The notes under the pieces are model-generated. The model saw only the letters and a list, made by a program, of their open reading frames with translations. It searched no databases and was not told the origin of the DNA. 38,624 nucleotides of DNA, from positions 1 to 38,624 of the forward strand of contig QYYE01000003.1 in NCBI GenBank assembly GCA_003589585.1, in the 5' to 3' direction. This document shows, one piece after another, positions 1 through 38,624 of this stretch; within the stretch, counting starts at the first letter, position 1, and the number at the start of each line of letters is the position of its first letter. The translations under genes and the position numbers were made by a program. Source of the DNA: Candidatus Bathyarchaeota archaeon. Its GTDB lineage: Archaea > Thermoproteota > Bathyarchaeia > Bathyarchaeales > Bathycorpusculaceae.

Positions 1-263
1 AAAATCACGTTGCCCTCGTCTACACCTTGACCCACGTACTTAGCAATTTCCGCTTTAAACTCCAATGGGTTAGGGTCAGGATAATACCGAATAAGCTTAG
101 CATACTGCTTTACCGCTTCCAAGGCTTTAGGCGAAGGACCAAGAAAGTTAATTGGACCGCTAAATTCAAGCACTTCCTCCAGAGGAATGCCATATTTTCT
201 GCTGAAACCCCAGATGTCTCCGCCGTGGCTAACGAATCTGCGTTTTTTACATGTGCTTGACAA
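1..263 (-). CDS. CobD/HisC-like PLP-dependent aminotransferase, N-terminal part
   Basis: This is the first 87 codons of a gene that runs off the left edge. The reading frame gives HGGDIWGFSRKYGIPLEEVL near residues 12-31, followed by FSGPINFLGPSP and a YYPDPNP segment. That is the N-terminal signature of threonine-phosphate decarboxylase (CobD) and the related HisC-type class I/II aminotransferases; the HGG-IY/W opening is typical of the CobD branch. CobD makes aminopropanol phosphate for cobalamin. The start is a TTG at 263, overlapping the end of the upstream membrane-protein gene by 17 bases, with a GGAGGAAGAG ribosome-binding site a few bases before it. The PLP lysine lies outside the window, so CobD versus HisC cannot be settled here. 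Confidence 0.75.
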   Translation of the reverse strand, partial: MSSTCKKRRFVSHGGDIWGFSRKYGIPLEEVLEFSGPINFLGPSPKALEAVKQYAKLIRYYPDPNPLEFKAEIAKYVGQGVDEGNVI

Positions 264-801
264 CTCTCTCTTCCTCCATCAGTCTTGCCGCTTCTTTTTC
301 TAGATGCATGTGCGCTTTGTAGTGGGCGTTATACAAGTTGGTGACTTTGTAGAGCCAGTAAACTGCTCCAACGCCCAACGTAATTATGGTTATCAGGGCA
401 TATTTTGTTATCGGTATTGTCTGTGGCATAAACATCCGCTCGGGAAAAGCAGCGGCAAGAAAAGCATCCTGCTGGACCTCGTGCACCGCCAAATCTCTAG
501 ACAACAAATACAGTATGATAAAGACTGGAACAACAAGGACGATGCTGGCAGCCCAAACAGTGGCGTTTCTCTCTGCAAGACCCTTGTTTATTGCTGGTGG
601 TTGTTTACCTTTGCTATTGAGGTAATCGGTAATCTGCCGATCTAGTTCGGCTTCACGCCTAAAATGCCTGTTTCTGCCCTCAACCAGACGGTAGAACATG
701 GGGAAAAAAGCTATGCCAAAAGTCACAATTGCTCCTAAAAACCACATGGAAAACCACACTTTCTTGTCGGCTTCAACTTTTTGGTTCATGGCGGTTTCCA
801 T
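247..801 (-). CDS. three-TM membrane protein of unknown function
   Basis: The 184-residue protein has hydrophobic segments at about residues 15-36, 80-104 and 133-156, with charged loops and a basic, Glu-rich C-terminal tail. I do not recognise a family. It ends inside the start of the CobD/HisC-like gene (17-base overlap), so the two are translationally coupled and probably one transcript; the protein may serve cobalamin or amino-acid metabolism, but that is only context. A second ATG at 789 is also possible. A TATA-like CTTATAAAG on the minus strand (854-862) lies about 55 bases upstream and is shared, in the opposite sense, with the divergent glycosyltransferase operon. Confidence 0.65.
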   Translation of the reverse strand: METAMNQKVEADKKVWFSMWFLGAIVTFGIAFFPMFYRLVEGRNRHFRREAELDRQITDYLNSKGKQPPAINKGLAERNATVWAASIVLVVPVFIILYLLSRDLAVHEVQQDAFLAAAFPERMFMPQTIPITKYALITIITLGVGAVYWLYKVTNLYNAHYKAHMHLEKEAARLMEEERVVKHM

Positions 802-851
802 CTTTTTGCATCAAATTTTCCATTCGACTGGTTACAAGGTTGGAGTAGCCA

Positions 852-863
852 AACTTTATAAGT
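852..863. promoter_or_regulatory. shared TATA box of a divergent promoter
   Basis: CTTTATAAG (854-862) reads as an archaeal TATA element on both strands. On the plus strand its centre is 30 bases before the ATG at 888, so that transcript would be nearly leaderless. On the minus strand it would start transcription near 833, ahead of the ATG at 801. The near-palindromic box may serve both directions, which is an inference from position. Confidence 0.5.
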
Positions 864-887
864 TCTTCCATTGGCATCAATAACCAA

Positions 888-1586
888 ATGAGCCCAGACC
901 AAAAGCTGCTTTCCATCATAATTCCCGTTTACAACGAGGAATTAACCATAGGCAACATCATCGACCGCACCAAAGCCGCCGTACAGCAAATCGGCTTAAA
1001 GTATGAGATACTAGTTGTGGATGACCGCTCATATGATAAATCCCTTAAAGTTGCCAAAAAGCACAGCGCCAAAGTCTACACCCTAAAGCAGCACCTAGGC
1101 AAGGGCTATGCACTGCGGGCAGGGTTTGCCAAAGCAAAAGGCGACATAATAGTCACCATCGACTCTGACGGCTCGCATCGTCCTGAGGAGCTTCCTGAAG
1201 TGTTGGCGCCTGTTCTGCAAGGCAAAGCAGACTTAGTCATCGGCTCAAGGTACCTAAACCACAAAAGAGTGGCGGCACGAAAACTCAACGCTTTCGGCGT
1301 CAAAGTCTTCAACTTCCTCATTAAACTGTTAACGGGCACAACCATAACCGATTCCCAATCAGGATACCGGGCCATGAAACGCGAAGTTCTGGCTAACCAA
1401 AAGCTAAAGTCAGGCGAATACGAAATAGAGTCTGAAATGCTGGTAAAAACCGCCAAAGAGGGCTTTCGCATCACCGAGGTGCCCATCAGCTTTGAGCAGC
1501 GCACTTACGGCAGGTCAGGCGTTGACCCCATGGTGGACGGCTCAAAAATCCTGCTTTCAATAGTGCTGGCGTATATTAAGGGGTGA
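888..1586 (+). CDS. GT2 glycosyltransferase, dolichyl-phosphate mannose/glucose synthase-like
   Basis: The protein has 232 residues. A GT-A fold is shown by SIIIPVYNEE (9-18), VVDDRSYD (43-50) and the metal-binding IDSDGS (91-96, with DSD at 92-94), then GSRY (119-122), and DSQSGYRAMKR (155-165), which is typical of DPM1-type enzymes. There is no C-terminal membrane domain, so it resembles the soluble dolichyl-phosphate mannose synthase form, which moves a sugar from a nucleotide donor to a polyprenyl phosphate. It is the first gene of a three-gene operon and overlaps the next one by four bases (GTGA). The likely role is to supply lipid-linked sugar for surface glycans or N-glycosylation; the exact sugar cannot be read from sequence. 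Confidence 0.85.
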   Translation: MSPDQKLLSIIIPVYNEELTIGNIIDRTKAAVQQIGLKYEILVVDDRSYDKSLKVAKKHSAKVYTLKQHLGKGYALRAGFAKAKGDIIVTIDSDGSHRPEELPEVLAPVLQGKADLVIGSRYLNHKRVAARKLNAFGVKVFNFLIKLLTGTTITDSQSGYRAMKREVLANQKLKSGEYEIESEMLVKTAKEGFRITEVPISFEQRTYGRSGVDPMVDGSKILLSIVLAYIKG

Positions 1587-2593
1587 ACTGGTTGGCTGAG
1601 GCGTCTCTTCCCAAAGTTTCAATCATTGTGGCTGCCTACAACAGCGAGCAGACCATGGATGAATGCCTCAAATCCATTCTAAACCTAAATTATCCTGAGG
1701 GCTTCTTCGAAATCATCGTCATGGACGGCGGCTCCAAAGACAAAACAGTCCAAATAGCAGAGCAGTACCCTATCAAAGTGGTTTCTATACGGTTGAATGC
1801 GCCAGCCGCATACAATTATGCCATGAAAATCACCAGCCACCCAATCCTAGGCTTCATAGACGCCGATGCCAAAGTGGAGAAGGATTGGCTGCGAAAGCTT
1901 GTGCCGCATCTGCAGGACCCTCAAGTGGCCGGGGTAAGCGGCAGCATCGAAACCTGGAACACCCAGAACCCCTGGGCAAAAAGCATTGGATACGAGCTTA
2001 AAACACGGTACAGCCGCATAGGCAAATATACTGGGCGCATAGCCACCATGAACCTGTTGCTCAAAAAAGCCGTCATTGAAGAGGCTGGCGGATGGGATGA
2101 GAACCTGCCAAGCCAGTACGACACAGACTTGGGCTTTAGGGTAAGCCAACTTGGCTACAAAATCGCCTATGAACCAGCCGCGGTGTGCTACCACTTTAAC
2201 CGACCCACCATTCGGGCGTTCTATCGGCAGCAGTTTCAGTACGGCAAGAACACGCTGAAACTATACTTTAAGCATGGTCGACTGGCTCGCGGTGACGAGA
2301 TTACGGATGTGGGTATGAATATTCAGCCCGTGCTACTGTTGGCGGATATTTTGCTTTTTGTTTTGAGTATCATACCGTTGCTAAGACCTCTGTGGATTGT
2401 TTCAGGGCTGGTTTTGGCTGCAATGACTGTTTATTTTGTTTATTCCGCGGTTAAGGTAGCGGTTAAGTTTGACGATTGGGGTGCTTTGCGGTTGGTGGTG
2501 CTTTATTTTGTGAGGGCGGTAGCTTGGTTTGTCGGCGCAGCATCAACCATAATTAGCTACCTTAGGGGCAAGGGGAGGAAAACACGTGCGTAA
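1583..2593 (+). CDS. GT2 glycosyltransferase with C-terminal membrane segments
   Basis: The 336-residue protein starts at a GTG that overlaps the previous stop. The N-terminal GT-A domain has VSIIVAAYNSE (12-22), VMDGGSKD (46-53) and the FIDADAK metal motif (DAD at 93-95). A GWDENLPSQYDTDLGFR segment near 165-185 matches the ED acceptor-side region of processive-like GT2 enzymes such as ExoA. Roughly residues 248-296 and 305-328 are hydrophobic, giving two or three membrane helices. It probably elongates a lipid-linked or surface oligosaccharide at the inner face of the membrane. The next gene overlaps by eight bases, so the operon is tightly packed. Confidence 0.82.
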   Translation: MNWLAEASLPKVSIIVAAYNSEQTMDECLKSILNLNYPEGFFEIIVMDGGSKDKTVQIAEQYPIKVVSIRLNAPAAYNYAMKITSHPILGFIDADAKVEKDWLRKLVPHLQDPQVAGVSGSIETWNTQNPWAKSIGYELKTRYSRIGKYTGRIATMNLLLKKAVIEEAGGWDENLPSQYDTDLGFRVSQLGYKIAYEPAAVCYHFNRPTIRAFYRQQFQYGKNTLKLYFKHGRLARGDEITDVGMNIQPVLLLADILLFVLSIIPLLRPLWIVSGLVLAAMTVYFVYSAVKVAVKFDDWGALRLVVLYFVRAVAWFVGAASTIISYLRGKGRKTRA

Positions 2594-3779
2594 AGTATGC
2601 TTTATCACGCCTGAGTACTGGCCGCTCACTGGAGGCACAGGCGCTTATGTTTACTACCTCTCCAACGAGCTTATGAAAAACGGCTACCAAATCTGCATCG
2701 CTACAGGCTCAAACCAAACCGTCGATGTCAAAGTTAACGAGCAACTCCAGGTTTTCTTCCAAAAAATCCCCAAAACCCCAATCATAAAATCGTTCATGCT
2801 GGCGGGCTCAAGCTACCGTAAACTCAACAGCGTAAAAGACCAACTCAACGTAGACATCACCCATCCCCAGCTTCCCCTCACGCCAAGCTTTGCTGTGCCT
2901 CCCAACTTTGGGAAAACCCTTCTTTGCACAGTTCACTCCACTTGGAAGGGGGAGGCGGAAGCCATACGCAGAGAGCCGTTTAGCAGGTTGAATGCGAATG
3001 AGAAGTTTCTGGTTAGTTTTAACTGGTTTTTGCGCTTCTTTGAGGAGAGGATGCTTTCTCGGGCAAAGAGAATCATTGCGGTAAGCAACTTCACGAAATG
3101 GGAACTCACAAACTACTACAAGATTCCAGAAAACAAGATACGCGTCATCCACAACGGCGTCGACATAAACAAGTTCAAACCCGCAGCTGACAAGTGCAAA
3201 GTCAAAGAGGAACTCGGCTTTAACCCTGACGACTTAGCCATAGTTTCAGTCGGCAGACTATACGCCCGCAAAGGCTTATTTACACTCATCGAGAGCATGC
3301 CCGCCGTGATTAAACGCTTCAAGAACGCCAAATTCATCATTTCCGGCAAGGGGCAAAGCGACGAAATGAAAAAACTCCTCTCCCATGCGGAAAAGCTCGG
3401 CATAAAAAACAACATAATCTTCACTGGCTACTACCCCGACAAGAAACTCCCCAAACTCTACCAAGCCGCCGACGTATTCGCATTCTCAACATTCTATGAG
3501 CACCATCCGTTCGCTGTTTTGGAGTCGCTGGCAACAGGCTTGCCCGTGGTAACAACAACCGTTGGCGGCATTCCAGAGACGATTGAGAGCGGCAAAAACG
3601 GGTTCTTGGTGGAACCGTTCAATCAGAAGCAGATGTCTGAGAGGATTTTGTATTTGCTTGAGCATCCCTCGGAGGCGGCGGAGATGGGTGCATTGGCTAG
3701 GAGAACGGTTGAGGAGCGGTTTGACTGGCGCATCATAGTAAAAAAAGTACTCAAAGTCTATGATGAAACCTTAGAGTAA
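2586..3779 (+). CDS. GT4 (GT-B fold) glycosyltransferase
   Basis: This 397-residue protein starts at a GTG overlapping the previous gene. The N-terminal acceptor domain opens with VCFITPEYWPLTGGTGAYV, carrying the glycine-rich loop of GT4 enzymes. The donor domain has VIHNGVD (187-193), VSVGRLYARKG (220-230), ISGKG (252-256), and the EX7E catalytic motif EHHPFAVLE (E305, E313), followed by GLPVVTTTVGGIPE. It is a retaining glycosyltransferase using a nucleotide-sugar donor, likely acting after the two GT2 enzymes on the same glycan. Length and motif order are normal for the family; the donor and acceptor are not predictable. It converges with the aldo/keto reductase gene 17 bases downstream. 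Confidence 0.87.
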   Translation: MRKVCFITPEYWPLTGGTGAYVYYLSNELMKNGYQICIATGSNQTVDVKVNEQLQVFFQKIPKTPIIKSFMLAGSSYRKLNSVKDQLNVDITHPQLPLTPSFAVPPNFGKTLLCTVHSTWKGEAEAIRREPFSRLNANEKFLVSFNWFLRFFEERMLSRAKRIIAVSNFTKWELTNYYKIPENKIRVIHNGVDINKFKPAADKCKVKEELGFNPDDLAIVSVGRLYARKGLFTLIESMPAVIKRFKNAKFIISGKGQSDEMKKLLSHAEKLGIKNNIIFTGYYPDKKLPKLYQAADVFAFSTFYEHHPFAVLESLATGLPVVTTTVGGIPETIESGKNGFLVEPFNQKQMSERILYLLEHPSEAAEMGALARRTVEERFDWRIIVKKVLKVYDETLE

Positions 3780-3796
3780 TCAGCGTACTCACAAGC

Positions 3797-4882
3797 TTAA
3801 GATTGCAATTCGGTTTTAGCCTTTTTTAGCATGTCTTCAATGGGCAGTTTGTATGGGCACTTCTCAGTGCACTGACCGCACTTGATGCATTTGTCCGCTT
3901 TGACTTCCAGTCCACTATAGAGTTTCTTTGCCCAAACCTTCAAGCCGTAACAGTTACTGAGCGTTTGAAACCTTAGAATTGCAGGTATGTTTAGGTTTTG
4001 AGGGCAAGGCATGCAGAGACCACAATCACGGCAGTAATCCCCAAGGTGAACGTTGAAGCGTTCTTGCTCTTCTAATGTTAAGCCGCTGTATTCTTCTCCA
4101 GCCCCAGCGGCAATGTGAACCTCATCAACTGACCTCAAACCAGGAACAACCACTGAGACATCCTGCGCCAAAACATACCGAAGAGCACTACCAACCATGG
4201 ACCTGCTGTCTTGTCCCAACAGAGCTTTGAGTTCTGGCTCATCCGAAACCAAACTAAGCGACGGATTGTACAGGCAAGTGATAAGTGTGGATGTCTTGGC
4301 TGACAACGGCTTCATGACTGCAACGCCAATATCATGTTCCTTTGCCGCTGGAATGAGCTCCTCCAAAGCCTGACGTGTCACCACATTAAGCGGAACAAGA
4401 ACCGTGTCAAACTCATTGGTTTCTATCGCTTTAGTGAGAACACGTGGCTTGTGCCCAGTTATACCGATAAAATCGACCAAGCCCTCCAAACGCGCCTTCT
4501 TGCAGGTTTGCAGCGAACCATCAGAACCCATGGCTTTCGCAAGTGTTTTCTCATCATCTATTCCGTGCAGTTGGATAATATCTAGCCGGTCAGTTCTAAG
4601 CCTTCTTAGGCTGCTTTGGACGTCCTCAAGCGATTCCTTTTTGGTTCTTGAACCAGTTTTCGTAGCTATAACACACTGGTCTCTTACGTCCGCCAGCGCC
4701 GCTCCGATTTTCTCTTCGCTGTCACCATCCAGTTTAGCTGTGTCAAAATAGTTGATGCCGCAGTCAACAGCTTCCCTAACCACACGCGCAGCCTCAGCGC
4801 TGGCTAACTCAGATATCCATGTTCCGCCAAAACCAACAACAGACACCTCAAGGTTTGTTCTGCCGAGCCTCCGTTTCTGCAA
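3797..4882 (-). CDS. aldo/keto reductase with C-terminal 4Fe-4S ferredoxin region
   Basis: The protein has 361 residues with a TTG start preceded by AAGGTGAAGG. Residues 1-270 form the aldo/keto reductase barrel: LGRTNLEVSVVGFGG (6-20), YFDTA (45-49), IATKTGSRT (72-80, with the expected lysine K75), and LHGIDD (105-110). The C-terminal part carries CRDCGLCMPC (C284, C287, C290, C293) and CIKCGQCTEKC (C332, C335, C338, C342), enough ligands for two 4Fe-4S clusters, as in the COG1453-type oxidoreductases of anaerobes. Oddly, the usual catalytic tyrosine in the YG-SE motif is an aspartate (LDGDSEE, D52). It lies 11 bases downstream of a B12-binding radical SAM gene, so the two are likely cotranscribed and may share a substrate or an electron route. 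Confidence 0.85.
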   Translation of the reverse strand: MQKRRLGRTNLEVSVVGFGGTWISELASAEAARVVREAVDCGINYFDTAKLDGDSEEKIGAALADVRDQCVIATKTGSRTKKESLEDVQSSLRRLRTDRLDIIQLHGIDDEKTLAKAMGSDGSLQTCKKARLEGLVDFIGITGHKPRVLTKAIETNEFDTVLVPLNVVTRQALEELIPAAKEHDIGVAVMKPLSAKTSTLITCLYNPSLSLVSDEPELKALLGQDSRSMVGSALRYVLAQDVSVVVPGLRSVDEVHIAAGAGEEYSGLTLEEQERFNVHLGDYCRDCGLCMPCPQNLNIPAILRFQTLSNCYGLKVWAKKLYSGLEVKADKCIKCGQCTEKCPYKLPIEDMLKKAKTELQS

Positions 4883-4893
4883 ACGCCTTCACC

Positions 4894-6312
4894 TTAAGCG
4901 ATGCCTGAAGTTTTTTGCGTGCCCGTGATCCGCCTTTTCGCGAAGTTTAGGGGTCCTTCACGTTTGACCCTTTTGAGTATCTGCCTAGGTGACATGTGGA
5001 AGTCCTTGAAGAACCGCTTTTGGATTGTCTGCAGTGTTTCATAATCGTATTCAGGGGTCTTTACGCTAAGCAAGAATTCATCTAGCTTCAAGTAATTGCC
5101 ACTCTGGAGCAGTTCATTGTAGAGTTTACTGTCTGGATAAGCAATGAAAGTGTTAAACTGGCACCAGTCAGGATCAAGTTTCTTGGCAAACCGCAACGTG
5201 GCTTCCATGTCCTTTAACGTCTCGTCTGGCAACCCAAGCATGAACGAACAGGCAACTTTTATGCCGTTTTTCTTGCAAAGCTTAAAGGCGGCTTCAGCTT
5301 GCTGCAGTGTTGTGTTTCTGCCAATACGCTTAAGGATTCTCTCTGAGCCAGATTCCACTCCAAACCAGATGGTTCTGCATCCAGCCTTGCTCATTAAAGC
5401 CAAAAGCTCTTGGTTAACCAAGTCAACACGCGTGTCACAAACCCATTCCAAATCAAGCTTATGCTCAATCATTAAATTGCACAGTTCAACAGTTTCCTCT
5501 TTGCGCAGTGTAAAGTTGTCGTTGATAAAGTAGATGCCCCTTGTGCCGTATTTCTCCATGAGGTCTTGAATTTCGCCAATGACCCGCTTTGGGCTGAAAG
5601 CACGGCACATATTCCCCCAAAGCTTACGTGTTTCACAAAAACCGCAGTTGAAAACGCATCCGCGAGAAATACTCATGACATCTGCAGGCTTAGCATCCAA
5701 GAACTCTATTGTCCTATCATACAGTTCCAGAGGCAACAGGTGTCTTGCTGGATAGGGAATCTCATCCATGTCCTCAATGAATTTTGGCGGGTTCTTGACG
5801 TTTCCCTCACCGCTTCTGTACGCGACCCCAGCAATGCTTCCCACACCAGCAGGATTGCCGCCTGTGAGATGCTGGGCAAGTTGCGTTATGGCTCGTTCGC
5901 CTTCACCCATAACCACATAGTCAACTTCAGGGTTAGCGAGCAAACTATCTGGCATGTAAGACGCGTGCCATCCTCCAACCACAATCTTGCAGTCAGGCTT
6001 TACCTGTTTGATAGCTTTTGAGGTTTCTATGCACCGCGGATAAGTTGCTGAACCGCACGTTATGCCCACGATCTTCGGGTCAAAGCCGGTGACTATTTGT
6101 TGGACTTCTTGGACTGGCTTTTTCATGAGGTAGTTATCAAGCATCTGCACCTCAAAGCCAGCTTTTTCAAGCGCTGCAGCAACGTACATTAATCCGATTG
6201 GAGGCAGTCGTTTGCCAAGGTACCATGCACCGTTTTCCGGTGGAGCAGTTGTCATAAGTAGAATTCTACCATTTGATAGTATGGGTAGTTTGGTTGAGGA
6301 ATTAGCGGGCAC
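4894..6312 (-). CDS. cobalamin-binding-domain radical SAM protein
   Basis: The N-terminal third (about 20-155) is a Rossmann-like B12-binding domain with LPPIGLMYVAAALEKAGFEV, VGITCGSATYP and VVGGWHAS. The radical SAM domain follows with SRGCVFNCGFC (C224, C228, C231 in the longest frame) and later FGVESGSERIL. This is the BchE/HpnP-like layout; such enzymes methylate or rearrange unreactive carbons using cobalamin and SAM. The canonical DxHxxG base-off motif is not obvious, as in many family members. The open frame reaches a TTG at 6327, but GAGAGG sits seven bases before a GTG at 6312, which I prefer. TATA CTTATAAATC at 6361-6370 gives a start near 6341. It is the first gene of a pair with the Fe-S aldo/keto reductase. 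Confidence 0.85.
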   Translation of the reverse strand: MPANSSTKLPILSNGRILLMTTAPPENGAWYLGKRLPPIGLMYVAAALEKAGFEVQMLDNYLMKKPVQEVQQIVTGFDPKIVGITCGSATYPRCIETSKAIKQVKPDCKIVVGGWHASYMPDSLLANPEVDYVVMGEGERAITQLAQHLTGGNPAGVGSIAGVAYRSGEGNVKNPPKFIEDMDEIPYPARHLLPLELYDRTIEFLDAKPADVMSISRGCVFNCGFCETRKLWGNMCRAFSPKRVIGEIQDLMEKYGTRGIYFINDNFTLRKEETVELCNLMIEHKLDLEWVCDTRVDLVNQELLALMSKAGCRTIWFGVESGSERILKRIGRNTTLQQAEAAFKLCKKNGIKVACSFMLGLPDETLKDMEATLRFAKKLDPDWCQFNTFIAYPDSKLYNELLQSGNYLKLDEFLLSVKTPEYDYETLQTIQKRFFKDFHMSPRQILKRVKREGPLNFAKRRITGTQKTSGIA

Positions 6313-6360
6313 AGTTTTGCCTCTCAAATATCTTGCTTTATTGAGGTTGATGAGTTTTGA

Positions 6361-6370
6361 GATTTATAAG
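6361..6370 (-). promoter_or_regulatory. TATA box of the radical SAM/AKR operon
   Basis: CTTATAAATC on the minus strand is a good archaeal TATA element, about 25 bases before the expected transcript start near 6341 and 50 bases before the preferred GTG at 6312. No operator-like repeat is seen next to it. Confidence 0.5.
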
Positions 6371-6478
6371 CTTTAACGAGAACAAGCCGCATCCAAGGAT
6401 TTGACGAATAGTAGCTGTTTTTCACCTGCGCAAGCCATAAGTTACAAGTCACCGATAAAGCTACGGAATTTTTAATCC

Positions 6479-7000
6479 TTATTTGGCTGATTCAGCTGCC
6501 ATTTTCTTAATAAACTGCTTAATGTTTTCTTGGCTACCATAGATTGTTAGTTTCCCGTTGTTTTCTGTTTTGATCTGGAGGTTATGTTCCTGAGCAAGCA
6601 GCTTCATCTTTTCCGTTGTCAGGAAATCATCGGGCTCCACACGTATCCACTTTTGGTCTCTTGGCACTCCCGTGATAAACTTGTCTTCTTCCTCTGCCTC
6701 TTCCACTTCAAGGGGCTCACAGCTTGGACAGCCTGCAGCTTCGATGCGTCTGAGCCAGGCATCCACAACCGCATTACCAAACACGCGTTGGGCTTCCGTG
6801 ACAAGGCTAGCTTCGACGCTTCCCAAAATCTCCTCCACCTTTGCCATTGCCTCTCCTCGGCTCCCCTCACTAGCACCAATAAGTATCATGGATTTGGCAG
6901 CCCGCAAATCATTCATAACATTCGCAGGTATCTCTATGTCTTTTTTGCGGAGTTCAACTACCATTTCCTCGAGGGTTTTCCATATAGCCATGTGACCCAT
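6479..7000 (-). CDS. DUF2096-like archaeal protein
   Basis: The 173-residue protein opens with MAIWKTLEEMVVELRKKDIEIPANVM-type sequence shortly after its start. It is helical in the first half (about 1-100), then has GCPSCEP, a very acidic stretch (EVEEAEEEDK) and a compact C-terminal domain ending in IKTENNGKLTIYGSQENIK, which could be a small alpha/beta nucleic-acid-binding-like fold. The opening resembles the archaeal DUF2096 family as I remember it; function is unknown. The frame extends to a GTG at 7006, but AAGGTGA is correctly spaced only for the ATG at 7000. A TATA-like CTTTATACC on the minus strand lies near 7036-7044. It diverges from the DUF438-hemerythrin gene. Confidence 0.6.
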   Translation of the reverse strand: MGHMAIWKTLEEMVVELRKKDIEIPANVMNDLRAAKSMILIGASEGSRGEAMAKVEEILGSVEASLVTEAQRVFGNAVVDAWLRRIEAAGCPSCEPLEVEEAEEEDKFITGVPRDQKWIRVEPDDFLTTEKMKLLAQEHNLQIKTENNGKLTIYGSQENIKQFIKKMAAESAK

Positions 7001-7121
7001 AAACACGTCACCTTCTCTCTTAACTTAGGCGGGAGCGGTATAAAGAGTTAGTTATTGAGTTCTTGCGGAAAGAGATAAATCACCTTTCTTTTTTTGTATT
7101 AAGCGTAGAGTTGAATCTAAT

Positions 7122-8336
7122 TTGTCACAGGACAAGAAATCACAAATCAAAGAAGCCATCAGGCAACTGCACGCTGGAGTGCCCCCTGAACAAGTTAAAG
7201 AGAAGTACCGTGAAGTCTTTGAAGGCACTGACTCGCTGGAAATCGCAAAAATCGAAGAAGAACTCGCTAAGGAAGGCATGAAACGCGAGGAAATGCGCAA
7301 ACTCTGCGATGTTCACCTGGCAATTTTCAAGGAACAAATTGAAAAGCAGCATCCTGACCTCAAACCCAGCCAACCCATAAGTATCCTCATGGAAGAGCAT
7401 CGGCTTATGACAAAAATGACCGAGGAACTAGTCAACCTATCCGATAAAATACAAAAGGTAAGTGATATGCAATACATCCAAGAAGACATCCACCAAGTCC
7501 AGCATTTAGCCAACGAGTTCGCTGACGCAGAAAAGCACTACTTAAGAGAAGAAAATGTTCTCTTCCCCTACCTGGAAAAACATGGGATCACTGAACCCCC
7601 AGCGGTCATGTGGATGGAGCATGATGAAATAAGGGAGCAAAAGAAAAAGCTTCAAAGCATAGTCAAGCAAGCTGCTCCCGAAAACTTCCAAGCCTTCAAA
7701 AAGGACCTAAAGGAAACTGCCAAAGCACTTGCCAACTTGTTGCCCAGCCACTTCTACAAAGAAAACAACATCCTCTTCCCCGCCGCATTAAGCGTTATAG
7801 AGCAGCAAGAATGGCTAGACATCCGCAAGCAATTTGACCAAATTGGCTATTGCTGCTTCACACCTCCCGCGCTCATTGAAGCCCCGCCTGAAGCGCCAAC
7901 TCAACCGGAGATACCTTTGCCGACAACGCTGATGCAGTTTGAGAACGGCAGTCTAACTAAACCCCAACTCAACAGCATTCTAGACACAGTGCCAATCGAA
8001 ATTACATTCATAGACGAAAACGATACTGTGCGCTACTTTAACTTGCCAGCAAAAATTATATTCGTACGAGCCAAAGCCATAATCGGCAGAAAGGTCCAAA
8101 ACTGCCACCCAGCAAAAAGCTTAGACACCGTTAATAAAATTGTGGAATCCTTCAAATCAGGCAAGAAGAACGTGGCTGAGTTCTGGATAGATATGAGCGG
8201 ACGCAAAATTTACATCAGGTTCTTTGCGGTGCGAGACCCACAGGGCAAGTACCTAGGCACCATGGAAGTCGTGCAGGACGTAACCGAAATCCAAAAACTG
8301 CAGGGCGAAAAACGTCTGCTTGACTGGAAAGAGTAA
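7122..8336 (+). CDS. DUF438 / hemerythrin HHE / PAS domain protein
   Basis: The protein has 404 residues with a TTG start. Residues 1-75 match DUF438 (KEAIRQLHAGVPPEQVKEKY). Residues 84-225 are a hemerythrin-like four-helix bundle with likely di-iron ligands H93 (EEHRLM), H139 and E143/E144 (HYLREEN), H154, H167 (WMEHDEIR), H210 and E214 (LPSHFYKEN). Residues about 285-395 are a PAS domain (VPIEITFIDENDTVRYFN through GTMEVVQDVTEIQ). This three-domain order is known in anaerobes, where it is thought to sense O2, NO or redox state through the di-iron site; there is no kinase or output domain here, so the partner is unknown. Downstream, 66 bases away, is the metallo-beta-lactamase/rhodanese gene on the same strand, suggesting a shared sulfur or oxidative stress response. 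Confidence 0.85.
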   Translation: MSQDKKSQIKEAIRQLHAGVPPEQVKEKYREVFEGTDSLEIAKIEEELAKEGMKREEMRKLCDVHLAIFKEQIEKQHPDLKPSQPISILMEEHRLMTKMTEELVNLSDKIQKVSDMQYIQEDIHQVQHLANEFADAEKHYLREENVLFPYLEKHGITEPPAVMWMEHDEIREQKKKLQSIVKQAAPENFQAFKKDLKETAKALANLLPSHFYKENNILFPAALSVIEQQEWLDIRKQFDQIGYCCFTPPALIEAPPEAPTQPEIPLPTTLMQFENGSLTKPQLNSILDTVPIEITFIDENDTVRYFNLPAKIIFVRAKAIIGRKVQNCHPAKSLDTVNKIVESFKSGKKNVAEFWIDMSGRKIYIRFFAVRDPQGKYLGTMEVVQDVTEIQKLQGEKRLLDWKE

Positions 8337-8402
8337 ACGCTTTTTTCCCACCTCCCCTTTATTCTTTAAGTGTAATGTTTTACCGATAGGTGAAAGAAAC
8401 CC

Positions 8403-9773
8403 TTGAAATTTAGAATTATACGGTCCGAAGGCTTAGCCCACAACAGCTACTACATCAGCGACAGCGGCGAAGCAGCAGTCATAGACCCACGCCGAGACTG
8501 CCAAATCTACATAAACATAGCCAAAAAAGACTGCGCAAAAATCACAAACATCCTTGAAACCCACAGAAACGAAGACTACATCGTCGGCTCATTGGAGCTG
8601 CAAAACCAAACTGAGGCAGAAATCAGCCACAGCAACCAGCTAGCCTTCAAGTATGGCGAAAAAAACCTATCTGACGGCGACACCCTCAACGTTGGCAACG
8701 TAAAAATCAAAGCCCTCAGCACGCCGGGGCACACTGACGAATCCCTATGCTGTGTGCTTTATCCACCGGCAAGCTCTGAACCCACGATGGTTTTCACGGG
8801 TGACACCTTGTTTGCGGGCTCAGTAGGAAGAACCGACCTCTATGGCAAAGGTGCCCAGCCACAGCAAGCAGAAAAACTCTACCAAAGCATACAAGAGAAG
8901 CTCCTGCCACTCGGTGACGGCGTGCTTGTTTACCCTGCTCACGGCAAAGGCAGCGTCTGCGGCAGCCGCATAAGCCAGCAAGAACCCACAACCATTGGGT
9001 ATGAAAAGAAAACTAATCCCTATCTTCAACTTGGCAAGGAGGAGTTCATGCAAAAAACCGCCAGTGAAGAGCTCGTTGTTCCGCGGTACTTTAAGAAGAT
9101 GGAGGAGCTCAACCAGAACGGGCCACCTCTCCTAGCCGAACTTGCTTTCCCGCGCTCGCTCTCGCTTGAGGCTTTCGAGGAAGACATGCAAGAGCCCAAC
9201 ATGACAGTCATCGACACCAGAAAACCCTATGCATTCAACGGCTCCCACATTCCCGGCTCCCTGAGCATCTGGCTCAAAGGCACAACAGTTTATCCGGGCT
9301 GGCTCCTGGACCCCGAAGGATACATCATCTTTGTGCACGAGCGAGAGAGCGACATAAACCGTGTCGCGGCTCATTTTCGCCGGCTAGGCTTTGTCAACAT
9401 GTGTGGGTACTTGTGCGGCGGCATGAATGTGTGGCAGGAAGCGGGCAAACCCATAAGCATGATTGGCACCATGAGCGTTTTTGAGCTTAAAGAGAAACTT
9501 GAGCGCCGGGAAGTTATGGTTTTGGACGTGCGTGAGCCAAGCGAATGGAAGCAAGGCATAATTGAAGGTGCAGAAACCATATTCTTTGCCGATTTGCCAG
9601 AAAAAGCCGATTTGCTGCCAAAGGACAGGCCTATCGCTGTCACCTGCACGGTAGGCAACCGTACGAGCGTAGCTACAAGCATTCTCAAACAGAAAGGCTT
9701 CAAGGATATCTATAATGTGCTGGGGGGCATGAGCGCCTGGACAAGCCTCGGCTACCCAACAGTAAAACCCTAA
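8403..9773 (+). CDS. metallo-beta-lactamase fold / double rhodanese protein (persulfide dioxygenase-like)
   Basis: The protein has 456 residues with a TTG start and AGGTGA nine bases upstream. Residues 1-200 are an MBL domain of the ETHE1/CstB type: STPGHTDES (H110), FTGDTLFAGSVGRTDL (D134) and VYPAHGKGS (H180). The normal HxHxDH metal motif reads HRNEDY (54-59), so the second and last histidines are replaced by Asn and Tyr. The first rhodanese domain (about 255-350) lacks a catalytic cysteine (VHERESD at the loop); the second (about 358-453) has it in TCTVGNRT (C415). Such fusions handle persulfides or polysulfide. The changed metal site argues for altered metal use or a non-dioxygenase role. 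It follows the hemerythrin-PAS gene on the same strand. Confidence 0.85.
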   Translation: MKFRIIRSEGLAHNSYYISDSGEAAVIDPRRDCQIYINIAKKDCAKITNILETHRNEDYIVGSLELQNQTEAEISHSNQLAFKYGEKNLSDGDTLNVGNVKIKALSTPGHTDESLCCVLYPPASSEPTMVFTGDTLFAGSVGRTDLYGKGAQPQQAEKLYQSIQEKLLPLGDGVLVYPAHGKGSVCGSRISQQEPTTIGYEKKTNPYLQLGKEEFMQKTASEELVVPRYFKKMEELNQNGPPLLAELAFPRSLSLEAFEEDMQEPNMTVIDTRKPYAFNGSHIPGSLSIWLKGTTVYPGWLLDPEGYIIFVHERESDINRVAAHFRRLGFVNMCGYLCGGMNVWQEAGKPISMIGTMSVFELKEKLERREVMVLDVREPSEWKQGIIEGAETIFFADLPEKADLLPKDRPIAVTCTVGNRTSVATSILKQKGFKDIYNVLGGMSAWTSLGYPTVKP

Positions 9774-9779
9774 AGCACC

Positions 9780-10520
9780 TTATTCTTCTTTTGCCATTTC
9801 ACCTAGCGTCTTAGCCATCAAAGACTTACTTTTACCGCTCTCTTTTGGCTCAAGCAACTCTTGCACGAGTTTAAACTGACGCTGGTAAATATGACAGTTC
9901 TTTGAGTGGAAAACAAGTTTGCCCGTTTCCAATCCGAGGTCTGTCCGTTCGTTGATTTCTGACACGAAGGCTTCATTAAACATCTGCAAGCCCGCAATGT
10001 TGGCAGGCAAACCGGCGTAAGCATCCCAGGAGCGGAAGTAACACGTCAGGTTCATTTTCCCGTCCAAAATCTCAGTGTCGATTAGGCTTAGGCAGGGCGG
10101 TTCATGCTTCTCGCCTGTTATCCGATTGTACTTAAAAATGTCTTCAGGCAACCGAACAACCATAGTGACTTGTCTGTCCCGTTGCTCTTTCACATAGCAT
10201 TTAATGGCTTCTTCCACTTGGTCTACGGGCTCGCGAAGTCTGCTTCCGTAAGTGTAGGTTTCATCCTGCTTGCCCTCGCCACACCACAGGTAAGTCAGCG
10301 CGTACCATTGAACATATTTCATGTCGCAAGGAGCCTTGTCGCTAACCAGCGGACGGTTTTCTGGATGAGCAATCTCTATGGTTAAGTTGAGCTTTTTTGT
10401 CTCCATGACTTCTGAGCCATAGCCCACTTGGAAAACGTCGCCTTCCTTCCAGATGTTGTTTAATACTTTAAACCAAGCGTCTGGACAATCAAACGCTGCG
10501 ACTTTTACATGCTTCATCAT
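9780..10520 (-). CDS. thyA: thymidylate synthase, archaeal (methanogen-type)
   Basis: The enzyme methylates dUMP to dTMP. It shows the catalytic-cysteine motif PPCLSLID and the dUMP-binding segment RSWDAYAGLPANIAGLQ, the archaeal variant of the usual RSxDxxLGxPFN-A, and ends the fold with FHSKNCHIYQRQF, where the His-x-Tyr pair is conserved. The open frame extends to an ATG at 10589, but a TATA element (10565-10576) lies inside that extension, and TTGGAGAGAG sits just before the ATG ATG pair at 10520. I therefore start at 10520, giving 246 residues. The folate carrier in such archaea may be a modified pterin; that is family knowledge. The gene stands alone, convergent with the MBL/rhodanese gene (six bases apart). 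Confidence 0.85.
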   Translation of the reverse strand: MMKHVKVAAFDCPDAWFKVLNNIWKEGDVFQVGYGSEVMETKKLNLTIEIAHPENRPLVSDKAPCDMKYVQWYALTYLWCGEGKQDETYTYGSRLREPVDQVEEAIKCYVKEQRDRQVTMVVRLPEDIFKYNRITGEKHEPPCLSLIDTEILDGKMNLTCYFRSWDAYAGLPANIAGLQMFNEAFVSEINERTDLGLETGKLVFHSKNCHIYQRQFKLVQELLEPKESGKSKSLMAKTLGEMAKEE

Positions 10521-10564
10521 GGCTCTCTCCAAACCCTGTATAGAGACTACTTTGGTCTTTCCAC

Positions 10565-10576
10565 TAATATAAAATT
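10565..10576 (-). promoter_or_regulatory. TATA box of the thymidylate synthase gene
   Basis: The minus strand reads AATTTTATATTA here. Its centre is about 50 bases before the ATG at 10520, leaving a leader of about 25 bases that contains GGAGAG. Its position inside the longest open frame is the main reason to reject the ATG at 10589 as the start. Confidence 0.55.
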
Positions 10577-10589
10577 GTAGGCAGAACAT

Positions 10590-10900
10590 AGTTTTCCGAT
10601 AAACTGTCTCTTTCTTTGTGTTTGAAGGCTTAACTACTTCTTTTTCACGTAAAGGATTAGTTTTAAACTCCGCATGTCCGAACTTTCAGACTAATCATTT
10701 AAATAGAGCTTCTAATTGTTCTATTATCTTGTTCAAAAAATTTTGATAATGTTACTTCGAGATTGCCTTTAAAATCAAAAATAAACAATTATAAACAATA
10801 AATAGGTAAAATAAACGCAAAGCTGGTAGCAAATCAAAAAAAGGCTGCAAATAATCTTTTATCCCTAAACTGATTATGCCCTAGGTAGAGGAAAAATGAA
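10590..10900. other. AT-rich intergenic region
   Basis: These 311 bases have no convincing gene. They are strongly AT-rich, with repeated AATAAACAATTATAAACAAT-type runs around 10783-10815 that could hold more than one TATA-like box for the secreted GH99-like gene downstream. No tRNA or stable RNA fold was recognised. A GGTAGAGG ribosome-binding site sits at 10884-10891, just before the ATG at 10901. Confidence 0.5.
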
Positions 10901-12235
10901 ATGCGTAAACAATTATTCACATTATTGATCGCAGTTTTGAGAGCAAGCGGTTTAAGTACATTGAAGTGTCACGCGCTCGCTCCAGTATCGACAGAGCCAG
11001 CCATTGTTCCACCACTAATCAAACGATGGATAAGATTCCATCAACTTCTTCTTTTGAAATATAGGGGCTTTCACTTCGGTGGTAGGAACTTGGATAAAAC
11101 ATCCAAAATGTTTTTCGGATGTTTAGCTATTTTCGCCATTTTCGCTTTTTCAATTTTGCCAAGCGGTCTTGGTCAGTCAGCTTCTGTTGGACCTGAAATC
11201 GGTATCTTTTATTATGTTTGGTATGATGCAAATTCTGAAGAGTCATGGGACAATTCAATGATTGTTGATACTCCAATATTGGGCTTTTATGACAGCAGTA
11301 ATTCAACTGTGATTGGCCAGCATCTTTCCTGGATTGAAGCGTTAGGAATAGACTTCGTTATTGTTTCCTGGTGGGGTAACTGTGATGATTTTGGAAGGTT
11401 TACTGATTTAGCTGCTAAACAGGTTTTTGAGACGGCGCGATACACGAATAGTAACTTGAAGTTTGCCATTATGGTAGAGCCTTATCCTCTGGACAGCGAT
11501 TCTTACAATTACGCCGAAATCTACAGTCACATACATGACACCTTTGTTACGCCCTACCCCTCGCTCTACTACATTGACCCTCAACCAGTGATTTGCTTTT
11601 ACAACGACCCAGGGCACTATCCAAGCTTGACCGATAACGGAGCCATACCTTTAGATGAACGTTTCAATACTATTCTGGTCGGGCAGGAACCCTATACTCA
11701 ATGGATATACACTGACTTGATATCAGGTGGTTCTAGACCAAACCAAGTCAGCGTGACCCCTCGGTACGATGAATCTCGCCTTCCCGATAGACCCGGGAGA
11801 GTGCGAATTGACGTTCGCTTAAACCAGGGAGTGTATGGAATGGAGTGGAACCGAGCTATACAGCTTTGGCATGAAGGAAAAATCAATACTGTCCTGATTA
11901 GCACTTGGAACGAGTTTTACGAAAGAACAGCAATTGAGCCCCATTTTGATGCAACCGCAGCTAACAAAGACCCTTACCTGCTATATGTCAGAACAAAATA
12001 TTTCATTGAACAGATTCATAAGCCCTTTTCTTCACCCTCTCCATCACAGACATCCTCATTGAATACTTTAACGTCAACTTCTCCATCGCCGACTCATTTG
12101 CCATACACGCCTACAACCTCCACTATCCCAGAGTTTCCTTACTCTCTAGTAGCAACCGCCATAGTATTCCTTGCAACCACGGCATTGTGTGCTAAGCTTA
12201 GAAAACAAGTGCAGAAACCAAAAACACAAACTTAA
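10901..12235 (+). CDS. secreted GH99/GH71-like glycoside hydrolase with C-terminal IPEFP anchor
   Basis: The catalytic part begins near residue 98 with IGIFYYVWYDAN and GIDFVIVSWWGN, and ends with ISTWNEFYERTAIEP; these are the signature segments of GH99-like (endo-alpha-mannosidase-like) proteins. The N-terminus is unusual: one hydrophobic stretch at 5-14 and a second, signal-like one at 70-92 ending SGLGQSAS. A TTG at 11090 with GGTGGTAGG before it would give a normal signal peptide directly, so the true start is uncertain. The C-terminus has a Ser/Thr/Pro-rich linker (about 375-415), then IPEFP, a hydrophobic helix and a basic tail, resembling the PEF-CTERM-type signal processed by archaeosortases. 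Likely a cell-surface enzyme acting on mannosides. It is transcribed alone, convergent with the thermosome gene. Confidence 0.75.
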   Translation: MRKQLFTLLIAVLRASGLSTLKCHALAPVSTEPAIVPPLIKRWIRFHQLLLLKYRGFHFGGRNLDKTSKMFFGCLAIFAIFAFSILPSGLGQSASVGPEIGIFYYVWYDANSEESWDNSMIVDTPILGFYDSSNSTVIGQHLSWIEALGIDFVIVSWWGNCDDFGRFTDLAAKQVFETARYTNSNLKFAIMVEPYPLDSDSYNYAEIYSHIHDTFVTPYPSLYYIDPQPVICFYNDPGHYPSLTDNGAIPLDERFNTILVGQEPYTQWIYTDLISGGSRPNQVSVTPRYDESRLPDRPGRVRIDVRLNQGVYGMEWNRAIQLWHEGKINTVLISTWNEFYERTAIEPHFDATAANKDPYLLYVRTKYFIEQIHKPFSSPSPSQTSSLNTLTSTSPSPTHLPYTPTTSTIPEFPYSLVATAIVFLATTALCAKLRKQVQKPKTQT

Positions 12236-12290
12236 CAATAACAGGAAATCAATGTTAATTCTAACAAAATAAAGAAAGAAAGGTTGTGGC

Positions 12291-13943
12291 TTAGTAGGGC
12301 ATTCCGCCCATACCCATGCCGCCCATTCCACCTGGAGGCATCGGGGGCATTTTTCCGCCGCCTTTGATGCTGATTAAGTCGTCGATTTTCAGTATCATGT
12401 TGGTTGCTTCAGTGGCGGATTTGATGACTTGCTGCTTGACGCGTAGTGGCTCGAGAACTTGCAGGTTTACCATGTTTTTGATTTTGCCCGTTGTCACTTC
12501 GATGCCGAAATATTTGCTGTCTGCTTTGTCATGTTCTGCTCTTAGCGCCACCATGACGTCTATGGGGTCTAAGCCTGCGTTCTCCGCCAACGTTAACGGT
12601 ATAGCTTCAAGCGCTTCTGCGAAGGCTTCAACAGCCAACTGCTCTCTACCACCAACTTTGACTGCGAATGCTCGCAGGTTCTTTGACAGTTCTGCTTCTG
12701 GAGCGCCCCCGCCAGCTACGATTTTGCCGTCTTCAATGGCGTTTCTTACAACGCACAATGCGTCGTGTAGGGAACGCTCAGCTTCGTCGATAACATGGTT
12801 GGATGCGCCTCTGATGACGATGGTGACTGCCTTGGGGTTTTTGCACTCGCGGATATAGACAAGTTTGTCCTCACCGATTTTGACTTCTTCAACACGTTTC
12901 GCTTTTCCAAGAGCATCAGCCGTCAAGTCGTTGATGTTAGACACTATTTTTCCGCCGGTAGCTCGAGAGAGTTTTTCCATGTCGCTGCTGCTTACGCTTT
13001 TAACGGCCAGCACGCCTGCCTTGCCTAAGAAGTGCAACGCCATGTCATCCATGCCTTTTTCGCAGAAAACCACGTTTGCGCCTGCCTTTGTTATGGAGTT
13101 AACCATGTCTTTTATCATGCGTTCCTCTTCGTCTAGGAAAAGTTTCATTTGGTCTGGGCTTTCAATGTTGATTTTAGCGTCAAACTCTGTTTTCTCAATT
13201 TCCAGTTTAGCGTTTAGCAGGGCGATTTTGGCGCCGTCAATGAGTTTTGGCATTTGTGTGCTTGCGACTTCCTTGTCGATAACCATGCCTTTTACAAGTT
13301 CTGTTTCATCCAAGCTTTTGCCGTGTTTCTTGACAACTTTGATTAGGTCGATATCTGCTTTGTATTTGCCGTTAACTTCCTCGGCTACTTGCTTGACTGC
13401 ATCAACAGTTAATTTAACGAAGTGAGGCGAGGAAACAGTGTTGCTCTTGCCTGATAGGGAGGTTGTTGCTAAAACCTGCAGAGTCTTATCATCGGTAACC
13501 TTTATGGGCATGGCAATATTTTCCAAAATTTCCTGAGCTTTCTCACTGGCCTTCTTGAAGCCTTCGATAATAACTGTGGGATGAACGTTCTTGTCAAGTA
13601 AGCCTTCAGCTTTTGAAAGTAATTCACCAGCCAAAACCACCGCGGTTGTTGTTCCGTCACCCACCTCGTTGTCTTGTGCTTTTGCTACTTCAACAAGCAT
13701 TTTTGCTGCTGGATGCTGAACGTCAAGCTCCTTCATTATGGTTGCGCCATCGTTAGTTATAGCGACATCACCCATGCTGCTGACAAGCATTTTGTCCATG
13801 CCGCATGGTCCAAGAGTTGTTTTTACTGCTTCAGCGACGATTTTTGCAGCCATGATATTGTTTCTTTGTGCTTCGCGTCCAGTACTTCTACCAGTACCTT
13901 CTTTTAACACGAGAACGGGAATGTTTGCTCCACCTGTAGACAT
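12291..13943 (-). CDS. ths: thermosome subunit (group II chaperonin)
   Basis: This 550-residue ATP-dependent protein-folding subunit assembles into double-ring cages in the cytoplasm. Seen are [13 protein letters not shown], the ATP-site [12 protein letters not shown] and [29 protein letters not shown] and the GGM-rich tail ([19 protein letters not shown]). The equatorial-intermediate-apical-intermediate-equatorial order and length are normal. The open frame begins at a TTG at 13955, but GGTGA five bases before the ATG at 13943 ([10 protein letters not shown]) fixes that start. A strong TATA element at 14001-14016 lies upstream, leaving a leader of about 40 bases. Single-gene transcript. Confidence 0.97.
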
Positions 13944-14000
13944 ACTTTTCACCAAATCTTCTCTTTATTGTTTATTAAATTCTAAACGGAACAATTAGTA

Positions 14001-14016
14001 ATTTAAATATAAATTT
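14001..14016 (-). promoter_or_regulatory. thermosome promoter TATA region
   Basis: The minus strand reads AAATTTATATTTAAAT, a very strong AT-only TATA region about 60-70 bases before the ATG at 13943. Transcription would begin near 13983. A strong box suits a highly expressed chaperone; I see no clear heat-shock operator repeat beside it. Confidence 0.55.
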
Positions 14017-14093
14017 TTCTAGGTAGCGGAACCATAACTAAGCTAACGAAAACCCTATTGAAAAAAGCCAAGGCGATTGTTAAAATGATATGG

Positions 14094-14252
14094 CTAGCTT
14101 TCAGTTTCACCCTTCTCTCTCATAGTCTTACGAGTAGTAGCCGCAGCAATACGCTCAGCCTCCTCTAGGGATGCTCCCCGCTTAAGCTCTGACTCCTTAA
14201 TATGCTCATACTGCCGCTTTCTTTTTGGACTCTCAATACCTCTGGCAGGCAA
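14094..14252 (-). CDS. 52-residue basic/helical protein (plasmid-stabilisation-like small family)
   Basis: This short gene starts at a TTG with GAGGTGAT ending just three bases upstream, a near-perfect Shine-Dalgarno match. The protein opens MPARGIESPKRKRQYEHIKE, continues with a Glu/Arg/Ala-rich helix (SLEEAERIAAATTRKTMREKGE) and ends at a TAG. The KRQYEHIKES...RG.S...AE.IAA.TVNK pattern is that of a small, widespread family often labelled plasmid stabilisation protein, whose function is unknown. It lies 61 bases downstream of the Cys-rich copper-type gene on the same strand and could be cotranscribed with it. Confidence 0.75.
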   Translation of the reverse strand: MPARGIESPKRKRQYEHIKESELKRGASLEEAERIAAATTRKTMREKGETES

Positions 14253-14313
14253 CTAATCACCTCTTAAACTTCATAATTAGCTTAAGAAAAAATTTGTTTT
14301 GAATAATCATCCA

Positions 14314-14871
14314 TTATCTTGCCATTTCCCTGCATGACTCAGCACAGCGGCGGCAAACGCTGGCGCACTCTTTCATGAAATCATCCTCGAATCTGTCGCA
14401 GGTGTCAGCGCATTCATCACAAATATCAGCGGTTATGCCGCATGTTTGCGGATAATAGGTTGAGTTCCTTAGCATGAAGTCTGCGTTTGTGTTGCATATT
14501 TTTGCGCAGTCCATAAGGAGGTTTAGATGCTCAATTTCCGCGTGTTTTCCGCCGATGCTTAGGCATCTTACGGTGGTTTCAGTGCATGTTTGGTAGCAAT
14601 CAAGGCAATCCCTCAGGCATTCCTGAACCTCCTCACTGGTCATGATTTCGGATTGCTGAATTCTCTCCAGTTCCTCCATGGTTCCTGACATTCTGCCAGC
14701 CATCGGCGATTGGTTTTCGCCTGGCCAAGACTCATCTGATTCCTCTTCTGTTTGCGCTTCAGCCTCCTCCATGTATCTTGGTTCATCTATACTTCTCATA
14801 TCTCTTGACATGAATCCTTCCAAGAAATCAGGTATCTTTTTCTCGCTTCCGTTTTCGAATGGTTTTGACAC
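14314..14871 (-). CDS. Cys-rich four-helix copper-binding-type protein (DUF326-like)
   Basis: The 185-residue protein has an acidic, low-complexity N-terminal half (about 1-70) and a C-terminal four-helix domain holding 15 cysteines, spaced as CxxC and CxxxC in every helix (for example CLRDCLDCYQTC, CDECADTC and CASVCRRCAESC). This is the pattern of DUF326/Csp-like proteins that bind many Cu(I) ions inside the bundle. It likely stores or buffers copper; a ferredoxin role is unlikely because the Cys spacing is helical. No signal peptide is visible, so it is cytoplasmic. The frame extends to an ATG at 14949, but AGGAGGTGA four bases before the GTG at 14871 is an unmistakable ribosome-binding site, so I start there. 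Confidence 0.8.
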   Translation of the reverse strand: MSKPFENGSEKKIPDFLEGFMSRDMRSIDEPRYMEEAEAQTEEESDESWPGENQSPMAGRMSGTMEELERIQQSEIMTSEEVQECLRDCLDCYQTCTETTVRCLSIGGKHAEIEHLNLLMDCAKICNTNADFMLRNSTYYPQTCGITADICDECADTCDRFEDDFMKECASVCRRCAESCREMAR

Positions 14872-15178
14872 ATCTTCACCTCCTTCTGAAACAGCTCCGA
14901 TAAATTCCCTTTCAGGAAAAATGCAGATTCGCTTTTGGGAAATAAGCACGGATTCTGTGGTTAATTACATATTTCCTGTTGTTTGCCCCAGCAAAAAGAT
15001 TGACCAACTTGGGCAAAGACATCAGTCTTTGTTGGCTTGTTGCAGGAATTCATCATAAACCTAGTTTGACCATCATTTAAGAATATGTGACTGTAATTCT
15101 ACGCCAACAGCTTTCGCTAATTTCATAGCAAAGATGAAAAAGAGTAAAAAAGGCGTTGCCTAGGAAATATTTGATTGC
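14872..15178. other. intergenic region, promoter of the Cys-rich gene
   Basis: These 307 bases hold no gene I can support. The minus strand contains AT-rich boxes near 14960-14980 (ATATGTAATTA) suited to a promoter for the Cys-rich protein at 14871. The right half, up to the stop of the GH130 gene, has only scattered A/T runs. No palindrome that looks like a metal-responsive operator stood out. Confidence 0.4.
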
Positions 15179-16072
15179 TTATTTTTTGGGCAGCAACTCG
15201 TTGAGCTCATAGCTTGCACCGCAAAGAACCTTGTCCGCTCCGCCATAGTACACTATGACTTGGTCGTCTAATTGCACGTTGCCGCAGCTGAACACTACGT
15301 TAGGTACAAGACCGACGCATTCATAGCCTTCGCATGGTGTTAGTATGGGTTTTTCTGAGCGGTAGAGCACTTTCTCTGGGTTGCTCTTGTCAAGCAAGGC
15401 TGCTCCCAGCGAGTAGTGTTTATCGTGGTCTACGCCGTGGTAAATGAAGAGCCAGCCCTCGTTTAGCTCTATGGGTGTTCCTGCCGCGCCAATCTTTAAG
15501 CTGTCCCACATCTTGTCTCGCGGTTCCATGATGGATTTGTAGCCGTACCATTGCTTGAGGTCTTCTGAGTAAGCTACGCAGATGCTTGGTTCAATACGGT
15601 GAAACATTACGTATTTGCCGTCAACTTTTCTTGGAAGAATCAATGCATCCTTGTTGCGTACGCCTGGAAAGGGCAAGATTCTTTCTTTCCAATTCCATTC
15701 TCGGTTTAGGAAATCTCTAAGGTTGATGGATGTTAGCGAGATTTGGAAGATTATCGGGTAATCGTGGTTTCGGAACGCTGTGTAAGCCATAAGAACCTGG
15801 TCATCAATGATTGAAAGGCGCGGGTCTTCACATCCGTCTCTTTCTGCATGGTTGATTGGGTTAAAAATTGGCGTGTCCAACCTTTCTCTTATGGTAAAGC
15901 CGTCATTTGAGGTTGCGTAGCCGAGCCTTGAGACGTAGTCTTCGCCTTGTGCACGGTAAACAATGTGTACTAAACCGTTGCCGTAGACTGCTGCTGCGTT
16001 AAACACAGCTTGCGACTCCCAGGCATTGTTCTTTATTGGTTTTAATATGGGGTTATGTTCAAAGCGTTTCAT
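15179..16072 (-). CDS. GH130-family beta-mannoside phosphorylase-like protein (first copy)
   Basis: The 297-residue five-bladed beta-propeller enzyme family cleaves or makes beta-mannosidic bonds by phosphorolysis. Seen: RFEHNPILKPI at the N-terminus, DGCEDPRL (proton donor/phosphate region), MFHRIEPS, IYHGVDHDKHYSLGAALLD, and VFSCGN with YYGGADKVLC at the C-terminus. Length and motifs are normal for PH1107/GH130 proteins. The frame extends to 16099, but TATA GTTTATATGT at 16111-16120 would start transcription near 16088, and GAGGGG precedes the ATG at 16072, so I start there. It diverges from the GT4 gene and is paralogous to the copy at 18957, with strongly shared sequence through all motifs. 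Confidence 0.87.
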   Translation of the reverse strand: MKRFEHNPILKPIKNNAWESQAVFNAAAVYGNGLVHIVYRAQGEDYVSRLGYATSNDGFTIRERLDTPIFNPINHAERDGCEDPRLSIIDDQVLMAYTAFRNHDYPIIFQISLTSINLRDFLNREWNWKERILPFPGVRNKDALILPRKVDGKYVMFHRIEPSICVAYSEDLKQWYGYKSIMEPRDKMWDSLKIGAAGTPIELNEGWLFIYHGVDHDKHYSLGAALLDKSNPEKVLYRSEKPILTPCEGYECVGLVPNVVFSCGNVQLDDQVIVYYGGADKVLCGASYELNELLPKK

Positions 16073-16110
16073 TATCCCCTCTCCCTCTAAAAACACCATT
16101 CATTACGCCG

Positions 16111-16120
16111 ACATATAAAC
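16111..16120 (-). promoter_or_regulatory. TATA box of the first GH130 gene
   Basis: GTTTATATGT on the minus strand, about 40 bases before the ATG at 16072. It shares the 136-base divergent spacer with the GT4 promoter. In the same spacer TGTGA (16151-16155) and TCACA (16170-16174) form a loose inverted repeat that could be an operator, which is weak evidence. Confidence 0.5.
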
Positions 16121-16208
16121 ATCATGATTACGTATGTAAAAAACTCCCTTTGTGACTGTCATGCTGCAATCACATGTGCTTATGACCCGCCGAACCTCTT
16201 TATAAGAC

Positions 16209-17429
16209 GTGATTGGTTCTTTGGCAAAGTCTATACTTGGCACTCCTCCATTAACTAGCCTCAAAGAAGTTGCTTACGTAAGTACCTATCCTCCAAGGAA
16301 ATGCGGTATAGCAACTTTCACAGCCGACCTGGTTAATTCAATCAGTCAGCTCAACAAGCTTAGGAACCAAAAAGTCATTTCAATCGATGGACGACGGCTT
16401 ATCAAACAGTTTTACGGAAGAGTTCAGCATAAAATAGGACGTGACAATATTGAAGACTACGCTCTGATGGCGGATTTTGTCAACCGGTCTTCGGTGAATG
16501 TAGTTAACATTCAGCATGAGTTTGGAATTTTCGGCGGGAAATACGGGGAGTACATTTGCACTTTTTTGGAGAGGCTAAAAAAACCTGTCTCGACCACTCT
16601 GCACACTGTGCTTCCTAATTTTGAGCCTAAAGCCCTGAGCGTTTTTAACAGGATTGTTGAGCACAGTTCTGCTATAGTTGTTTTAAATGAAACTACCCGC
16701 TCCCTGCTTAACAAGTATGATGTCCCAAAAGAAAAAGTGAAGCTGATTCCACATGGCTGCCCTGATGTTCCACTGGTCAACAGCTCCGAGTTAAAGGCTG
16801 CTTTGGGCTTGAAAGATAAAATTGTGCTGACTACTTTTGGTCTTTTAAGCAGGGGAAAAGGCATCGAGCATGTTATTGAAGCGCTTCCAGAGATTATTAA
16901 GGAAGAGCCAAGAATAGTCTACTATGTTCTCGGCGTGACTCATCCTCAGGTGAAGAAGACTGAGGGTGAAGCTTACCGAAACAGACTTTTGAGGTTGGCT
17001 AAGAACCTTGGGCTTCGAAGGCACGTTAGGTTTCTAAATCGGTTTCTGTCGAAAGCTGAGCTTATGAATTACCTGCAAGCCACCGATGTATATATCACGC
17101 CATACCTTTCTCCTAACCAAGTTAGCAGCGGTACACTATCTTACGCTTTGGGCGCTGGTAAAGCAATCGTTTCTACCCCTTATCTTCATGCTAAAGAAGC
17201 GTTGTGTGAAGGTCGGGGAATATTTTGTGACTTTAACAATTCAGCCTCAATAGCCGACCGCATACTGGACATAATTGGAAATAAGCCGTTGCGGAGACTT
17301 CTGGAGCAGAGAGCCTACAATTACAGTCGGCAATTTACATGGCCTTTGGTTGCAAAAATGTACCTTGAACTTTTTGATGAACTGACTAGAGCCTCTGAGG
17401 AGGGATGGTCGCGAGGCTTCCGCCTATAA
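16209..17429 (+). CDS. GT4 glycosyltransferase of the GH130 locus
   Basis: The protein has up to 406 residues. The N-terminal domain opens with VAYVSTYPPRKCGIATFTADL, the glycine-loop of a GT4 subfamily often found beside GH130 genes. The donor domain has LIPHGCPD, TTFGLLSRGKGIEHVIEALP, YVLGVTHP and TPYLSPNQVSSGTLSYALGAGKA. In the last, the usual EX7E glutamates are replaced (Asn/Gln and Ser), as in this subfamily. TATA TTTATAAG (16199-16206) lies directly before the GTG at 16209, so the real start may be the TTG at 16221 or later; the domain itself begins near 16263. It overlaps the next gene by 25 bases and likely builds the glycan that the GH130 enzymes handle. Confidence 0.83.
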   Translation: MIGSLAKSILGTPPLTSLKEVAYVSTYPPRKCGIATFTADLVNSISQLNKLRNQKVISIDGRRLIKQFYGRVQHKIGRDNIEDYALMADFVNRSSVNVVNIQHEFGIFGGKYGEYICTFLERLKKPVSTTLHTVLPNFEPKALSVFNRIVEHSSAIVVLNETTRSLLNKYDVPKEKVKLIPHGCPDVPLVNSSELKAALGLKDKIVLTTFGLLSRGKGIEHVIEALPEIIKEEPRIVYYVLGVTHPQVKKTEGEAYRNRLLRLAKNLGLRRHVRFLNRFLSKAELMNYLQATDVYITPYLSPNQVSSGTLSYALGAGKAIVSTPYLHAKEALCEGRGIFCDFNNSASIADRILDIIGNKPLRRLLEQRAYNYSRQFTWPLVAKMYLELFDELTRASEEGWSRGFRL

Positions 17430-18529
17430 AATTTGATTACTTAGAATCTTTCACGGATGACACTGGCGTATTCCAACATGCCAAGTATTGTGTTCCTAAA
17501 AGAAACGAGGGCTACACTACTGACGACAATGCTCGTGCATTAATTGCCTGCACCATCCATCACCGCCTAAAAAATGATCCGCGAACAGTACGTCTGGCGA
17601 ATATTTACTTGGCTTTCCTAAATCACATGCAGAAACCTGACGGCAACTTCCATAATTACCTAAGCTATGAACGTTCCTTCCTAGACATAGATGGATCAGA
17701 CGACTGCATGGGACGTGCCCTTTGGAGCTGCGGCTGTGTCGTAAACTCAACTTTACCATTGGACATGAAGATGGTTGCTAAGGAAATTTTTGATAAGGGT
17801 CTGCCTTGGGTTTTTAAGTCCACTTCGCCTAGATGTTATGCTTTTGCCCTTTTGGGGCTCTACCAGTATTACCTTGCCTCTGCTGACAACAATTTGAAAG
17901 TAAACATTGGGAACTTGGCTGATAGCCTTGTCCAACATTACCAGGATGAAGCCAGAGGTGATTGGCGATGGTTTGAGCCGCACCTCACGTATGACAACAC
18001 TAGGTTGCCTCAAGCGCTCTTTGGAGCCTACATGATTGTTGGAAAATCAAAATACCTAGACGCAGCTAAGGAATCTATGGATTTTCTGCTTAAAACTCAA
18101 ATGGTGAACAGCAAATTCGTGCCCATAGGTAACGATGGCTGGTACAAGCGGGGAGGTAAACGCGCCTTTTATGACCAGCAACCATTGGAGGCTTCAGCGA
18201 TGGTTGAGGGAAACATCGACGCTTTTTACGCTACAGGTAATGAACGGTACGCTAGAATGGCTAAGGTTATTTTTCAGTGGTTTTTAGGCAAGAACACGCA
18301 AAATGTGATGGTTTACAATCCGAAAACCGCTGGATGCTTTGATGGCGTTACTCCTGAAAAGGTGAATATGAATCAAGGTGGAGAATCCTCTATATCTTAT
18401 CTCATAGCACGTTTGAAATTAGAAGAGTTACGGTACTATGTCGCTGAAAGCAAAAGACAGCGTGATAGTTCAACAAAAAAAGCGGTTGGAAAGCCCATGC
18501 GGGCAGTTAACTCTCAGCTTGGGAGATGA
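17405..18529 (+). CDS. six-hairpin glycosidase-like (alpha/alpha barrel) protein
   Basis: The 374-residue protein begins inside the GT4 gene. GYTTDDNARALIA near 36-48 is the marker of this family, which is usually found next to, or fused with, GT4 proteins of this type. Repeated helical hairpins with W/Y/D-rich turns run throughout (for example ALFGAYMIVGKSKYLDAAKE, NIDAFYATGNERYARMAK), consistent with an (alpha/alpha)6 toroid. The reaction is not known; the fold suggests glycan hydrolysis or binding. The 25-base overlap with GT4 implies coupled translation and a stoichiometric partner. The C-terminal tail is basic (KRQRDSSTKKAVGK). Confidence 0.7.
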   Translation: MVARLPPIKFDYLESFTDDTGVFQHAKYCVPKRNEGYTTDDNARALIACTIHHRLKNDPRTVRLANIYLAFLNHMQKPDGNFHNYLSYERSFLDIDGSDDCMGRALWSCGCVVNSTLPLDMKMVAKEIFDKGLPWVFKSTSPRCYAFALLGLYQYYLASADNNLKVNIGNLADSLVQHYQDEARGDWRWFEPHLTYDNTRLPQALFGAYMIVGKSKYLDAAKESMDFLLKTQMVNSKFVPIGNDGWYKRGGKRAFYDQQPLEASAMVEGNIDAFYATGNERYARMAKVIFQWFLGKNTQNVMVYNPKTAGCFDGVTPEKVNMNQGGESSISYLIARLKLEELRYYVAESKRQRDSSTKKAVGKPMRAVNSQLGR

Positions 18530-18533
18530 TATA

Positions 18534-18947
18534 ATGTGTGAACCTATGCTTAAAATTCGTGACATAATGTGTAAAAAAGTGATTACCGCAAAAGAGGACA
18601 CTTCAATTCAGGAAGCTGTCCAGATACTCAACGACCGACATGTCGGATCAATAATAATTATTGATGATGAAGAAAAATGCAGAGGAATATTTACCGAGCG
18701 AGACGCTATTCGCATCATTGCTCATAAGTTTGCGCTGGACCAGCCGTTAAGCAGTGTAATGAGTAAGCACGTGGTTGCTGTTTCACTTGAAGCTTCCTTT
18801 GATGAAGCAAAAAGACTAATGCTTTCTCACAACATACGCCACCTGCCCGTTACGGACCAAACAGGAAAACTTATCGGTCTTTTTTCGCTGAGAGCATTCT
18901 TTGACGAGATTTTAGGAATAAAAACTCCAATACCAAGCTCAACCTAG
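18534..18947 (+). CDS. CBS-pair protein (adenine-nucleotide sensor candidate)
   Basis: The 137-residue stand-alone tandem CBS protein starts MCEPMLKIRD. The first CBS motif runs about 10-65 (VITAKEDTSIQEAVQILNDRHVGSIIIID, then GIFTERD), the second about 75-130 (VVAVSLEASFDEAKRLMLSHNIRHLPVTD, then GLFSLR). CBS pairs usually bind AMP, ADP, ATP or SAM and regulate a partner. The longest frame begins at 18438 inside the previous gene, but the ATG at 18534, four bases after that gene's stop with GGGAGATGAT before it, gives the natural start. Placed between the glycosidase-like and GH130 genes, it may tie glycan turnover to the energy state; that is an inference. Confidence 0.85.
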   Translation: MCEPMLKIRDIMCKKVITAKEDTSIQEAVQILNDRHVGSIIIIDDEEKCRGIFTERDAIRIIAHKFALDQPLSSVMSKHVVAVSLEASFDEAKRLMLSHNIRHLPVTDQTGKLIGLFSLRAFFDEILGIKTPIPSST

Positions 18948-18956
18948 TGAATTTCA

Positions 18957-19856
18957 ATGGAACGCTTTGCTGGTAACCCTATTTTGCGCCCGATAGAAGA
19001 GCATGCTTGGGAGTCAAGAGAAGTTTTCAACGCTGCTGCAATCTGCCTAAACAGCAAGGTCCATCTTCTCTACCGCGCACTTGGCAACGATAACATCTCA
19101 AGACTTGGCTATGCAACTTCCTCTGACGGCTTTAACATAGATGAGCGTTTTCCAGACCCGGTTTTTGAGCCAGCCACTGAAAGCGAAAAAGACGGCTGTG
19201 AAGACCCAAGGATAACCGAAGTGGATAACCAGCTTATCTTAACTTACACTGCCCTCAGAGAATATAGCCACTTGCAAGTTTACCAGGTTTCACTGAGCAC
19301 CCTCTCAAAAGACGATTTCATCAATAGACAGTGGAAATGGGGTAAACGGCGCCTGCCTTTTCCTGGCATACGTAATAAAAACGCGGTTGTTTTTCCACAG
19401 AAGGTAGGTGGCAGATTTGTTATGCTTCACCGTGTTGAACCTGACCTCTGCATTGCTTTCTCTGACGACCTAACACGGTGGTGTGATGTAATGGCTGTTA
19501 TGGGACCGCGGGCTGACAGCTGGGATAACTGGAAAATCGGAGTGGCTGGTACGCCGATAAAAATTAACGAGGGGTGGCTGGTTATTTACCACGGCGTTAG
19601 TGTAGAGAGAGTGTATTTTCTGGGCATCGCGTTGCTTGACAGTGATCACCCCGAGCAGGTTCTCTACCGCCCCAAAGAGTACATTTTGTCGCCGAAAGAG
19701 GATTATGAACGATTTGGCAAAGTTCCCAACGTCGTGTTCAGCTGCGGCAATGTGATTTTAGACGATAAATTGTTTGTCTACTATGGGGGAGCGGACAGTG
19801 TTCTCTGCGTTGCCACCTTAGGTTTAGATAAGCTCTTGTCTTTCATCCGAAGATAA
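18957..19856 (+). CDS. GH130-family beta-mannoside phosphorylase-like protein (second copy)
   Basis: The 299-residue paralogue of the gene at 15179 shares MERFAGNPILRPIEEHAWESREVFNAAA, DGCEDPRI, MLHRVEPDLCIAF, IYHGVSVERVYFLGIALLD and YYGGADSVLC. Catalytic-region residues are intact. It follows the CBS gene by nine bases and ends the GT4-six-hairpin-CBS-GH130 operon. Having two copies on opposite strands around a glycosyltransferase suggests distinct acceptor lengths or one synthetic and one degradative direction, which is not provable from sequence. Confidence 0.87.
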   Translation: MERFAGNPILRPIEEHAWESREVFNAAAICLNSKVHLLYRALGNDNISRLGYATSSDGFNIDERFPDPVFEPATESEKDGCEDPRITEVDNQLILTYTALREYSHLQVYQVSLSTLSKDDFINRQWKWGKRRLPFPGIRNKNAVVFPQKVGGRFVMLHRVEPDLCIAFSDDLTRWCDVMAVMGPRADSWDNWKIGVAGTPIKINEGWLVIYHGVSVERVYFLGIALLDSDHPEQVLYRPKEYILSPKEDYERFGKVPNVVFSCGNVILDDKLFVYYGGADSVLCVATLGLDKLLSFIRR

Positions 19857-19862
19857 CAAGCG

Positions 19863-20924
19863 TTATTGCGCTTTTATGATGTGGTAGCCCGATGCCTTGC
19901 GCAGCCTATTCATAACCGCCAAACCAAGCCCCTCAGCAGGCACACCCTCAGCAATAATCACATCCACTCCTTCCGCGTCAACTTCTCTGAGCAGGCGAAA
20001 CAGGTTTCGGGCAATTGCTGCCAAGTTGAAGCGGCTGCCCAGAGACGCCACCACGTCTGCTTTGTAGGCGGTTTGGGTTTCGTCGGTAGCTAAGATGCCA
20101 ACTTTCTTGCCTTTGCCCAAGTGGTATTGCGTTAACTCTTTCACTTTATCCATAACGGCTGGAACTGACCCTTCCACCAAAATCACCTCAGCCTTAGGTG
20201 CATAATGCTTATGCTTCATACCGGGCGAGCGGATTTTTTCCATAGGCAACTCTTTTTCGGCTTCAACAAAAGGATGCAGCCTAACCTCGCCCAGAACCCT
20301 CTTTAGAGCTTCAAAGGATATTCCTCCTGGTCGAAGAAGCACTGGAGGGTCAACGCTCAAGTCCAAAACCGTAGATTCCACGCCGATGCGGGTGGCTCCG
20401 CCGTCGAGGATGGCGTCGATTCTGCCATTGAGGTCTTCAAAGACGTGTTTGGCGTTGGTTGGGCTGGGTTTGCCCGCGAGGTTTGCGCTTGGAGCAGCAA
20501 TGGGACGACCGCTTTCTATGATTAACGCTAAGGCTACTTTGTGCTGCGGCATCCTCACAGCAACCGTGTCCAAACCCGCCACTGTCACATCAGGGACTGT
20601 TTTTGAACGCTTAAACACAAGAGTTAGCGGTCCAGGCCAAAACTCCTTCATCAGCAACAATGCTTTCTTAGGCACCGTCTCCGCCAAAGTGTCGACTTCT
20701 TCTGCGCTTGCCACATGAACGATTGGTGGATTATCTAGCGGTCGCTTCTTGGCTTCAAAAAGCGCCAAAACAGCCTGCGGGTTTAGGGCGTCGGCTCCTA
20801 AACCGTAAACTGTCTCTGTGGGAAACGCTACCAGTCCGCCTTTTTGGATGATGTCTGCTGCGGTTTTGATTTTTGCTGGGTCTGGGTTTTCTGAATCAAC
20901 CTTTAAGACAAGGGTTTGTTTCAT
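19863..20924 (-). CDS. sua5: L-threonylcarbamoyladenylate synthase (Sua5/YrdC/TsaC)
   Basis: This makes threonylcarbamoyl-AMP from threonine, bicarbonate and ATP for the t6A modification of tRNA. The YrdC domain shows GLVAFPTETVYGLGADAL, KRPLDNPPIVHV, PAPSANLAGKPSPT-like APSANLAG, and GVESTVLDL with LLRPGGIS; the C-terminal Sua5 domain follows the PGMKHKHYAPKAEV linker and ends with IIAEGVPAEGLGLAVMNRLRKAS. Length from the ATG at 20924 is 353 residues, normal for archaeal Sua5. The open frame continues upstream without a stop into the second half of a GNAT gene, so a GNAT-Sua5 fusion is possible. No clear ribosome-binding site precedes 20924, which leaves fusion versus internal start open. 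Confidence 0.93.
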   Translation of the reverse strand: MKQTLVLKVDSENPDPAKIKTAADIIQKGGLVAFPTETVYGLGADALNPQAVLALFEAKKRPLDNPPIVHVASAEEVDTLAETVPKKALLLMKEFWPGPLTLVFKRSKTVPDVTVAGLDTVAVRMPQHKVALALIIESGRPIAAPSANLAGKPSPTNAKHVFEDLNGRIDAILDGGATRIGVESTVLDLSVDPPVLLRPGGISFEALKRVLGEVRLHPFVEAEKELPMEKIRSPGMKHKHYAPKAEVILVEGSVPAVMDKVKELTQYHLGKGKKVGILATDETQTAYKADVVASLGSRFNLAAIARNLFRLLREVDAEGVDVIIAEGVPAEGLGLAVMNRLRKASGYHIIKAQ

Positions 20925-21430
20925 TATTGTTGCCTTTTTTAGTTCAAGCACTACAGAGGTCTCGACTTGTCGCTCTGGGATATTCCAGTATCTTCTTAGA
21001 AGTTTATTCTTTTCCTCGGTTGAAACCAGCCTAAAGCCGTGTTTCTCGTAAAAGCGGATTGCCCAGGTTGCTGCTTGCCAAGTTCCCACCAAAACCCTCT
21101 CAGTCTTAACCAAGCCGAGCAGATATTTGAGGAGTTTTTCTCCAAGTCCCCTCCGCTGGTGACTTGTCAACACGTAGGCATGCCTGATGAGCGTACATCG
21201 TTAACTGGTTGAATGCCCATGACTGCAATTAAGATGTTGTTTTCTATGTAGCCGTAAAATTGCACTCCGCTCCCTACTTCTTCGGCAAGCTCTTGTGCTG
21301 GCATGTAGGGTTCTCTCCACCTGTCCGCTGGAATCTTGCCCCTGTAAGCAATGGCGGCGTCGTTTACCACGTTCAGGATGGCGTCGAAATCGGCGGCAGT
21401 TAGTTTGCAAATCATGAAAGAATCAGGCAT
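20925..21430 (-). pseudogene. GNAT N-acetyltransferase broken by a one-base frameshift
   Basis: The first half reads MPDSFMICKLTAADFDAILN to GIQPVNDV, then shifts. Adding one base between 21195 and 21194 restores TLIRHAYVLTSHQRRGLGEK, the acetyl-CoA loop (QRRGLG) and the family end GTWQAATWAIRFYEKHGF through NIPERQVETSVVLE. The restored protein is a complete GNAT of the type common in bacteria and archaea. With one missing base it cannot be made as one chain. The second half stays open and runs in frame into Sua5. Either the gene is recently dead, the sequence has an error, or translation shifts. It follows the PAC4-like gene by 13 bases. Confidence 0.85.
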
Positions 21431-21443
21431 GCCCCAGTTGGTT

Positions 21444-21815
21444 TTAGGTTGCGGTTGGCTCTTTTTGCCCTCCAGCCTTCATAACCTTATCAATGAGGTG
21501 CATGAAAAACGCTTGCGCCTGCATTTCCCCCACTCTCTCCAGATACACCGAGACCATGGCGATTTTGCCTTTTTTTGAGGCAACGTACTCGGCGAACATG
21601 CGAGCGGTGATTATGTTTTTGTCTCCGAGGAGCACTGAGGAAGTGACTGAGCCAAGCATGTCTCTGGGTTTGGGAACGGCGACCGCTAAGGTGCCTAGTT
21701 TGTCTTCTTTTTCGCTTAGCATTATCATGACTGAGTTTTTAGACTCCACGTAAACAGCCAAAAACAGTGTGTCCTGTTCAAGTAATTCCTCTTTTATGAC
21801 TTTGGCACGTTCCAC
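21444..21815 (-). CDS. small protein resembling proteasome assembly chaperone 4
   Basis: The 123-residue protein starts at a GTG with GGGGGAGAAAAG upstream. It is a compact alpha/beta protein: LFLAVYVESKNSVMIMLSEK, then LGTLAVAVPKP, SVTSSVLLGDKN, and MFAEYVASKKGKIAMVSVYLE, and a C-terminal helix. The pattern LFL-V ... LAVA ... V-SS-LLGD ... A--LA-K--K---VS--L resembles eukaryotic PAC4 (PSMG4) by eye, including strand spacing and length. This is a memory-based resemblance, not a search, and other small alpha/beta families are possible. It heads a leftward cluster with GNAT and Sua5; no proteasome gene is in the window. Confidence 0.5.
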   Translation of the reverse strand: MERAKVIKEELLEQDTLFLAVYVESKNSVMIMLSEKEDKLGTLAVAVPKPRDMLGSVTSSVLLGDKNIITARMFAEYVASKKGKIAMVSVYLERVGEMQAQAFFMHLIDKVMKAGGQKEPTAT

Positions 21816-21997
21816 TTGCTTTTCTCCCCCTTATCTGTGATTGCTTTAATGCTAGGACTACTTAAAAAGACTTCATAAAACAAGCGTTCCAACCTGATTT
21901 TTACGTCTGTTTGCTTTTTTGTAGGCTAACTCGATTAGGGACAGATTATGGTAAAAGTTTAAGCACAAACAAATTAACTTCTATAGTAGACTTGAGC

Positions 21998-23284
21998 ATG
22001 AGCAACTTCAAACGGGCTAGAAAATACCTCATTGCAGTTTTCCTCATAGCGGTTTTGGCTGTTTCCGTCTTAGCCTTGCAACTGTTTTACCTTTACCAGA
22101 GACAAACCACGGGTCTGTCTGTTCCCTATGTGGGGATTGCTTTTTGCGGAAACACCACAACCCAAGCTAAAACCCAAATCGACAGAGCGAAATCCTACAC
22201 GAATCTTTTTGTTTTAGACACAGGCAGAAGTGACCTGAGCCGTAACCAGTCTGCCGTGTATGAAATATGCGATTACGCGGTAAACAGCGGGTTGAGCGTT
22301 ATTCTAAACCTCGGTATAAGTGACCCTCATGAGAATGATTCTGTGACTTGGTTCTGGGAGCAGTCCTTGGACGACGTAAAGCGGAATTGGACTGAGCGGT
22401 GGGGTGACAAGTTCTTGGGTGTGTATGATAATGATGAGCCGGGCGGAATACAGCTTGATGGGGATTGGAAGGGCTGGTATGCCCAGTATGGTAAGTACCT
22501 AAGCCAGATGGATCATCCTGCCATGGACAACCTGTACAAAATATACCTTAAAATGCTAGACGCTCATGAGGGCTCTTTACCGCAAGATTACGATTTAGAA
22601 GCAGAATTTTTCGTTAAAGATGTGCTTGTAGACGGAGATCCAGGTCTTGCCGCCTTGAAAAATTCGGGAATCACCACTTTCACCTCTGACTACGGCCTCT
22701 ACTGGTTTGATTATCTTGGGGATTACGATGTTTTGTTGGCGCAGATTGGCTGGAACGTCAGTGTGGCGCAGCAGATTGCGCTGATTAAGGGCGCGGCAAG
22801 GTTGCAGGAGAAGGATTGGGGCATAATAGTTACTTGGAAATACGGTGACACGCCATTTCTGGACAGCGGAGACCAAATCTACAGCCAAATGATCACCGCC
22901 TACCAAGCGGGAGCCGACTACATAGTTATCTTTGATTATGCCAAAGACAATAATGGCAACTCTGCCCACGCCATGCTTGATGAGCACTATGATGCGCTAG
23001 AGCGCTTGTGGAATGACATGCACACTGGAGCATTGGTTGATTTGAGCGGTCCAGAGGCGGCGCTGGTTTTGCCGGCTAACTACGGCTGGGGCATGCGTAA
23101 CCCTGACGATACCATCTGGGGTTTTTGGCCAGCGGATGAGAAAGCAGAGGTGATTGGTGAGGCTATGAGTAAGCTTTTGGCAAAATATGGGGCGGAGTTG
23201 GATATTGTTTATGAGGACACAGCGTACCCAGTCTCGAAGGCAGGGTATGGGGCTGTTTATTACTGGAACCAAACAATCCGATAA
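21998..23284 (+). CDS. membrane-anchored TIM-barrel-like protein of unknown family
   Basis: From the ATG at 21998 the protein has 428 residues: MSNFKRARKYL, then a single TM or signal anchor (about 10-30), then an extracytoplasmic domain. Segments such as NLFVLDTGRSDLS, GLSVILNLGISD, FLGVYDNDEPGG, GIIVTWKYGDTPF and GADYIVIFDYAKD have the strand-turn pattern of a glycosidase-like TIM barrel; the DNDEPGG and TWKYGD turns could be active-site loops. The end (EVIGEAMSKLLAKYGAELDIVYED) looks like a small Rossmann-like add-on. I do not recognise a named family. The frame also extends to a TTG at 21911, but only the ATG puts the basic residues and TM at the N-terminus. Confidence 0.65.
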   Translation: MSNFKRARKYLIAVFLIAVLAVSVLALQLFYLYQRQTTGLSVPYVGIAFCGNTTTQAKTQIDRAKSYTNLFVLDTGRSDLSRNQSAVYEICDYAVNSGLSVILNLGISDPHENDSVTWFWEQSLDDVKRNWTERWGDKFLGVYDNDEPGGIQLDGDWKGWYAQYGKYLSQMDHPAMDNLYKIYLKMLDAHEGSLPQDYDLEAEFFVKDVLVDGDPGLAALKNSGITTFTSDYGLYWFDYLGDYDVLLAQIGWNVSVAQQIALIKGAARLQEKDWGIIVTWKYGDTPFLDSGDQIYSQMITAYQAGADYIVIFDYAKDNNGNSAHAMLDEHYDALERLWNDMHTGALVDLSGPEAALVLPANYGWGMRNPDDTIWGFWPADEKAEVIGEAMSKLLAKYGAELDIVYEDTAYPVSKAGYGAVYYWNQTIR

Positions 23285-23325
23285 TCCCCCGTTGCCTTTG
23301 GTTGGTTACACTGCTCCCAAATAAG

Positions 23326-23339
23326 GTGTAGTGCTACAC
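23326..23339. promoter_or_regulatory. palindromic operator candidate upstream of the coiled-coil gene
   Basis: GTGTAGTGCTACAC has six-base arms (GTGTAG / CTACAC) around TG. It ends five bases before an AT-rich ACTTTTATTTTT box (23344-23355), the likely TATA element, so a bound regulator would cover the TFB-recognition side. The ATG it would serve is at 23459, leaving a long leader of about 85 bases. Confidence 0.4.
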
Positions 23340-23458
23340 AATACTTTTATTTTTCTGCTCCCCAAAAGCAAGCAGAAGACCGTTTGGGAACAGTCATGGC
23401 AACAGACCTACATGAGCACTTTTCGCCCAAAACAATTCGTTTAGCGAGTTGACTTGCC

Positions 23459-25054
23459 ATGAGTTGTGAAACCCAAGCAAACCCCTCAATGCCACAACCA
23501 AAAGAACCAGGCGAAACGCAAAACAGTATCCAAGAAATCGCAGAATCCTTCAAAGCCGTCGGAAGCGACATTGAGCAAATCGTCAAGCTAACCAAGGAAG
23601 AAAAAGTTCTTGTCAAGCAATTCTTCGCCTCACTGCAAAGGTTTATGGTTCCGCTGGTGCCTTCAATCCCAGTTTCCTCCTCCGTGCTCCCGGTCAGGAT
23701 AAGAGAGGGCGCTCAAGCACATATGGACCCCAAAGGACGCCTACTATTGATGTTTGAGGACGGGCGCATGGAGGTTTTGGATTTGCGCGAGAGCAGGAAC
23801 CGAGACCTCCTCATGGCAATAATCGGCGACATCATGCCAAAACTGAAAAACTTAACCAGCCAAACCCCAAGCGAAAAGCTTCCAGAGCCTTTGGTTCAGG
23901 AGTCTGTGCAAGTTCCAGAGATTCCACCAGCCGAACCACTACCCGAAATAGGCGTTGAAGCGCCTGTTGACTTGGCAGATTCAGTCCCGCTGGAAGTGCC
24001 TGTTGAAGCGCCAGAAACTCCAGAAGTGCCCGAGGTGCCGTCGGCGCCTGTTTTGTCAGCGGAGGAAGCTGCGAAAATTGCCTTTATCGAGGCGGAGACT
24101 TTGGAGTACTTGGAGGTGCTTGGTAATGAGGTGTTTTTGCATTCGCCGATTAGCAGGTTTTTTGACGATTGGATGGTGAATCTTCGACAGGTTATCTTAT
24201 CGTTTGAATCCAGCGGCGTTATAACAGCTGACGAGGAGTTCACCAAGGAATGCACGCAAATATTCAGCGACGTTGAGGATGAGCTTGCCAACCGACTGCT
24301 AAAAGACGCCAAACTTGAAGCCTCAACCAAAACGCTACAAGAAAACAAGCACCTTCTAGGCGAGATTGATGCTGGGTACGCTGCCCAAAACAAGGAACTC
24401 GTAGTTAAAGGCAAAAGTGCCATCGACTTCCTGATTAAAAACATGCAGCACCTAGAAGAAGAGCTAGCCCAAACCGAACAAATCAAAACAAGCTATCTGC
24501 ATCCACTCAAAAAAATTGCCAAAGAACAAAAACTAATCGAAGTCTCCCTGAAACTGAGCATAGCAAAAAAAAGGCTGGCGCTTGCAGTTCAGAGTTCTGC
24601 GGTGGAGGAGGAGAATCTTGGAGATATTGACGCTGAATACGCCGCCCAAAGCAGGGACCTTGCGGCTAAAAGGAAGGTTGCCATGGACTTCTTAGCCAAA
24701 AACGTGCATGAACTCGAGGATGAACTTGCCAGAATTGAGCAAACCAAAACCAGCAACCCCCTTAAAAAAATCGCCCTGCAGCAAAAGCAAGCGGAAATCG
24801 AGCAAAGGTTGAGTGCAGCCAAAAAGAGGCTAGAGTTGGCGGAGCAGCATTCTGGGGTTGAGCAGGAAAAGCTCCGTGAGGAATATGAGAAGAAGAAGCA
24901 AGCCATGATGGCGAAGATGCAGGGTTTGGAGCGGGAAATCGCAAGCATAGAGGTCGACGGATCAGTTGAGGCAAGAAAAATGGCAACTAGGGCGTTGGCA
25001 GGGGCAGTGCGGGCACTTGTGCAGAGAAAAACCGCTCCCCCAGAGGATGAATAG
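23459..25054 (+). CDS. coiled-coil protein with two tandem 78-residue repeats
   Basis: The 531-residue protein has no recognised family. Residues 1-135 are a helical plus beta region (VRIREGAQAHMDPKGRLLLMFEDGRMEVLD). Residues 138-198 are a Pro/Glu/Val-rich linker. Residues 200-290 are helical. Then come two repeats, 299-376 (LLGEIDAGYAAQ ... KKRLALAV) and 386-462 (NLGDIDAEYAAQ ... KKRLELAE), clearly alike over their whole length (24353-24586 and 24614-24844 in DNA), and a Lys/Glu/Met-rich coiled coil to about 500. No signal peptide or TM is visible. It probably forms a cytoplasmic rod or scaffold. The repeat copies differ at most third positions, so the duplication is old. Confidence 0.7.
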   Translation: MSCETQANPSMPQPKEPGETQNSIQEIAESFKAVGSDIEQIVKLTKEEKVLVKQFFASLQRFMVPLVPSIPVSSSVLPVRIREGAQAHMDPKGRLLLMFEDGRMEVLDLRESRNRDLLMAIIGDIMPKLKNLTSQTPSEKLPEPLVQESVQVPEIPPAEPLPEIGVEAPVDLADSVPLEVPVEAPETPEVPEVPSAPVLSAEEAAKIAFIEAETLEYLEVLGNEVFLHSPISRFFDDWMVNLRQVILSFESSGVITADEEFTKECTQIFSDVEDELANRLLKDAKLEASTKTLQENKHLLGEIDAGYAAQNKELVVKGKSAIDFLIKNMQHLEEELAQTEQIKTSYLHPLKKIAKEQKLIEVSLKLSIAKKRLALAVQSSAVEEENLGDIDAEYAAQSRDLAAKRKVAMDFLAKNVHELEDELARIEQTKTSNPLKKIALQQKQAEIEQRLSAAKKRLELAEQHSGVEQEKLREEYEKKKQAMMAKMQGLEREIASIEVDGSVEARKMATRALAGAVRALVQRKTAPPEDE

Positions 25055-25153
25055 CTTTCGCTTGCATAAACGTTGATTCTTCAAGCTCTATGGCACCTGT
25101 TTGTAGGACAAGCTGATACTGTTGAACGTTAAAATGATTAGTAGGAAAGAGTT

Positions 25154-25353
25154 ATGGTTAAGACCACAGCAAAAATCGACGAGAAGGGGCGGGTTAGAAT
25201 TCCCTAGAAAATCAAGGAGCCGACCAACTCAAAGAAGGAAGCAACGTCAGCATCAAAGCGAAAGGTAAAGTCGTTATCATAGAAGTCACAAATCTATCGC
25301 TGACAAATACACAGAGCTTTCAAAGTAGAAAAGAGGTTAGGAAGACTCAATGA
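25154..25353 (+). pseudogene. AbrB/SpoVT-type antitoxin remnant
   Basis: The ATG at 25154 begins MVKTTAKIDEKGRVRIP, the classic AbrB/VapB swapped-hairpin start, then hits a TAG (25205-25207). The downstream part is in another frame: GADQLKEGSNVSIKAKGKVV, exactly what follows in AbrB antitoxins. Loss of one base near 25214-25218 plus the stop explains both. The gene is dead unless both changes are sequence errors. It sits just before a PIN-domain remnant, the standard antitoxin-toxin order. Confidence 0.8.
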
Positions 25354-25398
25354 ATTTGCTGCAAGAGGTTTATGCTGAAGCGTTGGAAGCAACCTAGT

Positions 25399-25495
25399 GC
25401 ATAGATGTCAACATTTTTTGTACTGGCTTGGCAAGCATCCAGTATTCAACAAGACAATAGTGTATTCAATGGGATTGCTTATGCGAAATAATTAG
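25399..25495 (+). pseudogene. PIN-domain (VapC-type) toxin remnant
   Basis: One frame reads CIDVNIF and the next reads LYWLGKHPVFNKTIVYS, joined across the T-run at 25414-25419. Together they give the PIN N-terminus IDVNIFLYWLGKHP with the first catalytic Asp. After about 30 residues the similarity stops at a TAG (25493-25495); the remaining acidic residues of a PIN nuclease are gone. With the AbrB remnant just upstream, this is the wreck of a VapBC-like toxin-antitoxin pair. Confidence 0.65.
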
Positions 25496-25725
25496 TAGAG
25501 TCGTTTTGGCTATCGCTGCTTTTTCTGTTACTGCTTGCGGCAGCTTGCACAACTAGCCTGCAACGCATGCCTCAACCTGACGCCAAAACGCAATCTTCTG
25601 CATTAAGCGCTGGTTGTTGTTGTGGAGGGGAAGGGGAGAGGGTCAACAACAACTACTATAGAAAAAACACAAGCACAAACAAAATTCAATCAAGCTGCAT
25701 CAGAAAGCAGTCAATTAAGAGCATT

Positions 25726-26607
25726 TTATGGCTGAGCAGCTGTTGACCTAGCCTCTATGATTCCTTTTAGGGTGTCACGCATTTTAATGGCGTCAACATC
25801 TAGAATAGGTGATTCGCAAATCATCGTCGGGTGCAAATTAAAGTCAGCAATCACTTCCGCCAGCATGCGAAAATCCGGACCATACCTCTTCTCATCCAAG
25901 ACGTGATGGCGCTTTTCTCCTTGGCTAGTGAACTCGATTTTTGAAAAGTGGCAATGCATGGTTTTTAGGACTTCCGTTCCAAGCCTATATTCAACTTTCT
26001 CAGCGACAGCTCGCATATCTCCCACACTTTTGAAGGTTCCCTGATGCCTCGCATGTAAATGCCCCCAGTCAATAACAAGCTGCGTACCCTCCACTTCTTC
26101 ACAGATAGTCATGATTTCATCTAGAGTGCCTACCTGAAATTTCCTACCCATAGTTTCAGGACCAAGCTTCACCTTCAAGCCAAGGCTTCTCATTTCTGCA
26201 CTAACATCCTTCAAAGCCTCAACACAGTTTTTGAAAGCAAACCTCTTTTCCACTCGGCCATAAAAGCCAGTGTGAAAAACCATAACGTAAGCCCCCATCC
26301 AATCGGCTGCGGTTGCGCTGGCAATTAAACGGCGTTTACTTGCTTCTATAACATCTCTTTTTCCAGACAAATTAATGAAGTACGAGCCATGAAGACTAAG
26401 CCTCACATCGTTCCTTCTTGCTTCCTCACCGAGCTTTTGAGCATCCTCCTGTTTCATCTGCGGTTTTGGACCCCACCTTACAGCTTGATACTCAAAGGCG
26501 TCAAGACCCTCCTCCCGCAAAAGCTTAGGAACATCATGAGTCTTTGCGCCAAGCAGCCTGAACATTGGTGGAACTCCTGCTGGTCCAAAACGGGTGTGCT
26601 CTGCCAT
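25726..26607 (-). CDS. endonuclease IV / xylose-isomerase-like TIM barrel protein
   Basis: The 293-residue protein has FGPAGVPPMF at the start and the AP-endonuclease family 2 metal-ligand pattern: LSLHGSYFINL, VFHTGFYG, GPETMG, VIDWGHLHAR, HCHFSKIE and ICESP. These supply the His/Glu/Asp ligands of a three-zinc site. Family members nick DNA at abasic sites (DNase IV, Nfo); the GPETMGR and CHFSKI segments match archaeal endonuclease IV-like proteins. Sugar isomerases share the fold, so I give moderate certainty for DNA repair. A TATA-like ATTTTTAAAAG lies upstream at about 26655-26665 on the minus strand. Confidence 0.8.
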   Translation of the reverse strand: MAEHTRFGPAGVPPMFRLLGAKTHDVPKLLREEGLDAFEYQAVRWGPKPQMKQEDAQKLGEEARRNDVRLSLHGSYFINLSGKRDVIEASKRRLIASATAADWMGAYVMVFHTGFYGRVEKRFAFKNCVEALKDVSAEMRSLGLKVKLGPETMGRKFQVGTLDEIMTICEEVEGTQLVIDWGHLHARHQGTFKSVGDMRAVAEKVEYRLGTEVLKTMHCHFSKIEFTSQGEKRHHVLDEKRYGPDFRMLAEVIADFNLHPTMICESPILDVDAIKMRDTLKGIIEARSTAAQP

Positions 26608-26696
26608 TTAATCCCTTCATGCATCTTAGGTTAGGTTGACAATACTTGTTTCTCTTTTAAAAATATGCGGTTAAAGCTCGTTAGCAAATATCAACC

Positions 26697-27491
26697 TCAT
26701 AGCTGCAGGAACTGGGTTATCGCAGGGATAGAAGCGAAGAAGTAAATGTAAACGTAAGCTGCCACTATAATAATGCCTATAATGATGGCTATCAGAGCAA
26801 AATCGCCCCTGTGAAGCCTGAGCGAATACAAGTTAGTGCGTTTCTTAGTGGCACCCCAAGCACGAGACTCCATTGCCTCAGCTAACTCGAGACTTCTACG
26901 GATAGCACTAACAATCAAAGGGATGAGCACTGGCACATAGTTTCGTATCCTCTTAAGCAAGCTGCCTTTTTCAAGTTCAAGTCCTCTAGCTTTTTGGGCA
27001 TCCATAATTGTCTGGGCTTCCTCTGCCAAAACGGGAACAAACCGAACAGCTGTCGTGAAGGCAAAAGCAAACTCGTAAGGCACCCTTGTCTCCTCTAAAG
27101 CTAAACCTAAATGGTCAGGAGAAGTGGTGAGAAAGAAAACCGAGAAAGACTCAACCAGCACTACAAAGCGCAGAGTTAAAGCAAATGCTCTCTCAAAATC
27201 AAAGGCTAAAAGCACAAAGCCTGATGAAATATAGGTTGCCAGGATATTTAAGAGGAAGATGAAGGTTGCCAAGAAAGCAGCTCCCCGCAGTGAACGAAGC
27301 CACTGTTTTTGGACACGAGCAAGCAAAACAAACGGCAGCTGCATGAAGAACAAAATAAGCAAAGGTATGACCTGCCAGAAGATAATCGCGATTACAAAGA
27401 TGACGATAACATAAATGAATTTAATTCTAGGATCTAAACTGTGAATCGGAGAGTAGACTTTTCGGAACCTTAAGCCTTCAAAAACACTCAT
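26697..27491 (-). CDS. ecfT: ECF transporter transmembrane component EcfT
   Basis: The 264-residue membrane protein has five or so helices in the first 200 residues and a last one near 238-258. The two coupling motifs that touch the ATPases are present: AQKARGLE and ESRAWGATKKR. EcfT joins the two ATPases to an exchangeable S component that binds a vitamin or metal. It overlaps the end of the adjacent ATPase gene by four bases, so the three genes are one operon. No S component is found next to it, so the substrate is unknown and this may be a shared (group II) module. Confidence 0.9.
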   Translation of the reverse strand: MSVFEGLRFRKVYSPIHSLDPRIKFIYVIVIFVIAIIFWQVIPLLILFFMQLPFVLLARVQKQWLRSLRGAAFLATFIFLLNILATYISSGFVLLAFDFERAFALTLRFVVLVESFSVFFLTTSPDHLGLALEETRVPYEFAFAFTTAVRFVPVLAEEAQTIMDAQKARGLELEKGSLLKRIRNYVPVLIPLIVSAIRRSLELAEAMESRAWGATKKRTNLYSLRLHRGDFALIAIIIGIIIVAAYVYIYFFASIPAITQFLQL

Positions 27492-28315
27492 CTTCGCTTG
27501 CTCTCCTTAGTTTGCAAGATGGCTTGTTTGGCCTCATAAATGTCGATTATGTCTTTTGGTAGTCCAAGCGATGTTAGTTTTGTGAAGATTTGCGCTATCT
27601 GAGGCAAAACAATAGACGACTCAGTTAACAACTGCTGATTTGTGAGGATAATTTTTCCCGGACCGTCAGCAACAATTTTTCCTTCCTTCATTAAAACAAC
27701 TCTGGGGTTGCATTCCGCCACGAACTCGACGTCGTGGGTAACGGTAACGACGGTTTTTTTCTGAGTTTGCATCTGAACAATAAATTGCCGTAGTTTTTCT
27801 TTCTGCTCATGGTCCTGTCCAATGGTAGGTTCGTCTAGAATAAGCATTTGAGGGTCCCACGCTAAAACTGAAGCGAGCGCAACACGTTTTCGTTCGCCTC
27901 CACTAAGCAGGAAAGGCGAAGTTTTACGGTACTGAGTTAGGGAAAGAAGATTTAGCGCCCACGTTATTCGTTTCTCTATGACCTCTTGTTCAAAGCCAAA
28001 GTTCTTAAGAGCAAATGCAATCTCGTCTTCAACCGTCTCGCTGAATAGCTGGTGGTCAGGGTTTTGGAAAACAAACCCAACGTTTCTTGCCAAGGCGGCT
28101 ACGCTGGTTTTGCTGGTTTCAACGCCATCCACGCGAACACTTCCTTGCGAGGGCTTTAGCAACCCGTTGAAGTGCTTAACAAGGGTGGATTTGCCCGCAC
28201 CGTTCTGCCCCATTATAGCAACGAATTCGCCATCTTTTATTTGCAACGAAACGCCCTTTAGAGCTTCCACATTGTTTGGGTAGGAAAAGTGAACATCTTC
28301 AGCCGTAATCACCAT
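27488..28315 (-). CDS. ecfA: ECF transporter ATP-binding protein EcfA (second)
   Basis: The 275-residue ABC ATPase has Walker A GQNGAGKST, Q-loop FQNPDHQLF, signature LSGGERKR, Walker B LILDEPTIGQD and H-loop VTHD. The FQNPDHQLFSETVEDE segment is the ECF-type form. It overlaps the upstream ATPase gene by seven bases and the EcfT gene by four. It forms a heterodimer with the other EcfA in the cytoplasm to power uptake. Confidence 0.93.
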   Translation of the reverse strand: MVITAEDVHFSYPNNVEALKGVSLQIKDGEFVAIMGQNGAGKSTLVKHFNGLLKPSQGSVRVDGVETSKTSVAALARNVGFVFQNPDHQLFSETVEDEIAFALKNFGFEQEVIEKRITWALNLLSLTQYRKTSPFLLSGGERKRVALASVLAWDPQMLILDEPTIGQDHEQKEKLRQFIVQMQTQKKTVVTVTHDVEFVAECNPRVVLMKEGKIVADGPGKIILTNQQLLTESSIVLPQIAQIFTKLTSLGLPKDIIDIYEAKQAILQTKESKRR

Positions 28316-29160
28316 TTCTTCAGCGCCTCCAACAATTGGTCAGCGAGTTCTTCAGACGCCAGCGGGGTAGTTTTGTTCAAGTTCAACCCGTCTTTCTTGA
28401 GCATTTGATAGAGAAGGGTTGCTTTGGGAATTCCAACCCCGATTAGGCGGGTTTGTTCAGAGTTTAAGATGTCTCTTGGGTCGCCTTCAAAGAAAATTTT
28501 ACCCTCATCCATAACGATAAGGTGGTCAGTATACTTGGCTGTTAGGTCAAGGCGGTGCTCAACCAAGATGACGGTTATGCCTTGTTTTCTGTTTAACTCA
28601 TAGATTACTTCGAAAATTTTTTCGGCGCTCAAGGGGTCAAGAAAAGAGGTGGGTTCATCTAAAACTATGACTTCAGGCTGCATTGCAAGCACAGACGCAA
28701 TTGCCACCCGCTGCTGTTGCCCGCCGGAAATCTCATGAGGCGAACGCTCCCGTATATCGTAGATACCGGTTTGGTGAAGCGCCCAGTCAACTTTTTGACG
28801 CATCTCTGCCTGTGAAACTCCAAGGTTCTCCAAGCCAAAAGCTACATCCTTCTCAATGGACAGGGCGAAAAGCTGGTTTTCCGGATTTTGAAAAACCAAG
28901 CCCACGTGCCTTGCCATCTCATGCGTGTGATGCTTTAGTGTCTCTAACCCTGCAACAGAGATTTCGCCCTTTAACTCTCCTTGATAGAAATGTGGGACCA
29001 GCCCGTTGAAGCATCGGCACAAAGTTGTTTTTCCACAGCCGCTTGGACCCGTAATTAGGACAAATTCGCCCTTTTCCACTTTAAGGGAAACATCGTTAAT
29101 TGATGGCTTAGTAGCGCCCGGATATGTGTAGGTAAGGTTTTTTATTTCGATTATTGCCAT
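28309..29160 (-). CDS. ecfA: ECF transporter ATP-binding protein EcfA (first)
   Basis: The ABC ATPase has Walker A GPSGCGKTT, Q-loop FQNPENQLF, signature ISGGQQQR, Walker B VIVLDEPTSFLDP and VEHR in place of the usual H-loop THD, as in many EcfA proteins. From the ATG at 29160 it has 283 residues and starts MAIIEIKNLTYTYPG; a GTG at 29178 adds six residues. It leads the EcfA-EcfA-EcfT operon, 51 bases downstream of the DHH gene. Two TTAAGCGTA repeats (29178-29210) lie in that gap and could be regulatory. Confidence 0.93.
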   Translation of the reverse strand: MAIIEIKNLTYTYPGATKPSINDVSLKVEKGEFVLITGPSGCGKTTLCRCFNGLVPHFYQGELKGEISVAGLETLKHHTHEMARHVGLVFQNPENQLFALSIEKDVAFGLENLGVSQAEMRQKVDWALHQTGIYDIRERSPHEISGGQQQRVAIASVLAMQPEVIVLDEPTSFLDPLSAEKIFEVIYELNRKQGITVILVEHRLDLTAKYTDHLIVMDEGKIFFEGDPRDILNSEQTRLIGVGIPKATLLYQMLKKDGLNLNKTTPLASEELADQLLEALKKW

Positions 29161-29210
29161 TGCTTTGTGCCCGCTCACTTAAGCGTAAGAGTTTGCTCAT
29201 TTAAGCGTAG

Positions 29211-30209
29211 CTACTCAATTTTAGCTATTTTCTGCTTTAACAACAAAAGACACTGCTTCAGCGTCGGTTCTATTTCACCTGATCCACTCACGCCCGCCGC
29301 CATCGCATGCCCTCCGCCGACACCCACAAGAAACTCGCCTAACGGCGCAGCAATGTCTTTGCCTAAGTGGACTTGTGCTTTCTCAAAGAAGTCTCGGTTG
29401 CTGCGCATGCTGACTTCGAGTTTTCCGTTTTTCTTGCCAGCCACAGCCGCCATGTGTGCGCCTAAATCAACCAGAGATTTGGCTGCTGATGCTTGGTAGG
29501 CGCTGACGTGTGAGAGCACAATTATCCAACCGTGGATACGCATGATTTTGGCTCTTTTGGACGCTTTCAGTTTAGCCAAACGTTCCGAAGTTTCAACGGG
29601 CACAGAGAACAGTGCAAGGGTTTCTTGGGAATCTATCCCTGCGGTTACAAGTTTAGCGATAATTTTGAAGGTTGGTGAGTTTGCCAGTGCAAAGTGTCTT
29701 GTGTCAAAGGCTATGCCTATGAAGAGGGCTTTGGCTTCGTTTAGGTTAGGCTTGACTTTGGCTTGGTTGAATAGCCTGTAGATTATTTCGCAGTTTGCGG
29801 CTGCTTTTTCGTTGATGATGCAGAGTTTGCAGATTTTTGTGGTTTCCCTGTCAGGTGAGTGGTGGTCTATGATGATTTTTGGCGCTGCCGACGCTTTGAT
29901 TGTTTCTGCTACTTCGTCCAGTTGGGCAATATTGTTCATGTCCAGAAGGAAGATGACGTCTGCGGATTCAATGTTAGGTTTTGCGTTCACTGTGATTGGC
30001 ATGTATTCCAAAAGCAGCTTGGAGGGTTTGTTGATGCCTTGTGGAGCGCCAATCTCTGTTACTAGATCTGGCAGAGCCCTTTTTAATAAACCTTGAAGGG
30101 CGTAAGCTGAACAAATAGCGTCGGCATCTGCATTGCGGTGACATAAAAGTAATGCAAAAGATGCTTTTTGTTCTTCTAGGATGTTGAGGATTTTTTGGTA
30201 ATTGTTCAT
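29211..30209 (-). CDS. DHH/DHHA1 family phosphoesterase
   Basis: The 332-residue protein has the DHH domain motifs CHRNADADA, FLLDMNN and IIDHHSPD, metal ligands for two Mn ions, and the DHHA1 domain ending VGVGGGHAMAAG. The family includes RecJ-like exonucleases, nanoRNases and c-di-AMP phosphodiesterases. It follows the DUF3194 gene with an ATGA overlap, a gene order (prefoldin beta, DUF3194, DHH) that I recall as common in archaea. Substrate is unresolved: short RNA/DNA or cyclic dinucleotide. The ATPase operon begins 33-50 bases further on. Confidence 0.9.
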   Translation of the reverse strand: MNNYQKILNILEEQKASFALLLCHRNADADAICSAYALQGLLKRALPDLVTEIGAPQGINKPSKLLLEYMPITVNAKPNIESADVIFLLDMNNIAQLDEVAETIKASAAPKIIIDHHSPDRETTKICKLCIINEKAAANCEIIYRLFNQAKVKPNLNEAKALFIGIAFDTRHFALANSPTFKIIAKLVTAGIDSQETLALFSVPVETSERLAKLKASKRAKIMRIHGWIIVLSHVSAYQASAAKSLVDLGAHMAAVAGKKNGKLEVSMRSNRDFFEKAQVHLGKDIAAPLGEFLVGVGGGHAMAAGVSGSGEIEPTLKQCLLLLKQKIAKIE

Positions 30210-30502
30210 TTTAGGTTTCTCAGGTAGTTTTCGGTGGCTTTGTGTGCTTGGTTTACTGCTTTCTTAACTAGGGCTTGTGCGTCAAAGCCTTTTGCTTGAG
30301 AGGATAAAACAAGGTTGATTTCTACTGTTACATCCACTGGTTTTGACCCGGTGGCTTCTACGCTTATGTCCAGCCGCTCGATATGTTTTGACGGTACTTT
30401 GGAGAGTATGTGTTTGCGTGCTGTGTTTTCGGCGGTTGTGCATAAGGTTTCTATTTGCTCGGTGGTTAGTTCTGGTATGCCCAGCTCTACCACACGCGGC
30501 AC
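30206..30502 (-). CDS. DUF3194 protein
   Basis: The 98-residue protein with a GTG start is a small alpha/beta protein: an N-terminal helix (LTTEQIETLCTTAENTARKHILSK), strand pairs (RLDISVEATG, VDVTVEINLVLS) and a C-terminal helix (AQALVKKAVNQAHKATENYL). This shape and its place between prefoldin beta and a DHH phosphoesterase match DUF3194, an archaeal family of unknown function. A KEOPS Pcc1-like fold is an alternative, since Pcc1 often sits nearby and has a similar size. Translational coupling with DHH is likely (ATGA). Confidence 0.65.
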   Translation of the reverse strand: MPRVVELGIPELTTEQIETLCTTAENTARKHILSKVPSKHIERLDISVEATGSKPVDVTVEINLVLSSQAKGFDAQALVKKAVNQAHKATENYLRNLK

Positions 30503-30506
30503 CTGT

Positions 30507-30881
30507 TTAGGATGAAGGTTGACCTGTGACTGGTGTGAGGTCTTCTTGTAGTTTGGTTTGTGCTTCTTTGACTTGGCTGCGTATGCGTTCTTCTTGGCGG
30601 GTTAGTACGGTGCTTCGTGTGTTTAGGAGTTCTTTGCGTTCGGTGAGTTCTTCGGTTACTTTGGGTTTTTCGGCTTTCACGAGTAGTGAGCCGATGGCTT
30701 TGTAGATTGTTGTGTCGTCTTGGGTTTTTTGTAGTTCTGTTATGGTTTGTTCGACTTCGCTTTTTTCCATTTCAACCTGCTGTTTTTGCGCTAGAACTGA
30801 CTGCAGGGTTTGTTGGAGTTGTTGGAGTCTTAGGAGTCTTTCTTGGACGTTAGGTGGTAACTTGGATAGTTCATCGCTCAA
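30507..30881 (-). CDS. pfdB: prefoldin beta subunit
   Basis: The 124-residue cytoplasmic holdase passes unfolded proteins to the thermosome. It has the prefoldin pattern: an N-terminal coiled-coil helix (LPPNVQERLLRLQQLQQTL), the beta-hairpin centre (TIYKAIGSLLVKAEKPKVTEEL) and a C-terminal coiled coil (RKELLNTRSTVLTRQEERIRSQVKEAQTKLQ). Length is normal. The TTG start at 30881 has GGAAGG before it. It is read with DUF3194 and DHH downstream. Confidence 0.95.
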   Translation of the reverse strand: MSDELSKLPPNVQERLLRLQQLQQTLQSVLAQKQQVEMEKSEVEQTITELQKTQDDTTIYKAIGSLLVKAEKPKVTEELTERKELLNTRSTVLTRQEERIRSQVKEAQTKLQEDLTPVTGQPSS

Positions 30882-31308
30882 ATTTTATTCCTTCCGTATC
30901 CAGCAATAAGAGATGCTGTTAATTAAGCATTTCCAACTGTTCAATTTCTTCTTTTTGTGCCAACTCCTCTCCTTATTTTGAAGGGTGGTGTTTTGGTCTC
31001 TTCTTTTATGTAGGTGTGGCGGTTTTTAGTGTGCCACAAGATTGCTTGCGGGTTGAGTTGCTTTTTGTTTTTAGGTTGTTTTTCTGCGTCTGCTTGGATG
31101 TGGGAGTTGCGGTTTTCTTCACATGCTCTGCATCGAGCCATGTTGGATTGGCAAGGTTGTGGATGTGGCAGTACATACCAAACACGTTTTCGCATACAAG
31201 CTCTTACAAAGAAATAACCAAAAAAGCAGGACAGAAATCAAACAAGCATTTTTTGGTAGGTTATAAGAGGGGCTAATAAAAGAGAGCAGTTGTTCTCAAA
31301 GTTTAGCG
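30882..31308. other. 427-base region upstream of prefoldin beta without a clear gene
   Basis: No assignable protein is present. The minus strand has an 84-codon open frame (31195-30941) with a Cys/His-containing start and a Lys/Asn/Gln-rich body, but nothing in it resembles a known family; I give it about 0.2 as a gene. A very good AAGGAGAGGAG ribosome-binding site stands before a TTG at 30963, which would make only a 14-residue peptide (MAQKEEIEQLEMLN, stop at 30919). No tRNA was seen. A promoter for prefoldin beta must lie here. Confidence 0.4.
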
Positions 31309-32208
31309 CTATTGTTTCTGTGCTTTCTCCAGTTGGCATAGCATTTCAAAGAGCACTTTGGCAGCCACAACCGCTGAGACCCCTTGGTCATAAAACGGAA
31401 CAACCTCTAGCACGTCAAAGCCAACCACCCGTTTATCGCATAAAGCGCACGCAATGTCTAGGAGCACTGTGGTGGTGATTCCTTCAGGTTCTGGATTTTG
31501 CACGGCTGGAGCAAACGCTGGATCCAAAACATCCATGTCAACGGTTAAGTAAACGTTTTTGTATGGTTCCAGCTTCTTTTGTAACTCGCTGATAATTTGT
31601 TCTGACCCTTGCTTGATAATCTGCTGAGAAGTGAAAAACTCCACCCCTGCCTTCTTGGCGTAAGCGAGTTCCTCTTTGCAGACTGAGCGTGTGCCAACCT
31701 CAATTATCTTCGCTGGTTTCACTGTTTCATTAATCAACTGCATAAATGTCGTATGTGAATAATCTAGTCCCATGAATTCGCAGCGCAAATCCAAATGAGC
31801 ATCAAAACTCACCACGGCTGTGTTTTTGGCTCTGGCACCTAAACCCTCAGCAACACCTAAGGTAATGGTGTGCTCTCCGCCCAAAGCCACAGGCATCTTG
31901 TCATCAGCTAGAATATCCGCAACCACAAGCTTAACCATGTCATTTGTCTTTTGAGCATTGTTCGAAACATGCAAGTCTCCAGCGTCGTGCAATGCCAAAT
32001 CTTCAATGTCCATGCCGCTTCGGAAACTGTAGGTTTCGATGTTTAAGGATGCTTGGCGAATGGCGTTTGGTCCAAACCGTGCACCAGTCCGATAAGTGCT
32101 TGTAGCATCAAACGGTACACCGAAAACCACGTATTTTGCCTCTTCGAAGGGCGTTTGTAAACCGCTGAAAACGTTAGATTGCGAAGTGAATAGTTCAAGG
32201 TTACTCAA
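31309..32208 (-). CDS. speB: agmatinase / ureohydrolase family enzyme
   Basis: The 299-residue ureohydrolase with a TTG start has all binuclear Mn motifs: ALGGEHT, SFDAHLDLR, and TVDMDVLDPAFAP, plus the conserved Glu near GFDVLEVVP. The length and EVGTRS and YDATSTYRTGARFGP segments fit agmatinase rather than arginase. It would cut agmatine to putrescine and urea in polyamine synthesis; guanidinobutyrase-like activity is an alternative. It stands alone, divergent from a small membrane-protein gene 141 bases away. Confidence 0.9.
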   Translation of the reverse strand: MSNLELFTSQSNVFSGLQTPFEEAKYVVFGVPFDATSTYRTGARFGPNAIRQASLNIETYSFRSGMDIEDLALHDAGDLHVSNNAQKTNDMVKLVVADILADDKMPVALGGEHTITLGVAEGLGARAKNTAVVSFDAHLDLRCEFMGLDYSHTTFMQLINETVKPAKIIEVGTRSVCKEELAYAKKAGVEFFTSQQIIKQGSEQIISELQKKLEPYKNVYLTVDMDVLDPAFAPAVQNPEPEGITTTVLLDIACALCDKRVVGFDVLEVVPFYDQGVSAVVAAKVLFEMLCQLEKAQKQ

Positions 32209-32349
32209 ACTTGTTTCAGTCCTCTTTGAGTGGACTATTTTCGATGGCTTACTAATCTCTTTCGTTTACAAAAAACAGCACAACAATGGGCTTGCGAACA
32301 TTAAATTTATTAGCTCAACCCTAAATGCTTTAGGTAAAGGCGATAAACT

Positions 32350-32700
32350 GTGAACTTAGCATCACAACTTAAAAAACTTGACCGCAAAGAGCTCTCATTC
32401 ATAGCATTCTATGCCATAACAGGCATAATCCTGCTGGCAATCTTGCCCATAACAGGTTTTCCACCGCACGTTGGTTTTATCGCAATCCTCAGCCTAATTA
32501 CAGCTTACAGTCTTTTTACAAAAAGAGGTTGGGCAGTCTGGCTTGTCGCTATCGTGTTTATTGTGGCCTCAACCTTTGCGCTCTTCACGTTGTACTCCAT
32601 TGGTTTCTCAAATTTGCTGGTAAGTTTAGGCTTAATCGCCTATACCGGTCTAACATGGATAGTCACGTTGTACATTGCGTTAAAACGCAAGCCCACCTAA
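32350..32700 (+). CDS. four-TM small membrane protein
   Basis: The 116-residue protein starts at a GTG with GGTAAAGG upstream and a TATA-like ATTAAATTTATTAG at 32299-32312. It has four hydrophobic helices at about 17-38, 43-61, 66-92 and 93-112 and a short basic tail (KRKPT). No family recognised. It ends four bases into the end of the oppositely read moeA gene, so the two converge with a tiny overlap. Confidence 0.65.
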   Translation: MNLASQLKKLDRKELSFIAFYAITGIILLAILPITGFPPHVGFIAILSLITAYSLFTKRGWAVWLVAIVFIVASTFALFTLYSIGFSNLLVSLGLIAYTGLTWIVTLYIALKRKPT

Positions 32701-33944
32701 ACCTTTCCCGCGCCACGGAAAAGCGCAACTGCAACCTCTTGGTCCACATCGACAAACTGCTCATTTTCAGGAATCTCCACAAAACCGTCAGCGCGAGCTA
32801 GGGTTGTAATGGCGCCTGAAGCCCCAGTTTCCACTGGTTCAGCAATCAACCTGCAGTCCTTGTCAAACTCTAATTTTACCATGACAAAGGTTCGTCTGCC
32901 TTTAGCGCTAAACATCCGTGAGCCAGCAACCGCGCGAACCATTTTCAGTTCCGTCACAGATCTGCCAGCCAACCGTAGAAGCAAAGGCCTGGCAAGCAAA
33001 TAGAAAATCAGCAAAGCCGATGTTGGATGCCCAGGCAACGAAAAAACAGGTTTCTCACCCACAAACCCAACCGTCGTTGGTTTCCCAGGCTTCACCGCAA
33101 TGCCGTAAACAACTACACCGGGCTTACCAAGCGCATCCACAATCTGTGGCGTGTAATCTTTTGGACCAACCGAAACTCCGCCAGAAGTTATCACCATGTC
33201 CGCTGAAGCTACAGCGCACTCCAGCGTCTTTGCCAAAGCCTCTTTGTCGTCGGGGACAACGCCGAAATACACGGGTTTCCCGCCGCATTCTTGCACTGCC
33301 GTGCTTAGGCTGTAAGCGTTGATGTCGTAGATTTTTCCTGCAGGCAACTCTTTTCCAGGTTCAGTTACCTCTGCACCTGTAGATAGGACTGCGACCATGG
33401 GAAGTTTTGAAACCTTAACCGTTGTCTTTCCCAACGCGGCTAAAACGCCGATTTCCGATGAGCCTAGAATTTGCCCTGATTTGAGGATGGTTTCGCCGTT
33501 TTTGATGTCTGAGCCTTTCTTCATGACGTTCTCGTTAACGGTTACTGAGGTGAAAACGTGTAGTTGGTCGTCTGTTCGCTCGGTGTCTTCAACCATGACT
33601 ACTGCATCTGTACCCTGCGGAATCGGTGCTCCCGTGACGATTTCTACGGTTTCACCTTTTTCAACTTTGACTTTTGGTTGTTCTCCAACGCTTACTGTTC
33701 CAGCAACCTTCAAGATTACAGGCTGGTTTTCGTCAGCGCCAAAAGTGTCCTGTGCCCTAACAGCGTAACCGTCAACGGTTGAACGGTTAAACGGCGGAAT
33801 ATCCAGTGTTGAAACTACATTTTCTTTGAGAACACGGTTATAGGCTTCCAGCAGCACGGTTTCTTCGGTGCCTAAGTCTGAGGGTTTGAAGTTTGAAGCT
33901 ATGGTTTGTTTGGCTTCGTCAAGGGTCATCAGTTTCCTAAACAT
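32697..33944 (-). CDS. moeA: molybdopterin molybdenumtransferase MoeA (second of tandem pair)
   Basis: The 415-residue enzyme inserts Mo or W into adenylated molybdopterin. Motifs: IPPFNRSTVDGYAV, TGAPIPQGTDAVVMVED, LSTGAEVTEPG, TSGGVSVGPKDY, KPGKPTTVGF and LPGHPTSALL (the last is usually LPGNPVA). The C-terminal domain (about 335-415) is the MoeA small beta domain. It begins two bases after the stop of the other moeA, so the pair is one transcript. The changed LPG-P loop may mark a preference for a different metal. Confidence 0.93.
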   Translation of the reverse strand: MFRKLMTLDEAKQTIASNFKPSDLGTEETVLLEAYNRVLKENVVSTLDIPPFNRSTVDGYAVRAQDTFGADENQPVILKVAGTVSVGEQPKVKVEKGETVEIVTGAPIPQGTDAVVMVEDTERTDDQLHVFTSVTVNENVMKKGSDIKNGETILKSGQILGSSEIGVLAALGKTTVKVSKLPMVAVLSTGAEVTEPGKELPAGKIYDINAYSLSTAVQECGGKPVYFGVVPDDKEALAKTLECAVASADMVITSGGVSVGPKDYTPQIVDALGKPGVVVYGIAVKPGKPTTVGFVGEKPVFSLPGHPTSALLIFYLLARPLLLRLAGRSVTELKMVRAVAGSRMFSAKGRRTFVMVKLEFDKDCRLIAEPVETGASGAITTLARADGFVEIPENEQFVDVDQEVAVALFRGAGKV

Positions 33945-33945
33945 G

Positions 33946-35187
33946 CTATTCTTCCTCCAAGTCAGCGAACATATGCACGATTACGGTTTCTCCTTCACTT
34001 ATGCCTTCCCTGTTCTCAGGAACAATCACAAAACCGTTGCTAGTCGTCATGGTGGTTATGGCTCCTGAGCCTTTGGCGCTAACAGGCAGGGCAGTGAATT
34101 CACCGTTTTTGCTTGTTACTTTAACGCGAATATAGGTTTTTCTACCTAGAGCAGAAGCAACCTTTCTTGCCAAAACAGCCTTTACAGCTGGTCTTGGCTC
34201 TGTTTTGCTCAATCCAAGCAGCTTGCAAATCATGGGTCTGCCGAAAACTTCAAACCCAATCACTGCCGCAACAGGATTGCCTGACAAAATCAAAACTGGT
34301 TTGCCCTCCAAAACGGCAACGGCTGTAGGCATGGCAGGGCGCAACGCAACCCCGTGAACCATTACGCCTGGTTTTCCCAGCTGGTTCACGGCATCTGGCA
34401 CAAGGTCGTATCCTCCAACGCTTGTTCCGCCTGTAGTGATTACTGCGTCAGCGGCTTTTAGGGCGGTTTTGATTTTTTCTGCGATTTCGTCGGTGTCGTC
34501 TTTGGCTATACCCATGTCGATGGTTTCTGCGCCGAGTTCTTGGCAGATGGCTTGAAGCATGATTTTGTTTGAGTCAAAAATCTGGTTCCCCAAGGGCTTT
34601 GTGCCTACTTCGGCAAGTTCGTTTCCAGTGGCTAAAATGGCAATGTTTGGTTTTCTGTACACTTTCAGGATGTTGTTTCCCAGTGCAGCGGCTAAGGCGA
34701 TGTGGTATGGGTTGATGCGTGTGCCGGCTTTTGTGGCAACTTCGTCTTTTTTGATGTCTTCGCCTTTTTTTGAAACGTTATCGCCTGGTGCAAGCTGGCT
34801 CCAAACCTCAATTTCGCCGCTTTCACGCTTTTTGGTGTTTTCCAGCATCACAACGGCATCTGCACCTTTGGGTATTGGGTTTCCAGTCCAAATTTGCTTA
34901 GCTTGCTTCTCAGTGATTTCTTGGTTATCAGTTAATTGGAGAATTGCGGGCTTGAACTGTGTTGCACCCGATAAATCAGCTGCTTTCACCGAGTATCCGT
35001 CAACGGCTGACTTGTCAAATCTGGGCAAATCCTCACCAGCCACCAAATCCACAGCTAAAACACGATGCAACGCATCCTGCAAAGCCACAGTTTCCACCAT
35101 GGGCTTCCCAGCTTGTATTGCACCTAGCCAAGTGGTCAGGGCTTGGTCGGTTAATGTTAGTTTTTGGAATCCTTTAAGTTTCACCAA
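33946..35187 (-). CDS. moeA: molybdopterin molybdenumtransferase MoeA (first of tandem pair)
   Basis: The 413-residue paralogue of the next gene has LPRFDKSAVDGYSV, TGNPIPKGADAVVMLEN, LATGNELAEVG, TTGGTSVGGYDLVP, LRPAMPTAVAV and LSGNPVAAVIGF. The usual K-G-P-P is RPAMPT here. Archaea often keep two MoeA proteins, thought to separate molybdenum from tungsten loading. No ATG/TTG alternative start is needed; the frame opens with MVKLKGFQKLT. It heads the pair; its promoter lies in the 249-base spacer shared with the HTH regulator gene. Confidence 0.93.
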   Translation of the reverse strand: MVKLKGFQKLTLTDQALTTWLGAIQAGKPMVETVALQDALHRVLAVDLVAGEDLPRFDKSAVDGYSVKAADLSGATQFKPAILQLTDNQEITEKQAKQIWTGNPIPKGADAVVMLENTKKRESGEIEVWSQLAPGDNVSKKGEDIKKDEVATKAGTRINPYHIALAAALGNNILKVYRKPNIAILATGNELAEVGTKPLGNQIFDSNKIMLQAICQELGAETIDMGIAKDDTDEIAEKIKTALKAADAVITTGGTSVGGYDLVPDAVNQLGKPGVMVHGVALRPAMPTAVAVLEGKPVLILSGNPVAAVIGFEVFGRPMICKLLGLSKTEPRPAVKAVLARKVASALGRKTYIRVKVTSKNGEFTALPVSAKGSGAITTMTTSNGFVIVPENREGISEGETVIVHMFADLEEE

Positions 35188-35396
35188 AACGGTTCACACA
35201 CTTACAGCATTAACGATTAACATAAAAAAACATATCGAACTCGTTGCTTTTTATTTTTTAGCCAAAAGGTAATCTTTGGAAAAAGTTGTTGCTCTGCCAT
35301 AGACCCCTATCCCTTTATGAGGTGAATTGTGTGAAGGATTATTTTGTTGTCTATGCGGGTGATTTTTGGTAAACGCTATAAGTTGCAGTGACAACA

Positions 35397-35425
35397 CTTA
35401 CATTGTAAGCCACAAGAGGCTTACA
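35397..35425. promoter_or_regulatory. operator-like repeats before the HTH regulator
   Basis: TGTAAGCC (35404-35411) and GGCTTACA (35418-35425) form a perfect eight-base inverted repeat with ACAAGA between. A further CTTAC at 35397-35401 pairs with GTAAG at 35405-35409, so three half-sites alternate. A TATA-like CGCTATAAG (35375-35383) puts the transcript start near 35405, inside the repeats, and the ATG follows at 35437. Autoregulation by the encoded HTH protein is the natural reading. A simple RNA hairpin in the leader is the alternative. Confidence 0.5.
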
Positions 35426-35436
35426 GCGGCGATTAA

Positions 35437-35919
35437 ATGACACTAAGCACCGGCTATTTAACCCCTAAACAAACATTAATCTGGGACCTCAAAGGCAACG
35501 GACTCCAAGAAGCCAACATAGCCAGAAAACTAAACATAACCCGCCAAACCGTCCACAAAGCCCTCGACACCGCCAACATAAAAATCAACGAAGCCCTACA
35601 GGAAACAGCAAGAATAAACAAAATCGAAATCCAAACCGTAAACCCAGCCAAAGGCTTCCTACTCGGCTACAGCGCACACTTCAAAACCAAAACCTTCATC
35701 ACTTTCTCCGCAAAAAACGGCATACAAGTCTGGTACAAACACGAAGGTAACTGCAAAAAATGCAGCAAAATAGACGCTTGCAGAGATGCCCTGCTTGCAG
35801 AAGCCAAAGACCGCAACTTTTTGCTGCTCGATGACACAAGCAAGATTTTACCATCCAAAATAGCCGAAGCATTAATAAAAAGAATTACAAGTGAAGACAC
35901 GGAAAGTGAGCGTTCTTAA
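35437..35919 (+). CDS. HTH regulator with Cys cluster (Tfx-like)
   Basis: The 160-residue protein has LTPKQTLIWDLKGNGLQEANIARKLNITRQTVHKALDTANI (residues 8-49), a sigma70-region-4/Tfx-type helix-turn-helix. The middle (about 60-105) is a beta-rich domain, followed by CKKCSKIDAC (Cys at about 106, 109, 115), a possible metal or Fe-S site. Tfx of Methanothermobacter regulates molybdenum formylmethanofuran dehydrogenase; with moeA genes divergent next door, a metal-related role is possible but inferred. The next gene begins at a GTG inside its 3' end (29-base overlap). Confidence 0.7.
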   Translation: MTLSTGYLTPKQTLIWDLKGNGLQEANIARKLNITRQTVHKALDTANIKINEALQETARINKIEIQTVNPAKGFLLGYSAHFKTKTFITFSAKNGIQVWYKHEGNCKKCSKIDACRDALLAEAKDRNFLLLDDTSKILPSKIAEALIKRITSEDTESERS

Positions 35920-37369
35920 GAAGTTAAAATATTGGTGCCCTCAACCTGAAAAAAGCCATCGCATCCTTAGGATAAGAAGACAGATTCTGCCTATCTCTGT
36001 TTTCACAGCGGCAATGCTCATTGCTTCGTTTTGGCTATTCACCCTTCAAATGTCTTACCGAGCACCAGCCCCAATTCTTTCCCAAACAATCACTCAATCA
36101 ATACCTCAAACGATGATTCAATACCAAAAGGACATTGAAAACTTTGCCAACGCCTACACCGTTGCCGAGGGAAAACTACTCTTTACTGATGCATGGGGTA
36201 ATTTGCTGTGTTTTGATGCCGAAAGCGGAAGGCAGCTTTGGCGTGTCAGTGTAGGCGGGTATGGTTCAGGTGGACCAGCAATTGTCGTGCAAGATGGAAA
36301 GGTTTACACAGGTGCAGCCGGCGGCATCGTTAAAACTGTAGACTTGAACAGTGGCAATTTGCTGGACCTTGAGTTTCAAGCAATAGTTGATACGTCTTGG
36401 GGGCACAAGAGTCCTCCAACCGCTTTCTTAGTTGCTGACGGCAGGGTGTATGTGCAGCAAACGGGTTGGCGAGCCTTCAACGCCGGTACTGGGGAGCTTC
36501 TATGGGAGTCATTTTCGCCCTTGCGTATCAACCCACCAGGTATGCTTTACCCTGATAACCTCTGGGCACTTGATGATAATTTGGTTGTCGCATCAGGCAC
36601 TTACCCCATCGGTGATAGTTACCGCAGTGGGGTTTACCGCATCAACCCTGACAAGGGAACCGTTGTGTGGGCAACTTTGGGCTACAGCAACGAGGAACCG
36701 GTGGTTTACCAAGACACCGTTATTTTGTGGAATTACAACGAAACATACCCAGACAGGGGACAAACGGTGGTTTCAGTGAGTGCCGCCTCTGGAGAAACAC
36801 TGTGGAGCTTTAACGTCGGAGCCTCCACGTATCAGCCAGCTGTCTACAATGACCTGCTTTTATTTGGGGCATACGACGGCAACTTTTACGCCCTAAACGC
36901 CTCTGACGGCACCATAGCATGGAAAACCCGCGTTACCAGCCAGAACAACCAAATAACCATGGAGGGTCAGAATCCCCATTACCCGCTCACGCCAGTCGCA
37001 TCCCAAGTTCTGGTTGAACCTCAAACGCAAAGAGCGTTCTGGGGATTTGCTTTTGTCCAAAACGGCTGGGGCAGTACAGACCAGTACGTGGGAACACTGT
37101 CAAGCATCGATTTGTCTACCGGTCAAGCCTTGTGGAGTGTGCTGTTTGAGAAAAACGTCTCCATTTCGGGTTCGTCAAGCTCCAAGATTGGTTTAGCCTT
37201 GCTGGAAGACGCCGTCTTTTTGACTGCAGGCACTGACCTTTGGGTCTTCGACCAAAGCACTGGCAAAATCATTGGAATGGAACACTTTGACCATTACATC
37301 TTTCCGCTCATAGCAATGTACAATAAGGTGTTTGTGGAGGCAGACCTCAAAGTGACTGTTTACGGTTAA
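35891..37369 (+). CDS. membrane-anchored PQQ-type beta-propeller protein
   Basis: The 492-residue protein starts at a GTG overlapping the HTH gene. One TM helix (about 34-54, ISVFTAAMLIASFWLFTLQM) is followed by an extracytoplasmic propeller. Repeated blades read like KLLFTDAWGNLLCFDAESGRQLW, YALNASDGTIAWKT, SSIDLSTGQALWSV and LWVFDQSTGKIIG, each with the A-x-D-x-x-(S/T)G-x-x-x-W signature of PQQ/BamB-like repeats. No catalytic dehydrogenase residues are evident; likely a surface scaffold or binding protein. A GTG inside the regulator gene suggests coupled expression. Confidence 0.8.
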   Translation: MKTRKVSVLKKLKYWCPQPEKSHRILRIRRQILPISVFTAAMLIASFWLFTLQMSYRAPAPILSQTITQSIPQTMIQYQKDIENFANAYTVAEGKLLFTDAWGNLLCFDAESGRQLWRVSVGGYGSGGPAIVVQDGKVYTGAAGGIVKTVDLNSGNLLDLEFQAIVDTSWGHKSPPTAFLVADGRVYVQQTGWRAFNAGTGELLWESFSPLRINPPGMLYPDNLWALDDNLVVASGTYPIGDSYRSGVYRINPDKGTVVWATLGYSNEEPVVYQDTVILWNYNETYPDRGQTVVSVSAASGETLWSFNVGASTYQPAVYNDLLLFGAYDGNFYALNASDGTIAWKTRVTSQNNQITMEGQNPHYPLTPVASQVLVEPQTQRAFWGFAFVQNGWGSTDQYVGTLSSIDLSTGQALWSVLFEKNVSISGSSSSKIGLALLEDAVFLTAGTDLWVFDQSTGKIIGMEHFDHYIFPLIAMYNKVFVEADLKVTVYG

Positions 37370-37376
37370 CCGTAAA
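37359..37376. terminator. perfect 18-base palindrome at the stop codon
   Basis: TTTACGGTTAACCGTAAA spans the TAA (37367-37369) of the propeller gene. As RNA it can form a seven-pair stem with a TTAA loop. It is not followed by a T-run, so a terminator or RNA stabilising hairpin is likely but not certain; a protein-binding palindrome is the alternative. Confidence 0.4.
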
Positions 37377-37608
37377 ACAAAGCGATGCATTTGCTGACTC
37401 CTATGCAACAATGAACTCAAAATTCTTACTGCTCTGCTTGCGGAATCTTCCACAATCACTCTGCAGTGAAGAACAAAACGCTGAAACAAAAAAGCATTCG
37501 CCCTCAAAACCCCTAAGAAGATGATGAGTAAGAGAGACATTGCCTTCTTCTAACAATAGAAAAACAAACCAACCAAAAATTTTGAACTACTGTTAAAAGG
37601 GATTCTCT

Positions 37609-38358
37609 TCAAGCGGTTGCTGAGGAGTCCCATAGGAACTGGAAGTACTCACGCGCAAACCCAACCAAACCCACATGATTACTCCAAATCACCAAGCTAG
37701 GCTTGTCTTCACCCAAAAAAAGCATGGCTTCTTTACCGTCAGCGATTATGCCGCCGCCAAACATGTGGTCGCGAATGCGTAGCTCGCGCAAGCCAGCGAA
37801 CTTTTTAATGAACAGCCACTCCTCCTTGGTTCCAGCCGCCATCAGTTTAACACTGACCGTTTTCTTCAAACCACCCATCAAAGGCTCAGCCATAGCAATC
37901 ACTGGCTTAGCAAACTCTGGCGCTGCAATCATGACTTCCTTGGTTGCTTTCGCCAAGACTTCTTCGATTTTGCCCAAAACCGCCTGTTGACCGCGCAGAA
38001 TTAGCATGTCAGGGCGTTCCACGAGTTCACGTTTCTCATAGAGGGGCTGGAGTTCTTGAGCAACGGTGTTTTCCCAGCCTAGGTATTTGTCTTCTAGCCG
38101 CAGCTTAGTGAAACGTGTAGCCTCAAGCGGTGGAACGGGGAAGTATTTGGTAGGTCTGCTTTCAGTGCTTTTTGTCCAGCCTTTCTCTTTGAGCGAGTTG
38201 AGAACCTCGTACATTTTGCTATAGGGCACTTTGGCTTCTTGGCTAATCTCCATAGCCGTCATCTGCCCCCCCTCCAGTAACGCTAGGTAAGCGTCAATTT
38301 CGTAAGCGTTCAAACCTATCTCATGCAAAGTTTCTCTTGTTTTCTCATTTACCGCCAT
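37609..38358 (-). CDS. TrmB-family transcriptional regulator
   Basis: The 249-residue protein has an N-terminal winged helix (about 5-80: LHEIGLNAYEIDAYLALLEGG, then TAMEISQEAKVPYSKMYEVLNSLKEKGW) and a C-terminal ligand/effector domain (about 110-245) with APEFAKPVIAMAEPLM and GGGIIADGKEAMLFLGED, as in TrmB proteins that sense sugars or other metabolites. The frame extends to a GTG at 38376, but GAGGGG precedes the ATG at 38358 and an AT-rich box near 38400-38410 would start transcription about 38380. It is divergent from the Tes-like gene; direct repeats GGAAAC (38381, 38391) in between may be its binding site. Confidence 0.85.
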   Translation of the reverse strand: MAVNEKTRETLHEIGLNAYEIDAYLALLEGGQMTAMEISQEAKVPYSKMYEVLNSLKEKGWTKSTESRPTKYFPVPPLEATRFTKLRLEDKYLGWENTVAQELQPLYEKRELVERPDMLILRGQQAVLGKIEEVLAKATKEVMIAAPEFAKPVIAMAEPLMGGLKKTVSVKLMAAGTKEEWLFIKKFAGLRELRIRDHMFGGGIIADGKEAMLFLGEDKPSLVIWSNHVGLVGFAREYFQFLWDSSATA

Positions 38359-38463
38359 GGTTTTCCCCTCAATCACCTTCGGAAACGTTTGGAAACCTTA
38401 TTATCTTCACTTTCACTCTTAAGCACTTCTACAGTAACGGCTTAGCAGTTAGAAGGCAAAAAA

Positions 38464-38624
38464 ATGAATACTATCAAATCCACAAAAAGCATTTGCCCTG
38501 AATGCCTAAAAGCCTTGGACGCAACCATCTTTGAAAACCAAGGCAAAGTCTTCATAAAAAAACAGTGCCCCCAACACGGGGCTTTTGAAGAACTCTACTG
38601 GTCAGACTATGACCAATACATGCG
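38464..38624 (+). CDS. Tes/MJ0619-like radical SAM protein, N-terminal part
   Basis: The first 53 codons of a gene cut by the right edge, starting MNTIKSTKSICPECLKALDA. C11 and C14 (CPEC) with C38 and H41 (KQCPQHG) form the N-terminal zinc/Fe-S-type cluster, then FEELYWSDYDQY follows; this opening is that of the radical SAM family including tetraether lipid synthase (Tes) and MJ0619. Tes joins archaeol chains into GDGT membrane-spanning lipids. The main radical SAM motif lies outside the window. AGAAGG is just upstream of the ATG. Confidence 0.75.
   Translation, partial: MNTIKSTKSICPECLKALDATIFENQGKVFIKKQCPQHGAFEELYWSDYDQYM

What the first reader, a model, noticed from the sequence alone, without database searches (positions are those of the whole stretch)
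15179..19856. Divergent GH130 - GT4 - six-hairpin - CBS - GH130 locus
Two GH130 phosphorylase-like genes flank a GT4 enzyme, a helical-barrel glycosidase-like protein overlapping it, and a stand-alone CBS pair. GT4 could build a mannoside and GH130 break it by phosphorolysis, while CBS binds adenine nucleotides. This would be an energy-gated internal glycan store, unlike known glycogen systems. Family assignments are from motifs; the system-level idea is inference.
Basis: partly seen in the sequence, partly recalled or inferred. Interest (0 to 1): 0.6.

Follow-up and report, generated by a model that had tools for sequence, protein, structure and literature searches.

The report
Split glycosyltransferase–barrel–mannoside phosphorylase operon
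An archaeal gene cluster pairs two predicted beta-1,2-mannoside phosphorylases with an unusual sugar-transferase and an unnamed barrel enzyme that are fused into one protein in many bacteria, so it is a widespread but untested sugar-handling module, not a proven energy store.

Summary
All five genes exist where stated (corrections: the conserved CBS start is 18534, so the barrel/CBS overlap is probably only apparent; GT4 may start at 16221). The window lies in a Bathyarchaeota-type genome. All five genes are kept together in 12 genomes of the genus; in the class sample 53 of 58 barrel-gene loci have a GH130 within 3 kb. The core is wider than proposed: GT4-like + alpha/alpha-barrel + GH130 spans many phyla, and in 41 of 80 retrieved loci GT4 and barrel are one fused protein; the window has the split form. 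CBS is an archaeal add-on. Both GH130s are closest to characterised beta-1,2-mannoside phosphorylases and keep the key residues, so phosphorolysis of beta-1,2-mannosides is likely. The barrel family is unnamed. The GT4-like enzyme lacks the canonical E-x7-E motif. 'GT4 builds, GH130 breaks' is stereochemically inconsistent for an ordinary retaining GT4, unless this variant inverts. Energy storage and CBS gating are unproven; beta-1,2-mannan storage (Leishmania mannogen) and a GH130-GH130-GT4 cluster (Thermoanaerobacter) are already known. New variant of a known kind.

The parts
15179..16099 (-). GH130a, predicted beta-1,2-mannoside phosphorylase, divergent from the operon
   Evidence: PF04041 199 bits; best solved relatives 9fj8 (1,2-beta-oligomannan phosphorylase) 1.7e-74 and 7fip (beta-1,2-mannobiose phosphorylase) 5.4e-71; D92, K150, R168, K202, H221 conserved
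16100..16208 (.). Divergent intergenic region between GH130a and GT4 (the conserved GT4 start may be TTG 16221)
   Evidence: ORF coordinates, sequence, alignment of GT4 N-termini
16209..17429 (+). GT4-like glycosyltransferase of a subgroup with Q304-x7-Y312 in place of E-x7-E
   Evidence: PF00534 67 bits; alignment to MshA; Q 42/42 and Y 41/42 in an alignment of the window with 41 fused homologues; of 15 other distinct GT4-type proteins of the same genome, 14 have Glu at the position of Y312
17405..18529 (+). SHG: alpha/alpha-barrel protein of an unnamed family; fused to the C-terminus of GT4 in many bacteria and some archaea
   Evidence: AF2 and Foldseek, family scans, fusion in 41 of 80 loci
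18534..18947 (+). CBS-pair protein (ORF from 18438; conserved start 18534)
   Evidence: PF00571 102 bits, two domains; 22-row alignment with invariant G51, T54, D57 in CBS1
18957..19856 (+). GH130b, second predicted beta-1,2-mannoside phosphorylase
   Evidence: PF04041 205 bits; 9fj8 3.5e-69, 7fip 2.2e-68; same active-site residues except D151 to N

Best explanation
The locus is the archaeal, split form of a widespread cytoplasmic module made of a GT4-like transferase, an alpha/alpha-barrel enzyme and a GH130 phosphorylase. GT4-like and SHG work as one unit (fused in many bacteria) that makes and/or trims an intracellular mannose-containing oligosaccharide. GH130a and GH130b are beta-1,2-mannoside phosphorylases that remove terminal mannose with phosphate, giving alpha-mannose-1-phosphate without spending ATP; the two copies may divide the work by chain length, as Teth514_1788/1789 do. 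The alpha-mannose-1-phosphate then enters phosphomannomutase or GDP-mannose metabolism; the reverse (elongation) is also possible because the reaction is reversible. CBS is a lineage-specific adenine-nucleotide-type regulator added in Bathyarchaeia. Shown: gene content, conservation, fusion, GH130 active-site residues, lack of E-x7-E, barrel fold (predicted). Inferred: catalysis, substrate, direction, regulation.
For: GH130s closest to the Teth514-type enzymes (NF052550 is the best NCBIfam model at 317 and 299 bits) with conserved catalytic Asp, the Lys described as beta-1,2 determinant (PMC4599007) and basic residues at the phosphate site. 53 of 58 SHG loci have GH130 within 3 kb, 12 on both sides; SHG/GH130 co-occurrence is 53 both, 2 SHG only, 27 GH130 only, 169 neither (genomes are related, so the Fisher p of 1.8e-31 overstates). 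GT4 lies directly 5' of SHG in all 30 first-fetched loci. GT4-SHG fusion in 41 of 80 loci from many phyla. No secretion signal is apparent in the N-termini (by eye). PGM/PMM-family proteins and sugar nucleotidyltransferases exist in the genome, one nearest a mannose-1-phosphate guanylyltransferase model but below its cut-off (225 of 440 bits).
Against: No activity data. The GH130s fall below the NCBIfam equivalog cut-off (450 bits). The beta-1,2 Lys column was invariant in every GH130 I aligned, so no beta-1,4 enzyme served as an internal control. 27 class genomes have GH130 without SHG. In the bacterial loci no consistent further mannose-pathway neighbour was found.
Confidence: 0.6

Rival explanations
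1. One reading: GT4 makes a mannan store, GH130 mobilises it, CBS senses AMP/ATP.
For: Conserved operon including CBS in Bathyarchaeia; CBS1 keeps the G-x-x-T-x-x-D nucleotide motif; mannogen precedent in Leishmania (PMC8950772); no convincing GT5 glycogen synthase in the genus (PF08323 scores at GT4-like level).
Against: Retaining GT4 against beta-specific GH130; CBS not core (15 of 80 loci, none in bacteria; lost in L013 and L021); GT35-like proteins present in 19 of 22 SHG-bearing congeners; no polymer shown.
Confidence: 0.15
2. GDP-mannose / alpha-Man-1-P salvage route, as proposed for Thermoanaerobacter: GH130s recycle mannosides and a GT4 uses the resulting GDP-Man to make an unrelated alpha-mannoside.
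For: Teth514_1785-1796 cluster with two GH130, GT4 and mannose-1-phosphate guanylyltransferase (PMC4264767); resolves the stereochemistry without a special GT4.
Against: No guanylyltransferase, transporter or GH5 in this locus; the tight GT4-SHG fusion plus GH130 argues for a shared substrate; GT4 lacks E-x7-E.
Confidence: 0.25
3. Compatible-solute or free-oligosaccharide turnover: GT4-SHG builds or trims a small mannoside (solute or glycan-lipid by-product) and GH130 recycles it.
For: Small soluble enzymes; nearest GT folds include MshA, GlgM, BshA, TreT and sucrose-phosphate synthase, which act on small acceptors.
Against: Fold similarity says little about acceptors; no solute genes in the operon.
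Confidence: 0.25

Closest known systems
Thermoanaerobacter sp. X-514 Teth514_1788/1789 beta-1,2-mannoside phosphorylase cluster (PMC4264767)
   Same: Two GH130s of the same kind, with a GT4 and inferred alpha-Man-1-P supply
   Different: That cluster has ABC transporter, GH5 and mannose-1-phosphate guanylyltransferase genes; no SHG-type barrel or CBS is described; its GT4 is annotated as GDP-mannose-dependent alpha-mannosyltransferase
Leishmania mannogen system, GT108 dual glycosyltransferase-phosphorylases (PMC8950772)
   Same: Intracellular beta-1,2-mannan turned over via alpha-Man-1-P by enzymes with a GH130-like fold
   Different: GT108 is a separate family and was not among the 18 PDB relatives; no GT4-SHG unit; no storage polymer shown here
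[quoted passage not shown] architecture from general knowledge, PMC10834661 for the cyclisation domain)
   Same: A transferase, an alpha/alpha-barrel domain and a phosphorylase-type domain acting on 1,2-linked chains
   Different: Different families, membrane-bound, glucan; analogy only
Xanthan GumH (GT4, retaining) and GumI (GT94, inverting beta-mannosyltransferase) (PMC13104830)
   Same: GT-B enzymes; GumI shows that a GT-B enzyme using GDP-alpha-Man can make beta-mannosides without a canonical catalytic base near the reactive centre
   Different: The window enzyme hits GT4 Pfam models; its stereochemistry is unknown

Membership tests
GH130 beta-1,2-mannoside phosphorylase | GH130 catalytic domain | tested here: met
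   PF04041 199 and 205 bits against cut-off 26
GH130 beta-1,2-mannoside phosphorylase | Catalytic Asp, Lys beta-1,2 determinant, basic phosphate-site residues instead of Glu | tested here: met
   D92, K150, R168, K202, H221 aligned with Teth514_1788/1789; roles from PMC4599007, exact mapping of phosphate residues is my inference; no beta-1,4 enzyme in the alignment as control
GH130 beta-1,2-mannoside phosphorylase | NCBIfam equivalog cut-off NF052550 (450 bits) | tested here: not met
   317 and 299 bits: same subgroup, not certified equivalogs
GH130 beta-1,2-mannoside phosphorylase | Phosphorolysis of beta-1,2-mannobiose/oligomannan | not testable with these tools
   needs enzyme assay
GT4 glycosyltransferase | GT4-type domain and GT-B fold | tested here: met
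   PF00534 67 bits; Foldseek of a fused homologue to MshA, GlgM, PimB', BshA
GT4 glycosyltransferase | E-x7-E motif | tested here: not met
   Q304 and Y312, conserved in the fused family; 14 of 15 other distinct GT4-type proteins of this genome keep the second Glu
GT4 glycosyltransferase | Retaining mechanism | not testable with these tools
   needs product NMR
Known six-hairpin glycosidase families (GH127, GH88, GH76) | Pfam gathering score | tested here: not met
   window protein 20.2 bits (GH127) and 15.8 (GH88), both below cut-off
AGE superfamily epimerase/isomerase | Conserved catalytic histidines | tested here: not met
   only one His (H25) is invariant across 29 SHG proteins, while acidic residues (D40, D41, E191, D257, E262, D313, E327) are; the requirement for a His pair is from general knowledge
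CBS nucleotide sensor | Two CBS domains with G-x-x-T/S-x-x-D motif | tested here: inconclusive
   CBS1 has invariant G51/T54/D57; CBS2 lacks the Asp, so one canonical site at most
Mannogen system (GT108) | GT108 family enzymes | tested here: not met
   no GT108 structure (6Q50) among PDB matches

The most novel reading that the evidence does not exclude
The Q-x7-Y GT4-like enzyme with its barrel partner is an inverting beta-mannosyltransferase with a built-in trimming domain, so that GT4-SHG plus GH130 form a prokaryote-wide intracellular beta-1,2-mannan cycle (a bacterial/archaeal mannogen), to which Bathyarchaeia added CBS control.
Probability: 0.13. Interest if true: 0.85.

Novelty: new variant of a known kind. 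Interest (0 to 1): 0.5.

Why it matters
A three-enzyme unit conserved from Bathyarchaeia and DPANN archaea to Chloroflexota, Acidobacteriota, Planctomycetota and Myxococcota has no assigned function that I could find. Bacterial fusions tie an unnamed barrel family to a GT4 variant lacking its signature motif, and GH130 neighbours point to beta-1,2-mannosides. It makes testable whether prokaryotes keep an internal beta-mannoside pool, whether GT4-like enzymes can make beta-mannosides, and whether annotations of GH130 in these archaea as mannan degradation are misread intracellular metabolism.

Tried and rejected
(1) Programmed frameshifting at the GT4/SHG overlap to give a fusion in archaea: rejected, because the frame relation differs between congeners (+1 or -1), some relatives have no overlap, and a Shine-Dalgarno-like GGAGG followed by ATG, GTG or ATH at one conserved position explains it better. 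(2) SHG as an AGE epimerase: fold similar, but no conserved His pair. (3) Locus as a replacement for glycogen: GT35-like proteins co-occur and GT5 hits are at GT4-like level, so inconclusive to negative. (4) Shared further neighbours in bacteria: 87 flanking proteins, no family in more than 3. (5) Papers on a GT4-barrel-GH130 module: none found in 9 searches of the open library; an absence there proves little. (6) A beta-1,4 GH130 control for the Lys column could not be obtained from printed alignments.
Full report
OBSERVATION. The five ORFs are present at the given coordinates and their families were confirmed with Pfam, except the barrel protein ('SHG' below), which scores under every curated cut-off. 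An AF2 model from 29 homologues (pLDDT 86, pTM 0.88) is an alpha/alpha barrel; the closest solved structure is YPO2471 of unknown function (E 2.6e-14), followed by cellobiose 2-epimerases and related AGE folds, GH9 and GH76. Homologous CBS proteins start at window 18534, so SHG and CBS probably do not overlap; GT4 and SHG overlap by 25 nt.

CONSERVATION. In a 251-genome sample of the class, SHG occurs in 55 genomes and GH130 in 80; 53 have both. Of 58 SHG loci, 53 have GH130 within 3 kb and 12 are flanked on both sides, as in the window. Those 12 genomes (the window's included), all of the same genus, have the full order GH130a(-) GT4 SHG CBS GH130b. Two congeners (L013 = G189, L021 = G139) lack CBS and GH130b at the locus but keep GH130a-GT4-SHG. 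Other families have GT4-SHG-CBS-GH130 with one GH130; a deeper set lacks CBS (L038, L047, L051, L062) or has GH130 convergent (L043, L048).

WIDER DISTRIBUTION AND FUSION. In the 80 best loci GT4 is adjacent to or fused with SHG in 71, fused in 41, with GH130 nearby in 54 and CBS in 15 (many loci are contig-limited, so these are lower bounds). Fusions are mostly about 740-820 aa (frames stop to stop) and occur in Acidobacteriota, Chloroflexota, Planctomycetota, Myxococcota, Fibrobacterota, Rhodothermota, DPANN and a Methanocellales-labelled MAG. In a maximum-likelihood SHG tree the window sits in the split Bathyarchaeota clade, and the fused/split state needs three changes. Organism labels are record titles of MAGs and a few may be misbinned (e.g. 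the 'Asgard' L072, which sits among Bathyarchaeota). The four fused proteins scanned match no NCBIfam family above its cut-off, and their barrel half reaches no Pfam cut-off. An AF2 model of the Anaerolinea fusion gives two confident domains of uncertain mutual orientation (pLDDT 87.5, pTM 0.55), matching GT4 enzymes and YPO2471.

GH130. The best PDB relatives of both proteins are 1,2-beta-oligomannan phosphorylase (9fj8) and beta-1,2-mannobiose phosphorylase (7fip), with a large margin over beta-1,4 enzymes (that these two PDB entries are the Thermoanaerobacter enzymes Teth514_1788/1789 is my reading of the names). In a 118-sequence alignment the catalytic Asp, the Lys reported as beta-1,2 determinant (PMC4599007) and basic residues at R168, K202 and H221 are conserved in nearly all. 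GH130b of the genus mostly has N for D at position 151. The mapping of phosphate-binding residues is inference, and the NCBIfam equivalog score is not reached.

GT4-LIKE. The E-x7-E motif of GT4 (its Glu279 lies near the donor in modelled GumH, PMC13104830) is Q304-x7-Y312 here (alignment to MshA). Q is present in 42 of 42 and Y in 41 of 42 sequences of the window-plus-fused alignment. Among 15 other distinct GT4-type proteins of the same genome, 14 have Glu at the second position. Donor binding is therefore probably altered. This matters because a normal GT4 retains configuration and gives alpha-mannosides, while GH130 cleaves beta-mannosides; GT-B enzymes such as GumI (GT94) do make beta-mannosides from GDP-Man. 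Whether the window enzyme inverts is unknown.

CBS. CBS1 keeps the nucleotide motif (G51, T54, D57 invariant in 22 proteins) and CBS2 lacks the Asp. Adenine-nucleotide binding is plausible, not shown.

METABOLIC CONTEXT. The genome holds two PGM/PMM-type proteins, one of which scores as archaeal GlmM, and several nucleotidyltransferases, one nearest a mannose-1-phosphate guanylyltransferase model but below its cut-off. GT35-like hits over the cut-off occur in 19 of 22 SHG-bearing congeners and 1 of 10 without SHG, so the module does not simply replace alpha-glucan metabolism. GT5 matches in the genus are at the level of GT4-like proteins.

CONCLUSION. A real, conserved and functionally unassigned module whose GH130 step is well predicted. 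The energy-gated store is one possible reading, weakened by stereochemistry and by the accessory status of CBS. Precedents (Thermoanaerobacter cluster, PMC4264767; Leishmania mannogen, PMC8950772) place it as a new variant of a known kind.

Noticed in passing
L007, L010, L011, L013, L014, L016, L017, L021, L052 (SHG start region): In several congeners the SHG frame has no ATG/GTG/TTG between the upstream stop and the conserved N-terminus. A GGAGG-like Shine-Dalgarno precedes an ATT/ATC/ATA codon in most, at the position where L009 has ATG and L006 has GTG, suggesting non-canonical AUH initiation, perhaps coupled to GT4 translation.
   Followed up: partly
window 14314-14949 (-): A Cys-rich four-helix, Csp1/DUF326-like protein (below cut-offs) lies next to GH130a and is conserved there in congeners (L049, L050, L052, L057, L059, L063-L065).
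   Followed up: no
window 19863-21430 (-): GNAT acetyltransferase pieces lie in two frames (21167-21430 and the N-terminus of the Sua5 ORF), while relatives have separate upstream and Sua5 ORFs; probably a frameshift in the window or a sequence error.
   Followed up: no
L036:1405-2451 (-), L037:1501-2379 (-): GH130 paralogues that have lost the conserved basic and phosphate-site residues (G, L and N at positions 168, 202 and 221 of GH130a); possible hydrolases or inactive forms.
   Followed up: no
window 10901-12235 (+): A GH99-like protein (31.7 bits, cut-off 33) with an N-terminal hydrophobic segment and a C-terminal Ser/Thr-rich linker plus hydrophobic segment.
   Followed up: no
PDB 7tem (YPO2471): The closest solved relative of the barrel family is an uncharacterised exported Yersinia protein; function unknown.
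   Followed up: no
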